Positions 1 through 64,000 of a stretch of 64,000 nt of DNA are shown piece after piece. The notes beneath the pieces are model-generated. The model was not told the DNA's origin. It ran no database searches and was given only the letters and a program-made list of their open reading frames with translations. The translations under genes and the position numbers were made by a program. The stretch is taken from contig NZ_BSNQ01000003.1 in NCBI RefSeq assembly GCF_030160075.1, positions 1,244,556 through 1,308,555 of the forward strand, in the 5' to 3' direction. Position 1 is the first letter of the stretch. Each line of letters begins with the position of its first letter. The stretch is from Dyella lipolytica. Lineage in GTDB: Bacteria > Pseudomonadota > Gammaproteobacteria > Xanthomonadales > Rhodanobacteraceae.

Positions 1-275
1 TCCATGTACGCGTAATTGTCCGGGATCTCCAGACAGATCACGCGCTTGCCATCCAAGTAGGCCTTGAATTTGGCTGAGAGCTTGGAGCGATGAGCACGCT
101 CCATGACGAAGATCATGTCAGCCCAGTTCAGTAACTCGGGAGTGACGGGCGTTTCGGCGCCATTGTTTAAGCCAGCCGAACGAGTTTCGATCCCGGGCCA
201 ATCGGCAAAGACCTGCTCAGCCGTGGGGCTGCGTAGCCGGTTCTGGCTGCAGATAAAAAGTATGTTACGAGCCAA
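1..275 (-). CDS. Low-molecular-weight protein tyrosine phosphatase-like protein (3' end outside window)
   Basis: The first 91 codons are present and the gene runs off the left edge without a stop. The start of the protein carries the LMW-PTP phosphate loop CX5R(S): Cys9 to Arg15 within ICSQNRLRSPTAE. It continues with the features of the short (about 110 residue) LMW-PTP-like family, including a WADMIFVME segment and a KRVICLEIPD strand. TTG at 275 is taken as start because AGGAA lies 5 nt upstream and no ATG fits the conserved N-terminus. The start is only 13 nt past the attC end at 289, as expected for an integron cassette gene. Family members are predicted phosphotyrosine phosphatases of unknown substrate. 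Confidence 0.8.
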   Translation of the reverse strand, partial: MARNILFICSQNRLRSPTAEQVFADWPGIETRSAGLNNGAETPVTPELLNWADMIFVMERAHRSKLSAKFKAYLDGKRVICLEIPDNYAYM

Positions 276-288
276 GATTTTTCCTGCG

Positions 289-347
289 GTCTAACGCCTG
301 AGTTAAACGGCGTGTGTATGCGCGTCCGCTTGGGCGAATAGTTAGGG
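289..347 (-). other. attC recombination site (59-base element)
   Basis: Read on the minus strand, the segment begins with R'' CCCTAAC (341-347) and ends with R' GTTAGAC (289-295), the latter an exact GTTRRRY core. Between them are L''-like CCCAAGCGGACGC and L'-like CCGTTTAACTCAGGC. Length is exactly 59 bp and the layout closely resembles attC sites of aadA-type resistance cassettes as I remember them. The TAA stop of the upstream small membrane protein gene lies inside R'' and the next gene starts 13 nt after R', which is the standard cassette arrangement. Confidence 0.85.
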
Positions 348-596
348 GCGTGCCGATAACCAAATGCCGACGACATCCCCCGTTGCAGCTAAAACGCCGA
401 CGAGTACTGCGCCAACCGTTGTCGATAGCGACCATTGGGAACGGATACCCGTAGCTAGTGCGATACCGCTTGCGATGCCGAAAGCAGGCCAGAGTTGGAC
501 GCCATGAGGCACAAAAAAGCCGAACATATACATGGCCGCAAGGACACCTACGAGAGCACCCGCAAACGCCTTACCGACGGAAACTAAGAGTCGCAT
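342..596 (-). CDS. Small hydrophobic membrane protein, probable integron cassette gene
   Basis: 84 residues with about three hydrophobic segments (roughly 8-30, 33-50 and 60-81) and almost no polar surface, so an inner-membrane protein of unknown function. Start chosen at 596 because AGGAG sits 5 nt upstream; an in-frame ATG at 611 lies inside that Shine-Dalgarno region. The TAA stop (342-344) is embedded in the R'' core of the attC site. Local base composition is less GC-rich than the housekeeping genes further right. No family recognised. Confidence 0.7.
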   Translation of the reverse strand: MRLLVSVGKAFAGALVGVLAAMYMFGFFVPHGVQLWPAFGIASGIALATGIRSQWSLSTTVGAVLVGVLAATGDVVGIWLSARP

Positions 597-609
597 TTCA
601 TCTCCTTCC

Positions 610-656
610 ATCTAAAGTCTGAGTTAAAGCGCGTACGGTGATAAATTGAGTTGCGG
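610..656 (-). other. Degenerate attC-like site
   Basis: On the minus strand the right half GCTTTAACTCAGACTTTAGAT closely matches the L'/R' half of the intact attC at 289-347. The R' core reads TTTAGAT, so the G that should precede the recombination point is T. The left half is poor (CCGCAAC at 650-656 as possible R''). It lies 13 nt upstream of the start of the 84-residue gene, where an attC boundary is expected. Probably a decayed, perhaps inactive, site. Confidence 0.5.
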
Positions 657-682
657 TCCTATCCATAGTGTGGGAAGACCTC

Positions 683-1168
683 ATGCCAAGTGAACTGATT
701 GGAACATCGGCCCTCAGCATTGCTGCCCTAATCTCCATCGTCCTAACCATGTTGCGTCACCCTCGCTGGACAGACACCGTCAGCATCGAACGCGTTTCGC
801 GAGTCTTTTTGTTCGGCCTAGCTGCCCAGTGTCTGCACTTCATGGAAGAGTCACTGACGCATTTTCCTGTACGGTTACCTGAGCTTCTGGGCCTTCCGCC
901 TTGGCCGGATGACTTCTTCGTTGTATTCAACTTGCTATGGCTCGCTGTATGGATTCTATCGTCCATCGGACTGCGTGCCGGCTATCGCGTAGCGATGTTT
1001 CCTATCTGGTTTTTCACCATCTCATGCCTCGTCAACCTAATCGCCCATCCCATCCTGTCGCTCGCCGTCGGTGGATATTTCCCAGGCCTGCTGACATCGC
1101 CTCTGGTGGGCTTGTTCGGGGTGTGGTTGGTGATGCGGCTGATAGCGCTCACGCGGCCATCGCGTTGA
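683..1168 (+). CDS. HXXEE domain membrane protein, probable cassette gene in reverse orientation
   Basis: 161 residues. His52, Glu55 and Glu56 in QCLHFMEES form the H-x-x-E-E signature of the HXXEE family, integral membrane proteins with a proposed metal-binding active site and no known substrate. Four to five hydrophobic segments follow (about 8-24, 40-52, 83-100, 108-128, 137-157). Start at ATG 683, with GGAAG 5 nt upstream, rather than GTG 668. It is the only gene in the 1-1552 stretch on the plus strand, opposite to the attC sites, which is unusual but known for cassette genes with their own promoter. Confidence 0.7.
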   Translation: MPSELIGTSALSIAALISIVLTMLRHPRWTDTVSIERVSRVFLFGLAAQCLHFMEESLTHFPVRLPELLGLPPWPDDFFVVFNLLWLAVWILSSIGLRAGYRVAMFPIWFFTISCLVNLIAHPILSLAVGGYFPGLLTSPLVGLFGVWLVMRLIALTRPSR

Positions 1169-1183
1169 GGGCTCAGTGGTGGT

Positions 1184-1237
1184 GATTCAGACAAGTTGAA
1201 GGGTGCCCGAGGCGTCCGCTTGAATGGTTAGTTAGGC
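1184..1237 (-). other. Partial attC-like site with intact R'' half
   Basis: On the minus strand it opens with a perfect R'' core GCCTAAC (1231-1237), followed by CATTCAAGCGGACGCC, the typical L'' half. The right half is degenerate: ACCCTTCAACTTGTCTGAATC occupies the place of L'/R' but has no GTTRRRY core. The TAA stop of the 106-residue gene on the minus strand is inside R'', as in the intact site at 289-347. Confidence 0.6.
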
Positions 1238-1552
1238 ACCTTGCTTGAGCGCGCCATATGAACGAAAAAGCAATGAGACTCCCCAAATGCCGAGCGCTGC
1301 ATACAAGATGTAGAGCACCGCAGAAGACAAATAGATAAACGTATACCAAGGTCGCACAGCTGGTAGAAAGGCAGGAATAGTAACGGCAAAAAACGACAAC
1401 AATGCAGTTATGGTTGATAACGTCAGGATAAGAAAACTCTTGTGATGGTGCTTAGAGTAGGCGTGAAGTTGTAGCCAAAGCAGCGCGCCGGCGTTACACA
1501 GGGTGGCAGCTAGCATCAAGTAACTTGCGATATGGATCGCATCCGTATTCAT
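1232..1552 (-). CDS. Small membrane protein, probable integron cassette gene
   Basis: 106 residues with three strong hydrophobic segments (about 8-30, 40-62 and 70-95), so an integral membrane protein. Start at ATG 1552 with AGAAGGG upstream; a longer in-frame reading exists but has no ribosome-binding signal. The stop codon is embedded in a GCCTAAC attC core. The stretch is strikingly AT-rich for this window: 22 G+C in the 60 bases 1381-1440, against 38 of 60 at 2101-2160 in hutU. No family recognised; foreign origin is inferred from composition and attC context. Confidence 0.65.
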   Translation of the reverse strand: MNTDAIHIASYLMLAATLCNAGALLWLQLHAYSKHHHKSFLILTLSTITALLSFFAVTIPAFLPAVRPWYTFIYLSSAVLYILYAALGIWGVSLLFRSYGALKQGA

Positions 1553-1605
1553 TGCCCTTCTCCCTGAAGCGCGTAACTCTAATTCGACCCCCAAAAATGA
1601 GACAT

Positions 1606-1629
1606 CGCGTGGTGCAATAACGCCACGCG
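1606..1629. repeat. Short inverted repeat CGCGTGG/CCACGCG
   Basis: Seven-base arms (1606-1612 and 1623-1629) with a 10-base loop, in the 178-bp gap between the last cassette-like gene and the hutU terminator. No T-run follows on either strand, so not an obvious terminator. No integrase gene or recognisable attI was seen in this gap. Confidence 0.3.
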
Positions 1630-1668
1630 CGTCTTCCCTCCCCTGTTTATACGACAAATCCACCCCGT

Positions 1669-1700
1669 AAAAAATTACACCCTCAAAAATGAGGGTGTAA
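1669..1700 (-). terminator. Rho-independent terminator of hutU
   Basis: Perfect 10-bp stem TTACACCCTC/GAGGGTGTAA (1675-1700) with a 6-base loop. On the minus strand it is followed by six T residues (1669-1674). It starts 31 nt past the hutU stop. Confidence 0.85.
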
Positions 1701-1730
1701 TGGCTTACTAAATGGCGTGTGGCCGACGAT

Positions 1731-3401
1731 TCAAATCATCGGCAACTTGAGCCCCTGCTCCTTCGCGCACTGCACGGCGATGTCGTATCCCGCATCAGCA
1801 TGACGCATCACGCCCGTACCCGGATCATTCCACAGTACGCGCGCAATACGCTTGTCCGCCGCCTCGGTGCCATCGCATACGATCACCACGCCGCTGTGCT
1901 GGCTGTAACCCATGCCGACGCCGCCGCCGTGATGCAGACTTACCCACGTAGCGCCACCGGCGACGTTGAGCATGGCGTTCAGCAGCGGCCAATCGCTCAC
2001 TGCGTCGCTGCCGTCTTTCATGGCTTCGGTTTCACGGTTGGGGCTGGCCACGGAGCCGGAGTCGAGATGATCGCGACCGATGACGACGGGCGCTTTAAGT
2101 TCGCCCTTGCGCACCATTTCGTTGAAGGCCAAGCCAAGCTTGTGACGCTGGCCCAGGCCGACCCAGCAAATACGCGCGGGCAAACCCTGGAAGCTGATGC
2201 GCTGTTCGGCCATGTCCAGCCAGTTGTGCAGGTGCTTGTCGTCGGGGATCAGTTCCTTCACTTTGGCGTCGGTCTTGATGATGTCTTCCGGATCGCCGGA
2301 TAGCGCGACCCAGCGGAACGGACCCACGCCGCGGCAGAACAGCGGACGCACGAACGCCGGCACGAAACCGGGGAAATCGAAGGCGTTGGCGCAGCCTTCG
2401 TCTTTCGCCATCTGGCGGATGTTGTTGCCGTAGTCGAAGGTGGGAATGCCTTGCGCGTGGAAGGCGAGCATGGCTTCCACGTGTTTCTTCATGGATTTCT
2501 TGGCGGCGTCGCGCGTGCCTTGCGGATCGCTCTTGCGACGCTCGAACCACTGCTCCACGGTCCAGCCCTGCGGCAGGTAGCCGTTGACGGGATCGTGTGC
2601 GCTGGTCTGATCGGTGACGGCATCGGGCTTCACGCCACGGCGCACGAGTTCGGGCAGTACATCTGCAGCGTTGCCGAGCAGCGCAATGGATTTCGCTTCG
2701 CCGGCCTTGGTGTATTTGGCGATGCGTGCGAGTGCGTCGTCGAGATCGGTGGCTTGTTCGTCGACGTAACGCGTCTTGAGGCGGAAGTCGATGCTCTTCT
2801 GCTGGCATTCGATGTTGAGCGAGCACGCGCCGGCCAACGTGGCAGCCAACGGCTGCGCGCCGCCCATGCCGCCGAGACCCGCGGTGAGAATCCACTTGCC
2901 CTTCAAGCTGCCGTTGTAGTGCTGGCGGCCCATTTCCACGAAGGTTTCGTAGGTGCCTTGCACGATGCCTTGCGAGCCGATGTAGATCCACGAGCCCGCC
3001 GTCATCTGGCCGTACATCATCAGGCCTTTCCTATCGAGCTCGTTGAAGTGTTCCCAGTTGGCCCAGGCCGGCACCAGGTTGGAGTTGGCGATCAGCACGC
3101 GCGGCGCATCGGGATGGCTCGGAAATACACCGACCGGTTTGCCGGATTGCACCAGCAGGGTTTCGTCGTCGTTGAGGTCGCGCAGGGCGCGCAGGATGGC
3201 GTCGAAGCACTCCCAGTTACGCGCGGCGCGGCCGATGCCGCCGTACACCACCAGTTCGGCCGGGTTCTCGGCCACGGCTGGGTCCAGGTTGTTCTGGAGC
3301 ATCCGGTACGGGGCTTCGGTGAGCCAGCTTTTGCAGGTGAGCTCGGTCCCGCGCGGGGCGTGGATGATACGGGTGGTGTCGATGCGGGTGGGGGCGTTCA
3401 T
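1731..3401 (-). CDS. hutU: Urocanate hydratase
   Basis: Converts urocanate to 4-imidazolone-5-propionate, step 2 of histidine catabolism, using tightly bound NAD+ in the cytoplasm. The 556-residue length is standard. GLGGMGGAQ at 175-183 is the NAD-binding glycine motif. Cys412 in LPARICW corresponds to the catalytic cysteine (Cys410 of Pseudomonas putida). Start at ATG 3401 is preferred over upstream in-frame ATGs because AGGAAT lies 4 nt before it. It stands alone: hutH, hutG and hutC are not adjacent, while hutF and hutI lie 15-21 kb away. A strong terminator follows. Confidence 0.96.
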
Positions 3402-3511
3402 CGGAATTCCTGCAACTGCCATGGGAAAGTCCCAATTATGGTCGCCCCGTTTCATGGCCGCCAACTGCGGTGCGGCAAAAAAGCGTGCCCGCGGGTAGCT
3501 TCGGGAGCCAA

Positions 3512-3531
3512 TTGACAGGCATTTGACAGGC
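3512..3531 (+). promoter_or_regulatory. Tandem direct repeat TTGACAGGC in divergent promoter region
   Basis: TTGACAGGC occurs at 3512-3520 and again at 3523-3531, an 11-nt period, in the 185-bp gap between divergent hutU and the secreted-protein gene at 3587. Each copy contains a consensus -35 hexamer TTGACA. No convincing -10 box follows, so it may be a regulator half-site pair instead. Confidence 0.35.
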
Positions 3532-3586
3532 GCCCAGACTCGCGAAGGAATCCGGAATGGCCTGCTTAACCGACGTAGGAGGCCTT

Positions 3587-4156
3587 ATGAGTGCGATAGG
3601 CTCGACGTACCGGACTGCTGCCGTTGCTGCTGCCATGCTCGTTGCCGCGAGCGCCGCGGTGGCCGCCGACAAGCACACACCCAGCGATGCTCAGCTTATT
3701 GCCAGCGCCATGCGGGCAGCACCACCAGGTGTCGCCAAGGAGGCAACCATCATCGCCATGGACGCCGATGGCACGATGCGCACAGTGCGCAAGGGCAGCA
3801 ATGGTTACACCTGCATGCCGGACAACCCAGCCGCGCCTGGTCCGTCCCCCATGTGCATGGACAAGAATGCGTTGGAATGGGCTCAGGCGTGGATGGCCCA
3901 CAAGCCACCACCCGCCGGCAAAATCGGCGTGATGTACATGCTTGCAGGCGGCACGGATGCCAGCAACACCGATCCTTACGCAAAGCAACCGCTGCCGAAC
4001 AACCACTGGATAAAGACAGGACCCCATTTCATGGTGGTAGGGGCCGACCCTACCTTCTATGACACGTACCCGAAGAGTCCCGATCCAGACACATCCGCGC
4101 CCTATGTGATGTGGGCAGGCACGCCCTATGAACATTTGATGGCCCCGGTGAAATAA
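3587..4156 (+). CDS. Secreted protein of unknown function
   Basis: 189 residues. ATG at 3587 is chosen because AGGAGG lies 4 nt upstream; an earlier in-frame ATG at 3557 has none. Residues 1-27 form a signal peptide ending in ASAAVA, with cleavage likely just before ADKH. The mature part is soluble, with two cysteines (GYTCMPDN and SPMCMDKN) and a C-terminal half rich in Pro, Tyr and Trp (FMVVGADPTFYDTYP, PYVMWAGTPYEHL). Similar proteins occur in many proteobacteria without assigned function. It is divergent from hutU and no operon partner follows. Confidence 0.75.
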   Translation: MSAIGSTYRTAAVAAAMLVAASAAVAADKHTPSDAQLIASAMRAAPPGVAKEATIIAMDADGTMRTVRKGSNGYTCMPDNPAAPGPSPMCMDKNALEWAQAWMAHKPPPAGKIGVMYMLAGGTDASNTDPYAKQPLPNNHWIKTGPHFMVVGADPTFYDTYPKSPDPDTSAPYVMWAGTPYEHLMAPVK

Positions 4157-4336
4157 CCGGCACTCCGAAAACTGCAGCCCAACAGTTTCAAAATCGACGC
4201 GTCCGGCGCATGACCGATGCGATTTGCCGAACAAGCACCGATGTGCCTGCGCAGGGATAGCGTGCGCCAATATGTAACCGTAGACCCGCGGAGCTCGAAG
4301 AACTAAACGGCCTTTTCCATTTCCAGGACATGATCC

Positions 4337-5410
4337 ATGCAGGCTTCACCTCCCCTCTCAGGCAGCAGCATAGTTCTGCGATTCGCACTCATCGCGGCCA
4401 TCCTTTTGATCACGGTGCTCGCCCTCGGCTATGTCGGCGGCTGGCTGGCGCCGCAGCGGCTGACCGCGCAGCGCATGGTCAATCAGCTGCAGGCCAACGC
4501 CGGCGTGTTTCCCGGCTTTCGACGCAATCACGCCAAGGGCGTGTGCGTAGCGGGTTATTTCGATAGCAACGGACAAGCGCAGCCGTATTCCGCAGCGCAG
4601 GTGTTCGCACCGGGACGCACGCCGGTGGTGGGACGTTTTGCGATTCCGGGCGGCAACCCGTATGCGCCCGATAGCAGCGTGCCGATCCGCAGCATGGCGT
4701 TGCGCTTTACACAGGCGAACGGCCTGCAGTGGCGTACCGGCATGAACAGCATGCCGGTGTTTCCGGTGAGCACGCCGCAAGCGTTTTTCGAACAGTTGCA
4801 GGCGCAGCAACCCGATCCTGCCACGGGTAAACCGAACCCAGCGAAAGTGGCGGCGTTCTTTGCAGCGCATCCGGAAACCGCCTCATTTCTTGCATGGATA
4901 AAGGCGGCAAAACCGTCGTCCAGCTTTGCGACCGAAGGCTATTGGAGCTTGAACGCGTTTGTCTTTGTCGACGCAAGCGGCGCACGACATGCGGTGCGTT
5001 GGCGCATGGTGCCGGAAGCGAATGCGGATACCTCGACGGCCCAAGGTGCGGATTATCTGGACGCCGATCTCACGCAGCGGCTTGCACAAAGCCCGCAGCG
5101 CTGGCACCTGATGGTGACACTCGCCAACCCAGGCGACCCAACTGACGATGCAACCAAGGCATGGCCATCCGACCGGCGCGACATCGATGCCGGCACATTG
5201 GTGCTTACCAGCACCGAGCCACAAGAAAGCGGTGCGTGTCGCGACATCAATTACGACCCCTTGGTATTGCCGAACGGCATCGCAGCATCGGACGATCCGT
5301 TGTTGCCTGCACGCTCGGCCGCGTATGCCACGTCTTACCTGCGTCGCACCAGCGAAGAAGCCCATCTGCCCGGCACAGCCGTTGCGCACACACAGCCGGA
5401 GATCAAGTGA
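4337..5410 (+). CDS. Catalase-related peroxidase, SrpA family, membrane-anchored
   Basis: 357 residues. A single N-terminal hydrophobic helix (about 13-33) acts as an uncleaved anchor or signal. The body is a minimal catalase core: His65 in FRRNHAKG matches the distal haem histidine of catalases, and the AAYATSYLRR segment near residue 330 matches the region of the proximal tyrosine ligand. SrpA-type proteins are haem peroxidases much shorter than true catalases. The stop overlaps the start of the cytochrome b561 gene (ATGA), so the pair is translationally coupled. This suggests electrons from the membrane cytochrome reduce peroxide in the periplasm; that link is inference. Confidence 0.88.
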   Translation: MQASPPLSGSSIVLRFALIAAILLITVLALGYVGGWLAPQRLTAQRMVNQLQANAGVFPGFRRNHAKGVCVAGYFDSNGQAQPYSAAQVFAPGRTPVVGRFAIPGGNPYAPDSSVPIRSMALRFTQANGLQWRTGMNSMPVFPVSTPQAFFEQLQAQQPDPATGKPNPAKVAAFFAAHPETASFLAWIKAAKPSSSFATEGYWSLNAFVFVDASGARHAVRWRMVPEANADTSTAQGADYLDADLTQRLAQSPQRWHLMVTLANPGDPTDDATKAWPSDRRDIDAGTLVLTSTEPQESGACRDINYDPLVLPNGIAASDDPLLPARSAAYATSYLRRTSEEAHLPGTAVAHTQPEIK

Positions 5411-5952
5411 TGAACGCATCGTCCACACGCTTTGTGCTGGCTGCACGCGTATTGCACTGGCTGATGGCCGCCATGATCTTGTCGATGCTGTTTATCGGCG
5501 TCGGCATGGTGGCCTCCGTTTCGGAGCGTCACGAATGGCTGATCGGTATCCACAAACCGCTAGGTATCGCGATACTTGTGCTCGCTGTGGTGCGACTCAT
5601 CGTGCGCTTACGCAACCCACCACCGCCGCTGCCGGTCGATCTGCCTCCCGTGCAGAAGCTGGCGGCGCTTGCATCGCACTGGCTGCTGTATGCGCTGATG
5701 CTGGTGATACCGCTGGTGGGTTGGGCGATGCTGTCGGCGGGCGGTTATCCCGTGATGCTTAGCAGTTCACTGCGGTTGCCGCCGATCTTCCCGGTGAGTC
5801 CGGTGGCATTCGCGGTGTTGCGGCACGCGCACGCGTGGCTCGCGATGCTGCTATTCCTGACTTTTCTGGCGCATTTGGGCGCGGCGCTCTATCACGGGCT
5901 CATTCGCAGGGATGGTGTGTTGCCGAGCATGGTCGGTGGCCGATCAAAATAG
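5410..5952 (+). CDS. Cytochrome b561 family protein
   Basis: 180 residues, four transmembrane helices. Histidines in VLHWLM (residue 16), GIHKPLG, RHAHAW and AALYHG are in the positions that ligate two b haems in the b561 family. These di-haem proteins move electrons from the quinone pool to periplasmic acceptors. The start overlaps the stop of the catalase-like gene, so the two are almost certainly made together and probably form one peroxide-reducing unit. Confidence 0.9.
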   Translation: MNASSTRFVLAARVLHWLMAAMILSMLFIGVGMVASVSERHEWLIGIHKPLGIAILVLAVVRLIVRLRNPPPPLPVDLPPVQKLAALASHWLLYALMLVIPLVGWAMLSAGGYPVMLSSSLRLPPIFPVSPVAFAVLRHAHAWLAMLLFLTFLAHLGAALYHGLIRRDGVLPSMVGGRSK

Positions 5953-6054
5953 TAGCCCGGGAGTGGAAGAAGCTACGCGCGGCAATGCCAGTCGATGGGT
6001 ATTGATGTCCGAAAACGGCGAGTTTAGTGGGGGAGACGGTGCTAGCCTTTAGGC

Positions 6055-7566
6055 ATGTCCGAGCCCTCCCCCATCCCCACGCTCGATCTGCAGACCTGCG
6101 AACGCGCACGGCTGAGCCGCGATGCACGCTTCGACGGCCTATTCTTCATCGCGGTCGCCAGCACCGGCATTTATTGTCGTCCGGTGTGCCCTGCACCTGC
6201 GGCCAAGCCTAAAAACGTCCGCTTTTTCAACACAGCTGCGGCAGCGGAAGCAGCAGGGTTCCGGCCTTGCCTGCGCTGCCGGCCGGAACTGGCTCCGGGC
6301 AACGATGCCTGGCAACGCAGCGACCACGTGGTGACGCGAGCGTTGAAGCTGATCGAAGGTGGTCTGCTGCAGGATCATCCTGTAGACGTGCTCGCGGAAC
6401 GGGTCGGTGTGGGTGCGCGGCAGTTACGACGGCTGTTCGTGGAACGGTTGGGTGCGCCGCCGATCGATGTGCACACCACGCGACGCCTGCTGTTCGCCAA
6501 GCAGTTGCTGACCGAAACGCGCATGCCGGTCACGGATGTCGCGCTCGCTTCCGGATTCGGCAGTTTACGTCGTTTCAATGCTGCCTTTGCGCAAGCCAAT
6601 CGCATCGCGCCGCGCGAATTGCGCCGTCACCCGCATGCCGGCAGCAACGACAGCCTTAGCCTGCGCTTGAGTTATCGGCCACCTTACGACTTTGCATCGT
6701 TGCTGACGTTTCTGCGCGGCCGCGCCCTGCCCGGCATCGAAGTGGTCGACGACGAAAGTTATTCGCGCGTATTCGGGCCACCGGATGCACCGGGCTGGCT
6801 GCGGTTGAGCGCATGGCCCGGCAACGAGTATGCGCTGCGTCTGCAACTGCATTGTCCGCAACCGGCACAGATGCTGACGGTGGTCACCCGCATCCGTCGC
6901 ATGTTCGATCTGGATGCCGATCCGCAAGCCATCGCCGCTGCCTTGCAGACCACGCCGCATGTTCGGCCCCTGCTGCGTAAACGTCCTGGCCTGCGCCTGC
7001 CAGGCAGTTGGGACGGCTTTGAAGTGGCGGTACGTGCGATTCTCGGCCAACAAGTCAGCGTTGCGGCGGCGCGCACGTTGGCATCGCGCATCGTGCAGCG
7101 TTACGGTGAAGCACTGCCCGTGGCCGTAGCGCCGGGTTTGGAACGCTTGTTTCCGACGCCCGATGTGTTGGCCGATGCAGACCTGCGCGCGCTCGGCATC
7201 ACGACGGCGCGAGCGGAAAGTATCCGCGGCGTGGCGCGCGCCGTGTTGGATGGGCGGGTGGATTTTCGCGTCGAGCAATCGCTGGATGAATTTGTCGTGC
7301 GCTGGGTGGCGCTACCCGGCATCGGCGAATGGACCGCGCATTACATGGCGATGCGCGCACTCAGTCATCCGGACGCCTTCCCCGCTGCCGACCTGATCCT
7401 GCGCCGCGCGGCATCACGCGGCGACGACATGCTGAGCACCAAAGCATTGACCACACTGGCCGAAGCCTGGCGCCCGTGGCGCGCTTACGCGGTGATGCAC
7501 CTGTGGCGCAGCATGAGCGACCAGGCAAAGTCACCGCGCCCACCCCGTCAGGGAGCGACCGCATGA
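6055..7566 (+). CDS. alkA: Ada-type regulator fused to AlkA 3-methyladenine DNA glycosylase
   Basis: 503 residues in three parts. Residues 1-80 are an Ada N-terminal zinc domain with Cys41, Cys45, Cys72 and Cys75 (GIYCRPVC and CLRCRPE); Cys41 corresponds to the Ada cysteine that takes methyl groups from phosphotriesters. Residues about 90-195 are an AraC-type helix-turn-helix domain. The rest is AlkA: an N-terminal AlkA domain, then a helix-hairpin-helix [11 protein letters not shown] and the catalytic aspartate in AADLILRR. The Ada methyltransferase domain is absent but supplied by the next gene, which overlaps the stop. Expected role: methylation-inducible activator plus excision of alkylated bases. 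Confidence 0.93.
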
Positions 7567-8090
7567 ACATCGCACACGACACCATCTGGTATGACCCCCT
7601 GCCCACACCCATCGGCGATTTGCTGTTGGTTGCCGATGCTCAAGGGTTGCGTGAGGTGTGGTTCGAAACAGGGCGGCATCGAAAATCGCCCGATCCCACT
7701 TGGCATCACGATCCGTCCAAGCTCGTGTTCGCGCGTCGCCAGCTGGATGAATATTTTGCGGGCGAGCGCCAGATGTTCGATCTGCCATTGCATCCACTCG
7801 GCACACCGTTTCAGCTGGATGTATGGCATGCACTAGCCAAGATTCCTTACGGCGCCACGGTCAGTTATGGCGAGATGGCGCGGCGTATCGGCCAGCCGTT
7901 GGCCGTGCGCGCGGTAGGCGCGGCGAACGGACGCAACCCGCTGCCGATCGTACTGCCTTGTCATCGCGTGATCGGCAGTGACGGCAGCCTTACCGGCTTT
8001 GGCGGTGGCTTGCCGACCAAGCGTTTCCTGCTGGCACTGGAAGACCGCGTGCTTCATGGCGATCTATTCGGTGAAAGCATTCGGGGTTGA
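7563..8090 (+). CDS. ogt: Methylated-DNA--protein-cysteine methyltransferase
   Basis: 175 residues. Transfers alkyl groups from O6-alkylguanine or O4-alkylthymine to its own Cys133 in the invariant PCHRV motif; also seen are the helix [10 protein letters not shown] that binds DNA and the arginine-finger segment [15 protein letters not shown]. Start ATG 7563 overlaps the preceding stop (ATGA), so it is translationally coupled to the Ada/AlkA fusion. Together the two genes contain all the activities of E. coli Ada plus AlkA. Confidence 0.95.
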
Positions 8091-8189
8091 AACCTGTCGC
8101 TGCGATTGAAGCGGCACAGCTGGGTAGATGCCTTTGCATGTACCTTGTAACGTAGGTTCACCCGACATAAACGCAGCGACGATCTTCCG

Positions 8190-8735
8190 ATGAGCGCCGA
8201 TCAATCCGTTATCCATCGCATCATCGATCAATTGGACCTGCAGCCTCATCCGGAAGGCGGCTTTTATCGCCAGACTTACCGCTGCGATGAACGCATTACG
8301 CGATCATTACCCACTGGGGTTGTTACCGAGCGAAGCGCTTCGACGGGCATCTATTACATGCTGAGCGGCGATGCCTATTCCGCGTGGCACCGCATCGACT
8401 CGGATGAGATGTGGCACTTCTACGCGGGCGATCCGCTGTCGATCCACATGCTGGATCAGCAGGGTGAATGGATCACACATCGACTCGGCAACATGCTGGA
8501 ACAGCCTGACGCGGTGTTTCAGGCGGTAGTACCAGCAGGATGCTGGTTCGCTGCGGAACGCCATGGAACGGAAGGGTTTTCGCTGGTGGGATGCACGGTA
8601 GCTCCCGGCTTCGAATTCGAGACGTTCGAGCTGGCGAATGTTGGCGACCTTCTGCGTCGTTACCCTGCCCATGAGTCAGTGATCCTGCGGCTTGCGCCAG
8701 GCAGGGATGCGGGTACGACGATTTCCGAGCGTTGA
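8190..8735 (+). CDS. DUF985 cupin-fold protein
   Basis: 181 residues matching the DUF985 family: opening LQPHPEGGFYRQTY, then STGIYYMLSGD, SAWHRIDSDEMWHFYAGD and a closing LVGCTVAPGFEFETFE. The histidines and glutamate in WHRIDSDEMWHFY are the likely metal/ligand site of the double-stranded beta-helix. Function in bacteria is not established. It stands alone 100 bp after ogt; nothing suggests an operon. Confidence 0.85.
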   Translation: MSADQSVIHRIIDQLDLQPHPEGGFYRQTYRCDERITRSLPTGVVTERSASTGIYYMLSGDAYSAWHRIDSDEMWHFYAGDPLSIHMLDQQGEWITHRLGNMLEQPDAVFQAVVPAGCWFAAERHGTEGFSLVGCTVAPGFEFETFELANVGDLLRRYPAHESVILRLAPGRDAGTTISER

Positions 8736-8758
8736 GCGCGCAAGCTCAAAAGGGTTTA

Positions 8759-9238
8759 CTAAAGACCTAGATCGCTCAAGCCTGGGTGGTCATCGGGCCT
8801 TCGCCCTTGAGGCCAGTGGAATTTTCGCTCCGCAGCCGCGATAGGCAGATCGTTGATGCTTGCATGGCGCTCGGCCATCAAACCGTTTTCATCGAATAGC
8901 CAGTTCTCGTTACCGTAGGAACGGAACCAGTTGCCGGAATCGTCGCGCCATTCGTAGGCGAAGCGCACGGCGATGCGGTTACCGTCGAACGCCCATAGTT
9001 CCTTGATCAACCGATATTCCAGCTCGCGTGCCCACTTGCGGGTAAGGAATCCGACGATGGCTTCGCGGCCGTTGACGAATTCGGCGCGGTTTCGCCAGCG
9101 GCTGTCGGTGGTGTACGCGAGGGCGACACGCGATGGCTCGCGGGTGTTCCAGCCGTCCTCGGCGAGTCGGACCTTTTGGATCGCCGTTTCGCGGGTGAAG
9201 GGTGGCAACGGTGGGCGTTGTTCGATCGTGGTAGACAT
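8759..9238 (-). CDS. DUF1348 / NTF2-like protein
   Basis: 159 residues with the characteristic DUF1348 sequence [27 protein letters not shown], here only part quoted: [14 protein letters not shown] and [19 protein letters not shown]. These proteins adopt the nuclear transport factor 2 cone fold and are often annotated as SnoaL-like; no reaction is known. Convergent with the cupin gene; a short gap separates it from the flavoprotein gene on the other strand. Confidence 0.85.
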
Positions 9239-9359
9239 GGCGCGCTCTCGGTGGCTTGGCCGGATTCATGCAGGATGGCAGAAGAACCTCTCGCACTGAA
9301 ATCGATGAGGCATGTTTCTGCCGACGTACAATGGACAACTATCGTCATCGCGACACGCC

Positions 9360-10601
9360 ATGTCTACAGCGGAACATCCCCATTCGAAGCTAGTCATCAT
9401 CGGCGGCGGCCCCGCCGGGCTGATGGCTGCCGAGGTCGCACGCGCGCGTGGCATCGAGGTCGACTTGTACGAAGGCAAAGGTTCGGTCGGACGCAAATTC
9501 CTGATCGCCGGCAAAGGTGGCATGAACCTGACGCATGGCGAACCCAAGCATGAGTTCGTTCAGCGCTACGGCGCGCGTGCGCACGAGGTGGGCGTTTGGC
9601 TGGACGATTTCGACGCCGACGCTTTGCGTGAATGGGCGCGCAGCCTGGGTGTGGAGACGTTTGTCGGTAGTTCTGGCCGCGTTTTTCCCAGCGATCTAAA
9701 AGCCGCGCCGCTGCTGCGCGGCTGGGTCCATCGCCTGCGCGAAAGCGGTGTGCGCTTTCATGCACATCATCGCTGGCTCGGCTGGAACGAAGACGGTGCG
9801 TTGCGTTTCGCGACGCAGAACGGCGAACGTTCGATTCAAGCTGCCGCCGTCGTGTTGGCGCTGGGCGGCGGCAGTTGGCCGCAACTGGGTTCCAACGGCG
9901 CATGGCTGCCGTGGCTGGCTGCGCGCGGTGTGGACATCGCGCCTTTGCAGCCATCCAATTGCGGTTTCGACATCGGCTGGAGCGATCACCTCGCGGCTCG
10001 TCACGCTGGTGCACCGTTGAAACCGGTCGCGGCTTATTGGCGAGATGGCGCTGGCCACGAACACACGCGCCAGGGTGAATGTGTGATCACCGCGACGGGT
10101 ATCGAGGGCAGTCTCGTCTATGCGCTTTCCGCCGGATTACGCGACACCATTGCCGAGCAGGGTCATGCCATATTGGAGCTGGATCTGGCACCCGACCGTG
10201 CATTGGCGCGCTTGCAGCATGACCTCGCCAAGCCGCGAGGCAGCCGCTCCTTCAGCGAGCATCTGCGCCGACAGGCCGGCCTTACCGGCGTGAAGGCGGC
10301 TCTGATCCACGAGGTGCTCGACAAGAAGCTGCTCACGGATGCGGATATCGTGGCGCAAACCATCAAACGGCTACGGCTGCGCCTTACCCAGCCACGCCCG
10401 ATGGCCGAGGCCATCAGCAGCGCAGGCGGCGTGCGTCTTGAAGCGCTGGACGGCAACATGATGCTCCGCGCACTACCGGGCATTTTCTGTGCCGGGGAAA
10501 TGCTGGATTGGGAGGCGCCCACCGGCGGCTATCTGCTGACCGCCTGCTTTGCCAGCGGTTACCGCGCCGGGCGAGGCGCCGCCGCGTGGCTGAAGGGCTA
10601 A
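9360..10601 (+). CDS. BaiN/HI0933-like FAD-dependent flavoprotein
   Basis: 413 residues. An N-terminal Rossmann motif IIGGGPAG (residues 13-20) followed by GSVGRKFLIAGKGGMNLTHG is typical of the HI0933/BaiN flavoprotein family, specifically the branch annotated TIGR03862. C-terminal FCAGEMLDWEAPTGGY binds FAD. The family includes NADH-dependent reductases, but the substrate here is unknown. Start ATG 9360 agrees with family N-termini; an upstream in-frame ATG at 9312 would add an unlikely extension. No strong Shine-Dalgarno is seen for either. Confidence 0.85.
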   Translation: MSTAEHPHSKLVIIGGGPAGLMAAEVARARGIEVDLYEGKGSVGRKFLIAGKGGMNLTHGEPKHEFVQRYGARAHEVGVWLDDFDADALREWARSLGVETFVGSSGRVFPSDLKAAPLLRGWVHRLRESGVRFHAHHRWLGWNEDGALRFATQNGERSIQAAAVVLALGGGSWPQLGSNGAWLPWLAARGVDIAPLQPSNCGFDIGWSDHLAARHAGAPLKPVAAYWRDGAGHEHTRQGECVITATGIEGSLVYALSAGLRDTIAEQGHAILELDLAPDRALARLQHDLAKPRGSRSFSEHLRRQAGLTGVKAALIHEVLDKKLLTDADIVAQTIKRLRLRLTQPRPMAEAISSAGGVRLEALDGNMMLRALPGIFCAGEMLDWEAPTGGYLLTACFASGYRAGRGAAAWLKG

Positions 10602-10694
10602 CGCACGCCACCTTCCAGAAAATAGGAATACCCTGTCCAAGCTGAACTATGGTCTTGCTGGAGTCCGATCCATCAACCTAAGTGGAGACGTGCC

Positions 10695-11417
10695 ATGTGC
10701 GATCACCCTTCGCATTCGTTGCAATCGCGTCGTCAGTTTCTTGGAGCCGGTCTGAGTCTGCTCGCATTGAGTGCATTGACACCGTTGAGTGCATTCGCCG
10801 ACGCATCACCGCCACAAAATGCTATCTCGCCCAGCGTGGCACTGCGCCGCCTGCTGGACGGTAATGCGCGCTACGCTTCCAATAAGATCGATGCGAAGGA
10901 TTTCTCGGCGGGCCGTGCAGCGCGCGTCAAGGCTCAATATCCGATCGCGGCGATATTGAGCTGTGCGGATTCGCGCGTAGCGCCGGAGCTTGTGTTCGAC
11001 CAGGGGCCGGGCGATTTGTTCGTAGTGCGCGTGGCCGGCAACTACTTGAGCAGCGACAGCCTGGCGAGCCTCGAATACGCTGTGGGCGTGCTCAAAGTAC
11101 CGTTGATCATGGTGCTGGGGCATACCGAATGCGGTGCGATCAAAGCAACCATCAGCGACATTAAGCAACCTGCTCCGTTGCCTGGGCATATCTGGGACAT
11201 CGTCGATGCAGTACGCCCAGGTATCGCCAAGGCAGTAGAAGATGGTGGCGACAATGTGCTCAGCAATGCGATCGGCGCGAATGTGGATTACAACGTGTCG
11301 CGCGTGAAGTCGGCGCAGCCCGTGCTGTCGGAAGCGGTTCAACAAGGTGGCATGCGCGTGGTCGGCGGGGTGTACGAGCTGGCTACCGGTAAGGTCTTGA
11401 TGCGGCCTGCTGCTTAA
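10695..11417 (+). CDS. Beta-class carbonic anhydrase with Tat signal
   Basis: 240 residues. Interconverts CO2 and bicarbonate with zinc held by Cys90, His143 and Cys146; the Asp92-Arg94 dyad is in SCADSR and the second cysteine in GHTECGA. Residues 11-17 (SRRQFLG) plus a hydrophobic stretch and ALTPLSAFADA form a twin-arginine signal, so the folded enzyme is predicted to act in the periplasm, unlike most beta enzymes. Shine-Dalgarno GTGGAG lies just upstream. A long palindromic element follows the stop. Confidence 0.92.
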   Translation: MCDHPSHSLQSRRQFLGAGLSLLALSALTPLSAFADASPPQNAISPSVALRRLLDGNARYASNKIDAKDFSAGRAARVKAQYPIAAILSCADSRVAPELVFDQGPGDLFVVRVAGNYLSSDSLASLEYAVGVLKVPLIMVLGHTECGAIKATISDIKQPAPLPGHIWDIVDAVRPGIAKAVEDGGDNVLSNAIGANVDYNVSRVKSAQPVLSEAVQQGGMRVVGGVYELATGKVLMRPAA

Positions 11418-11430
11418 CGTCGCTGCTGCA

Positions 11431-11568
11431 GCCCCTCTCCCTTTGGGAGAGGGGTTGGGGTGAGGGTGCGATCGGAGCGAGTTACTGAAACCTTGCGCAA
11501 GGCTCGGCTATCACGCTCCGCACGAACCCTCACCCGCCTGTCGGCACCCTCTCCCGACGGGAGAGGGC
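11431..11568. repeat. Long palindromic intergenic element (copy 1)
   Basis: Two GGGAGAGGG-type hairpins (CCCTCTCC...GGAGAGGGG at 11433-11454 and CCCTCTCCCGACGGGAGAGGG at 11547-11567) bracket inverted copies of TGAGGGT(T/G)CG (11461-11470, and its complement at 11523-11532). The right half carries the signature CCGCCTGTCGGCACC. Same architecture as copies at 15299, 21372, 28537 and 53112. Confidence 0.85.
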
Positions 11569-11720
11569 TCACTCGACGCTTTACGTGGCGCCACAAAATT
11601 CGCCCACGCACAAAAACTTACGCTCCGTCCAACATGCCCACTGATTTCGCGACAGCTGAATTAGTCATACAACTGCGAGATCATGAAGAGGCTTTCCATC
11701 CATACCCACGGATCGTCCCC

Positions 11721-13013
11721 ATGAAATGGTTGTCCCGCTTTCTGCTCTGTTCGTTCATCGCCCTCAGTGCCGGCTGCGTTTTTCTACACACCACGTCCAC
11801 ATCGCCTGCGACAGCGGCGCAGCAAGCAAAAGCGGCATCCACTACGCCGCTGCTGCTGATCTCCATCGATGCCTATCGTGCGGACTACATCAACCGCGGC
11901 CTCAGCCCTACCCTGCAGGCTCTCGCCGCAACGGGAGTGCACGCCGATTCGATGCAGCCTGCGTTTCCGTCGCTGACGTTTCCTAACCACTACGCTGCCG
12001 TCACAGGCTTGGTGCCGGACCATAGCGGCATCGTCAACAACACGATGGTCGATCCGGAACTGGGCAAGTTCTCGCTGAGCGATCGCAAAGCCGTGAGCAA
12101 TGGATTGTGGTGGGATGAGGGCACACCGCTGTGGGAGACCGCGGATGCGCATGGTCTGCGCAGCGCCACGATGTTCTGGCCCGGTTCCGAGGCGGATATC
12201 CAGGGTTATCATCCGGATTTCTGGAAGCCTTACGACGGCAAAGTCACCGCGGATCAGCGCGTGGATCAGGTACTGGCCTGGCTGGATCTGCCACCCGGTC
12301 AACGGCCCAGCTTCATCACGCTGTATTTCGATGCTGTCGACCATGCCGGCCACGAGCACGGCCCGGATTCGCCGCAGGTCAACCAGGCGCTGCGCGATAC
12401 CGATGCCGCCATGAGCCGTTTGGTCGACGGTTTACGTCAACGCAACCTGCTCGATCACATCAATATCATCGTGATTGCCGATCACGGCATGGCCACCGTG
12501 CCGCCGGAGAACAACGTGCTTATCGACAAGCTGATTCCGCTGAAAGATGTGGATACGGTAAGCCTGGGCGTGCTGGCTGGCTTCAATCCCAAGCGCAAAC
12601 ACGATTTCAACGCCATTGAAGAACAGCTGGAGCAGCCGCAGCAACACATGCACTGCTGGGACAAGACTCGCGTGCCCAAGCGTTTCAATTACGGCGCCAA
12701 CGCACGTGTGCCGCAACTGATCTGCCTAGCCGATGTCGGCTGGCGCATTACTACCGAAGACTACCTGGCCAAGCACAAAGGCAAGCTCAGCATCGGCGAG
12801 CACGGCTACGACAACGCCGATCCGCTTATGCAGGCACTGTTTGTCGCCCACGGTCCGGCATTCCAGAGCGGCATCCGCTTCCACAACTTCCCGATCGTCG
12901 ACGTCTATCCCTTGATGGCGCACCTGCTCGGCGTTCCGGCGAATTTCAACGATGGCCATGTTGAAGACGTGCAGGGAATGCTGAAACCCGAAGCAACCGC
13001 TACGACGCAGTAA
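11721..13013 (+). CDS. Nucleotide pyrophosphatase/phosphodiesterase (NPP) family lipoprotein
   Basis: 430 residues. Signal peptide with lipobox LSAG-Cys19, so membrane-anchored and extracytoplasmic. Alkaline-phosphatase-superfamily core: Asp50 in LLISIDAYR binds metal, Thr86 in PSLTFPNHY is the nucleophile, followed by YFDAVDHAGHEHGP and IADHGM metal ligands and a late GEHGYDN. This matches NPP enzymes known from Xanthomonas, which cleave phosphodiester or pyrophosphate bonds in nucleotides. The exact substrate cannot be read from sequence. ATG 11721 chosen because it opens the lipoprotein signal; longer in-frame readings run through the repeat element. Confidence 0.88.
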   Translation: MKWLSRFLLCSFIALSAGCVFLHTTSTSPATAAQQAKAASTTPLLLISIDAYRADYINRGLSPTLQALAATGVHADSMQPAFPSLTFPNHYAAVTGLVPDHSGIVNNTMVDPELGKFSLSDRKAVSNGLWWDEGTPLWETADAHGLRSATMFWPGSEADIQGYHPDFWKPYDGKVTADQRVDQVLAWLDLPPGQRPSFITLYFDAVDHAGHEHGPDSPQVNQALRDTDAAMSRLVDGLRQRNLLDHINIIVIADHGMATVPPENNVLIDKLIPLKDVDTVSLGVLAGFNPKRKHDFNAIEEQLEQPQQHMHCWDKTRVPKRFNYGANARVPQLICLADVGWRITTEDYLAKHKGKLSIGEHGYDNADPLMQALFVAHGPAFQSGIRFHNFPIVDVYPLMAHLLGVPANFNDGHVEDVQGMLKPEATATTQ

Positions 13014-13027
13014 CCCGCTTCACGCCG

Positions 13028-13048
13028 CTCTCCCCTCTTTGGGGAGAG
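13028..13048. repeat. Solitary CTCTCCCC/GGGGAGAG hairpin
   Basis: Eight-base arms with a short T-rich loop, between two convergent genes. It resembles a single end-hairpin of the long palindromic elements without the rest of the unit, and may act as a bidirectional transcription stop. Confidence 0.55.
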
Positions 13049-13071
13049 CGAGCGATCGACGCTTTCGATCT

Positions 13072-14358
13072 TCACGGCATCGCGCCCTTGCTCATCGGTG
13101 TAGGCGGAGTGGTGAGCTGCGGCAGCGGCTGCACGCGATACAACCACAGCGCGATGAATAAGCCGACCAAAACCAGCGCACCGACAAACAACGCTACACC
13201 GTTCCAGCCGTGCTCGGCGTAAAACAGCCCACCGCTCGCGCCGGCCACGCTCGAACCCATGTAATAGCTAAACAGATACATCGACGACGCCTGCGCCTTG
13301 GCCGCACCACCGCGCCGCCCCACCCAGCTGCTGACGATCGAATGGCCGCCGAAGAAGCCAAACGTGATCGCGGTGATGCCGAAGATGATCAGCCACAACG
13401 ACGTCATCATCGTGCAGCCCACACCGAACAACATCAGTGTGAGTGCGGTCCACAACACTTTGCGACGCCCCAACTTGCCTGCAAGATGTCCCATCCACGC
13501 CGAACTGAACGTACCGACCAGATAGATACCGAAGATCAGGCCGACCACCGTTTGACTAAGACTGTAAGGCGGCGCCAACAGGCGATAACCTAGGTAGTTG
13601 TAGACGGTGACGAACGCACCGAGCAACAGAAACCCTTCCGCGAAAAGCCACGGCAAACCCGCATCGCGGAACATCCCGGCGAAGCGACCGAATAGTGCGC
13701 GCCATTGCAAGGCTTGCGGATGGAAGTGACGCGATGCAGGCAACGCGCGCCAGAACACCAGCCCGGAAACGAGACCGACCGCGCCGACAACACCGACGCC
13801 GACGCGCCAGCCGAAGTAATCCGCCACGACGCCTGAAATCAGCCGGCCGCTCATGCCACCCACCGCACTGCCGCTGATATACAGACCCATGCCGAGACCG
13901 ATCGACTCGGCGTGCATTTCTTCGCTGAGATAGGTCATCGCCACGGCCGGCAAACCGCTGAGCGTGAGGCCAAGCAAGGTACGAATGGTCAGCAACGCGT
14001 ACCAATTCGGCATCAGTGCGGTCAGCAAGACCAACACTGCCGAGGAAAGCAGCGAGGCCACCATCACCGACTTGCGCCCCCAGGCATCCGATACGCCGCC
14101 GGCGAACAGCATGGCGAAGGCCAGCACGCCGGTCGTCAATGACAACGACATGGCGCTCGCCGCGGCGCTGATGCCGTAGTGCTGACTGAACTGCGGCATC
14201 AGCGGCTGCACGCAATACAACAAACCGAACGTGGCGAAACCGGCGGCAAACAGCGCCAGGTTGGTACGTCGGAATGCCGGGGTGCCGTGACGGATCAGGT
14301 CTTCATCGGTCCAGGCCATCGGCTTAGCGGGCGATTCGTCGGAGATGCTTGTGTTCAT
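13072..14358 (-). CDS. MFS transporter, YnfM-like exporter
   Basis: 428 residues with about twelve transmembrane helices. The motif-A loop DAWGRKSVM between helices 2 and 3 and its repeat GHLAGKLGRRKVL in the second half identify the major facilitator superfamily. Overall pattern (FATFGLLYCVQPLMP, TYLSEEMHAESIGLGMGLYISG) matches the YnfM/arabinose-efflux type of drug-like exporters; substrate unknown. ATG 14358 gives the usual cytoplasmic N-terminus. Confidence 0.88.
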   Translation of the reverse strand: MNTSISDESPAKPMAWTDEDLIRHGTPAFRRTNLALFAAGFATFGLLYCVQPLMPQFSQHYGISAAASAMSLSLTTGVLAFAMLFAGGVSDAWGRKSVMVASLLSSAVLVLLTALMPNWYALLTIRTLLGLTLSGLPAVAMTYLSEEMHAESIGLGMGLYISGSAVGGMSGRLISGVVADYFGWRVGVGVVGAVGLVSGLVFWRALPASRHFHPQALQWRALFGRFAGMFRDAGLPWLFAEGFLLLGAFVTVYNYLGYRLLAPPYSLSQTVVGLIFGIYLVGTFSSAWMGHLAGKLGRRKVLWTALTLMLFGVGCTMMTSLWLIIFGITAITFGFFGGHSIVSSWVGRRGGAAKAQASSMYLFSYYMGSSVAGASGGLFYAEHGWNGVALFVGALVLVGLFIALWLYRVQPLPQLTTPPTPMSKGAMP

Positions 14359-14445
14359 CGCTGCGGCATCGTGAAGGATGGCGCAAGCATAATCCGCTTT
14401 GGCTCGCCATCCCGGGCTGCGTCGGGATGGTGAGCCCAAAAAGAT

Positions 14446-15273
14446 CTACATCTCCACGGTTGCCGACAACACGCCGCGCACCTCAGTCAGTACCTGAGCG
14501 GGCCATTCCAGATTGGCGTGATGTCCTGCATCCTGTATGACCCGTAGACGTGCGTTAGGCATGACTGCTGCCATTTCGTTCGACAGGGCGATCACTTCGG
14601 CCTGGTCTTCGGCGCCGACAATCAGCAAGGTCGGCACGTCGATCGCTCGAAGGTGTTCCAGTGCAGTCGGCTTCGGCGTGCGCTGGTCTTGTGCGGCACG
14701 CGTCCAATAACTCGTTTCGCGCTTGAACAAGCGGGTGGTCATGGCTTCCGTATGCCGGCGCACGGCGGGATCCACTTCACCCGGCCGGCGGCGCGGGCCA
14801 TCGGTAAAGGCGCGCAATGAGCTGTCGATCAGGCCGTTGACATCGAATGTGCTTAGCGCTTGTAAAAAAGCGCGCGCGGCTGGCGTGCTGTCGGCGAATT
14901 TGCCCCAATAACCTGCGCCGATAAGAATGAGCGCGCTCACTCGCTCCGGTTGCGCGACAGTGAAATCGAGCGCCGTCGCCGCACCACCGGAACAGGCCAG
15001 CAAAGCGGTGCGCTGGATACCGCAGGCATCCAGCACGGCAGCGAGGTCTTCGTGGTGCGCATAGCCGCCAGGCACGATGCTGGAGTGGCCGAAACCGCGG
15101 GCGTCGTAGCGCACTACATGGTGCGTGTCGGCGAGTGCGGCGAACTCGGCATTCCATTGGCCGCTGTCGACCAGAAAGCCGTGCAGCATGGTGATGGCTT
15201 CGCCCTCGCCCGCCTCTTCCACATAGAGGCGGGCGTGGTCGACATCGACCCAGCGTGATGTTTTATTGGTCAT
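14446..15273 (-). CDS. Alpha/beta-fold hydrolase
   Basis: 275 residues. Canonical fold order: oxyanion-hole HGFLVDSGQW, strand VVRYDARGFGHS, nucleophile elbow LLACSGGAA with Ser95, acid Asp in LLIVGAEDQAE and catalytic His in QDAGHHANLE. Family includes esterases, lactonases and haloperoxidases; the specific substrate is unknown. Start ATG 15273 has GAGGAAT upstream. A long palindromic element lies immediately upstream. Confidence 0.88.
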   Translation of the reverse strand: MTNKTSRWVDVDHARLYVEEAGEGEAITMLHGFLVDSGQWNAEFAALADTHHVVRYDARGFGHSSIVPGGYAHHEDLAAVLDACGIQRTALLACSGGAATALDFTVAQPERVSALILIGAGYWGKFADSTPAARAFLQALSTFDVNGLIDSSLRAFTDGPRRRPGEVDPAVRRHTEAMTTRLFKRETSYWTRAAQDQRTPKPTALEHLRAIDVPTLLIVGAEDQAEVIALSNEMAAVMPNARLRVIQDAGHHANLEWPAQVLTEVRGVLSATVEM

Positions 15274-15298
15274 GATTTTATTCCTCGGCGTGGATCTA

Positions 15299-15481
15299 GC
15301 CCCTCTCCCGTCGGGTACGCGGGGAGAGCACATGGATGTGCTCGGCTTTGAGGAGCGAGGAGAGGGGTTGGGGTGAGGGTGCGATCAGCGCGTGCTATTG
15401 AATCGTTGCGCAAATCTTCAATGTCACGTTCTAATCGCACCCTCATCCGCCTGTCGGCACCTTCTCCCAAGGGGAGAAGGG
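15299..15481. repeat. Long palindromic intergenic element (copy 2, with insert)
   Basis: Same plan as the 11431 copy: GGGGTGAGGGTGCGATC on the left, GATTAGAACG-type centre, and CGCACCCTCATCCGCCTGTCGGC on the right, here described by its parts at 15369-15386 and 15434-15458. The left hairpin is enlarged by about 45 bp containing the palindrome GAGCACATGGATGTGCTC (15326-15343). The same insert is found, in opposite orientation, in the copy at 28537. Confidence 0.85.
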
Positions 15482-15514
15482 TTCACGATGTGAGCTTGAG
15501 TCCGAATCGAAAGA

Positions 15515-16633
15515 TCAGCGCGTTGCGCGAATGTTGCGGGCCGGTACCGAAGGTACGAACACTCGCGGCGCATAACCTTCGGGCTTGTCGCCCACTGCCA
15601 CGCCACCGTGCAGACGCGTCTGCTGGATATCGGCAAACATGTAGTAAGGAAACGGCTTGTCCGGTGCGCTGGCGGCATCCAGTCGTGCGCGCAGTTCTGT
15701 AGGTAGCTCGAACGACAACGCTGCGAGATTCGCATCCAGCTGTTCCAGCTTGGTGGCGCCGATGATCACTGAGGCGATGCCCGGCTGCGTCGCCACCCAG
15801 TTCAAGGCGACGGCTGCCATGCTGTGGCCCGATTCCTTCGCCACTTGCTCCAGCGCGGCGACAATCTTCCAATTGCGTTCGGTGAAGCGCTCGAAGCCTG
15901 GCGCAGCTGTCACCTTGGCGAGCCGCCCGTCGCCCTCGCCGCCTTGCTCGCTGGGCTTGTATTTGCCGGATAGCAGTCCCATCGCCAGCGGGCTCCACGC
16001 GGTAATACCCAAGCCGAGGTTTTGCGCCAGCGATACGTATTCGTGTTCGATGTTGCGCTCGGCAAGCGAATATTCCAGCTGCATGTTGATCAGTGGCGTC
16101 AGCGTGTGGGCTTCGGCATAGGTCTGTGCGCGGGCGGCATACCATGCAGGCACGTCGGACAAACCGGCATAGCGGATCTTGCCCGCGCGCACCAGGTCGT
16201 CGAACGTACGCACGACTTCTTCGGCCGGCGTGATGCGGTCCCAGGTGTGCAGCAAGTAGAGGTCGATGTAATCGGTGCGCAACCGGCGTAGCGACCCTTC
16301 GACCGCACGCATGATGTTCTTGCGGCCGTTGCCGCCAGCATTGGGATTGCCCTGTTGCGCGTTGTAGCTGAATTTGGTGGCCAGCACCACGCGATCGCGC
16401 GTGCCGCTTTCCTCGATGAACTGGCCCAGCATGCTTTCGCTGGTGCCTTCGGTATACATATCCGCGGTATCGATAAAGTTGCCGCCCGCATCGAGATAAC
16501 GATCGAACATGGCGCGCGCGGTCTCCGCGGCAGCGCCCCAGCCCCAGTCTTCGCCGAAAGTCATTGTGCCCAGGGACAGGCGGCTGACGCGCAGGCCGGA
16601 ACGGCCAAGGGTGAAGTATTGATCGAGCGACAT
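15515..16633 (-). CDS. Aldo/keto reductase
   Basis: 372 residues, a Tas/YajO-like NADPH-dependent oxidoreductase. The catalytic tetrad is visible: Asp55 and Tyr60 in FIDTADMY, Lys87 in VLATKFSY and the histidine of YLLHTWD. The C-terminal nucleotide-binding region SVIIGATKLEQLDANL is present. It is longer than most AKRs because of a C-terminal tail of about 40 residues. Divergently transcribed from a LysR regulator 114 bp away, which probably controls it; natural substrate unknown. Confidence 0.9.
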   Translation of the reverse strand: MSLDQYFTLGRSGLRVSRLSLGTMTFGEDWGWGAAAETARAMFDRYLDAGGNFIDTADMYTEGTSESMLGQFIEESGTRDRVVLATKFSYNAQQGNPNAGGNGRKNIMRAVEGSLRRLRTDYIDLYLLHTWDRITPAEEVVRTFDDLVRAGKIRYAGLSDVPAWYAARAQTYAEAHTLTPLINMQLEYSLAERNIEHEYVSLAQNLGLGITAWSPLAMGLLSGKYKPSEQGGEGDGRLAKVTAAPGFERFTERNWKIVAALEQVAKESGHSMAAVALNWVATQPGIASVIIGATKLEQLDANLAALSFELPTELRARLDAASAPDKPFPYYMFADIQQTRLHGGVAVGDKPEGYAPRVFVPSVPARNIRATR

Positions 16634-16747
16634 GGCTGAACTCCGTTCGGTGGAAGACGGGCTCAGTCTGCGCCAGGGGATAACGTTGAAAAACCACCAT
16701 CCACTTGATGCATTATAAAGCCCGGCTAATTAATCGAAGAGACGCCC

Positions 16748-17710
16748 ATGCGCGACGACTACGCCCTGCGCGCTTTCCGCGCCATTGCCGAATACGGCAG
16801 CTTCACGCGCGCCGCAGCCGCCCTCGACGTCACCGCCTCGGCACTAAGCCAGACCTTGCAGCAGCTGGAAAACCAGCTCGGCACACGGCTCCTCCAGCGC
16901 ACGACGCGCCAGGTCGGCCTTACCGAAGCGGGCAGCGACATGCTTCAACGTATCGCACCGGCGCTCAACGAACTGGACCTGGCGATGGATGCCATCCGCC
17001 AACACGGCGATCGCCCGCGTGGCACCTTGCGCTTGACGGTACCGAATGTCGTGGCGCAATCGATCATCGAACCCGTGCTCGGTGAATTCATGGCGCGCTG
17101 GCCGGATGTGCAATTGGACATCCATGTGGACAACGGTCTTACCGACCTGATCGCCGAAGGCTTCGACGCAGGGATCCGGCTGGGCGAACGGCTGCAACGC
17201 GACATGGTCGCCATCCCCATCGGCGGCTCCGTGCGTTCGGTGGTCGTGGGATCGCCGGCCTACTTCGAACGTTGCGGCCGCCCCAAGGAACCCAAGGATC
17301 TGCAGAGCCACAACTGCATCAAATTCCGGCAGATCAGCAGCGGTGCGATCTACCGCTGGGAATTCGCGCATCGCAGCGGTGCGCAGAAAGGCCGCTGGTA
17401 CGAGATTGCCGTTGACGGGAGCCTGACCGTCAACGACATCCCGCTTGCGATGCGTGCTGCCGAAGACGGCATCGGCATCACTTGTGTGCTGGAGGTTTCC
17501 GCACGCGCTGCCCTCGACGCCGGGCGACTGGAACGCGTGCTCGAACCCTGGTTACCGCCGTACGAGGGCTTCTACCTGTACTACCCGAGCCGGTTCCAGG
17601 TAGCGCCCAAGCTACGCGTATTCATCGACTTCATGCGTGAATGGAGCGCACGCAGCGGAGCGGCTCCCAAGCACCGCTCCAACGCGAGTCGAAACGCGAA
17701 TCAGCGATAG
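16748..17710 (+). CDS. LysR-family transcriptional regulator
   Basis: 320 residues. N-terminal winged helix-turn-helix (residues about 3-62: RAFRAIAEYGSFTRAAAALD, then TASALSQTLQQLENQLG) and a C-terminal effector-binding domain of the CrgA/AaeR-like subgroup (RGTLRLTVPN, DVQLDIHVDNGLTDLIAEG). The intergenic DNA shared with the divergent aldo/keto reductase contains ATTAAT-rich sequence suited to a LysR T-N11-A site. Its last 10 bases overlap the 3' end of the small gene on the opposite strand. Confidence 0.9.
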   Translation: MRDDYALRAFRAIAEYGSFTRAAAALDVTASALSQTLQQLENQLGTRLLQRTTRQVGLTEAGSDMLQRIAPALNELDLAMDAIRQHGDRPRGTLRLTVPNVVAQSIIEPVLGEFMARWPDVQLDIHVDNGLTDLIAEGFDAGIRLGERLQRDMVAIPIGGSVRSVVVGSPAYFERCGRPKEPKDLQSHNCIKFRQISSGAIYRWEFAHRSGAQKGRWYEIAVDGSLTVNDIPLAMRAAEDGIGITCVLEVSARAALDAGRLERVLEPWLPPYEGFYLYYPSRFQVAPKLRVFIDFMREWSARSGAAPKHRSNASRNANQR

Positions 17711-17865
17711 CGGTAGTAACCGCCAACCCATACGTGGCTGGGACCCCAATAACCGGGCACCCACACGCGCGCCGGACGTGGTGCAACGACAATGCAACCT
17801 GTTTGCGCCAGCGTGCCGCCCAGCACGGCAAGAGCGATCAGCAAGACAGAAAAATAACGACGCAT
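17701..17865 (-). CDS. Small exported YXWGXW-like protein (54 aa)
   Basis: 54 residues: a signal-peptide-like start (MRRYFSVLLIALAVLGGTLA), then a Cys in QTGCIVV and a tail with WVPGYWGPSHVWVGGYYRY. The W-V-P-G-Y-W and repeated aromatic/glycine pattern is that of short YXWGXW/WXXGYW cell-envelope proteins of proteobacteria. The lipobox is imperfect, so a lipoprotein is possible but not sure. AGGAGA lies 5 nt before ATG 17865, supporting a real gene. Function unknown. Convergent, overlapping the LysR gene by 10 bp. Confidence 0.72.
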   Translation of the reverse strand: MRRYFSVLLIALAVLGGTLAQTGCIVVAPRPARVWVPGYWGPSHVWVGGYYRYR

Positions 17866-17935
17866 GGTGCTCTCCTGGTGAGTAGAAACTCAGGTCGGAG
17901 AACGCGGTCTCGGATCGTTGCGATGACGGCGCCAA

Positions 17936-17960
17936 GCTGAACCGATGCCGTAGGTTCAGC
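17936..17960. repeat. Inverted repeat GCTGAACC/GGTTCAGC
   Basis: Perfect 8-base arms with a 9-base spacer, 71 bp upstream of the start of the 54-residue exported protein. Position suits an operator or 5'-leader hairpin of that gene. Confidence 0.4.
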
Positions 17961-18238
17961 CCCAGCGTCAGGTCAGTGAAAGCAAGCGCGATGCGGCTGC
18001 AGTGCGGTTTGCCAAGCGTCAACGGCACGGAGACAGGTGCGTTGCACTGAGTTCGTAGCGATGCACATCGAGCGCATCAGCCTGCCCGCCATGCTGTGCA
18101 AAATTACGCATTTTCTACGCGGCAGTCCGGATCTTTTATCCGATTTGTATACCAAGGCAGCCATTATTCGCACCGCGCTTGGCGACAGCACGGCGAAGCT
18201 ACAGGCGCAATCAATGCACGAGTCAATCGACTACTGAT

Positions 18239-18327
18239 GTTCAGAAGGCTTGCAGCCGGAGGCCGCCACGCGAGGTAGCGGGCAGCAGCCTTCCGATGAT
18301 CCGGCTCCGGCTGCAAACCTTCTGAAC
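18239..18327. repeat. 89-bp long inverted repeat downstream of hutF
   Basis: Outer arms GTTCAGAAGG (18239-18248) and CCTTCTGAAC (18318-18327), continuing inward as TTGCAGCCGGAG and CTCCGGCTGCAA with one unpaired base. The centre contains further GC-rich sequence. It lies 24 bp beyond the hutF stop and could terminate that transcript, but it lacks a T-run and is much longer than a usual terminator. Confidence 0.7.
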
Positions 18328-18350
18328 ATGGTGCGGGCTTTCGCCCAACA

Positions 18351-19721
18351 TCAGGTTTTCGCCAACCGCTCCACCACGGCACGGTAGCGATCTGCGATGC
18401 GCTCTTCATCGCGATGATGAAAATCGCGCACGACCCATTGACCGCCGACCATCACGTCGCGCACGAGCGGTGTATTGCCGGCGAACAGGAAACTATCCAT
18501 CACCGAACGGTTGTCGCGTGCCGCGAGTAGCGGTGCGTTGCTATCGAGCACGAGCAGATCGGCGCGCGAGCCTTCTTTCAGTTCGCCGATGGGCAGGCCG
18601 GCGGCTAATGCGCCACCACGCAACGCCGCTTGCCAAAGTGTCTCGCCGACGCTGTCGTCTTTGTGGCGCGACGCGATATTGCGATGACGCGTCGTCAGGC
18701 GTTGGCCGTATTCGAGCCAGCGCAGCTCTTCCACCGGCGATATCGAGATGTGCGAATCCGAACCGATACCCAGTACACCTTGGGCGTCGAGATAACGGGT
18801 GAGCGGGAAAAGACCGTCGCCTAAATTGGCTTCGGTAGTCGGGCAAAGGCCTGCCACGGCGCCGCTGCGCGCAATCTGCGCAGTTTCGGATTCGGTGAGG
18901 TGGGTGGCGTGCACCAGGCACCAGCGTGCATCGACCTGCGCATGATTGAACAACCACTCCACTGGGCGCGCGCCACGAGTGGCCAGGCAATCTTGCACTT
19001 CGCCGATCTGTTCGGCGATATGGATATGGATCGGTCCCTGCTTGGCCGCTTCCGCCGCCAGCACACCGTTGATCGCTTGCTCGGGCACCGCACGCAGCGA
19101 GTGCAAGGCGATACCCACGCGCAGGTCGTCGCGCTCGTGTTTACGCAGGGTATCAAGCAAGCGCAGATAACCGTCCAGATCGTGTCCGAAACGACGTTGC
19201 CGCGGCGACAGCGCGCGACCGTCAAAACCGCCGCTCATGTACAGCACGGGTAGCAAGGTGAGTGCGATGCCCGCTTCGCGCGCCGCTTCGATCAAGGCCA
19301 ACGACATGGCTTCTGGCTGAGCGTAGGGCGTGCCGTCGGGCTGGTGGTGGAGATAGTGAAACTCGCAAACCTGCGTGTAGCCGGCTTTGAGCATTTCCAC
19401 GTAGAGCTGCGCGGCAATGGCCTGCAATGATTCCGGATCGATGCGGGCGGCGAATGCATACATGGTTTCGCGCCAACTCCAGAATGAGTCATCGCTGGGG
19501 CCGCGGCGCTCGGCCAAACCCGCCATGGCGCGCTGGAACGCATGCGAATGAAGGTTCGGCATGCCCGGCAGCACCCAGGCGCCAAGGTAGTGCGATGATT
19601 CACCCTGACCCTCTATCACACGGCCTTGGCCGTCCACGGCAAACGCGCCGCCGCTGCGCCAGGCCGAATCGCGCCAGAGCTGTCCGGCTTGGAAGTAGCG
19701 GGTCGCGGTGGTTGCGCTCAT
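18351..19721 (-). CDS. hutF: Formimidoylglutamate deiminase
   Basis: 456 residues. Hydrolyses N-formimino-L-glutamate to N-formyl-L-glutamate and ammonia, step 4 of the five-step histidine pathway found in Pseudomonas and relatives. Amidohydrolase metal site: His58 and His60 in PNLHSHAFQRAM, histidine in IHIHIAEQ, and Asp in GIGSDSHIS. The HSHAFQR context and WSWRETMY segment distinguish HutF from other amidohydrolases. GGAGAG precedes the ATG. Presence of HutF implies that HutG (formylglutamate amidohydrolase), not seen here, completes the pathway. Confidence 0.95.
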   Translation of the reverse strand: MSATTATRYFQAGQLWRDSAWRSGGAFAVDGQGRVIEGQGESSHYLGAWVLPGMPNLHSHAFQRAMAGLAERRGPSDDSFWSWRETMYAFAARIDPESLQAIAAQLYVEMLKAGYTQVCEFHYLHHQPDGTPYAQPEAMSLALIEAAREAGIALTLLPVLYMSGGFDGRALSPRQRRFGHDLDGYLRLLDTLRKHERDDLRVGIALHSLRAVPEQAINGVLAAEAAKQGPIHIHIAEQIGEVQDCLATRGARPVEWLFNHAQVDARWCLVHATHLTESETAQIARSGAVAGLCPTTEANLGDGLFPLTRYLDAQGVLGIGSDSHISISPVEELRWLEYGQRLTTRHRNIASRHKDDSVGETLWQAALRGGALAAGLPIGELKEGSRADLLVLDSNAPLLAARDNRSVMDSFLFAGNTPLVRDVMVGGQWVVRDFHHRDEERIADRYRAVVERLAKT

Positions 19722-19799
19722 GAATGCTCTCCGTGTGGTCCGCGAAGTGTAACCGGCTCACTCGCATCCGCTTCACCTTCCATACGAAAGGATGAAGAA

Positions 19800-21362
19800 A
19801 TGGCTCGGAAAAATGAAAATACCCCTAAGCTCACGTTGCGCCAGGCTGTCCCGGCCGATGTGCCGGCCCTGGTGAACCTCACCGCACGCGTCTACACAGC
19901 CGAATGGGGTCACTCGGCGGAAATGTTGCGCTCTCAGCAGACGCACTTTCCGGAAGGTCAGTTCGTTGTCGAGTATGAAGGCAACATTGTGGGCTATTGC
20001 GCCACCTTTCGTATCGACGAATCCCTGGCGCTGAAGCCGCACACCTGGATGCAGATCACCGGCGGCGGTATGGCATCGCGCCACAATCCGGACGGCAATT
20101 GGCTGTACGGCATGGAAGTGGTCGTGCATCCGGATTACCGCGGCATGCGGATCGGTCAGCGGCTTTACCAGGCGCGCAAGCGGTTGTGTACCGAGCTGAA
20201 GCTGCGCGGCATCACCTTCGGGGGACGCATTCCGGGGCTGGCCCGCAACGTCCAGCGTTACGGTAGCGCGGAGGCTTATATGCAGGCTGTCCTCGAAGGA
20301 CGGCGGCGCGATCCCACGCTGAGTTTTCAGCTGTCCAACGATTTTGAAATCATCGGGCTGCTGCGCGCGTATGTTCCCACGGATTACGAATCGCTCGGCT
20401 ATGCCGCGCATCTGGTCTGGCGGAACCCCGCCCTGCTCGACCAGCCGGATATTCCGTCGGTGAAATCCACGCAGCATCTACCTGATTCGGTGCGCGTGGC
20501 GACTGTGCAGTATTTGCAGCGGCGCATCGGTTCGTTCGGGGAGTTCGCGACACACGTCGAATACTTCACAGACATCGCCGCGGATTACAACGCGGATTTC
20601 GTGACGTTTCCGGAGCTGATCACCCTGCAGCTACTGTCGATCGAGAATGAGGAACTCTCACCGGTCGACACCATCCGCAAGCTCAGCCATTACACGCCGC
20701 AGGTGAAGGAGCTTTTCAGCCGCCTGGCAGTGCACTACAACATCAATATCGTCGGCGGCTCGCACCCGACGGAACAGCCGAACGGCGATATCCATAACGT
20801 ATGTTACGTATGCCTGCGCGATGGTTCGATCCATGAGCGCGAAAAGCTGCACCCGACACCAAGCGAGCGCGTGGTGTGGAATGTCACCGGAGGCGACAGC
20901 GCGGCAACGATCCAGACCGACTGCGGCCCCATCGGCGTGATGATCTGCTACGACGCGGAATTTCCCGAAGTCGCGAAGCATCTGGTCGATCAGGGTGCAC
21001 TGATGTTGTTCGTACCATTTTGCACCGATGTGCGCGAAGGGTATTTGCGTGTGCGCTATTGCTCGCAGGCGCGAGCGATCGAGAACCAGTGCTATGTGAT
21101 TCTTTCCGGCAATGTCGGCAACCTGCCAGGCGTGAACAATTTCGATATCCAGTATGGGCAAAGCTGCATTCTGACGCCCAGCGATTTCCCGTTCGCCCGC
21201 GATGGCGTTGCGGCGGATTCCACGCCGAATATCGAAACCGTGCTGTTCGCCGATTTACGCATGGAAAGCCTGGCGCGGGCGCGCAATGCCGGCGCGGTGC
21301 AGAACTTGAAGGATCGGCGCTATGACCTATACGAAACGCGCTGGCTGACGCGTCCGCCATGA
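19800..21362 (+). CDS. GNAT acetyltransferase-nitrilase fusion protein
   Basis: 520 residues. Residues about 10-215 are a GNAT N-acetyltransferase domain with the acetyl-CoA loop YRGMRIGQRLY (113-123). Residues about 230-510 are a carbon-nitrogen hydrolase with the nitrilase triad Glu272 (TFPELITL), Lys349 (REKLHPTP) and Cys383 (VMICYDAEFPE). The two-domain architecture is a recognised but poorly characterised family. A coupled amide hydrolysis and acyl transfer is conceivable; no substrate is known. ATG 19800 chosen with AAGGATG upstream. Confidence 0.9.
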   Translation: MARKNENTPKLTLRQAVPADVPALVNLTARVYTAEWGHSAEMLRSQQTHFPEGQFVVEYEGNIVGYCATFRIDESLALKPHTWMQITGGGMASRHNPDGNWLYGMEVVVHPDYRGMRIGQRLYQARKRLCTELKLRGITFGGRIPGLARNVQRYGSAEAYMQAVLEGRRRDPTLSFQLSNDFEIIGLLRAYVPTDYESLGYAAHLVWRNPALLDQPDIPSVKSTQHLPDSVRVATVQYLQRRIGSFGEFATHVEYFTDIAADYNADFVTFPELITLQLLSIENEELSPVDTIRKLSHYTPQVKELFSRLAVHYNINIVGGSHPTEQPNGDIHNVCYVCLRDGSIHEREKLHPTPSERVVWNVTGGDSAATIQTDCGPIGVMICYDAEFPEVAKHLVDQGALMLFVPFCTDVREGYLRVRYCSQARAIENQCYVILSGNVGNLPGVNNFDIQYGQSCILTPSDFPFARDGVAADSTPNIETVLFADLRMESLARARNAGAVQNLKDRRYDLYETRWLTRPP

Positions 21363-21371
21363 CATTCCGTC

Positions 21372-21506
21372 TCCTTCTCCCCTCCGGGGAGAGGGCTGGG
21401 GTGAGGGGCCGATCTTGCGGCTGCGGTGATTCAAAGCACGCTTCGATCATGCATCATTGCAAGGGCAGCCCCTCACCTCAATCCTCTTCCCGGAGGGGAG
21501 AGGAAG
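21372..21506. repeat. Long palindromic intergenic element (copy 3)
   Basis: CTTCTCCCCTCCGGGGAGAGGG-type left hairpin (21373-21394), GGGGTGAGGGG (21399-21409) and its inverted partner CCCCTCACCTC (21469-21479), then the right hairpin CCTCTTCCCGGAGGGGAGAGG (21483-21503). The centre differs from the other copies and the CCTGTCGGC signature is missing, so this is a divergent member. Confidence 0.75.
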
Positions 21507-21530
21507 CAGAGCGTCTGCCATAATGCAGAG

Positions 21531-22952
21531 ATGTCCGAGTCCTCCACGCCGCCTCCTAAAGCCTCCAATCCGCGGCTTCGCGCGGTACTGGGTCACGAAT
21601 TCTTCGCGCCTTATCAATGGAAGCGGCGCATCGCCTTGTGGAGCGGCGCGGTGCTGGTCGCGCTGGCGGCCATTCTGTTTGCCAAGGCCAGCGACTGGGC
21701 TTACGTGTTGTTTCAGAAAATCGTGGCGCATGGCATCTGGATTCCGCTGATCCTGACGCCGGCCGTATTCGGCCTGCTGTCCTGGGCCACCGAGGGTCGT
21801 CTGCGCGCGGCACGTGGAAGTGGTATTCCGCAGGTGATTGCCACCATCCACATCGAGGACGAGAGTTTTCGCTCACGCATGCTGGCTTTGCCGATTGCCG
21901 TTAGCAAGATGGTATTGACCTTGCTGGCGCTGACGGTTGGCGCCTCGATCGGTCGCGAAGGACCCACCGTGCATGTGGGCGCGGGACTGCTCCACTGGTT
22001 AGGTCGACGATTCGGCTTTACGGATCCCAAAGCACTCTCGCGTTTCATCCTCGCGGGTGGTGCTGCAGGCATTGCGGCCGCGTTCAATACACCGCTGGCA
22101 GGCGTGGTGTTTGCCATCGAGGAACTCGCTGGCACGTTCGAACACCGTTTCAGCGGTTTGCTGCTTACCGCAGTGATCGTGGGTGGCGTGGTGTCGCTCG
22201 GCATTACCGGCAACTACGCCTATTTCGGCACGGTGCAAACGAGCCTGCCATTGGGACATGCGTGGCTTGCGGTCCTGCAATGCGGCATCGTCGGCGGCCT
22301 GCTCGGCGGGTTGTTCGCGCGGCTGATTTTGTTGAGTCGACGCGGGCCACTGGCTGTCGTCGGACGTTTACGCGATCGGAATCCGGTGGTATTCGCCATC
22401 GGATGCGGTTTTGCGCTGGCGGTACTTGGCGTGTTGTCGCACAACGCGGTGTATGGCACCGGCTACGTGCAGGCGCGTGCGTTCGTGCAGGAAGCACCGG
22501 TGACGCCGGGCCATTGGTTCGGCATCGTCAAACTGCTGGCCAACGTGGTGTCGTACTGGGCCGGTATTCCGGGTGGCATCTTCTCGCCGGCGCTGGCGGT
22601 GGGTGCGGGTATCGGCCACAACATCGCCTATTTCCTGCCGCACGCACCGGAAGCGGCGGTGGTGTTGCTGGGCATGAGTGCGTATCTGTCTGGCGTGACG
22701 GGTGCACCGTTGACGTCGGCGGTGATTGCGATGGAGCTGACCAACAACCAGAATATGGTGATTCCCATCATGGCGGCCTGCCTGTTGGCACGCGCGGCAG
22801 CATCCCTCTTCTGCCCCACGCCGGTGTACAGGGATTTTGCCGAGCGCATGATCCAGGATTTCGAACGGCAACAAGCGTTACGCGCCGAAGTGGAGAAACA
22901 GGATCAGATCCCCTTACCCATCGACCCATCCGAAGAAGATTCCGAACGATGA
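21531..22952 (+). CDS. CLC-type chloride transporter (EriC/ClcA family)
   Basis: 473 residues, polytopic membrane protein. The selectivity-filter motifs are GSGIP (96-100), GREGP (141-145, gating Glu143) and [13 protein letters not shown] further on. The [15 protein letters not shown] segment keeps the glutamate pair corresponding to E. coli ClcA Glu202/203, which points to a proton-coupled Cl-/H+ exchanger rather than a channel. No CBS domains. The last bases overlap hutI (ATGA), so it is translationally coupled to a histidine-degradation enzyme, an odd pairing. Confidence 0.92.
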
Positions 22953-24190
22953 ACTGGGACCTGTTGCTGACTAACGCGTCACTCGCCACCTTCGTCGGTG
23001 AAGCCAGTCACGGACTGCTTACCGACGCGGCGATGGCTTGTCAGGATGGACGCATCGTCTGGATTGGCGCGATGCGGGATCTGCCGTCGGCATCCGCTTC
23101 GACAGCACGAGAGGTACATGACCTCGACGGCGCCCTGGTGACGCCCGGCTTGATCGATTGCCACACTCATCTCGTTTTCGGCGGCGATCGCGCGCAGGAG
23201 TTCGAATTGCGCCTCAATGGCGCCAGTTACGAAGCCATTGCGCACGCCGGCGGCGGCATCGTCTCCACCGTGCGCGCCACGCGCCACGCGAGCGAAGACG
23301 AACTGTTTACTCAATCGCTGCCCCGCGCCCGCGCGCTGCTTGCCGATGGCGTGACCACGCTGGAAATCAAATCCGGCTACGGATTGGAACTGGACGCGGA
23401 GCGACGGATGCTGCGCGTGGCACGCCGCCTGGGCACTGCGCTTGGCATTCGCGTGCAAACCACCTTCCTTGGACTGCATGCATTGCCGCCCGAATACAAG
23501 GACCGACGCGACGAGTACGTTGCGCTGGTCTGCAATGAATTGCTTCCCGCACTGGCCGACGAAGGGCTGGTCGATGCGGTGGATGCGTTCTGCGAAGGGA
23601 TCGGTTTCAGTCGCGCGGAAACGCAGCGTGTGTTCGAGCATGCGCGCCTATTAGGCTTGCCGGTAAAGCTGCATGCGGAGCAACTGTCCGACTTGGACGG
23701 TGCTGCCCTGGTGGCTGAATTTAAGGGATTGTCAGCCGATCACCTCGAATACCTTAGCGACTCGGGCATCCAGGCGATGGCACGGGCGGGCACAGTGGCG
23801 GTGTTGTTGCCCGGCGCTTTCTATGCACTGCGCGAAACAAAGCTGCCGCCGGTGGATGCATTGCGCACGCACGGTGTTTCCATCGCCATCGCCACCGATT
23901 GCAATCCGGGCACCTCGCCACTGCTCTCGTTGCGTTTGGCAGCGAACATGGCATGCACGCTATTTCGGCTCACGCCGGAGGAAGCGCTGCGCGGTATCAC
24001 GGTGAACGCTGCGCGTGCGCTGGGTTTGACGGATCGCGGCACGCTCGCCATCGGCAAGCGAGCCGATCTCGTCGTATGGAATGCGAAACAACCCGCCGAG
24101 CTGTGCTACTGGATCGGCGGCGGGCTGGTGCGTCAGGTGTGGATCGGCGCTCAAAGCGTTTCAAATTCGCGCGCGATCCAGGAAAGCTGA
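22949..24190 (+). CDS. hutI: Imidazolonepropionase
   Basis: 413 residues. Hydrolyses 4-imidazolone-5-propionate to N-formimino-L-glutamate, step 3 of histidine breakdown. Metal-binding histidines are in [12 protein letters not shown]; other family markers are [19 protein letters not shown], and [12 protein letters not shown] with the conserved aspartate. Start ATG 22949 overlaps the CLC transporter stop by 4 nt. The product feeds HutF, encoded 3 kb away on the opposite strand. A terminator-like hairpin lies 120 bp downstream. Confidence 0.96.
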
Positions 24191-24312
24191 TAGATAACGC
24201 CCGCTAACGCAAATGCTGCGTGGTAACGCGGGCGACGGGTCCGGAGGCGATAGGGGGAATGCTTTGTGAACGTGCAACCAGGCTTTTCTGCGCGCCTGGA
24301 CTCGCGCCCAAT

Positions 24313-24339
24313 AAAAAGCCCCCGCATGCGGGGGCTTTT
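24313..24339. terminator. Bidirectional rho-independent terminator
   Basis: Stem AAAAGCCCCCGC/GCGGGGGCTTTT around a short AT centre (24313-24339), with A-runs on one side and T-runs on the other. Placed between convergent hutI (plus) and the bTHX gene (minus), so it can serve both. Confidence 0.85.
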
Positions 24340-24358
24340 GTGTCGGCGAGCGAATGGC

Positions 24359-24520
24359 TCAGGCCGATTTCTTTTTCGGTGCGGCTTTCTTGACAGCGGC
24401 CGGCTTGGTTACGGTCGGCTTGGTGCCGGCCACGGCGGGCTGCACGGAGTGCGCGCGGGTATTGCCGTAGCTGCCACGGTAGGTTTTGCCGCGACGGGTC
24501 TTGCGATCGCCCTTACCCAT
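24359..24520 (-). CDS. 30S ribosomal protein bTHX
   Basis: 53 residues, very basic. The N-terminus MGKGDRKTRRGKTYRGSYGN is the signature of the bTHX (Thx) small-subunit protein first known from Thermus. The C-terminal 25 residues are a Lys/Ala/Pro-rich tail (KKAAPKKKSA end) that is longer than the Thermus protein but common in proteobacterial homologues. AGGAAACTCC-complement provides GGAGTTTCC just before ATG 24520. The gene is monocistronic, with a strong terminator 20 bp after its stop. Too short for default gene finders, hence easily missed. Confidence 0.88.
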   Translation of the reverse strand: MGKGDRKTRRGKTYRGSYGNTRAHSVQPAVAGTKPTVTKPAAVKKAAPKKKSA

Positions 24521-24600
24521 AGGAAACTCCTTGACTCGTAATGCTGTTGACGACCTAACATCCTAGCAGCGGCGGCCCAAAGCGCAAGGCCGACGCTGGG

Positions 24601-25545
24601 TCAGTGGTGATGGTGGGCGTTACAGCCAGGGCCTTCGTCTGGGCAGTCACCCGGGTCGATCTGGATGGTGGCGTGCCGGATGCCGAAGCGATCCAGCAGC
24701 GTCCGGTTCACCGCGGCGAGTACGCGCGCGCCGTCGCCTTGATCATGCAGCTCGACATGCAGCGTGGCCATGCGCGACCCGGACGCGAGCTGCCAGACGT
24801 GTAGATGGTGTACATCGCGGATCGATGCATCGGCACCACGCAACGCAGCTTCGACTTCATGCGGGTCCATCCCCTCAGGCACGCCTTCGAGCAGGATGTG
24901 AGTAGAGCGACGCAGCAGCTGCCATGCGCTGCTCAGAATCAGCAGCGATACCAGCAGCGACAGCGCCGGGTCCGCCCAATTCCAACCCATCCAGCGTACG
25001 GCGAGCGCGGCAAGCACTGCGCCGACGGAACCCATCAGATCGCCCAGCACATGCAGGCTGGCCGCGCCGAGGTTCACGTCGTCATGCGCATGACCGTGCA
25101 GGCTGCGAAGCACGACGAGGTTCACCAGCAGTCCCACCAGAGCCACACCGAGCATGACGCCAGAAAGAATCTGCACCGGCTTGAAGAGTCGCTCGACGGC
25201 CTCGTAGGCGATAAATCCGACCAGCACGAATTGCGTCAGCGCGTTCACGAAACCGGCCAGCACTTCCATGCGGCCGTAACCATACGTGCGCCGCGCATCG
25301 GCGGGACGCCGCGCCATGCGCACGGCGAACAGGGCAAGCATGAGCGCCAGCGCATCGACCAGCATGTGACCGGCATCGGCCAGCAGGGCCAGCGAGCCGG
25401 ACCACCATCCGCCCACCACTTCGGCCAGCATCATGCCCGCGGTCAGCACGAACGCGAACAGCAGCTTGCGCTCGCGACCGACCGTCCCCGTCGCGTGGGA
25501 ATGATCGTCGTGATGGTCGCAGGCGTGGCTGTGCGCGTGATTCAT
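24601..25545 (-). CDS. Cation diffusion facilitator, zinc exporter type (CzcD/ZitB)
   Basis: 314 residues with six transmembrane helices and a His-rich N-terminus (HAHSHACDHHDDHSH) and C-terminus (NAHHHH). Zinc site residues are in LADAGHMLVDAL (helix 2) and LHVLGDLMGS (helix 5). A cytoplasmic C-terminal domain (DIRDVHHLHVWQL-like, ASIRDVHHLHVW) follows. Exports Zn2+ or Co2+/Cd2+ in exchange for protons. It lies 56 bp downstream of the MerC-like gene on the same strand and near zur, so zinc is the likely substrate. Confidence 0.93.
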   Translation of the reverse strand: MNHAHSHACDHHDDHSHATGTVGRERKLLFAFVLTAGMMLAEVVGGWWSGSLALLADAGHMLVDALALMLALFAVRMARRPADARRTYGYGRMEVLAGFVNALTQFVLVGFIAYEAVERLFKPVQILSGVMLGVALVGLLVNLVVLRSLHGHAHDDVNLGAASLHVLGDLMGSVGAVLAALAVRWMGWNWADPALSLLVSLLILSSAWQLLRRSTHILLEGVPEGMDPHEVEAALRGADASIRDVHHLHVWQLASGSRMATLHVELHDQGDGARVLAAVNRTLLDRFGIRHATIQIDPGDCPDEGPGCNAHHHH

Positions 25546-25601
25546 TCGACAATGCTAGAAAGCGGTGCAGCCGTTACACAATCACTGCGCATTTAAAGCG
25601 T

Positions 25602-26033
25602 TCAGTGTGCGCATTGCGCGCTGTGCACGTGACTGTGCAGTCGATGGAGTCGGAGATTCACGAAATGCGCGCTGGCTAACAGCAAACCGCCGCAAGTCAC
25701 CAGCACGCTGTGCAGGATGATCGAGTAGTTTTCGGCAAACGTAACGCCGACCACCAGCAGGGTCAGGCCTGGAAGAGCCAGCCGCAGCGGAAGCGATCGA
25801 TGGTGCCCGCGATAGCCGTTGACCAGCGCGAACAAGGCGAGCGCGCTGGCGCAAAGCACGAAACCGCGCTCGAAAGCGTGGTCGGCAAGAAAACTCAGCC
25901 CGAGCAGTGGCAGGATGGCGAGCACAAACGGCAGCAAGGCGCAGTGGATTGCGCAAAGGAACGACGCGGTCGCGCCGACGCGATCGGCCAGGTTCCACCA
26001 GCGGAATGATTGAGACGTTGGCGTGGGATCCAT
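25602..26033 (-). CDS. MerC-domain membrane protein
   Basis: 143 residues, four transmembrane helices. ATASFLCAIHCALLPF carries the two-cysteine motif (CAIHC) of MerC mercury transporters. The C-terminus is His-rich (RLHRLHSHVHSAQCAH). No other mer genes are nearby; instead it sits in front of a CDF exporter and behind zur, with a Zur-box-like palindrome 44-63 bp upstream of its start. A role in zinc movement across the inner membrane is therefore more likely than mercury resistance, but this is inference. Confidence 0.85.
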   Translation of the reverse strand: MDPTPTSQSFRWWNLADRVGATASFLCAIHCALLPFVLAILPLLGLSFLADHAFERGFVLCASALALFALVNGYRGHHRSLPLRLALPGLTLLVVGVTFAENYSIILHSVLVTCGGLLLASAHFVNLRLHRLHSHVHSAQCAH

Positions 26034-26076
26034 GGGTGGGACTACACCATGCGTGGGTTAGCCGGTGGGGCCGGCC

Positions 26077-26096
26077 TGTTATGATACAATATAACA
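26077..26096 (-). promoter_or_regulatory. Zur box upstream of the MerC-like gene
   Basis: TGTTATGATACAATATAACA: inverted arms TGTTAT (26077-26082) and ATAACA (26091-26096) match the GTTATANNNTATAAC-type core recognised by Zur in gammaproteobacteria. It stands out as AT-rich in GC-rich surroundings, just after the zur gene and upstream of the MerC-like/CDF pair on the minus strand. Confidence 0.75.
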
Positions 26097-26157
26097 TCGG
26101 CAGGATACGCGCAACCCGGCCGCCGACCGAGCCATGCCGGGCCGCAACAGGGTGGGC

Positions 26158-26664
26158 TCAGCCCTTCCGGCACTGCTTGCAGACGCCGTGAACTTCCAGC
26201 GTCTGTGCTTGAGGACGGAAACCGAAGGCCTTCGCCTGCGCTTCGATCAATTCGGCGACGCGCTCGTCGCACACTTCCTGCGCACTGGAACAGACATCGC
26301 AGATCAGGAACGGCACCTGATGAGCTTCGGCCGGGTGATGACATGAAACGAAGGCGTTGATCGATTCCAGCTTGTGGATGAAGCCGTGCTCGAGCAGAAA
26401 ATCGAGGGCGCGATAAACCGTGGGCGGCGCGGCGTTGCCATGGCGTTCGCGCAGATGGTCGAGCAGATCGTAGGCCTTGACGGGTTTGCCCGCGGCGGCG
26501 ATCAGTTCCAGCACTTCCTTGCGCAGCGGCGTCAGACGCAAACCGCGCTCTTCGCTGGCATGTTCCACTGCCGCCACGAATTCCTTGGGACCTTCGTGGT
26601 GATGATGGGTATGCGCTTTGACGGAAGGGCTACTGCTCAACGGACTCACCTCGAGTTTGATCAT
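26158..26664 (-). CDS. zur: Zinc uptake regulator, Fur family
   Basis: 168 residues. Winged-helix DNA-binding half (RLTPLRKEVLELI, PPTVYRALDFLLEHG) and a dimerisation half with the structural zinc cysteines Cys122, Cys125, Cys162 and Cys165. HHPAEAHQVPFLICDVC replaces the HHHDHL motif of Fur and is typical of Zur. A His cluster (residues 18-23) precedes the DNA-binding domain. Represses uptake genes when zinc is sufficient; in Xanthomonas campestris Zur is also reported to activate a CDF-type efflux gene. A palindromic Zur box lies 60 bp downstream, before the MerC-like gene. Confidence 0.93.
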   Translation of the reverse strand: MIKLEVSPLSSSPSVKAHTHHHHEGPKEFVAAVEHASEERGLRLTPLRKEVLELIAAAGKPVKAYDLLDHLRERHGNAAPPTVYRALDFLLEHGFIHKLESINAFVSCHHPAEAHQVPFLICDVCSSAQEVCDERVAELIEAQAKAFGFRPQAQTLEVHGVCKQCRKG

Positions 26665-26683
26665 ACACCCCCCATGCAGACCG

Positions 26684-26953
26684 TCAGCGCGGCAGCGGTG
26701 GGGGTTTCACCGATTTGGGGGCGAGCAGCACGATAATCCAGCCGATCGGACCCAGCACCAGTGCCCAGACGATACCCACCATCAAGCGTCCGCGCCACCA
26801 GCCGAGCAAGGCTCCCACCGCAACGAACACCACATTCCACCAGAACAACTGGGCCCAGGGAATCATGTTCATCAAGTTGACGAAAATATGAAAGAACGCA
26901 CCGGGGGAATCGGGATCGACGCCCTGAGTTGCCTTGGCTAGCAGTTCGTCCAT
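26684..26953 (-). CDS. Small conserved membrane protein
   Basis: 89 residues with two clear transmembrane helices (about 33-52 and 58-78) after an amphipathic start, and a proline-rich tail (KSVKPPPLPR). WWRGRLMVGIVWALVLGPIGWIIVLL is the core, described here by its first and last parts. Its stop is 19 bp upstream of the zur start on the same strand, so co-transcription with zur is likely. No known function. Confidence 0.65.
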   Translation of the reverse strand: MDELLAKATQGVDPDSPGAFFHIFVNLMNMIPWAQLFWWNVVFVAVGALLGWWRGRLMVGIVWALVLGPIGWIIVLLAPKSVKPPPLPR

Positions 26954-27075
26954 TCGTGCCTCGTCAATGTGGTGATGCTGGGTACAGAGCTCACCTAGAG
27001 TACGTCTTGGACTAGGAACGAAGGGTGATGCACGTCCACGGCCTCACCCTGCCCCTCTTTTCATGTGCGAAGCGA

Positions 27076-28479
27076 TCAGGCTTGTTGCGCAAGGGCGATG
27101 GCGTGATCGATGCGCTTGAGCGCCGCGTCGCGACCGGTGAGGTAAATCGTGTGGTCAATCGACGGCGACACCTGCGTACCGGTCATCGCTACGCGCAGCG
27201 GCTGGGCGATCTTGCCCATGCCGAGTTCGAGTTTGGCGGCGACGTGTTCAATCACTTGGTGGATCGGCTCCGGCTTCCATTCGCAACCGGTGAGCAAATC
27301 GCGTGCGGCTTGCAGCACCTGCGCGGCGCTGTCGTTTTTCAGGTGCTTGGCGACGGCTTTCTCGTCCCATTCGGTGATCGGGCCGTACCAGATCTTCGCG
27401 CGCTCGGCCATTTCCTTGAGCGTGTGCACGCGATCGCGCAACGCGACGATCACGTCGGCCGGCGCGGGACCGTTGCCGATATCGATGCCGGCACGCGCCA
27501 GGTGCCAGGTGAATTCCGGTGCCAGCGACTGCGGATCGTCGGTCTTCAAGTAATGCTGGTTGAGCCACTCCAGCTTTTCGGTATCAAAGCGCGATGCGGC
27601 TTTATTCACATCGGCCACGTCGAACAGCTTCACCATTTCCTCGCGCGAGAAAATCTCCTGATCGCCGTGCGACCAGCCCAGTCGTACGAGATAGTTGAGG
27701 ATCGCGTGCGGCAGAAAACCGCTTTCGCGATACTCCATCACGCTGACCGAGTTGGTGCGCTTGGAAAGCTTTTTACCTTCCTTGTCCAGGATCATCGGCA
27801 GATGCGCAAACTCCGGCACCTTCGCGCCTAGCGCGTGATAGATGTTGATCTGGCGCGGCGTGTTGTTGACGTGGTCGTCGCCGCGGATCACTTCGGTGAT
27901 GCCCATGTCGATATCGTCGACCACCACGGCGAAGTTGTAGGTGGGCCAGCCGTCGGAGCGGAAGATCACCAGATCGTCGAGCTCGGCATTGGCCCACTCC
28001 ACCCTACCCTTTACCTTGTCATCGAACACCACGGTGCCTTCCAGCGGGTTCTTGAAACGAATCACGCGGTTCGGATCGTCGCGATACGGTTCGTTGCGAT
28101 CGCGGTAGTAACCGTTGTAGCGAGGCTTTTCGCCGCGTGCCATCGCGGCTTCGCGCATGGCTTCGATGTCGTCTTTGCTTTCGTAGGCGTAATACGCCTT
28201 GCCCGCCGCCAGTAGCTCATCGGCGACTTGCTTGTAGCGGGTCAGGCGGTGTGTTTGGAAAATCGGCGCGTCATCGGCGCTCAGGTCCAGCCACTGCATG
28301 GCGTCGAGAATGGCTTGCACGGCCGCATCCGTGGAGCGTTCGCGGTCGGTGTCTTCGATGCGCAACAGGAATTCGCCGCCGCGGCGACGGGCTTCGAGCC
28401 AGCAATACAGCGCAGTGCGTGCACCGCCGATATGCAGGAAACCGGTGGGGCTGGGGGCGAAGCGGGTGCGGACAGTCAT
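27076..28479 (-). CDS. gltX: Glutamate--tRNA ligase
   Basis: 467 residues. Charges tRNA-Glu with glutamate in an ATP-dependent reaction. Class I signatures: HIGH-type FLHIGGART near residue 15 and KMSKS-type KKLSKRTN near 240. Between them EDTDRERS and [17 protein letters not shown] are typical GluRS segments. ATG 28479 gives the standard [13 protein letters not shown] start; longer in-frame readings reach into the repeat element upstream. Confidence 0.97.
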
Positions 28480-28536
28480 GATTTCTGCATTGCGTCTGGA
28501 CGGAACGCAAAATTTTAACCGATACCGCGATGGAAC

Positions 28537-28713
28537 TCCCCTCTCCCTCCGGGAGAGGGGCTGGGGGTGAGGGTTCGTGCGGAGCGCGCGGCTCAAGCGC
28601 CCCGCAAATCTTCATCATCGTGCTCCGATCGCACCCTCACCCCTACCCCTCTCCTCGCTCCTCAAAGCCGAGCACATCCATGTGCTCTCCCCGCGTACCC
28701 GAAGGGAGAGGGG
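28537..28713. repeat. Long palindromic intergenic element (copy 4, with insert)
   Basis: CCCCTCTCCCTCCGGGAGAGGGG hairpin (left, about 28538-28560), GGGTGAGGGTTCG (28565-28577), an inverted CGCACCCTCACCCC (28630-28643), then a right hairpin enlarged by a segment with GAGCACATCCATGTGCTC (28670-28687). That insert is the reverse complement of the one in the 15299 copy, so the two elements share an extended subtype. Confidence 0.85.
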
Positions 28714-28726
28714 TTCAAGCGCCGCG

Positions 28727-29167
28727 TCACTTCACATGAACGGTGATCATCTTCGACACCAACGGCGGATCGAAAGGAATGTGGTTGGTATCGCCCAATT
28801 CCAGCTGCAGGGTGTGCGTGCCGGGCGCCAGTTTCAGTGTTGTCTCGGTTTGGCCGCCGCCGAAGTGCAGATGTTGTTCGTCCTTGGGGATCGGCTGGCC
28901 GGCAACGGGCAGCACTTTCACGTCTACCAATAAATGGTGGTGCCCGGTGTTTTCGTGGGTGACGCCCGCCGGTGCCACGCCCATGCCCTTCAGCCCGAAA
29001 CGCACGGTAAAGCTTTGTGGAACGGTGGCACCGTCCTGAGGCGAAATGATGTAGACCTCCGTCCCGGCGGTGGCCTTGGTCACCGGCAAGGCCGGGGCAT
29101 CGGCGGCCAGTACCGAACCGATGGATGTAGCAGCAACCAGCGCGAGAGCAAGCAGCAGACGTTTCAT
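28727..29167 (-). CDS. DUF4399 periplasmic protein
   Basis: 146 residues. Signal peptide 1-21 (ending SIGSVLAA). The rest is one DUF4399 domain with its hallmark histidines in NTGHHHLLVD and DEQHLHFGGGQTE, ending in VSKMITVHVK. The His-rich layout suggests a metal or ligand site but no function is established. Shine-Dalgarno AGGAGACACATC-like GGAGAC precedes ATG 29167. Confidence 0.88.
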   Translation of the reverse strand: MKRLLLALALVAATSIGSVLAADAPALPVTKATAGTEVYIISPQDGATVPQSFTVRFGLKGMGVAPAGVTHENTGHHHLLVDVKVLPVAGQPIPKDEQHLHFGGGQTETTLKLAPGTHTLQLELGDTNHIPFDPPLVSKMITVHVK

Positions 29168-29348
29168 TGATGTGTCTCCTGATCCAGTGGTGAGTGATCC
29201 AGTGGTAAGAGCAATCTAGCCCAATTACGCCACCACGGAGCAACCGGTTTCCACGTTCGGTAACACCCGTAACCGCAGTGTCACCTGCCCGCCACGCGTA
29301 CGAAACGACTCGAGCGCAGGCTACTGCCGTACAACGAGAGGATGCGCC

Positions 29349-30509
29349 ATGCGTATCGGCATCATCAGCGAGACGTATCCGCCCGAGATCAACGGTGTCG
29401 CACTCACCGTGCATGGTCTGGCGACCGGTCTGGCCGCACGCGGCCACGAGATCGATATGATCCGTCCGCGACAGACCACCAGCCACGTCGACGAACCTGG
29501 CATTGAAGCACTGGAAACTCGCGGCGCGGCCTTGCCTCGCTATCCGGGACTGCGCTTCGGACTGCCTGCCGGACGCACGTTGCGCCATCGCTGGGTGAAG
29601 CAACGCCCCGACGCCATCTATGTCGCCACCGAAGGCCCCTTGGGCCGTTCCGCGGTGAAGACGGCCGTGCAGCTGGGCATTCCGGTCGCCACCGGTTTCC
29701 ACACGCGTTTCGATACCTACATGGATCACTACGGCGTGGGCTTTCTGACGCCGGTGGTGCGCGGCTATCTGCGTCGCTTTCATTGCCGCGCCAACACCAC
29801 ACTGGTACCCACGGATGCTTTGGCGCAAGAACTGACCGCTCTGGGCGTCGATCATGCGCGTCTGTTGCGCCGCGCGGTGGACACCAAGCTGTTCGATCCA
29901 TCGCGGCGCGATCTCTCGCTGCGCGAAAGCTGGGGCGTGGATGCGGATACGCCGGTGGTGCTTTATGTCGGCCGCATCGCGCCGGAAAAAAATCTCGATC
30001 TGGCCGTGGAAAGCTTCCGTGCCATCCAACAGCACGCGCCCAAGGCGCGCTATGTATGGGTGGGCGATGGCCCCGCGCGCGCCTCGCTCGAAGCGGCTCA
30101 TCCGGATTTCATCTTCGTCGGCATGAAGCGCGACGAAACGCTGGCGGCGCATTACGCCAGCGCGGATCTGTTTCTGTTTCCCAGTCTCAGCGAGACCTTC
30201 GGCAATGTGATTCTGGAAGCGCTCGCCGCTGGCCTGCCTGTCGTGGCTTACGCCGAAGGCGCTGCGCGAGAGCATCTGATCGACGGCATCAACGGTTTCC
30301 GGATCACATCCGGCGACGGCCGCGCATTCGTTGCCGCGGCGACGACATTGGGTAGCGACATCGGATTGATCCGGCACATGGGACGTGCCGCGCACGTGAG
30401 CGTGGAACGTCTCTCACCTGATGCGGTGATCCGCGAATTCGAAGCCTTGCTGCGTGAACTGGCCGAGGAGAATGAGCATGAGCGCCATATCACCATCGCA
30501 CCTGCCTGA
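29349..30509 (+). CDS. GT4-family glycosyltransferase
   Basis: 386 residues with a GT-B fold. N-terminal IISETYPPEINGVALTV is the glycine-rich acceptor-side loop; the donor-side half has VLYVGRIAPEKNLDLAVE and the EX7E-type motif SLSETFGNVILEALAAG. Most like mannosyl- or glucosyltransferases of the MgtA/PimB group that modify diacylglycerol or other lipids. The PAP2 phosphatase gene overlaps its 3' end, pointing to glycolipid or phospholipid metabolism in the membrane. Donor and acceptor cannot be read from sequence. Confidence 0.9.
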   Translation: MRIGIISETYPPEINGVALTVHGLATGLAARGHEIDMIRPRQTTSHVDEPGIEALETRGAALPRYPGLRFGLPAGRTLRHRWVKQRPDAIYVATEGPLGRSAVKTAVQLGIPVATGFHTRFDTYMDHYGVGFLTPVVRGYLRRFHCRANTTLVPTDALAQELTALGVDHARLLRRAVDTKLFDPSRRDLSLRESWGVDADTPVVLYVGRIAPEKNLDLAVESFRAIQQHAPKARYVWVGDGPARASLEAAHPDFIFVGMKRDETLAAHYASADLFLFPSLSETFGNVILEALAAGLPVVAYAEGAAREHLIDGINGFRITSGDGRAFVAAATTLGSDIGLIRHMGRAAHVSVERLSPDAVIREFEALLRELAEENEHERHITIAPA

Positions 30510-31059
30510 CCCGATCCCGGTTCCCCTTCCGCGCCACGCGATCGACCGGCGCGTGTGCATCGCCGCCAATCGTTGGGGTGCACGACACGCCGTCGGCGTG
30601 TTCTTCGGCATCATCAGCCGCCTTGGCGACGGTATCTTCTGGTACGCACTGATGCTCGCGCTGGCGCTGATCGACGGCCGACGGGGTCTGGAAGCCGCGG
30701 CACATATGGCCGCTACCGGCCTGGTGGCCTTGTTGCTCTATCGCATCCTGAAACGCTGGACGCGCCGGCCACGGCCGTTCCGCACGTGTCCCGACGTGAT
30801 TGCACACGTGCCGCCGCTGGACGAATTCAGTTTCCCGTCCGGTCACACGCTGCAAGCAGTCGGCTTCACCATCGTCGCGCTGGCGTGGTATCCGGTACTG
30901 GCGCCGCTGCTACTGACGTTCACGGCGTTAGTTGCCGCTTCGCGTGTGATTCTTGGCCTGCATTATCCGAGCGATGTGCTTGCCGCGATTCTCGTTGGCA
31001 GTGGCCTCGGTGCGTTGTCGCTATGGCTGGTGCACAGCGCACCGCAACTGCTGGGCTGA
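30478..31059 (+). CDS. PAP2-family membrane phosphatase
   Basis: 193 residues, about five transmembrane helices. The three phosphatase motifs are KRWTRRPRP, PSGHT and SRVILGLHYPSDV, with catalytic His in the last two. Expected to dephosphorylate phosphatidate, undecaprenyl diphosphate or a related lipid on the periplasmic face. ATG 30478 is preferred because GAGGAG lies 7 nt upstream; another ATG at 30472 is too close to it. It overlaps the glycosyltransferase gene by 32 bp, so the two are co-expressed. Confidence 0.9.
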   Translation: MSAISPSHLPDPIPVPLPRHAIDRRVCIAANRWGARHAVGVFFGIISRLGDGIFWYALMLALALIDGRRGLEAAAHMAATGLVALLLYRILKRWTRRPRPFRTCPDVIAHVPPLDEFSFPSGHTLQAVGFTIVALAWYPVLAPLLLTFTALVAASRVILGLHYPSDVLAAILVGSGLGALSLWLVHSAPQLLG

Positions 31060-31113
31060 TCAATCGCTAAGCACACTGTCATCACTTGCTTTGCGTTCAA
31101 CGAGATAGCGTAT

Positions 31114-31276
31114 CTATCCACAAGCTCTACCGGATGCTTTCCACAGCGACTGTGGAAAACTAAGAGTCTGATGTGCGCAAACATTCATCACTGCGTGCCA
31201 AGTGATTGATCGCAAAGTCGGCGATCAAGGTTTTCCACAGGCTTTTCCCGAATGCGTCCACACTTGTTGTGGAAAA
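31114..31276. promoter_or_regulatory. Cluster of DnaA-box-like TTTTCCACA motifs
   Basis: Five copies of a 9-mer close to the DnaA box TTATNCACA: CTATCCACA at 31114, CTTTCCACA at 31137, TGTGGAAAA (reverse) at 31151, TTTTCCACA at 31231, and TGTGGAAAA (reverse) at 31268. The second and third form a perfect palindrome TTTCCACAG-CGA-CTGTGGAAA. They fill the non-coding gap between convergent PAP2 and accD genes. Confidence 0.5.
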
Positions 31277-31292
31277 CTGCAACGCAGAAACG

Positions 31293-31318
31293 ACCATGCC
31301 GCCCGAAGGCGGCATGGT
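31293..31318 (-). terminator. Terminator of accD with UUCG-type loop
   Basis: Perfect 11-bp stem ACCATGCCGCC/GGCGGCATGGT around CGAA. On the minus strand the loop reads TTCG, a very stable tetraloop, and the stem lies 24 bp after the accD stop. The T-run behind it is short (GTTTC), so termination strength is uncertain. Confidence 0.7.
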
Positions 31319-31341
31319 TCGATCACGTTACGCAAAGCATT

Positions 31342-32211
<870 letters not shown>

Positions 32212-32388
32212 AGAAACCTCAATCTGGAATCCAACGGTCTGGGACCGTCAGGACTTCATGGGGGCGACTCGGTACGACACCCAGGCCCCAGCCCAGTCGT
32301 ACTTACGACAGCCCGAGCGACAGCGCGTTCCATTGCCGCGCGCCACGAGCATTCGCCCCACACCCCATTCCCCTCCTCACGAGGAACG

Positions 32389-33189
32389 TTACCGTGCGTC
32401 CAATGCCGTGCGAATCGGGCCGAGGAATTCCCCAACCCGCACCGCGATATCCTGCGCGGTGATCGCACCATCGAGCCGTTCGACCAGCGCGCTGCCGATC
32501 ACTACGGCATCGGCGAATCCGGCGATGGCCTTGGCGCTTTGCGCATCCTTAACGCCAAAGCCCACGGCCACTGGTGACTTCGCATGAGCCCGGATATCCG
32601 CCACACGTGCAGCGATGTCCTGCGTACTCAAGCGCCCCGCCCCGGTAATGCCGGCGAACGATACATAGTACAGGAAACCTGCGGCGGCCTCGCACAACTT
32701 CGCCATACGCGCGGGTGCGGTGGTGGGTGCCGCAAGCAGGATTTGTTGCAGCCCTACGGCACGCAAGGGTGCCAACGTCGCTGATTCTTCCAAGGGACAA
32801 TCGACCACCAGCACACCATCGACGCCGGCCGCGACAGCTTCATTTGCGAAGCGTTGGAAACCGTGAATTTCGATGGGATTGAGATAGCCCATCAGGATCA
32901 CCGGCGTGTCTTTGTCGCGTTCGCGGAATGTAGCGACCCAGGCCAGCACATCACCTAGGCCGACGCCTTTCGCAATCGCCCGCTCGCTAGCGTGCTGGAT
33001 GACGGGACCGTCCGCCATCGGATCGGAAAACGGCACGCCCAGTTCGATCAGGTCGGCACCTGCATCGACCAACGCGTGCATCAAGGCCAGGTTGTGCGCG
33101 GGTGACGGATCGCCCGCGGTGACAAACGGAATCAGCCCGGTACGGCCTGCCGCTTTCAATGCGGCGAAACGACGATCGATGCGGCTCAT
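32389..33189 (-). CDS. trpA: Tryptophan synthase alpha chain
   Basis: 266 residues, TIM barrel. Cleaves indole-3-glycerol phosphate to indole and glyceraldehyde 3-phosphate. Catalytic glutamate and aspartate are in [19 protein letters not shown] (described by its ends, ELGVPFSDP) and GVLVVDCP. Its ATG overlaps the trpB stop by 4 nt, ensuring equal amounts of the two subunits of the alpha2-beta2 complex. Confidence 0.97.
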
Positions 33190-34397
33190 ACTTGCACTCC
33201 TTCGCGTGCGGCAATCGTGTGCACGTCCTTGTCACCGCGACCGGAAAGATTGCACAGCACGATGCCGTCCTTCGGCAGCTCGCGCGCCAACTTCATCGCC
33301 TGGGCTACCGCGTGGCTCGATTCGAGCGCCGCGAGAATGCCTTCGGTGCGCGCCAGCAGATGGAAAGCCTCCAGCGCTTCATCATCGGTAACACCGACAT
33401 ATTCGGCGCGTCCGGCGTCTTTCAAAAAAGCGTGCTCCGGACCGACGCCGGGGTAATCCAGACCGGCGGAAACAGAATGCGTTTCGGTGATCTGACCGTT
33501 GTCGTCGCACAGCACATAGGTGCGGTTGCCATGCAATACGCCCGGACGTCCTGCGGCGAGCGACGCGGCGTGATGCCCGGTTGAGATACCTTCACCGGCC
33601 GCTTCAGCGCCAACCATGCGTACATCGCTGTCGTTGAGGAATGCGTGGAACAGGCCAATCGCGTTGGAGCCGCCGCCCACGCAGGCGGTAAGCACGTCCG
33701 GCAGGCGCCCGTATTGCTGCAACATTTGCGCGCGTGCTTCGCGTCCGACCACCGCGTTGAAATCGCGCACCATCATCGGATACGGATGCGGTCCCGCCAC
33801 GGTGCCGATGATGTAGAACGTGTCGGCCACGTTGGTGACCCAGTCGCGCATCGCCTCATTCAAGGCGTCCTTCAGCGTCTTCGAGCCGGAGGTGACGGGC
33901 ACTACGTCGGCGCCAAGCAGTTTCATGCGGTACACGTTGATCTTCTGGCGCTCGATATCGACCGCGCCCATGTAGACCACGCACTTCAGTCCGAAACGCG
34001 CGGCAACGGTAGCGCTAGCCACGCCATGCTGGCCCGCACCGGTCTCGGCGATGATGCGCGGCTTGCCCATCCGCTTCGCCACCAGTGCCTGGCCGATGGT
34101 ATTGTTGATCTTGTGCGCGCCGGTGTGATTGAGATCTTCGCGTTTGAGCAAGATGCGCGCGCCGCCAACATGCTTTGACAGTCGCTCGGCGTGGTAGATG
34201 GGGCTGGGGCGACCCACGTAATGGGTCAGGTCGCGATCGAGTTCGGCAAGGAATTCGGGATCGTCGCGCAGGCGCAGATAGGCCTCGGTAAGTTCGGCCA
34301 GGGGCGCCATCAGCGTCTCGGCCACGTACTGGCCGCCGAAATCGCCAAATCGCCCTTGGGCATCCGGCCAGCTCTGGAAGTCCCTGATCGTGGGCAT
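33186..34397 (-). CDS. trpB: Tryptophan synthase beta chain
   Basis: 403 residues, PLP-dependent. Joins indole with serine to give tryptophan. The PLP lysine is in [11 protein letters not shown]; the phosphate-binding glycine loop is VGGGSNAIG, and the substrate loop [12 protein letters not shown] is intact. Divergent from a LysR gene 132 bp away. In Pseudomonas the same arrangement is trpI-trpBA, where TrpI with indoleglycerol phosphate activates trpBA. Confidence 0.97.
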
Positions 34398-34529
34398 CTG
34401 TCAGAATTCCTAGGTAAATAACGGGAACGGCGGGCGACGTACGGTCGCCAGACGCCCAAAATAGCGCGAATAGCCTGGTCGAAAAAGCGATATGATGGCC
34501 GCCACTCGTCAGAAAAACTCACAATAAAC

Positions 34530-35420
34530 GTGAGCCGCGAACTGCCATCCCTGAACGCCCTGCGCGCCTTTGAGGCCACTGCCCGACTGGGTAGCGTAAG
34601 CCGCGCGGCTGCTGAGCTGCATGTCACCCACGGTGCGATCAGCCGGCAGCTGCGGGTGCTGGAGGAGGCGCTAAACCAACCGCTGTTCGCTCGCCAGGGA
34701 CGCGGTGTTGCCCTCACCGCGATCGGCGAACAGTTGCGTGACCGCGTCGCCGGCGCTTTCGATCAATTGCGGGACGGTTGGGCCGAGCTGCGACGCGATC
34801 GCAGCGAAGCACCCTTCGTACTCGGCTGCGCCAGCAGCTTGCTCGCCCGCTGGGTGATCCCGCGACTGGACCGGCTCGAACGCGATCTGCCCATGCTCAC
34901 CTTGCATCTGTCGCCAGAAGAAGATCCGCTGGCACCGCAACGCGCCGAGCCCGATGCTGCGCTGGCCCTCGCTGCACCGCCATGGCCTGCGGGGTGGCAG
35001 GTTCATCCGTTGGCGCCCGAACGCATCGGACCAGTCGTGAGTCCTCGTTACGCCGGTCTTGCACGCTTGCAGAGGCAGGGCGAAGCCGCGCTGCTCGATG
35101 AAGCGCTACTGCACACCAGCTCTCGCCCGCAGGCATGGCCAGCATGGGCGCACGCAAGCGGCTTACCTGCAACATCCCTTCGCTATGGCCAGGGATTCAC
35201 GCGATTGTTCTATCTGTTGGAAGCGGCGGTCGCCGGACTCGGCGTTGCGATCGCACCGTCCCACTTAGTGCAGGACGATCTCGACGCAGGCCGACTGCTT
35301 GCGCCGTGGGGATTTCAGCAAACCGATGCAAGCTGGATTCTGGCTACGCCGCGACGCCGAAACGACGGTCGCATCGAAGCGCTTGTCGCCTGGCTGCGTC
35401 GTGAATTGACGCCAGCTTAG
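34530..35420 (+). CDS. LysR-family regulator, GcvA/TrpI-like, divergent from trpBA
   Basis: 296 residues. N-terminal helix-turn-helix [20 protein letters not shown] and [16 protein letters not shown] are close to the GcvA/AmpR/TrpI branch of LysR proteins. GTG 34530 is the start that fits this N-terminus. Divergent position from trpB suggests it is the local TrpI, an activator responding to indoleglycerol phosphate. Sequence alone cannot separate TrpI from GcvA-like paralogues. Its 3' end overlaps the 3' end of trpF by 4 bp. Confidence 0.85.
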
Positions 35421-36034
35421 GAAGCCGCACGCACCGCCGCTATGAAGTTGCGTAGCTTGTCGGGATCCTTGATGCCAGGCGCGGATTCAATGCCGCTGGA
35501 CACATCTACCGCCCATGGTTTGGCTACGCGTATCGCCGCTTGCACATTAGCGGGCGTCAGGCCGCCGGCCAGGATCAGTGGTTGACGAAGATCATGCGGC
35601 ATCACGGACCAGTCGAATGCCTTGCCGCTGCCGCCCGCTTCACCCAAGCCATGACCGTCGAGCAGCAGGCCAGCGGCGTGCGGATGATCACGCAACCGCC
35701 ACAGCGCTGCGGCGCCATCGCCCATCGCGATCGCTTTCAGGTAGGGATGACCGAATTGCGCGCACCATTCATCGCTTTCGTCGCCATGGAATTGCAACAG
35801 CGACGGTCGAACCATATCGATGATCTCTTGCACGAACGACGCTTCATCGTCCATGCACAGCGCGACGGTCGTGACGAACGGCGGCATGGCATCCACAATG
35901 GCCTGGGCCTGCGCCAGCGACACCTGTCGCTTGCTGCGCGCGGTGAGCACGACGCCGATCGCATCGGCACCCAGCCGCGCCGCGAGTAAGGCATCTTCAA
36001 CGCGGGTCATGCCGCAACATTTGATACGGGTCAT
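35417..36034 (-). CDS. trpF: Phosphoribosylanthranilate isomerase
   Basis: 205 residues, TIM barrel. Amadori rearrangement of phosphoribosylanthranilate in tryptophan synthesis. The catalytic cysteine is in [10 protein letters not shown] at the N-terminus (general base) and the general acid aspartate in VALCMDDE; the closing [15 protein letters not shown] binds phosphate. Its start overlaps the truA stop by 4 nt, so truA-trpF are coupled. It is separated from trpBA by the convergent LysR gene. Confidence 0.96.
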
Positions 36035-36798
36035 TCGCTTACCTCAGCTGGCAAACCCCATCGCCGTTCATAGCGGGGGCCGATAAAAGTCAGACCCGAC
36101 GCTGCCGCAGTGGGACCTGCTATTTCGCGATTGCGACCCGCCAACAACGCGGCAACCCAATCAACCGGCTGTTCCCCACGACCGACCGGCAACAACGATC
36201 CGACGATATTGCGCACCATGTGATGAAGAAATGCATTCGCTTCAATGTCGACGATGACATGCGCATCCTCTCTGTGCACACGCAGCGCCTTGACCTCGCG
36301 CCGTGCGTGCGATGCTTGGCAGGAAACGGCGCGAAAGGCGCTGAAATCGTGCTCGCCGAGCAAAGCCTGAGCGGCGGCGTGCATGCGTTCCGCATCGAGC
36401 GAATGACGCTCCCAGGCAACATAGCGTGCGTCCAACGCAGGGCGGATGGTGCGATTGAGAATGGTGTAGCGATAGCGCCGACTGCGTGCGGAGAAGCGCG
36501 CATGGAAGTCCTCGGCTACCGGCTGCGCCCAAAGCACCGCCACGCCGGATGGCAGGTTCGAACATGTGCCGAGTACCCAGCCGCGCATGTCGCGTTGTAC
36601 CTCGGTATCGAAATGCACGACCTGACAACGGCCATGTACGCCGGCATCGGTACGGCCGGCGCACGCCACCTCCACCGGTTCGGCGGCGACGAATGAGAGT
36701 GCGCGCTCCACACTTGCCTGCACGGTGGCACCGTGGCTCAGCCGTTGCCAGCCGAGGAAGTCGGTGCCGTCGTATTCGATGCCCAGAGCGATGCGCAT
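36031..36798 (-). CDS. truA: tRNA pseudouridine(38-40) synthase
   Basis: 255 residues. Isomerises uridines 38-40 of the tRNA anticodon stem. The catalytic Asp51 lies in [11 protein letters not shown], and RYRYTILNR and [13 protein letters not shown] are further family motifs. Upstream of trpF with a 4-nt overlap and downstream of fimV, in the standard gamma order. Confidence 0.96.
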
Positions 36799-36882
36799 GA
36801 GTGTTCGAGAAACTGCGAGACGATAAGCGTAGCAGTTTGAAGATGCTGCTTTCCTTTAGCTGCCTTCTTGCGTTTGAAGGCC

Positions 36883-36915
36883 GTAAAAGCATCGGGCCGG
36901 CATGGCCGGCCCGAT
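36883..36915 (-). terminator. Terminator of fimV
   Basis: Perfect 11-bp stem ATCGGGCCGGC/GCCGGCCCGAT (36891-36901 and 36905-36915) with an ATG loop. On the minus strand it is followed by GCTTTTACGG. It lies 26 bp past the fimV stop. Confidence 0.8.
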
Positions 36916-36940
36916 CTATGTCATTTGAACGCTGCGGCAA

Positions 36941-39253
36941 TCAGTGGATTTTAGCCATCAACGTCTTCGCCACATCTTTCTGGATCTGGCTGCCTTCCTG
37001 CAACACTTCTTCGAGCATCGCGCGGGCGCCGTCGGGATCGCCCATGTCGAGATAGGCGCGGGCGAGGTCGAGCTTGGTGTCGATCGGGTTATCGTGCAGC
37101 TCGCCAAAATCCTCTTCGTGCCCGGCAGGGGAAACCTGGGCCACCTCGGCGGGTTCATCATGGAACTGCCAGGTGGACGCGGGCTCTTGCTCTGCTGCCG
37201 GTTTTACCGCGGCCTTGGAGTCGACCTTAGTGGCTGTGTCCCCATGATGCGGCGTCAGATCAAAGTCGAAGTGGTACTCGCTGACCTTGGACGGCAGCGG
37301 CGGCGGTGCGCCCTTGGTCGCGGCTGATGCCGAAGCCTGACTGCCGGCATAGCTATCCAGGTCGAAATGATGCAGCGGCGATCGCTCGTCGTGCGTCGAC
37401 GCAGGGATGGCCGCTTGCGCAAACAGCGGATGGCCCGGAGCCAGGTCTTCGCCCATATGCACCACATCCTGCCATTCCGGCTGATCGGGATCGGTGATGT
37501 GCGCGTGCATGGCTTCGGCAGCTGCCTCGAAGTGCTCCACGTCGCGGCGGGTGTAGTACAGGCTGACCAGTTCCAGATGCAGTCCGATGTCATCGGGCTG
37601 TTCGGCCAGCTGATCGAGCAATTCGTCCTGATCCGGATCGGAGCCGGCTGCTGCGTGAGCCAGGTCATCGGCATCCGCCGTACCGAAACGATCCGCGAGC
37701 GAACCCTTCGATGGCGACGATGATGGCTTGGCTGGCTTGTCGGTCGACTTGCCGCGGCGTGTCAGCAGCCCCAGCAGCAGTAGGACGACTACACCGCCGC
37801 CCGCTGCCCACGCCCAGGTCTGCATGTACCACGGCTGCTCGGCAACAGCCGGCGCAGGTGTCGGGACTCGGTGCACGGGATGGCTTGCCGGCTTCGCGGC
37901 CGGCGTATTCAGCGGCGTAGTAACGACTGCCGGGTGGGCAGCCGTTGAACTGCTGACCGGCGCGGTTGCGGCGCTAGTCAGCGCGGGAGCAGTGGCGGTG
38001 GCCGTGTGCGTTGTGGAAGCCGCAGGCGCGGGTTGCGTCACTTTGGCCGGTGCCGCAGGGACAGGCACGACAGCGGCAACGGGTGCCGGCGGCAGGCCAG
38101 CTGTTTTGCGCGCATCGGCGAGCTTCTTCTGCAGATCCGCGATTTCGTTGTCCTTGAGCGACAGCAAGCGCTGGTTCTTGCCATTGATGTCTTCCAGATC
38201 TTTCAGCCTGGATTTCAGCTCGTCGCTTTGCTGCTGCAGGGAAGACAGCGTTTCCTGGCTGCGCTGCAGTTCCTGGCGAATGTTGGCATTGGCGCCACCC
38301 TTGCCATTGGTGCCACCGGCGGACTGCCCTTCGCTGCCCGGAGGAACCAGAGCAAGTTTGTCGGCTTTGCTGGTAGCGGTCGGCGCGACCGATGCATTCG
38401 AGCGCGTGCCGCCTGCCGCCACGGCTACCGGCGCGGTCACCGTGCCGTTGCGCCAATCGCTGTCCTGCTGGTGCACCGTAGCGGCGGCGGCGGCGGCTGC
38501 AACGGCCAGCGCGTCGTCGCGGGAAGGTACACGCAGCACGGCGCCAGCTTTCAGGGCGTTGATATTGTCGTGGTAGAAGGCATCCGGATTGGCGGCCTTC
38601 AGCGCAAGCATCATCTGGTTTTTATCGACGCCGGAGGGTGCCGTTTCCACCGCCACGTGGGAAAGCGTCTGGCCCTTGCCGATCGGGCCGAACTCGCCGT
38701 TCTTGACCACGGCTGCCGCATGGTGCACAGGTGCCGGTGTAGCGGCGGGCGCAGCGGCAGTCTGGCGTGGGCTGGCTGTGGTTGTGCTCTCTGATGTGGG
38801 TGCGCTGCTGCTTACTGCCGGCGCGCGACGACGGGTGGGTGCGCTGCTTGCCGCCGCTTGCTGTACCTTTTTCGGAGGATCGAGCAAAACGGCGAATTCG
38901 CGCACGCTGCTACCCGTGCTGCTGCTGACTTCCACGAAGAGATCAAGGTAGGGGTCGTCCACCGTGCCGCTACTGGTAATGCGGATCACCTTGTGACCGT
39001 TCACATCCGCCACGCTGAATTGCAGGGGGATCGTGGGGCGCTGCGCACCCGCCTTGGAAAAGGCGTCGTTCGATGCCAGCTGGGCGCTCAGGCTTTGCAG
39101 TTCGGCCGGGGTGGCCTGGGTGACCGGTATCTCTACCAGCAGTGGCTGCCCTAGCGCTGACTTAACATGCGCCTGGCCCAGCTCTACGGCTGCTGCCTGA
39201 GTACTGCCCAGCGCAAGCGCCATCAGTATCGACAGTTTCAACGAACGATTCAT
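36941..39253 (-). CDS. fimV: FimV-family peptidoglycan-binding pilus and polarity protein
   Basis: 770 residues. Signal peptide 1-22; FimV N-terminal domain about 23-125; LysM-like peptidoglycan-binding segment about 190-243 (GKGQTLSHVA to AGAVLRVPS); coiled coil about 323-385; long Ala/Pro/Thr-rich linker; single membrane helix 481-498; cytoplasmic acidic region with TPR-like repeats; and the FimV C-terminal domain 721-770 (DLARAYLDMGDPDGARAMLEE). In Pseudomonas FimV organises the pole, type IV pili and cAMP signalling. A hairpin (39291-39309) lies in its leader. Confidence 0.94.
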   Translation of the reverse strand: MNRSLKLSILMALALGSTQAAAVELGQAHVKSALGQPLLVEIPVTQATPAELQSLSAQLASNDAFSKAGAQRPTIPLQFSVADVNGHKVIRITSSGTVDDPYLDLFVEVSSSTGSSVREFAVLLDPPKKVQQAAASSAPTRRRAPAVSSSAPTSESTTTASPRQTAAAPAATPAPVHHAAAVVKNGEFGPIGKGQTLSHVAVETAPSGVDKNQMMLALKAANPDAFYHDNINALKAGAVLRVPSRDDALAVAAAAAAATVHQQDSDWRNGTVTAPVAVAAGGTRSNASVAPTATSKADKLALVPPGSEGQSAGGTNGKGGANANIRQELQRSQETLSSLQQQSDELKSRLKDLEDINGKNQRLLSLKDNEIADLQKKLADARKTAGLPPAPVAAVVPVPAAPAKVTQPAPAASTTHTATATAPALTSAATAPVSSSTAAHPAVVTTPLNTPAAKPASHPVHRVPTPAPAVAEQPWYMQTWAWAAGGGVVVLLLLGLLTRRGKSTDKPAKPSSSPSKGSLADRFGTADADDLAHAAAGSDPDQDELLDQLAEQPDDIGLHLELVSLYYTRRDVEHFEAAAEAMHAHITDPDQPEWQDVVHMGEDLAPGHPLFAQAAIPASTHDERSPLHHFDLDSYAGSQASASAATKGAPPPLPSKVSEYHFDFDLTPHHGDTATKVDSKAAVKPAAEQEPASTWQFHDEPAEVAQVSPAGHEEDFGELHDNPIDTKLDLARAYLDMGDPDGARAMLEEVLQEGSQIQKDVAKTLMAKIH

Positions 39254-39290
39254 CGCGCACTCCCCCGAACGACCGGACGCTTTACTTAAA

Positions 39291-39309
39291 TCACCGCAGG
39301 TTGCGGTGA
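39291..39309 (-). promoter_or_regulatory. Hairpin in the fimV leader
   Basis: TCACCGCA and TGCGGTGA arms around GGT, 38-56 bp upstream of the fimV start, in an AT-richer stretch. It may be a leader hairpin or operator; no matching regulator is apparent. Confidence 0.35.
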
Positions 39310-39416
39310 CTTCCTCTTAGAAGGCGTCACTTTAGTTAGATAAACGTCAATCAACAATAGCTAAGGCGCCCAGCAAGCCCGTCCGGGGGCGAATTTTTCT
39401 ACCGGCGTGACGGCGG

Positions 39417-39707
39417 TCAATGACCGGCCGCCGGCCTCTTGGAGGCCTCTTGAGCGGCCTTCAGCTGCTCGCGCAACTCCGCAATAGTACGGTCTTGTTG
39501 TTGCAGGCGCTCGGCCGCCTGTCGGCTGGCGGATTCCTGCTGCCCTACGTCCTTTTGCAGATGCTCGACCTCGGCCTGGCTCTTGACCACCCGCTGGTTC
39601 ACGTTACTCACCGCTTGTGGGCCGGCCGACGGCGGGTCCGCCCAAGCGGTAGCTGAAACCAACAGGGCGCCAGCGAGCACGAAAAGAGTCGGTGCGATGC
39701 GTTGCAT
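39417..39707 (-). CDS. Small periplasmic coiled-coil protein coupled to asd
   Basis: 96 residues. Signal peptide 1-23 (cleavage after TAWA), then one continuous heptad-rich helix from about 40 to 88 (VVKSQAEVEHLQKDVGQQES onward). Its ATG shares a base with the asd stop (TAATG), so it is translated by reinitiation after asd. No family recognised; size and pattern resemble Lpp-like or YbgF-N-terminal trimeric coiled coils. Located between asd and fimV, both on the same strand. Confidence 0.7.
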   Translation of the reverse strand: MQRIAPTLFVLAGALLVSATAWADPPSAGPQAVSNVNQRVVKSQAEVEHLQKDVGQQESASRQAAERLQQQDRTIAELREQLKAAQEASKRPAAGH

Positions 39708-40735
39708 TACAGATAATCCTCGATCAGCAATTCCGCGATCTGCACGGCATTGAGCGCTGCGCCCTTGCGGATGTTGTCGGCCACGATCCACAGGTCCAGC
39801 CCGCGGTCGTGGGAAATGTCTTCGCGGATACGGCCGACGAATACCGGATCCTGACCGGCCGCGTCGCCCACCGGGGTCGGGTAACCGCCGGCCTTGCGCT
39901 CGTCTTGCACCACGATGCCTTCAGCTTGTTCGAGCAGTGCGCGAGCCTGCTCGGCGCTGATCTTGTCGCGCGTTTCGATATGCACGGCTTCGGCGTGGCC
40001 ATAGAACACCGGTACGCGCACGGCGGTGGGATTCACCTGGATCGATTCGTCCTCCAGGATCTTGCGCGTCTCCCACACCATCTTCATTTCTTCCTTGGTG
40101 TAACCGTTGGCCTGGAAGTCGTCGATGTGGGGAATCACATTGAAGGCAATCTGTTTGGGAAACTTGGTCTTTTCGACTTCCTGGAAATTGAGCAGCGCGG
40201 CAGTCTGCTTGCCCAGTTCTTCCATGCCCGAACGGCCCGCGCCGGACACCGACTGATAGGTCGCCACGTTGATGCGTTCGATGCCCACAGCGCGATGGAT
40301 CGGCGCCAGCGCCACCAGCATCTGCATGGTGGAGCAGTTGGGGTTGGCGATGATGCCACGCTGCGTGTACTGCGCAATGGCATGCGGGTTCACTTCGCTC
40401 ACCACCAACGGGATGTCGTCCTGGTAGCGGAATTCCGAGGTGTTGTCGATCACCACGGCACCGGCTGCAGCGGCGCGCGGCGCATGCACGCGGCTGACCG
40501 AACCGCCGGCCGAAAAGAAGGCGATGTCCACGCCCGTGAAATCGTAGTCGGCCAGGTTTTGCACGGTGATCTGTTTGCCGTCGAACTCCACTTTACCGCC
40601 CGCAGAACGCTCGCTCGCCAGCGGCACCAGCTCGCTGACCGGAAATTCGCGCTGAGCCAGGATGCTCAGCAGCGTTTCGCCCACGGCGCCAGTCGCGCCT
40701 ACCATGGCTACCTTGTAACTGCTCTTCTTGCTCAT
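39707..40735 (-). CDS. asd: Aspartate-semialdehyde dehydrogenase
   Basis: 342 residues. Reduces aspartyl phosphate to aspartate semialdehyde with NADPH, feeding lysine, DAP, threonine and methionine. N-terminal MVGATGAVGE (11-20) binds NADP; Cys134 in ANPNCSTMQ is the catalytic cysteine; the arginine and histidine of VPVFYGHAEAVHIET are the substrate site. It is the long-form (USG-1-like) enzyme. A small coiled-coil gene is coupled at its 3' end and fimV follows. Confidence 0.97.
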   Translation of the reverse strand: MSKKSSYKVAMVGATGAVGETLLSILAQREFPVSELVPLASERSAGGKVEFDGKQITVQNLADYDFTGVDIAFFSAGGSVSRVHAPRAAAAGAVVIDNTSEFRYQDDIPLVVSEVNPHAIAQYTQRGIIANPNCSTMQMLVALAPIHRAVGIERINVATYQSVSGAGRSGMEELGKQTAALLNFQEVEKTKFPKQIAFNVIPHIDDFQANGYTKEEMKMVWETRKILEDESIQVNPTAVRVPVFYGHAEAVHIETRDKISAEQARALLEQAEGIVVQDERKAGGYPTPVGDAAGQDPVFVGRIREDISHDRGLDLWIVADNIRKGAALNAVQIAELLIEDYL

Positions 40736-40817
40736 CGTTGGTCACATGTCAGGGAATGGGAATCTAGCCTGCGTCGCAGGCAAACAATACGGCACAGCCT
40801 CGCCAGCGTGAGACATA

Positions 40818-41831
40818 TCACGTTTCACCGCCACGCCCGCCCAGTACTTGGGGGTTGAGCAGCGAAGGCGGATGTCCCGCGCTGGGGCCGTAGCCCAGCG
40901 CAGCCAGCATATTGTCGGCGGCCAGCTGAGCCATCGCGCGGCGCGTATCGGCGCTGGCGCTGGCGATATGCGGGCTTAGCACGGCGTTCTCGAGTTCGCG
41001 CAAGGCGGAATGCACCGAGGGCTCGCCTTCGAATACGTCCAGGCCCGCCGCAGCCAGCCTGCCCTCGCGCAACGCTGCCGCCAGCGCAGCGTCGTCGACG
41101 ATGCCACCGCGGGCGATATTCACCAGCACCGCGGTTGGCTTCATGTGCGCTAGCTCGTCCGCGCCGATCGCGTGATGGTTTTGCGCGTTGTACGGTAGTA
41201 CCAGTACGAGATGATCGGACCGCTGCAGCAGTTCGGCTTTATCCACCCATATAGCACGACACTCGTGCTCGACGGCCTCAGGCAGGCGCGAACGGTTGTG
41301 ATAGATCACGTGCATATCGAACCCGATAGCGCGACGTGCCACCGCTTGCCCAATGCGCCCCATGCCGAAGATGCCCAGCGTCTTGCCGTGAACATCCACG
41401 CCGAGCCAGTCGTCGAAACGCATGCCGCCACGCCACCGACCCGCACGCAACCAGCGCTCGGCGCTACTGACACGTCGCGCCGCCGCCAACAGCAACGCCC
41501 ACGCGTAATCGGCCGTGGTCTGGGTAAGCACGTCGGGCGTATTGGTGGCGAGGACACCCGCGGCGGTCAATGCCGGCAGATCGAGATTGTTGTAACCCAC
41601 GCCCAGGTTCGCGATCGCGCGAAGACGCCGGTTGCCTGCCAGCACGCCGGCGTCGATGCGGTCGCTCAGACCGACGATCGCGCCGTCGACCTCAGCGAGC
41701 TTTTTATGCAGTTGCTCCGGCGTGCGCTTGGTCTCTTTCGCTTCGGTACGCACATCCACGTACTGCGCCAGGCTGGCCAGCACTTCTGGAAATAGCGGGC
41801 GCGAAACCCAAACGCTTTGCGACTTGCTCAT
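40818..41831 (-). CDS. D-2-hydroxyacid dehydrogenase (GhrB/glyoxylate reductase type)
   Basis: 337 residues. NAD(P)-binding motif GIFGMGRIGQAVA, and the catalytic Arg/Glu/His in NIARGGIVDD, LDVFEGEP and LSPHIASAS. Closest in layout to GhrB-type glyoxylate/hydroxypyruvate reductases; 4-phosphoerythronate activity is possible from the asd-aroC context but PdxB would have a C-terminal extension not seen here. Same strand as aroC upstream and asd downstream. Confidence 0.88.
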   Translation of the reverse strand: MSKSQSVWVSRPLFPEVLASLAQYVDVRTEAKETKRTPEQLHKKLAEVDGAIVGLSDRIDAGVLAGNRRLRAIANLGVGYNNLDLPALTAAGVLATNTPDVLTQTTADYAWALLLAAARRVSSAERWLRAGRWRGGMRFDDWLGVDVHGKTLGIFGMGRIGQAVARRAIGFDMHVIYHNRSRLPEAVEHECRAIWVDKAELLQRSDHLVLVLPYNAQNHHAIGADELAHMKPTAVLVNIARGGIVDDAALAAALREGRLAAAGLDVFEGEPSVHSALRELENAVLSPHIASASADTRRAMAQLAADNMLAALGYGPSAGHPPSLLNPQVLGGRGGET

Positions 41832-41903
41832 CGTAAATCGACTACCGTGAGAGACCTACTGCTTGCATGCCGGCGTGATATTGACGCCAGCCACCCCATT
41901 CCA

Positions 41904-42992
41904 TCAGGGAATGAGCGGTTTTATCTCACCCACGTCGCCACACTGCGCACGGTGGCGCAAGGCGTGGTCCATCAGCACCAGCGCCATCATCGCCTCGGCG
42001 ATAGGTGTGGCACGGATCCCGACGCAGGGATCGTGACGCCCTTTGGTCACCACCTCCACCGCCTCGCCAGCCAGATTCACGCTGTGGCCGGGAATAAGAA
42101 TGCTGGAAGTGGGCTTGAGCGCGATCGAGGCACGCACAACCTGCCCCGTACTGATCCCGCCCAGGATGCCACCGGCATGATTGGACGTAAAGCCGTCCAT
42201 ATACATTTCATCGCGGTGCTGGCTGCCGTGCTGGGCGACCGCATCGAAACCATCGCCAATTTCCACACCTTTGACCGCATTGATGGACATCAGCGCCGAG
42301 GCCAGATCGCCATCCAACTTGCCATAGATCGGCTCGCCCCAGCCGGGCGGCACGCCTTCGGCCTCCACGTTCACCCTGGCGCCGACCGAATCGCCGGACT
42401 TGCGTAGCGCGTCCATGTATTTTTCCAGCGCAGGCACCTGTGCCTCGTGCGGCCAGAAAAACGTATTCTGCTCGACGGCCTCCCAGTCGAATCCTGCGGG
42501 AACAAGATCACCCAACTGGGCCAGATAGCCGCGAACGCGTACGCCGTTGCGCTCGGCCAACCACTTCTTGGCGATCACCGCCGCCGCGACGCGCATGGTG
42601 GTTTCGCGCGCCGACGACCGCCCACCGCCGCGCGGATCGCGAATGCCGTACTTCTGCCAATAGGTGTAGTCGGCGTGCCCGGGGCGGAATGTCTCGGCGA
42701 TATCGCCGTAATCCTTGCTGCGTTGGTCGGTATTGCGAATCAGCAGCGCGATCGGTGTACCGGTGGTGCGTCCCTGGTAAACGCCCGAGAGAATTTCCAC
42801 GTCGTCCGCTTCGCGGCGTTGGGAGGTATGGCGGCTGCGGCCCGTAGCGCGCCGATCGAGATCGGTGCGGAATTCTTCCGGGGCGATGGCTAATCCAGGC
42901 GGACATCCATCGACCACGCAGCCAATAGCTGGACCGTGGCTTTCGCCAAACGTGGTGACCGTGAAGAGCTTGCCGGTGGAATTGCTGGACAC
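41904..42992 (-). CDS. aroC: Chorismate synthase
   Basis: 362 residues. Converts EPSP to chorismate with reduced FMN, the last common step to aromatic amino acids. Signatures [14 protein letters not shown] at the start, [11 protein letters not shown]-type [11 protein letters not shown], and [13 protein letters not shown]. Start GTG 42992 matches family N-termini ([11 protein letters not shown]); an in-frame ATG at 43028 would add 12 residues and has no better ribosome-binding site. Followed by a dehydrogenase gene, preceded by prmB. Confidence 0.95.
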
Positions 42993-43123
42993 AGGGAAAA
43001 CCAGTAGCGGGGAGTGAATACCCCGCATCTTGCCATGCTCGTGAGCCTGGCGCCCTTCTGCTGTTTAACCGTCCGTTTCGGCGAGCAGCCACTCGCGCGC
43101 CGGCAAGGCATAGATCACGTCAT

Positions 43124-44050
43124 TCAGCGCGGACGGCGTGCTGAAGCCGCCGCGCGAATTACAGCGGCATACTCCACCAGCTCTCGCCGCTCCAGCGCGA
43201 ACACACCCATCGGCCCCACTTTGAACTCGATCCATACGAAGGGCACGTCCGGCAGCAGCGCGTTGAGCGCGTGCTCGCTTTCACCGACTTCGACGATCAG
43301 CAAACCGTCTTCGCTGAGATAGTCGGCTGCTTCGTCGAGGATGCGTAGGCAGATATCGAGGCCATCGTCGCCCGAGGTGAGGCCGAGTTTGGGCTCATGG
43401 CTGTACTCGCCCGGCAGCGCGGCGTATTCGTCCTCGGTGACGTACGGCGGATTGGAGACGATCAGATCGTACTGACGGCCCTTGAGCCCAACAAAAAGAT
43501 CGGAGCGCACAACATCCACGCGATCGTCCACGTGCTGGAACGCCACGTTTTCGCGCGCCAGCGATAAGGCATCGTCGCTGATATCCACGATGTCGACCTG
43601 CCAGTGCGGGTTGTACTCGGCCATCGCGATGCCGATGCAGCCGGAACCAGTGCACAGATCCAGCGCGCGCTCCACGTGTCGACCGTCCAGCCACGGCGTA
43701 AAACCAGATTCGATCAGCTCGGCGATCGGCGAGCGCGGCACCAGGGCGCGGCGATCACTCTTGAATTTCAATCCGGCGAACCAGGTTTCGCCCACCAGAT
43801 AGGCCACCGGCAGACGCTCGTTGACGCGGCGCTCGATCAGGTTCAGCACGCGTGCGCGCTCCTCGGCAGTGAGCTTCCCGGCGCCGTAAGCCGGCGGAAT
43901 ATCCGGCGGCAGATGCAAGCTGGCCAGCACCAGATGCGTGGCTTCGTCGATCGGATTGTCGTGGCTATGCCCGAAAGTAAGCCCCGCCGCGGAGAAGCGG
44001 CTGGCGCCGTAGCGGATGAAGTCGATGATCGAGGCGAGTTCGGCAGTCAC
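43124..44050 (-). CDS. prmB: 50S ribosomal protein L3 glutamine methyltransferase
   Basis: 308 residues. Methylates a glutamine of ribosomal protein L3 with SAM. Motif I DLCTGSGCIG (131-140), then NPPY (200-203), which holds the target glutamine. N-terminal helical domain as in PrmB rather than PrmC. GTG 44050 fits the conserved start TAELASIIDFIRYG; a further in-frame GTG at 44119 would add residues not typical of the family. Upstream of aroC, a conserved neighbour. Confidence 0.94.
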   Translation of the reverse strand: MTAELASIIDFIRYGASRFSAAGLTFGHSHDNPIDEATHLVLASLHLPPDIPPAYGAGKLTAEERARVLNLIERRVNERLPVAYLVGETWFAGLKFKSDRRALVPRSPIAELIESGFTPWLDGRHVERALDLCTGSGCIGIAMAEYNPHWQVDIVDISDDALSLARENVAFQHVDDRVDVVRSDLFVGLKGRQYDLIVSNPPYVTEDEYAALPGEYSHEPKLGLTSGDDGLDICLRILDEAADYLSEDGLLIVEVGESEHALNALLPDVPFVWIEFKVGPMGVFALERRELVEYAAVIRAAASARRPR

Positions 44051-44126
44051 GTGAGCACGGTCCGGCTGGGGGGCTGTGAAGTATAGCGACTGCTTGTCTT
44101 TCGCCCCATGCAGCCCCACCAGCTAT

Positions 44127-44145
44127 GCCCCAGACGCGCTGGGGC
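44127..44145. terminator. Hairpin between cupin and prmB genes
   Basis: GCCCCAG/CTGGGGC stem with an ACGCG loop, 20 bp after the stop of the cupin gene on the minus strand. No T-run, so a weak or rho-assisted terminator at best. Confidence 0.4.
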
Positions 44146-44164
44146 TCGCTGTGCTCACCCCAGC

Positions 44165-44491
44165 CTAGGCTGCCTCTCCGCCGTTGGGTCCGTAGAACAT
44201 CACCCAGGCGCTGAAGTCCTTGCTGAAATCCTCAAAGTGGTGCGGTGTGCCGGCTGGTACAAACAGCACCTCGCCCGGCCCGAATGGCTGTCGCGTATCG
44301 CCGCACACGAAATAGCCGCGACCCGAAATCACCACGCAAAGCTCATCGCGTCGATGCGGTGTCTGCATATCGATGCCGGCCGGCTGGAAGATTTCCACTT
44401 CCAGCGAGCCGTGCTTGAACATGCCGATCGTTGTCTTCCTGGCCTGATCGAGTGCGGCCAACGCGGTGGCCGGAGTCATTCGTTGTTGCAT
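44165..44491 (-). CDS. Single-domain cupin protein
   Basis: 108 residues. Metal-site histidines and glutamate are spaced as in small cupins: TPHRRDELCVVISGRGYF (motif 1, here TPHRRDELCVV) and PAGTPHHFEDF (motif 2). Usually involved in ligand binding or isomerase/oxygenase chemistry; no specific function. Its 5' end is 64 bp from the divergent psd start. Confidence 0.82.
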   Translation of the reverse strand: MQQRMTPATALAALDQARKTTIGMFKHGSLEVEIFQPAGIDMQTPHRRDELCVVISGRGYFVCGDTRQPFGPGEVLFVPAGTPHHFEDFSKDFSAWVMFYGPNGGEAA

Positions 44492-44555
44492 ATCGCCTCC
44501 CCCGAAACGATGCAGCCCCCGCCTGAAATCGCTTCGTATTGCCTATACTTGCTGG

Positions 44556-45401
44556 ATGACTTTCAAGATATTCCTGCAATACATCCTTCCCCATCGGGCC
44601 TTGTCGCGCGTGGTTTACTGGGCCACACGCTGGACGTTCGCACCCTGGAAGAATTTCCTGATCGGCCAGATCGTGCGGCGCTATCAGGTCGACATGACCG
44701 AAGCTGCACAACCGGACCCGCTTGCCTACCCCCACTTCAACGCGTTCTTCACCCGTAAGTTGCGTACCCATGCCCGCCAGGCGGATGCGGCTCCAGCCGC
44801 CCTGCTCTCACCGGCTGACGGACGCATCAGCCAGGCGGGCCCCATCGTCGACGGACGCATTTTCCAGGCCAAAGGACAGGACTACACGGCCGCCGAACTA
44901 CTGGGTGACGAAGCCGCAGCCGCGCCTTATCGCAACGGCCGTTTCGCCACCATCTACCTGTCGCCGCGTGACTACCACCGCGTGCACATGCCCGTTCGCG
45001 GCGAGCTGAAAGAGACAGTGCATATCCCGGGCCGAATCTTCAGCGTGGCCCCGTTTGCCGTCGAAGCCATCCCGCGCTTGTTCGCGCGCAACGAGCGGCT
45101 GGTCTGTCACTTCGAGGGCGAACACGGCCCGTTCGCTGTGGTGATGGTGGGCGCGATCCTGGTGTCTTCGGTCGCCACGGTGTGGGATGGGCTGGTGATT
45201 CCTCCCTACGCGCCCTCGATTCGGCGCAAATCGTTTGGGGGACAAAACATCTCCCTGGATCGCTTCAACGAGATGGCGCGCTTCAATATGGGCTCCACGG
45301 TGATCGTGCTATTCCCCGAGGGAGCGACCGAGCTGGACACCTTGCTGCCGCAGCAAGCCATCAAGGTGGGTGAGCGAATAGGTGAACTGCGTCACACTTA
45401 A
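44556..45401 (+). CDS. psd: Phosphatidylserine decarboxylase proenzyme
   Basis: 281 residues. Makes phosphatidylethanolamine at the inner membrane with a pyruvoyl cofactor formed by self-cleavage. The triad for autocleavage is Asp88 (SPADG), His144 (RVHMP) and Ser247 in NMGSTVI, matching Asp90/His147/Ser254 of E. coli. The usual LGST is MGST here, which should not disturb cleavage before the serine. ATG 44556 chosen; it starts at the first conserved helix. Confidence 0.96.
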   Translation: MTFKIFLQYILPHRALSRVVYWATRWTFAPWKNFLIGQIVRRYQVDMTEAAQPDPLAYPHFNAFFTRKLRTHARQADAAPAALLSPADGRISQAGPIVDGRIFQAKGQDYTAAELLGDEAAAAPYRNGRFATIYLSPRDYHRVHMPVRGELKETVHIPGRIFSVAPFAVEAIPRLFARNERLVCHFEGEHGPFAVVMVGAILVSSVATVWDGLVIPPYAPSIRRKSFGGQNISLDRFNEMARFNMGSTVIVLFPEGATELDTLLPQQAIKVGERIGELRHT

Positions 45402-45554
45402 TGAGCCAAATAGCCGTCGGCTGCCAACCCAACGTGGCGAACCCTGACACTTGTTGTCATTTTGTGACGTTTTCGGCGCATTCCTTAACGACGAGTCACT
45501 ATCCTCCGTGACCAATCCGCGCGCCCGTGCGGCATCTGTCCAACGAGGGGTCAC

Positions 45555-45995
45555 ATGCAGATCGTCACCCGCCTTATCGCGATAACTCGCGCTCGGCAGC
45601 TGCAGCGTCAGTTCCAGCAGATCGAGCGCAGCATCTCCCCGCTTCCCGCACGCGTCCGCTCGCGTCTGGGACTCATGACGCTCCGGGAAATTGGCCAGGC
45701 GTCCAAGTGCGAGTTCCCCCACCTGTACAGCACGGCGCCGGAACACCGCTATATGCCGTGGGGACAGGGCACTGAGATTGGCTTCGCCCGCTCGAAGTCC
45801 GATAACCCCGAAGTCGCCTTGCGCGGCATCGCCCTGTGGCTGGCCGTGGCCTACCACGAGACCAAGGATTCGCAGTACGCCAGTCTGCAGCCGCAGCATC
45901 GCCAACTGCTGCGCGTGTTGCGCGAACTGCGCGATGCCGGCAGCGAACAGGCAGACGCGACGGCAGAGTGGATGCGATCGGGCGCAGCCGCCTAG
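45555..45995 (+). CDS. Conserved protein of unknown function
   Basis: 146 residues, soluble and basic, without signal peptide or membrane helix. Sequence features: Arg/Gln-rich start (RLIAITRARQLQRQFQQIER), a central HLYSTAPEHRYMPWGQGTE and a C-terminal helical part (HRQLLRVLRELRDAGSEQAD). Codon use looks native and the ORF is long for its context. I do not recognise a family. The promoter side is an unusually AT-rich stretch at 45448-45495. Confidence 0.65.
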   Translation: MQIVTRLIAITRARQLQRQFQQIERSISPLPARVRSRLGLMTLREIGQASKCEFPHLYSTAPEHRYMPWGQGTEIGFARSKSDNPEVALRGIALWLAVAYHETKDSQYASLQPQHRQLLRVLRELRDAGSEQADATAEWMRSGAAA

Positions 45996-46036
45996 ACATC
46001 TTCACGTGGCAACACCTCGCGTCACGACATGACGAA

Positions 46037-46174
46037 GGGACGAGGGACGAGTAGCGAGGGCGTCAAGACCCGCACTCGTCCCTAACTAAGGAACGGCGAC
46101 GGAGGAGACCCTGGCAGATTGCTCCAGGCGGCAATCTGTTCTCGGAGCCACCCTCGCTACTCGTCTCTCGCCCC
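46037..46174. repeat. 138-bp long inverted repeat with nested hairpin
   Basis: Outer arms of 24 bp (46037-46060 and 46151-46174) match at 21 of 24 positions; the core shared word is GACGAGTAGCGAGGG. Nested inside is CAGATTGC/GCAATCTG (46115-46138). It lies between two convergent genes and is not of the GGGAGAGGG family. Confidence 0.75.
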
Positions 46175-46206
46175 TGCTTAGTCGGGCGTAAGGTGGCTTC
46201 GCCAAG

Positions 46207-47694
46207 CTACCGACAACTCGGCAGCTTCAATACCTGCCCCGCGCGAACATGGTCGAACTTGAGATTGTTCATGCGGGCTACTTCGTTCTCGCTCGAGCAG
46301 CTGCCGTGCTTGCGCAAAATACTGGCAAGGGTATCGCCGCGACGGACGGTGTAATGGACTACGGGATCCGGCGCTGCGGCAGCGGGCTGCGGCGCCGGCA
46401 TCACCGGTACCACCGCGTTATGCAGATCGCTGGCAAGAATCGGCCAAGGGCCATTCACGCAACGCACGTCGTAGATCTTTTCCAGCGGCTTGGGCACCTG
46501 CAACACGGCGCCCATCGGCTGCTCCTGTTGCGGATCGAGTCGCGGGTTGAGGTTGCGCAGCGTTCGGAACCAGCCTTCAGACATATTGTTGGCCGAGCCA
46601 AGGCACACGGTAAGTTCCGAAATCGACGCCGCGCGCTTGAGCGTGACGCTGCCCAGCTGACCCTCGATCTGCGGAAAGTGCAGGTTATAGCTGTCCGGAT
46701 GCAGGAACAGCCACGCCGCGGCGAGCACTTCCGGTACGTAGTCGCGTGTCTCCTGCGACATCTGGCCGTAGATGCGCGGATCGTAGAAGCTCACTGAGGT
46801 GTCGTCCCCGACCAGCCGTCGCATACGGCCTTCGCCGCCGTTGTAGGCCGCCAGCGTCAGTTCCAGATTGTCGTTGAACGCCTTTAGCTGCTCGTTCATG
46901 TACTCGGCATTTGCGCGGGCCGATTCAGCCGGATCGAAACGCGTATCGAATCCATCCTGCTCACTCAGTCCGAAACGCAGACCGGTGGCGTACATGAACT
47001 GCAACGGCCCCGCCGCGCCGGAACGCGATACGGCGTGCACCTTGCCGCCCGACTCCTTCGCCATGATGCCGAACAGCAACGCCTCAGGTAGACCCTGATC
47101 CTGGTATTGGGGCCACATCTCCTGGCGCAGGTATTGGTAATTGACATAGGCGTCCATCAGGTTCGAACGCCATTGGGTCAGCCACATCTCCAGCGCCGCT
47201 TTTACCGGGCCGTTCACGGCGATCAGTTCGGAAAGCTGATGCCCGCGCAGCAAGGTCACGCTGCGCTGTGCCTCCGGCAGGCTGGCACCGTCGGGCTGCC
47301 CGGCTTGCGGCACGGTCGCCGACGCCCCGGCGTCTTCGTTGGGGGTTTCGTCGCCGATAAAGCTGCCGTCCTTCAGGCGCAGCAGGCGATCGAACACCGA
47401 GAAGAAACGCTGCGGATCGCAGCCGGGCGTCGTGCCGCAGTGTGCCGCGGCATTCTTCAACTGATCGAGCGACTGGTCCAAGGTCTTCTGTGCGCCTTGC
47501 GTATCGCCTGCGCGCGTCTGCTGCAAGGCCGCCTCATAACCCTGACTAGCTTGATCGAGCTGGCTGTAGAGCCCGTTCACGGAAGCGGAAGGCTGTTTGA
47601 CCGTCCCTCCGCCCGAAGCACAGGCCGTCAACTGCATAAACGCCACGATCAATGAAACCAATCGGAGGGAACGGACGGCGGGACGGTAAGGCAT
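46207..47694 (-). CDS. Membrane-bound lytic transglycosylase with LysM domain (MltD-like)
   Basis: 495 residues. Lipoprotein signal with lipobox LTA-Cys25. A long helical spacer (about 35-190), then an SLT transglycosylase domain with catalytic Glu214 in GIMAKESGG and the typical GAAGPLQFM and [11 protein letters not shown] motifs. A LysM domain (about 444-494) binds peptidoglycan. It cleaves the glycan strand to 1,6-anhydro products on the periplasmic side. Only one LysM is seen against two in E. coli MltD. Confidence 0.9.
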
Positions 47695-47869
47695 GACGGA
47701 CTACACCAGCTATAAAGGCGCAACCATAGCCCGCGCGGCGTGCAGACTCAAACAACTTATTTCGATGCCATCGCCTTCACATCGCTACAATCGGGCGTCA
47801 TTCTGGAACGCCACCCACGACAGACATCCTGACTGGATGCAACCTAGGCAAGAGGCACTGAGCATCATC

Positions 47870-48370
47870 ATGAGTCGTTGGCGCCCCCCTGCCCCCCGCT
47901 CCACCGCGATCATCACGCGCGAAGGTTTCGAAAAGCTCAAAAGCGAACTGGATCATCTGTGGCATACGCTTCGACCCGAAGTGGTGAAGGCGCTGGCCGC
48001 TGCCGCGGCCGAAGGCGATCGATCGGAGAATGCGGAATACACGTATCGCAAGAAACAGCTCGGCGAAATCGATCGCCGCGTGCGTTATCTCAGCAAACGC
48101 ATTCCTTCGCTAAAGGTGGCCGAGGGCGCACCGGCTGATCGTGAATCCGTGTTCTTCGGCGCGCTGATTGAATTGGAAAACATCGACAGTGGCGAAACCT
48201 TGCGTTATCGCATCGTCGGACCTGACGAAACGGATGCCAAGCGCGGCTGGATCAGCATCGACTCACCGCTGGCGCTTGCCGTGATGAAAAAAAAGCTGGA
48301 CGACGAATTCGAAGCCGAGTTGCCGTCTGGCCGCACACGCTTTGCGGTGATTGGCGTGGAATACCCGTAA
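47870..48370 (+). CDS. greB: Transcription elongation factor GreB
   Basis: 166 residues. Rescues backtracked RNA polymerase by stimulating transcript cleavage. N-terminal coiled coil with the acidic tip ([16 protein letters not shown]) and C-terminal FKBP-like globular domain ending [21 protein letters not shown] marks GreB rather than GreA. ATG 47870 opens the conserved MSRWRPP region; longer frames upstream are not conserved. Confidence 0.93.
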
Positions 48371-48409
48371 CTGGGGTTCCACCACATTTGATGAAGGGTC
48401 GACCCGGCC

Positions 48410-49222
48410 CTACGTAAGATGTAAGGGCAAAGGGTAATGCCTGCCGCTGCGCAGGGGCTGGTAGCACGCGGCGCCGAGGTGGAACGTCTCATCTTCATTC
48501 GCGGCGTGCCAACCGGGAATGCCCGACAGCGGTAACGGTCGCAGCTCCAGCGGATCGCGCAATACCTGCCCTTTTGCAATCGCGTTGGCACAGCATGCAA
48601 GCGCACGGGAATGGTCCGCGTCGCCATTCACAAGAACGACCAGCGCTTTGCCCACGAGCAGCTTGCCTGGCGTCAATGCATGCTCAAGCAACGCATGGCC
48701 AAACACTTCCAATCCGATCGAACCATCGCGCCACGCTTCGCGGCGACGCCAGAACAGTTCATGCCAATCGTGCACATCCCACAACGCAAGCAAGGCCGGA
48801 TCGCGCACGATCACCACCACACCCGCCTCGTCGAAATGCGTCTGCGCGTATTGCGCACGAGAACGCTCGCGCGGACCAAAGCGGGCAACGTCGATCGCCT
48901 GTTGTTGATTGAGCGCACGTTTTAGCTGCGGATAACGCAACCAGATTAACGCGTTGAACAAGTCGTGCCAGTTCGCCTCTCGCGTGGCGATCAGGCCAAG
49001 ACGCGCGATGCGTTCCTCATAGTGCAGACCGTCTTCCAGCAGCGCTCGCGTCTGGGTGACAAAGCGCTCGCTGGCATCATGCGACCAGCACGCGTTGAGA
49101 TCATCGATGGACGGCCAGGATGCGCCACGCAGCCACGCATCGTGCTCGCGCCAATAGGCCAATGGCGCCAGCGCAAAGACAGCCGGATCAACGGCTTGCC
49201 GCGCTGGTGCGATGTAGCGCAT
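48410..49222 (-). CDS. DUF3025 protein
   Basis: 270 residues. Recognisable DUF3025 blocks: ANWHDLFNALIWLRYPQLKRALN (described by WHDLFNALIWLRYP), VVVIVRDPALLALW, and GHALLEHALTP. Conserved His and Asp residues suggest an enzyme, but no function is known. Start ATG 49222 is preferred to longer readings that overlap rimO more. It lies 13 bp from the rimO stop on the same strand, so the two are probably co-transcribed. Confidence 0.82.
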   Translation of the reverse strand: MRYIAPARQAVDPAVFALAPLAYWREHDAWLRGASWPSIDDLNACWSHDASERFVTQTRALLEDGLHYEERIARLGLIATREANWHDLFNALIWLRYPQLKRALNQQQAIDVARFGPRERSRAQYAQTHFDEAGVVVIVRDPALLALWDVHDWHELFWRRREAWRDGSIGLEVFGHALLEHALTPGKLLVGKALVVLVNGDADHSRALACCANAIAKGQVLRDPLELRPLPLSGIPGWHAANEDETFHLGAACYQPLRSGRHYPLPLHLT

Positions 49223-49235
49223 GCCGTGCGGCGAA

Positions 49236-50555
49236 TCAGTGGACCAGACGCGCGTGCAGATCGTGCTCGTCTGCCGCTTCCACCACGACATCGACAAACT
49301 GGCCCGATTTCAGCGACTGCCCGTCGGCAATGTGTACGACGCCGTCGATCTCCGGCGCATCGGCGGCCGAGCGTGCGACAGCGCCGTCGGCGCCGGCTTC
49401 GTCGACCAGCACCTTGATCGTCCGGCCAATCTTCCGTTGCAGCTTTGCGGCGGAAATCTCCGCCTGCACCGCCATGAACTGTTCGAGACGATCTTCCTTC
49501 AGTTCTTCGGAAACCGGATTGGGAAGTTCGTTGGCTTTGGCGCCGTCCACCGGCGAGTAAGCGAAAGCACCGACGCGATCCAGCTCTGCTTCGCGCAGGA
49601 AATCGAGCAGCTCCTCGAACTCCGCATCGGTCTCGCCCGGAAAGCCGACGATAAACGTGCTGCGCAACGTGAGATCGGGCACCAGCTTGCGCCAGTTGCG
49701 GATGCGCTCCAGCGTCTTGTCGATATTGCCCGGGCGCTTCATCAGCTTGAGAATGCGCGGACTTGCATGCTGGAACGGGATGTCCAGATACGGGAGGATC
49801 TTGCCCTCCGCCATCAAGGGCATGATCTCGTCCACGTGCGGATACGGGTAGACGTAATGCAGGCGCGTCCACGCGCCCAGCTCGGAAAGACCTTCGCAGA
49901 GTTCAGTCATACGCGTGCGATAGGTCTTCTCTCGCCATGTGCGTTCGGCGTATTTCACGTCAACGCCATAGGCACTGGTGTCCTGCGAAATCACCAGCAA
50001 CTCTTTCACGCCACCCTTGACGAGGCGCTCCGCCTCGATCAGCACTTCATCGACCGGACGCGACACCAGATCGCCGCGCATCGACGGAATAATGCAGAAA
50101 CTGCAGCGGTGATTGCAGCCTTCGGAAATCTTTAAGTACGCGTAATGCTTCGGCGTCAGCTTGATCCCGGTGTCGGGAATGATGTCCAACAGCGGATTGC
50201 GCTTGGGCGGCAACGCGCTGTGCACTGCGCTCATTACACTGGCGTAGTCCTGCGGGCCGGTGATGGCGAGCACGTCGGGATACGCTTCGCGAATCAGCTC
50301 GGAACGCTTGCCCAAACAACCGGTGACGATCACCTTGCCGTTCTCGTGCAAGGCCTCACCGATCGCATCCAGCGACTCCTGCACCGCTGCATCGATAAAG
50401 CCGCAAGTGTTCACTACCACTGCGTCGGCTGCGTCGTAGCTGGGCACGATCTCATAGCCCTCGACCTTGAGCTGGGTGAGGATGCGTTCGGAATCGACCA
50501 GCGCCTTGGGACAGCCCAGGCTGACGAAACCGATTTTCTGAGACGCCTTTGACAT
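49236..50555 (-). CDS. rimO: Ribosomal protein S12 methylthiotransferase
   Basis: 439 residues. Adds a methylthio group to Asp89 (E. coli numbering) of ribosomal protein S12. Two Fe-S clusters: N-terminal domain Cys15, Cys51, Cys80; radical-SAM cluster Cys147, Cys151, Cys154 in [10 protein letters not shown]-terminal TRAM domain (about 375-437) binds substrate. ATG 50555 gives the standard start [17 protein letters not shown]. Confidence 0.96.
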
Positions 50556-50624
50556 GGCTATAACTACCGTAAACCAGCGGGAAACGGTCAATTGTACGCC
50601 AGATCGACCCTGTCGCCCCTGCGG

Positions 50625-50650
50625 TTAAACTGACTGGAAGTTCAGTTTAA
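50625..50650. promoter_or_regulatory. Palindrome TTAAACTGA/TCAGTTTAA upstream of the dienelactone hydrolase gene
   Basis: Perfect 9-bp arms (50625-50633 and 50642-50650) with an 8-base spacer, ending 12 bp before ATG 50663 and between the divergent rimO and hydrolase genes. AT-rich arms and spacing suit a dimeric repressor, or a hairpin masking the ribosome-binding site GGAAGG. Confidence 0.5.
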
Positions 50651-50662
50651 GGAAGGCGGCTC

Positions 50663-51337
50663 ATGGGTAAGCACATCAACGTCCCGACCAGCGGCACGCA
50701 ATGCATCGGCGCGTATCTCGCCGAAGCACCTGGAAAACCCAAGGGCGGCATCGTGGTGATCCAGGAGATTTTCGGCGTCAATGCGCATATCCGCAGTGTT
50801 GCGGACCGTTTCGCTGCCTCCGGCTATACCGCGATTGCGCCGGCCTTTTTCGATCACCTGGAAACCGATGTCGAGCTCGACTACACCGATGCAGGTATGA
50901 ACAAAGGTAGACAGCTGATTACCGAGGTGGGATTGGACCGTGCCTTGGAGGACGTCGCCAGTGCTGCCGAGGCCATCGCTTCGGCAGGCAAGATCGGTAC
51001 TGTTGGCTATTGCTGGGGCGGTACGGTCGCTTTCTTGTCTGCGATTCGGCTGGGGCTGCCCTCGGTGAGTTACTACGGTGCGCGTAATGTGCCGTTCCTT
51101 GCTGAAACACCGAAAGCACCAGTCATGTTCCATTTCGGCGGGGAGGACAAGTCCATCCCGCCCGAGATGGTAGCCAAGCATCGTGAATCGCTACCGCAGA
51201 TGGACGTCTTTAGCTACGCCGGCGCCGGACACGCGTTCAATCGCGATATCGATCCGAGCCACTACCACGAGACCAGCGCCAAGCTCGCATTGCAGCGAAC
51301 GATGGCGTTCTTCGACACATACCTGGCTAACGCATGA
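50663..51337 (+). CDS. Dienelactone hydrolase family protein
   Basis: 224 residues, alpha/beta fold. Unlike most hydrolases of the fold the nucleophile is a cysteine: Cys117 in VGYCWGG. The rest of the catalytic set is Asp162 (FGGEDKS) and His190 (GAGHAFNRD), with Glu35 (IQEIFG) that activates the cysteine in DLH. Family members open dienelactones in chlorocatechol breakdown, but many act on other esters. The HIT-protein gene overlaps its stop by 4 nt. Confidence 0.9.
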   Translation: MGKHINVPTSGTQCIGAYLAEAPGKPKGGIVVIQEIFGVNAHIRSVADRFAASGYTAIAPAFFDHLETDVELDYTDAGMNKGRQLITEVGLDRALEDVASAAEAIASAGKIGTVGYCWGGTVAFLSAIRLGLPSVSYYGARNVPFLAETPKAPVMFHFGGEDKSIPPEMVAKHRESLPQMDVFSYAGAGHAFNRDIDPSHYHETSAKLALQRTMAFFDTYLANA

Positions 51338-51759
51338 GGCGTCCGGAGTTCATTCTCGATTCGCGCTTGCAGGCGGATACCGTACCGGTAGCATCGCTCG
51401 ACATGTGCAACGTGCTGCTAATGAACGATGCACGTTTTCCTTGGCTGATCGTGGTACCGCGCGAAGCGGGCCTGGTCGAAATTTCCGACCTTGGCGATCA
51501 GTCGCAACAGCGCCTGTGGCGTGAAGTCAATCGTGCGGCGCTGGCGCTGCGCGAAGTGGCTCCCTGCGACAAACTCAACATCGGCGCACTCGGCAACATA
51601 GTGCGGCAGTTGCATATCCACGTTGTCGCGCGCCGGCACGATGATGCGGCATGGCCGGGTCCGGTGTGGGGCCACGGTCGCGCCGAGCCTTATACGGAAA
51701 GCGAGCTGCGATCACGGGTCGAGCTGTTGCGGCATCACCTCGACATCTCGCCCGACTGA
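51334..51759 (+). CDS. HIT-domain protein
   Basis: 141 residues. The histidine-triad region reads QLHIHVVAR (Gln92, His94, His96), so the first histidine of the H-x-H-x-H motif is replaced by glutamine while the catalytic and ligand histidines remain; this variant is common in one proteobacterial HIT branch. Expected nucleotide hydrolase or transferase activity, substrate unknown. Coupled to the dienelactone hydrolase gene (ATGA overlap). A strong terminator follows. Confidence 0.88.
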   Translation: MRRPEFILDSRLQADTVPVASLDMCNVLLMNDARFPWLIVVPREAGLVEISDLGDQSQQRLWREVNRAALALREVAPCDKLNIGALGNIVRQLHIHVVARRHDDAAWPGPVWGHGRAEPYTESELRSRVELLRHHLDISPD

Positions 51760-51794
51760 CGCGGTAACACCGCCATTTTCAATCTGCACAAAAG

Positions 51795-51826
51795 AAAAGC
51801 GCCCGCATATCCGCGGGCGCTTTTTT
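51795..51826 (+). terminator. Rho-independent terminator after the HIT gene
   Basis: Stem AAAAGCGCCCGC/GCGGGCGCTTTT with an ATATCC loop, followed by a run of six T residues. 35 bp after the stop. Its A-run side may also serve the minus-strand lipoprotein gene that ends at 51848. Confidence 0.88.
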
Positions 51827-51847
51827 ATTCGTATTGCGGTCGCCGGA

Positions 51848-52354
51848 TCAGTGACCGGACGAACTGTCGGACGCGTTGCCGTACGGAGTACCGGCGGCGT
51901 CCTTGTTGGTATCGCTGGTGGGAGCCGTGGAAGGCGCGCGATAGTCTTCGAGCGCGCGCGCCTTGGTCTCGATCGGGTTGATGCGTGCCAGCTTGCCGCC
52001 GTCGTCATAGTAGGCGACGAAGCCATAATCGAGCTGCAGACGCGCCATGTATTGCAGGTGCTGTTTTTTGATCTTGGAATCGTCGCTCGGCACCAGCAGC
52101 ACGGTCTTGGGCAACTTGCCCGAGTCCTTCAGATAAGCGAAATGGCTGCCTGCATCAAGCGCGGAAAGTACAGCGCCATCGATCAGGAACTGTCCGCTCT
52201 TGTACGCCTTGATCGTCATGTCGAACTGGCTTTGTACCTGTGTGATCTCCGCCGCGCTCTTGGTGGCATTGCGATGGCAACCGCCAAGCAGTAGCAGGCT
52301 GCCGATCAGAAGCACGGCGGCGCCGCGGGTCGGCAACTTGGAAAAACGGATCAT
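51848..52354 (-). CDS. Lipoprotein of unknown function
   Basis: 168 residues. Signal peptide with lipobox LLGG-Cys26. Mature part about 140 residues, with a central basic region (VPSDDSKIKKQHLQYMARLQ) and a disordered Ser/Thr/Gly/Asp-rich tail. AGGAGA precedes ATG 52354. No family recognised. Same strand as dcd upstream but separated by about 100 bp. Confidence 0.72.
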   Translation of the reverse strand: MIRFSKLPTRGAAVLLIGSLLLLGGCHRNATKSAAEITQVQSQFDMTIKAYKSGQFLIDGAVLSALDAGSHFAYLKDSGKLPKTVLLVPSDDSKIKKQHLQYMARLQLDYGFVAYYDDGGKLARINPIETKARALEDYRAPSTAPTSDTNKDAAGTPYGNASDSSSGH

Positions 52355-52452
52355 GCGGATCTCCTGCAAATATTCGGTGAGGCCAAGCGAAGTGTAGCGC
52401 TGCCCCGGATGGGTGGATGAGATGCGAAACACGCCGTTCAGCTCAGCGCCGT

Positions 52453-53019
52453 TCAGGTGCGCGGCAAGGTGACGCCTTGCTGGCCCTGATACTTGCCGCC
52501 GCGGTCCTTGTAGCTGGTTTCGCATTCCTCGTCGGATTCGAAAAACAGCATTTGCGCGACCCCTTCGTTGGCATAAATCTTGGCCGGAAGCGGCGTGGTG
52601 TTGGAGAACTCCAGCGTCACGTGGCCTTCCCATTCCGGCTCCAGCGGCGTCACGTTGACGATGATGCCGCAGCGCGCGTAGGTGCTCTTGCCCAGGCATA
52701 CGGTGAGCACCTGGCGCGGGATGCGGAAGTACTCCACGGTGCGCGCCAGTGCGAAGGAATTGGGCGGAATGATGCACACATCCGCCTGCACATCCACGAA
52801 GCTGCTCGGGTCGAACGCCTTCGGATCGACGATGGTGGAATTGATGTTGGTGAAGATCTTGAACTCGCGAGCACAGCGTACGTCGTAGCCGTAGCTGGAC
52901 GTGCCGTACGAAATCAGTTTGTTGCCGTCGCGCAGCTTGACCTGGCCGGCCTCGAACGGCTCGATCATGCCCTGCTGTTCCGCCATGCGGCGGATCCACT
53001 TGTCAGATTTGATGCTCAC
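52453..53019 (-). CDS. dcd: dCTP deaminase
   Basis: 188 residues. Deaminates dCTP to dUTP, the main source of dUMP for thymidylate synthesis in gammaproteobacteria. Trimeric dUTPase fold; [13 protein letters not shown] and [25 protein letters not shown]-type core (quoted part [17 protein letters not shown]) with the catalytic glutamate. A long palindromic element lies directly upstream. Confidence 0.96.
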
Positions 53020-53111
53020 TCGGACTCCGGTGCGTCAGGCCACGCGCACCGGGCGAAGCCGGGCGCAAAACGGCAAAAATACATGGTCTAGTGGTCCTTG
53101 TGCCAGATTGA

Positions 53112-53249
53112 GCCCCTCTCCCTTTGGGAGAGGGGTTGGGGTGAGGGTACGAGCGAGGCGCGGCCGTGGATTCTTACGCCAGACTTCAATATGACGCTCC
53201 GCCCGCACCCTCACCCGCCTGTCGGCACCCTCTCCCGGAGGGAGAGGGT
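53112..53249. repeat. Long palindromic intergenic element (copy 5)
   Basis: CCCCTCTCCCTTTGGGAGAGGGG left hairpin (53113-53135), GGGTGAGGGTACG (53139-53151), inverted CGCACCCTCACCCGCCTGTCGGC on the right (53205-53227) and a CCCTCTCCCGGAGGGAGAGGG hairpin (53228-53248). Almost the same ends as the 11431 copy; the centres differ. Confidence 0.85.
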
Positions 53250-53269
53250 TTCACGATGTGGACTAGCCA

Positions 53270-54364
<1,095 letters not shown>

Positions 54365-54498
54365 GGGGAGAGAGTCGCTGTCGGGATCGTCAATTATGCC
54401 AGCAGGCATAGAGATGCTACGTGTTTGCGCAATGCAGCTTGACCCATTCCGGATGGGTCGGCAGGCTCGCCATACGCCAACGTAGGGAGAGTTCTGCC

Positions 54499-54960
54499 AT
54501 GAAGTACCCGTCGAAATCGGGCCTATCGCTATTCGCCATCGCCGCTTGCCTGCTGCTGAGTTCGGCCATCGCCTGGGCCGCCAACGACACGCCGGTCGGA
54601 ACCTGGCGGCAGATCGATGACGTGACCGGCAAACCCAAGTCCATCATCCAGATCACCGAAAACAACGGCGTGCTGCAAGGCAAGGTGATGCAGGTTCTGC
54701 TTTCCGACGACGGCCCGCATCCCGTGTGCAAAAAATGCGAGGGCGACCGCAAGGATCAGCCGATCGAAGGCATGACCATCATGTGGGGTGTGAGCAAGGA
54801 TGGCGACATCTGGGATGGCGGCAAGATCCTCGACCCGAAGAGCGGCACCATCTACAAGGTCAAGCTGACCATGGCCGATGGCGGACAGAAGCTGGACGTA
54901 CACGGCTATGTCGGTTTCTCCCTGCTGGGCCGCAGCCAGATCTGGGAACGCGTGCAATAA
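54499..54960 (+). CDS. DUF2147 periplasmic protein
   Basis: 153 residues. Signal peptide 1-27 (cleavage after AIAWA). DUF2147 pattern: VGTWRQIDDVTGKPKSIIQI, the CKKCEGDRKDQP pair of cysteines, IMWGVSKDGDIWDGGKILDP and a C-terminal GFSLLGRSQIWERV. Beta-barrel family of unknown function, usually exported. ATG 54499 with GGGAGA upstream. Confidence 0.88.
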   Translation: MKYPSKSGLSLFAIAACLLLSSAIAWAANDTPVGTWRQIDDVTGKPKSIIQITENNGVLQGKVMQVLLSDDGPHPVCKKCEGDRKDQPIEGMTIMWGVSKDGDIWDGGKILDPKSGTIYKVKLTMADGGQKLDVHGYVGFSLLGRSQIWERVQ

Positions 54961-54969
54961 TCCGATGAA

Positions 54970-54999
54970 GACATCCGCGGGCCACTTCCCGCGGATGTC
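54970..54999 (+). terminator. Hairpin terminator after the DUF2147 gene
   Basis: Perfect 12-bp stem GACATCCGCGGG/CCCGCGGATGTC with a CCACTT loop, 10 bp after the stop. Only a short T-rich stretch follows. Confidence 0.7.
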
Positions 55000-55204
55000 C
55001 TCTCGATATCGTTACAACATCGCGTCTACTCATATAACGCGCTTCACGAACTCATCACGCGCCGCTAGCCATTTGCGATTTGCGTGATGTCGCACTACAG
55101 CTCACAGCGATCACGCTGTCATCCAGCCGTCGCGCGATAGCAATCACCGCCATCCATCGTCCGCACTCCAATCACATACTGCCGAAGGCAGAGGGAGTTT
55201 GCGT

Positions 55205-57007
55205 ATGCGCGGTGAGCGTGGGTCGATGCTGCTTGGAATGTTGACGGCAGCTTGCTTGAGCGGATTGTTTGCGACATCGGCGTTTGCAGCCAATAGCGGC
55301 AACTTGCTGGTCGACGGCGACGGTGAATCGGGCACCTGCACGACCGATTGGTCGGCAGTGAACACCGTTCCGGGCTGGACGGTGACGCAAGGTAGTCCGT
55401 CGATCGTGTGCTATTCGATTGGCAGCTTCAGCACACCGAATTCGGGCTCCGCTGGCAACGCCTTCATTGCCGATGGCCCGTATGGCGATTCAGCGCTGCG
55501 CCAAAACGTGAATGTATCGAGCGCCGCCACGGCGATCGACGGCGGCGGTGTCACCTACAATCTTTCCGGTTGGCTAGGCGGCTACACCGTCTACAACGGG
55601 CAAGCGGTGGTGACGGCGACCTTTCTCGACGTAAACGGCAAACCGCTGGGCACGCCCGCACAACTTGCCGGCGTCAACGCCTCGGCCCGCGGCAGTCAAA
55701 GCGGATTCGTCGCAAAATCCGCCACGGGCAATGTGCCTGCGGGAACGCGCACGATTTCGGTACTGCTGCAATTCACCGATACTTCCGCCTCTTACAACAT
55801 CGGCTATGCCGACAATCTATCGTTGACGCTCTCCACACCCGTCACCGCATCGACGTTGCAGGCGCCCGCGTCTAGCGTGCCTGTCTTCGATCACGTCTTC
55901 GTGGTGATGATGGAGAACACCAATTACAGCGAAGTCATCGGCGACACCACCGATGCCCCCTTCATCAACAGCCTGACCAGCCAGGGCACGCTGCTGGACA
56001 ACTACAGCGGCGTCTACCATCCCAGCGATGAAAACTATCTAGCCATCGCCGGTGGCAACACGTTCGTGCAGGGCGCCATCTACTTTCCCAATATCAAAGT
56101 CGCCGCAAGCAATATCGCCGATGAGCTCGAGGCCAGTGGCAAGACGTGGAAAGCCTACGAACAAGGTATGGGCACACCCTGCAATATCAGCAACAACAAT
56201 GATAGCTATTACGAACCGGACGATGCGCCGTTCGTCAATTTCACTGACGTGATATCCAATCCCACACGCTGCGCTGCGCACTTGTTCGATACCACGCAAC
56301 TGACTACCGACTTGACGTCGGCCGCCACCACCCCGAATTTCGCATGGATCGCCGCGGACGACTACTACGACGGTGAAGCCTCCGGAAACGGCACAGCCAA
56401 TAGCCTGCAAGTACAGAACGGTTGGCTGCAGCAGACCCTGCAACCGATCTTCAACTCGCCGGCGTGGACCCAGCAACGTTCACTGCTGATCCTCACCTGG
56501 GACGAATCGGCTTCCAGCACCGGTAACCATGTCGCTACGATCCTGGTCGGCTCGCCGGGAACGGTGCAGGCCGGCGCCATCAGCAACACGAGCTACAACC
56601 ACTACAGCTCGGGGCGCACCATCGAGTCGGCGTTGGGCATCTCTCCACTCACCAACAACGACCAATACGCGCGGCCGATCAACGATGCCTTCGTCGCGGT
56701 ACCGACACTCACCGCGCCCACGCTGTCCAGCAGCATGCCAAGCGTGAGCCAGGGCACTTACGTGCACTTCGACTACGCGACGCCCGCCAGCAAACTCAAT
56801 AGCGAAAACTGGATCAGTATCTATGCCGCCGGCAATAGTCCCGGAAAAGGCTCTTCGACCAGCTGGCAATATGTAGCCGGCGCAGGCGGGACGGCAACCT
56901 TCGATACGTCCGGCCTCGCGCCCGGCACCTACAGCGTCTGGTACTGCTACAACAACGGCTACACCGTGCTTGCCGGCCCGATCACACTCAACGTGACCAG
57001 CCCGTAA
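55205..57007 (+). CDS. Secreted phosphoesterase (phospholipase C / acid phosphatase family)
   Basis: 600 residues. Signal peptide about 1-29. Residues about 32-215 form a beta-rich accessory domain (NLLVDGDGESGTC start). The phosphoesterase domain begins DHVFVVMMENTNYSEVIG near 230, with HPSDENYLAIAGG and LTWDES as metal/catalytic motifs. The C-terminal 100 residues are another beta-sandwich. The family includes phosphatases and phospholipases C acting outside the cell. ATG 55205 has GGGAG 7 nt upstream; TTG 55199 is less likely. Confidence 0.87.
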   Translation: MRGERGSMLLGMLTAACLSGLFATSAFAANSGNLLVDGDGESGTCTTDWSAVNTVPGWTVTQGSPSIVCYSIGSFSTPNSGSAGNAFIADGPYGDSALRQNVNVSSAATAIDGGGVTYNLSGWLGGYTVYNGQAVVTATFLDVNGKPLGTPAQLAGVNASARGSQSGFVAKSATGNVPAGTRTISVLLQFTDTSASYNIGYADNLSLTLSTPVTASTLQAPASSVPVFDHVFVVMMENTNYSEVIGDTTDAPFINSLTSQGTLLDNYSGVYHPSDENYLAIAGGNTFVQGAIYFPNIKVAASNIADELEASGKTWKAYEQGMGTPCNISNNNDSYYEPDDAPFVNFTDVISNPTRCAAHLFDTTQLTTDLTSAATTPNFAWIAADDYYDGEASGNGTANSLQVQNGWLQQTLQPIFNSPAWTQQRSLLILTWDESASSTGNHVATILVGSPGTVQAGAISNTSYNHYSSGRTIESALGISPLTNNDQYARPINDAFVAVPTLTAPTLSSSMPSVSQGTYVHFDYATPASKLNSENWISIYAAGNSPGKGSSTSWQYVAGAGGTATFDTSGLAPGTYSVWYCYNNGYTVLAGPITLNVTSP

Positions 57008-57028
57008 TTCGCCCAGCCATCGCACATT

Positions 57029-57052
57029 CCCTCCCCTGCTTGCAGGGGAGGG
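57029..57052. repeat. CCCTCCCCTG/CAGGGGAGGG hairpin
   Basis: Perfect 10-bp arms with a CTTG loop, 22 bp after the phosphoesterase stop, followed by GTCGAGGTGGG. Similar single hairpins are common between genes in this group; it may act as terminator. Not a full copy of the five long elements. Confidence 0.6.
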
Positions 57053-57175
57053 TCGAGGTGGGTTTGCGCACACGGGCGTCAACGCACATGGGAGAAGGCT
57101 CGTTCCAAAAGCCTTGATCTGGAGCAACACATACGACGTGCCATAATGCGCAGCTCTCCAGCTAGCGCCGAAACC

Positions 57176-59275
57176 ATGTCCCGACGCCTACTCGTCACCC
57201 ACGCCCTGCCCTATGCAAACGGTCCGCTTCATCTGGGGCATATGCTGGGCTACATCCAGTCCGATATCTGGGTCCGCGCACAGCGGATGATGGGCAGCGA
57301 GGTGTATTTCGTCGCAGCGGACGATGCGCATGGCACACCGATTATGCTGGCGGCCGAGAAGGCCGGCGTTTCGCCGGAAGCCTTCATCGATGCGATGCGC
57401 GCCAGTCACGAAGCCGATTTTGCAGCGTTCAACTTCAGCTACGACAATTACTACACGACGCATTCGGAAGAGAATCGCGAACTGGCGTCGCTGATATACA
57501 CACGGTTGCGCGACGGCGGCTATATCGCACGACGCAGCATCCAGCAGTTGTTCGATCCTGAAAAGCAGATGTTCCTGCCCGATCGCTACATCAAGGGCAC
57601 CTGCCCCAACTGCGGTACGCCGGATCAGTACGGCGACAATTGCGAAAACTGCGGCGCCACTTACGCGCCAACCGATTTGATCAACCCTTATTCGGTGATG
57701 TCGGGTGCTACGCCCATATTGCGCGATTCGGAGCATTACTTCTTCGAGCTCGGCAAGTTCGAAACGCTGCTGCACGACTGGTTTGCTGGAAAGTTGACGG
57801 GCGGCGCGCAAGTGGCCAACCCAGGCGTTGTGGCGAAGTTGAAGGAATGGCTGGATGGCGGCCTGAAGGATTGGGATATCTCCCGGGATGCTCCTTATTT
57901 CGGTTTCCCGATACCGGATGCGCCCGGCAAATTCTTCTATGTATGGTTGGATGCGCCGGTCGGTTATCTCGCCAGCTTCAAGGCACTGTGCGACAGAACC
58001 GGGCTGAAGTTCGACGATTTCCTCACCCCGGACAGCAGCGCGGAAATGCACCATTTCATCGGCAAGGACATCATCAATTTCCACGGCCTGTTCTGGCCGG
58101 CGATGTTGCACGGCGCGAAGTTCCGCACGCCCACCGCGCTGCACGTCAACGGTTATCTCACCGTCAACGGCGCGAAGATGTCCAAGTCGCGCGGCACCTT
58201 CATCCAGGCACGCACGTATCTCGACGCCGGGTTGCATCCGGAATTTCTGCGCTACTACTTCGCGACGATGCTCAACGACGCGCCGGTCGACGTGGACCTC
58301 GACCTGAAGGCGTTTGAAGAACGCGTCAATTCGCACCTGATCGGCAAGTGGGTGAATATCGCTAGCCGCACGGCCGGTTTCGTGCACAAGTTTTTCGATG
58401 GCCGCCTTGCCGCGCAGTTTTCGGAAGAACAGAACGAACTATGGCGCGTACTGCTTTCGCACTACGAAGGCGTGCCGGCGCTGTATGAAAGCGGCGAATT
58501 CGCCGAGGCCATGCGCCGTTTTGTGCTGATCGCGGATTTGGTCAACGGACACATCGCCGCCAAGGCGCCGTGGGTGATGGCGAAGGACGAAGCGCAGCGT
58601 GCGGAACTGCATCAGGTTTGTTCGTTCTCGCTAGCGGCCTTCCGTCTGCTCGGTGGTTTGTTGAAACCGGTATTGCCTGCCACGGTCGCGGCGGCCGAGC
58701 AGTTCCTGGACGCACCCATTGCCGATTTCGACGCAGCCTGCGCCACGCTCCACAATCACACCATCCACGCCTTCGAGCCTCTGCTCTCGCGCATCGACTC
58801 CAAACGTATCGAAGCGATGGTCGAAGCCTCGAAGGAATCGCTGGGCACCACACCAGAGCCCACCGTTGCCATCAAGAAACCTGCCAGGAACGACAGCAAG
58901 GCCATGAACGAAAATACTGCAACACCCCCATCGCAAGATGCAGCCGTCATCGGCATCGATGATTTTGCCAAGCTCGACTTGCGTGTGGGCAAAGTGCTGG
59001 CCTGCGAATTCGTCGACGGTTCGGACAAGCTGCTGCGCTTCGAGCTGGATGCGGGCGTTCTCGGGAAGCGACAGATTTTCTCCGGTATCCGCGCTGCTTA
59101 CGGCGAACCGGAAAAGCTGATCGGTCGCAATGTGATCTTCATTGCCAACCTCGCACCGCGCAAGATGCGTTTCGGCTTGTCCGAAGGCATGATTCTTTCC
59201 GCTGGCGACGGCGGCGGCGATCTGTTTCTGCTCGACGCGGATCAGGGTGCGAAGCCAGGCGCGACGGTGCGCTGA
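57176..59275 (+). CDS. metG: Methionine--tRNA ligase
   Basis: 699 residues. Class I signatures PLHLGHML near the N-terminus (HIGH) and [11 protein letters not shown] (KMSKS). The knuckle [18 protein letters not shown] binds zinc, the E. coli-type MetRS1. A C-terminal EMAP/Tyr-RS-like tRNA-binding domain occupies about 595-699 ([20 protein letters not shown]). It heads an operon with rsxB 20 bp downstream. Confidence 0.97.
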
Positions 59276-59295
59276 TCGGTATCGCCGCCTCCGAC

Positions 59296-59904
59296 ATGAG
59301 CGTGCTCGCCGACCGCATCGACGCCCTGCTGCCGCAGACACAATGCGAGCAATGCGGCTATCACGGGTGCCGTCCCTACGCGGAGGCGATCGCCGCTGGC
59401 GAAGCGGAGATCAATCAGTGTCCACCCGGGGGCAGTGCAGGCGTCGCAAAGCTAGCTGCTTTGCTCGGCCGCGCACCGATACCGCTTAATCCGGCCAATG
59501 GCGTGGAAAAGCCGCGCACGCTTGCACGCATTATCGAAGCCGATTGCATCGGTTGTACGAAATGCATTCAAGTATGCCCGGTCGATGCGATCGTCGGCGC
59601 CAACAAGCTGATGCATACGGTGATCGCCGACGATTGCACCGGCTGCGAACGTTGCGTGCCGGCCTGCCCCGTCGACTGCATCGTGCTGGAGCCGATGCCT
59701 GTCGAACAGGCGGATGATCCCGCCCATGCCGATGCCGCGCGCATACACTTCGAGCGTCGAGAGGTTCGTTTGAACGAGCAACACATGCAGCGCGAAGCGG
59801 AACTGACATCGCGCAAGGCGCAAGTCCATACCTCCAGCGCAAGCCAAAGTGTGCAGGATGCGCTGGCACGCGCGAAAGCGAAAAAGCAGGAGCCGAAAAC
59901 GTGA
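59296..59904 (+). CDS. rsxB: RnfB/RsxB-type ferredoxin, solitary
   Basis: 202 residues. N-terminal 4Fe-4S ligands in [17 protein letters not shown], then two classical ferredoxin clusters [12 protein letters not shown] and [14 protein letters not shown]-terminal Lys/Ala-rich tail. In Rnf/Rsx complexes this subunit feeds electrons to the membrane complex, but no other rnf genes are nearby and the N-terminal membrane helix of full RnfB is missing. The 3' end overlaps nth by 4 nt, and rnfB-nth linkage is common. Confidence 0.88.
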
Positions 59905-60539
59905 AGCGAGCGGATGTCGTCGAATTGTTCACGCGGCTGCGCGAACTCAATCCTCGCCCCACGACCGAACTCGTCTACACCACGCCATTCGAATTGCTGG
60001 TTGCCGTGGTGCTTTCCGCACAAGCCACCGATGTTGGCGTCAACAAGGCCACCCGCAAGCTTTACCCCGTTGCCAATACGCCGCAGGCGATCTTGGAATT
60101 AGGCGAGGAAAAGCTGAAGCGTTTCATCAGCACGATCGGCCTTTTCAACGCCAAGGCAAAGAACGTCATCGCCCTAAGTCGCATTCTCGTCGAGCAATAC
60201 GATAGCGAAGTACCCGATAGCCGCGAAGCGCTTGAAGCGTTGCCTGGTGTAGGTCGCAAGACGGCCAATGTGGTGCTGAATACGGCATTCGGCCATGCCA
60301 CCATCGCCGTCGATACGCACATCTTTCGAGTTGCCAACCGCACCGGCTTGGCACCAGGCAAAGACGTGCGTGCCGTCGAGGACAAACTGGAAAAAGTCGT
60401 GCCGCCTGAATTCAAGCAGGATGCGCACCATTGGCTGATCCTGCACGGTCGTTACGTGTGCAAAGCGCGCAAGCCGGATTGCCCGAACTGCGTTATCCGC
60501 GATCTTTGTCGCTATCGCGACAAGACACGCGCCGAATAA
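59901..60539 (+). CDS. nth: Endonuclease III
   Basis: 212 residues. Removes oxidised pyrimidines and nicks the abasic site. Helix-hairpin-helix [10 protein letters not shown] with catalytic Lys120, Asp138 in AVDTHIFR, and the 4Fe-4S ligands Cys187, Cys194, Cys197 and Cys203. Numbering is identical to E. coli Nth. GTG start at 59901 overlaps the rsxB stop. Confidence 0.97.
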
Positions 60540-60560
60540 CGGATCGGGATTCAAAAAAGC

Positions 60561-60588
60561 AAACGGCGGGCATAGGCCCGCCGTTTTT
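60561..60588 (+). terminator. Rho-independent terminator of the metG-rsxB-nth unit
   Basis: Stem AACGGCGGGC/GCCCGCCGTT with an ATAG loop and five T residues, 22 bp after the nth stop. A weaker GATAACT/AGTTATC hairpin at 60614-60632 could serve the opposite-strand porin gene. Confidence 0.85.
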
Positions 60589-60645
60589 CCATCCCTAGGT
60601 CGAACTCCCTTACGATAACTTTTCCAGTTATCCGCTTCCCACCGA

Positions 60646-62337
60646 TTAGAACGGGTAGTAACGGAAGCTGGTGAAGAACATGTTGTCGGACGCGGTCGGC
60701 GTGTTGCTGTGAGCGTCGGTGAACAGCTGGCGCGAGGCATGCGAGAACTGCGAACCGAACTGCAAGCGGCCGAACTTGCCCTGGTAGAACTTCCACCAGA
60801 AGCCGATCGTCTGTTCCTTGACGCTGCGGGTCTGGCCCGTGCAATCAGTAGCCGCGCCGTAAACCAAGCAGTTGCTGTTGTTGTAGCCGAGCGCCGCGGC
60901 GCCATAACCGAGCGGCAAACCGTTCACGCCGGAGGTCAAGTAGCTGTCCTCCTGCTCGCGGCCACCCATGGCGTACACGTCGAGGGCGTCCGTGGCATGC
61001 CAGGTCAGCGTGCCGAGCACCATGTTTTCCTTCAACGGATGCGGAGCGCCGCTCGTGGTGTAGGTAATGTCGTTGAGGCCAGCCGTGCCGTAACGGCCAA
61101 TGCCCTTGCCGTCCATGCCCGAAAGCTGGAAGTCCAGGACCTTCGGAAGCAGCGGCAACACCATGCCGAAACCAAAGCCGCCGCCATGTGCAGTCTGGTT
61201 GGTGGTGGCAGCAGGGCCGCCGTTGGCGGTGGTCGGCGTCACGCGCGTGGTGAATTGGCGCGAAATGCCAAACAACTCGTAGTGACCCCAACCCGGATCA
61301 GCCGCGAACTTCACGATGACGTCCGGAACCTGGTTGATCGACACCGTGTTGAGGGTGTCATAGAGCGAGCCGGCCTGAACCGTGGCCGTCGTCGTCGCAT
61401 AGCCCTTGGTACCCGTACCTGCCGAGGAGCCGATGCCCGCCGTCTGCGGATTTTCCACCGACACGCCCAACCACCACATCTTGTCCCAGTCTTTCACGAT
61501 GCGCAGCTGAGTCTGGCGAGCCCAGGTGAAGCCCACGTTGTACTGTGCGTCGATAGTGGGCGGCAGCACTTCCTTCGTCGGGGTGATACCCACGCTGTCG
61601 AGGGTCAGCAGCGACCAAGCCTGACCACCCAGCAAGTGCAGACCGTAGTCGTTCCAGTCAATGTTGGTCCACAACTGGCGTATGCGCATATTGAACGAGT
61701 TGCTCTCGTTCATGTTCGCCGTCTGAGCGCCGCCGAGGAAGTCCGTCTCGTAGTAGCCCGTCACGTGAGTAGAGTCGTTGATGTCGCCCTCTGCCTTGAT
61801 CGACAGACGACTCTGGCGCGCGCTATACAGGAACTGGTCGTTCCTGGCGTTGGTGACCGGATAGGTAGTCGTCGCGCCGCTGCTGGTGTTGATCGGCGCG
61901 GTGCTCGTGCCGCCCGTGAACGGGATGGCGGTGAACTTGGTAGCCACATCATCGGCCGTGTCGCGCGAGCGGTATGCCGTTTCAGCCGCCAGGAAGCCGC
62001 CGAAGGTCCACTTCACGCCGCCGGAGCCGCCGAGGGTGTCGCCGAGCTTGGTCGCCACGGTCTGCTCAGCCTTCTGCACCTGTGCTTGCGTAGCCTGCAC
62101 CTGCTGCTGGGTGGCCTGCACGCTCTGCGCGGTCTCAGCCTGCGCTTGCGTCTGTGCGGCAGATTGCGATTCCAGATCCTGTACCTTCTGCTCCAGAGCG
62201 GCGATCTCGGCCTTCATCTGGGACAGCTCGGCTGCGCTAACGGTCACTTTCTTGTTCGACGTCTGAGCTGACACAGCTGTAACGCTGGTCAGGCCCAATC
62301 CGGCAGCGATCGCTACCGTGAGCATCTTGGAACGCAT
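60646..62337 (-). CDS. DcaP-like outer-membrane porin
   Basis: 563 residues. Signal peptide 1-25 (cleavage after AVSA). An N-terminal coiled coil (about 32-95) rich in Gln and Ala precedes a beta-barrel of alternating aromatic and polar strands, ending in a C-terminal phenylalanine (SFRYYPF), the outer-membrane assembly signal. The coiled coil plus barrel layout matches DcaP porins of Acinetobacter, which take up dicarboxylates and other small anions. ATG 62337 with GGAGAC upstream is preferred to a longer reading. Substrate not deducible. Confidence 0.85.
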   Translation of the reverse strand: MRSKMLTVAIAAGLGLTSVTAVSAQTSNKKVTVSAAELSQMKAEIAALEQKVQDLESQSAAQTQAQAETAQSVQATQQQVQATQAQVQKAEQTVATKLGDTLGGSGGVKWTFGGFLAAETAYRSRDTADDVATKFTAIPFTGGTSTAPINTSSGATTTYPVTNARNDQFLYSARQSRLSIKAEGDINDSTHVTGYYETDFLGGAQTANMNESNSFNMRIRQLWTNIDWNDYGLHLLGGQAWSLLTLDSVGITPTKEVLPPTIDAQYNVGFTWARQTQLRIVKDWDKMWWLGVSVENPQTAGIGSSAGTGTKGYATTTATVQAGSLYDTLNTVSINQVPDVIVKFAADPGWGHYELFGISRQFTTRVTPTTANGGPAATTNQTAHGGGFGFGMVLPLLPKVLDFQLSGMDGKGIGRYGTAGLNDITYTTSGAPHPLKENMVLGTLTWHATDALDVYAMGGREQEDSYLTSGVNGLPLGYGAAALGYNNSNCLVYGAATDCTGQTRSVKEQTIGFWWKFYQGKFGRLQFGSQFSHASRQLFTDAHSNTPTASDNMFFTSFRYYPF

Positions 62338-62530
62338 GTTGTTGTCTCCGCTTTTATTGATGAATCCGCCTGGCATCTCTAGATTTCCCCTGGAGCGGCC
62401 TGCGGGTTGTGGGCATGATCGGGCGGGACCTTTACCGTTAGATGGATGTTATGTGACAGAACGAAGACATAAACATACGGTTGGTAAGGTAGCCAGGCGG
62501 AAAACGGGAGTCGGCTGATATGCTTGCGAG

Positions 62531-63190
62531 ATGGAGCAACTCAACAACAGCATGACGGCCCGCATGGCCGATCGCTTCCGCGGATTCCTGCCGGTAGTCG
62601 TGGACGTAGAGACCGGCGGGTTCGATGCCGAACGGGACGCTTTGCTAGAAATCGCCGCCGTGGTCATCGGGATGGATCAGGAGGGCAATCTTTATCCGCA
62701 CCCCGCCGTTTCGACTCATGTCGAAGCCTTCCCCGGCGCGAACATCGACCCGCGCGCGCTGGAGATTACCGGGATCGATCCCGACAACCCGCTCCGCGGC
62801 GCCATAAACGAACGCCTCGCGCTCGATCATATTTTCCATGCGGTACGACTAGGTGTGCGGCAAAACGAATGCCAGCGCGCGATCCTGGTTGGACACAACG
62901 CCGCCTTCGATCTCGGCTTTCTCAATGCCGCCGTGCGCCGCGTGGGCCACAAGCGCAATCCGTTCCATCCCTTCAGCTGCTTCGACACCGCCACCTTGAG
63001 CGGCCTCGCCTACGGACAGACCGTGCTGAGTAAAGCGGTCATGGCAGCGGGATACGCCTTCGATGCGAGCGAAGCGCATTCGGCGATCTACGACGCGGAG
63101 CGCACGGCCCTGCTTTTTTGCCGCATCGTCAACCGCTTGCGTGCGCTTGAAGTGCTGGAACTGGAGCGCGTCGGCGCCATGCTCCCCTGA
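62531..63190 (+). CDS. rnt: Ribonuclease T
   Basis: 219 residues. DEDDh 3'-5' exoribonuclease that trims tRNA and other stable RNA ends. Catalytic acids Asp25 and Glu27 in [10 protein letters not shown], a second aspartate in [11 protein letters not shown], and His/Asp in [13 protein letters not shown]. Positively charged segments around HKRNPFHP bind the RNA end. Confidence 0.95.
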
Positions 63191-63203
63191 GAAATCGTTA
63201 CGT

Positions 63204-63221
63204 CTGTCATCAGACTGACAT
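63204..63221 (+). promoter_or_regulatory. Pho box upstream of pstS
   Basis: CTGTCATCAGACTGACAT: two 7-bp PhoB half-sites, CTGTCAT (63204-63210) and CTGACAT (63215-63221), with the standard 4-bp spacer. Only one base of the second copy departs from consensus. It begins 104 bp before the pstS start. Confidence 0.85.
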
Positions 63222-63307
63222 ATTCATCTCATCTCATTGCAACACCCAGCCCCTGCAATAGAAGGGACGCAGGCATTACTCGCCACTTCCGTCTCAAAGG
63301 AGCCACT

Positions 63308-64000
63308 GTGTTGACCTCATTCAAACTTCCGTCTCGCCTCGGCACGCTCGCCATCGCAGTCGCCGTGTCCATGTTCGGCATGACGGCGCACGCTACCGAT
63401 ATCACCGGTGCGGGCTCCAGCTTCGTCTATCCGGTTATTTCCAAGTGGTCGGCCGCGTATGCCGAGAAGACCGGCAACCACATCAACTACCAGTCGATCG
63501 GTTCGGGCGGCGGCATCGCGCAGATCAAGGCAGGCACCGTTGATTTCGGCGCTTCCGATATGCCGCTCAAGCCGGAAGATCTGGCGAAGTTCGGTCTCGG
63601 CCAGTTCCCGGACGTGATCGGCGGTATCGTGCCGGCCTTCAATGTTGCTGGCGTCGCTCCCGGCGCGCTCGTGCTGGACGGCCCGACCCTGGCCGACATC
63701 TACCTCGGCAAGATCACCACGTGGAACGATCCGGCCATCGTCAAGCTCAACCCCAGCATCCATCTGCCGAGCTCGCGCATTACCGTGGTGCATCGTTCGG
63801 ATGGTTCGGGCACCAGCTACAACTTCACCGATTACCTGTCCAAGGTGAGCCCTGAGTGGATGTCGAAAGTCGGTGAAGGCACCGCCGTCAAATGGCCGGC
63901 CGGTATCGGCGGCAAGGGTAACGAAGGCGTGTCGGCTTACATCCGGCAGATTCCGAATTCGATCGGCTACGTGGAGTATGCATTCGCGCTGCAGAACAAG
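63308..64000 (+). CDS. pstS: Phosphate ABC transporter substrate-binding protein (3' end outside window)
   Basis: The first 231 codons are present. Signal peptide 1-29 (cleavage after TAHA). The phosphate-binding residues are in [19 protein letters not shown] and ASDMPL, and [12 protein letters not shown] binds the phosphate oxygens. Delivers Pi to PstCAB. GTG 63308 is used, with AAGGAG 5 nt upstream; TTG 63311 is the alternative. A Pho box lies upstream, so expression is expected under phosphate starvation via PhoB. Confidence 0.94.

Follow-up and report, generated by a model that had tools for sequence, protein, structure and literature searches.

The cassette array beside hutU in Dyella lipolytica (G000) is probably a satellite integron platform that was loaded in trans by an IntI encoded elsewhere, and that is a fossil in the present genome. 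Such a platform would comprise an attI and a cassette array located between hutU and a convergent amidohydrolase gene, without an integrase of its own, and cassette circles would have been inserted at G/TT of the hutU attI by IntI from another chromosomal locus. The structure is established: the attI is identified, attC sites follow it, intI is absent, and the sequence past the junction changes between species. The junctions suggest that IntI acted in trans, and the platform may derive from a copy of a complete integron.

The array in and beyond the window

The window, namely the whole stretch of 64,000 nucleotides that was analysed (C3:1244556-1308555 of a 4.05-Mb genome in nine contigs), contains the array at its left edge (Table 1), and the DNA to the left was covered as L006, L007, and L008. 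As the preliminary description had noted, four small genes of lower G+C lie here, three on the minus strand and one on the plus strand; the G+C content is 54-55% in positions 1-2000 versus 57-65% in the remaining 1-kb bins of the window. The 59 bp at 289-347 (minus strand) read CCCTAAC...GTTAGAC and form an exact attC, whose R'' contains the stop codon of the 342-596 ORF and whose R' is followed 13 nt later by the next start codon (TTG, at 275), in full agreement with that description.

Table 1. Elements of the array in the window, listed from hutU leftward
Feature	Position	Strand	Remarks
hutU (urocanase), right-hand anchor	1731..3464	-	From the ORF list; 94% DNA identity over 600 nt to G011
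Intrinsic terminator of hutU	1674..1701	-	12-bp stem and T run
Orphan attI, ...GGGGTCGAATTAGA followed by GTTACGC	1573..1608	-	R' core 1571-1577; resembles intI-adjacent attI of G008, G009, G010
Cassette 1, 106 aa	1232..1552	-	Hydrophobic by eye; no Pfam match
Cassette 1 attC, left half only, R'' GCCTAAC...AAGCGGACGCC	1205..1237	-	By eye; right half missing
Cassette 2, reverse-oriented HXXEE-family gene, 161 aa	683..1168	+	PF13787, E 2e-5
Cassette 2 attC, decayed right half, R' mutated	606..640	-	By eye; same position in G011; below model threshold
Cassette 3, 84 aa	342..596	-	Hydrophobic by eye; no Pfam match; stretch 96% identical in G011
Intact attC	289..347	-	59.8 bits, E 7e-14
Cassette 4, low-molecular-weight phosphatase-like, 110 aa	1..275	-	PF01451, E 7e-6, residues 5-47 only

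A covariance model (R1) was built from 19 attC sites adjoining intI in G009, G010, and G011, none of them from G000, and was run on the window plus 40 kb leftward (104 kb), in which the 289-347 site was the first match (E 7.1e-14). A second match (L007 19869-19924, 50.0 bits, E 4e-11) and a third, weak by itself (L007 19441-19532, 14.9 bits, E 0.35), lie left of the window; these further attC sites bear out the earlier suggestion, made from the window alone and together with the proposal of such a search, that the genes are integron cassettes and that the array runs leftward. In the seed alignment of the 19 sites, 90.9% of the cells pair, versus 31-39% with the partners slid; a shuffle control for R1 is weak because the seed sites are so alike. 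Folded as single-stranded DNA, the 289-347 site shows a modest gain over shuffles (z -1.55 on the plus and -0.96 on the minus strand), the next attC leftward stands out more clearly (z -2.88, plus strand), and two attC sites further left fold no better than shuffles (z 0.67 and -0.05, minus strand only). An Rfam scan of the window gave no match over gathering. The array has what defines an integron array, namely attC sites with R''/R' cores and a hairpin between genes (59.8 and 50.0 bits). Some of the local attC sites are decayed and were found by eye only, as might be said of chance repeats around ordinary small genes; the probability of that explanation is negligible, since a model derived from other genomes gave E-values of 7e-14 and 4e-11, which refute it, and attC sites and cassettes are common to relatives.

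Cassette 4 extends 57 bases past the left edge of the window, and beyond it, at L007 18.9-19.9 kb, lie two cassette genes (109 aa and 140 aa) and three attC-like sites, of which one, a decayed attC near L007 18922-18993, was found by eye only. From attI (about 1573-1608), the array extends leftward over about 2.6 kb and ends near L007 18.9 kb. The suggestion that the window holds the edge or distal end of an array has to be reversed: because the attI sits at the right end, the end in the window is the proximal one, with the distal end some 1.1 kb to the left of it. Both attC sites that flank the plus-strand HXXEE gene are decayed. The half attC at 1205-1237 has no R1 match, and G011 retains a GTTAGAT end at the same position, with a weak model match (L044 1139-1168, 21.3 bits); given this ordinary end, the right half was most likely deleted in G000. 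For the same reason, an arrangement in which the HXXEE gene would lie inside one attC loop was rejected, since the ordinary end in G011 precedes that cassette.

Where the array ends on the far side, L007 18758-18814 (57 bp) is a relic of the 3' end of hutU (91%), in hutU orientation. Its surroundings have no match in any other Dyella genome, and among 20 stretches compared downstream of hutU, other hutU relics occur only in G012 and G016; such relics may record how islands enter the hutU spot. Past the array, a three-gene cluster (L008 3148-5128; window -3408 to -1428) encodes an unknown protein of 240 aa, a DUF5343 protein corresponding to PADLOC PDC-M34A (E 1.5e-18), and a Hypoth_Ymh protein corresponding to PD-Lambda-3_B (E 1.6e-16), and is thus a candidate defence cluster; in a DNA search of the 15 other Dyella genomes, the hutU-relic part alone had matches. 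Within the window, local AT skew is strong at 13001-14000 (0.30) and 25001-26000 (0.27), the top 1-kb bins.

attI, integrase, and cassette turnover in Dyella

The bases ahead of cassette 1 (...CTCATTTTTGGGGGTCGAATTAGA followed by GTTACGC) match the stretch that separates intI from the first cassette in G008, G009, and G010 (...TTTTGGGGTCGAATTAGA followed by GTTAGG). The pattern match is at G000:C3:1246128-1246149, i.e., window 1573-1594 on the minus strand, with two mismatches, and in blastn the hutU-attI stretch matches intI loci over 22-31 bp (90-95%, E 3e-5 to 7e-7). For the six Dyella genomes with a comparable hutU locus, the post-hutU stretches match intI-linked attI over 22-41 bp (82-95%, E 3e-5 to 5e-9) in five, and that of G003 gave no blastn match. 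A 22-mer from intI-linked attI, with three mismatches allowed, found eight sites in 16 Dyella genomes, all with two mismatches or fewer: adjacent to intI in G008, G009, and G010, adjacent to hutU in G000, G008, G009, and G011, and one in G013, at a locus that retains only a short 5' stub of intI (by eye). The reversed 22-mer found no site in these genomes. The layout in a third genus (another family of the same order) supports the identification as attI, because an inverted repeat is followed there by a core like TCTACTAAGA/GTTAG, the site lying 209-212 bp from the start of intI at 10 of the 16 loci with intI; in the other six, the distance is 217 bp in one and 236 bp in another, one has a site at 180 that is class-1-like by its motif, and three contain no GTTAG, GTTGG, or GTTAA within 420 bp.

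An origin by off-target insertion, in which IntI would have placed cassettes in an ordinary attI-like chromosomal site (attG), has been published as one proposed origin of attC clusters (PMC8618304), and the three isolated attC sites elsewhere in G000 may be of this type. At hutU, it is very unlikely. An attG is a non-attI chromosomal site joined to a cassette, whereas the hutU site matches intI-linked attI over 22-41 bp in five genomes; the 22-mer, with up to three mismatches, is confined in 16 genomes to the intI, hutU, and G013 loci; the near-empty G005 hutU locus lacks the motif; and no attI motif was seen at hutU in species with no history of an integron.

By its sequence, the hutU array thus has an attI at its proximal end, as a complete integron does, without the adjacent intI, none being found within 1.5 kb upstream. 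The absence of an integrase, which had been noted for the window, holds for the whole G000 genome, in which no intI exceeds the cut-off of the TIGR02249 profile (best score, 75 bits versus 265). Across the 16 Dyella genomes, intI over the cut-off is present in four and in none of them at hutU, with hutU and intI of G008 on different contigs. In G008 and G009, a locus other than hutU carries an intact intI together with the same attI; G010, on the contrary, has a cognate intI and attI, yet no attI at hutU, which counts against the satellite-platform reading. The intI of G011 is of a different type and frameshifted, and both G000 and G011 lack a cognate intI. This second type of integron integrase (L157 9160-10097; G011 C14) is about 50% identical to the first and is open in G010 at C10. 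Between hutU and attI, no intI remnant was seen. The intI start in L154 and L155 has 11-18 bases (TTACACCCTCA...) in common with the hutU terminator, a match that is not significant (E 0.05-0.66) and is probably due to chance; it could have aided rearrangement.

The G000 genome contains at least 20 attC sites at E 1e-3 or better, the genome-wide counts being lower bounds because 150 first-look candidates were scored per genome: 13 at C9:894652-899506, two at hutU, two at C2:89057-89651, and three single ones. The C2 flank shares synteny with two loci, the intI locus of G009 and the G013 locus that has attI but no intI, and the C9 flank shares it with the intI loci of G008 and G010. Where the latter have intI, attI, and a first cassette, the C9 array (L174 8600-8710) starts directly with an attC, which, judged by this synteny, is a loss of the integrase end. 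G000 thus seems to retain three former platforms but no integrase, and since no intI over the family cut-off remains, these platforms are now fossils.

The loss of both intI and attI at C9 also bears on a simpler explanation, that of a plain degraded integron, which would once have been complete at hutU, exchanged its cassettes in cis, and lost intI by independent deletion in each lineage. Loss of intI evidently occurs elsewhere, and intI-less loci of a second genus share a leader with intI loci, as described below. Nevertheless, no intI over the cut-off was found at hutU in any of the 16 Dyella genomes (with the contig separation in G008), and six of them (G000, G011, G008, G009, G013, and G003) have an alignable, intI-less spacer of 152-218 bp from the hutU stop codon to the attI, which is clear in the first four of these genomes and degenerate in the last two. 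While this spacer aligns across the six genomes, the 559 bases past the junction differ in all of them, the only matches being 22 bases of an attC (G008/G009) and 40 bases from the cassette that comes next (G000/G011); accordingly, the DNA following the attI in G000 (cassette 1) is unlike that at the five other loci. The lack of intI at hutU therefore looks ancestral. A shared intI-less spacer with differing downstream DNA, also found in G178/G179 (98% over 300 bp), means that the loss of intI preceded the last exchange, and we regard the plain degraded integron as rather improbable.

At hutU, attC sites follow the attI position in five of the six genomes, and none was found at the G003 locus in the roughly 2 kb covered. 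The sisters G000 and G011 have later cassettes that are 94-96% identical and a different first cassette; because both lack a cognate intI today, this difference needs an integrase that has since been lost. Among 90 intervals compared, from which G000 cassettes 1 and 6 were left out, G000 cassettes 3-5 match only in the G011 hutU array. Other hutU cassettes are common to several loci and strains, as is usual for integron arrays: in G008, c2 matches the G000 C9 array (84%) and G006 (85%), and in G009, c4 matches the G000 C9 array (89%) and c5 matches G013 (92%). A common cassette pool thus appears to serve hutU and the other integron loci, which is consistent with loading of a satellite platform in trans.

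The preliminary description had named, as findings that would speak against cassettes, a lack of further attC sites and the same four genes in all relatives. Instead, attC sites lie to the left, and the gap from hutU to the convergent amidohydrolase gene ranges from about 80 bp in G005 to 7.7 kb in G000, the extremes among ten genomes with both sides aligned. This gap (L044-L063) is variable in Dyella even where no attI was seen. The hutU gene tree leaves nine of 15 inner branches open; two changes are needed for the hutU attI, and a single origin is still compatible with it. Some points stand against loading in trans. The first cassettes could also have changed because homologous recombination brought in whole arrays, the difference between G000 and G011 needs the lost integrase, the likeness of the hutU attI covers only 22-41 bp in five genomes, the site is degenerate in G013 and in G003, the latter also having no blastn match and no attC in the part covered, and no intI stub was seen at hutU.

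attI sites with and without intI in three genera

In a second genus of the family (g18), a 34-mer gave 29 attI sites in 17 of 45 genomes, and the reversed control gave none. An intI lies upstream of 12 sites and is lacking at 17, of which 14 have attC within 1.5 kb; the intI-less sites at which no attC was found are L250 and L260 (contig ends) and L269, where the 1.5 kb covered contains none. In the third genus (91 genomes), nine sites were found, six with intI and three without, and two of the latter have arrays; L295 has no attC in 1.5 kb. Summed over the three genera, 46 attI sites divide into 21 with intI and 25 without it within 1.5 kb upstream, and these counts are samples rather than censuses, since patterns specific to one genus overlook attI that have diverged; an intI may also be hidden by the 1.5-kb limit or by a contig end. 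Left out of the 46 are the sites of G183 at C2:282358 (no intI upstream) and of G193 (contig end), and a G101 site with three mismatches was dropped because it lacks the GTT core. Incomplete intI matches of 279, 268, and 284 residues were counted as linked (two of the 12 in the second genus and one of the six in the third), and tblastn matches at E 8e-4 and worse upstream of orphan sites were taken as chance, while a 24-residue N-terminal intI stub upstream of an orphan site in G180 (E 2e-7) looks real. Both kinds of attI occur in 12 genomes (G008, G009, G177, G178, G182, G183, G184, G191, G214, G218, G311, and G331).

Four intI-less loci of the second genus share an attI leader of 200-285 bp with intI loci, and by eye the likeness takes in the very start of intI (two G177 loci, for example, share 247 bp at 91%); for this reason, they appear to have been complete platforms once. 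By their upstream flanks (79-98% identity over about 1 kb), 14 of the 20 sites without intI in the second and third genera form five orthologous groups. In 11 orthologous pairs, from which two pairs with G218 (contig end) were excluded, 33-40 of the 40 bases before G/TT are identical, and past the 7-base core 10-19 of 53 bases match, 13 being expected by chance. G178 and G179, both of which have an intact intI elsewhere, are 99% identical over the 150 bp before attI and unrelated downstream. The simplest account of these orphan attI sites would be that cassettes were inserted or removed, after the loss of intI, by an integrase from another locus, although homologous recombination may have exchanged this DNA instead. 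Over the 300 bp that precede attI, identity is 98% in G178/G179 and 77-88% in two groups. In G311/G330/G331 and in G185/G214, the identity is only 65-70%, which, for two of the five groups, counts against loading in trans, as does G330, a genome that gave no intI match at E 1e-60 and whose orphan attI has no attC within 1.5 kb.

Relation to known integrons and implications

CALINs, their mobilisation in trans, and off-target insertion are already known. With tandem cassettes bearing two or more attC sites and no intI nearby, the hutU array is a CALIN by definition, and "a cluster of attC sites lacking an integrase," as it had been tentatively called, is formally right; the orphan attI is the new part. 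The proposed origins of such clusters are off-target insertion, loss of intI, and rearrangement (PMC8618304), and CALIN cassettes may be mobilised in trans (PMC12444791; PMC9668308). The hutU array differs from a CALIN as so described in having a proximal attI at the same place in related species, with differing DNA after it. It resembles the sedentary chromosomal integrons of the Xanthomonadales in its similar attC sites (mostly 56-60 bp), an array leading away from attI, and small cassettes. In Xanthomonas, the intI of the sedentary integron lies downstream of ilvD (PMC12444791), while the hutU array is anchored by hutU and has no intI; some related genomes have more attI platforms than intI genes. 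Xanthomonas CALINs at conserved loci (lamG/secF, recD, and others) likewise hold a conserved position apart from intI, which has been contrasted with scattered attG insertion; the section that describes them mentions no attI there (PMC12444791). The Delta-attI gene cassettes of mobile integrons also carry part of attI away from its usual place, within mobile resistance cassettes as described (PMC12901181), whereas the hutU attI precedes an array at a fixed chromosomal locus.

A platform that depends on an integrase from elsewhere has a parallel in the class 2 integron, whose intI2 is defective and which is served by IntI1 in trans; that integron is a mobile element with an inactivated gene, and hutU is a chromosomal site with no such gene. 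Among the matches listed in the open-licence PMC literature (titles and starts of abstracts), there was no description of attI at CALINs or of intI-less attI before chromosomal arrays. According to the IntegronFinder 2.0 paper, detection of attI is limited to class 1, which would explain why orphan attI sites are missed.

It is somewhat probable that integrons of the Xanthomonadales often comprise one integrase serving several attI platforms, which still recruit first cassettes in trans; copies of an attI and its array would spread around the chromosome and would lose, or never carry, intI. The occurrence of orphan attI sites suggests that one integrase can load several attI sites around the chromosome, and a search for attI offers a direct sequence test for the origin of integrase-less attC clusters. 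If orphan attI sites are active, genes would be captured at several chromosomal addresses at once in these genera, and models of cassette turnover and expression would change. If several platforms are indeed served by one integrase, many attC clusters filed as remnants would be working outposts, and the presence of attI would separate such outposts from off-target insertions.
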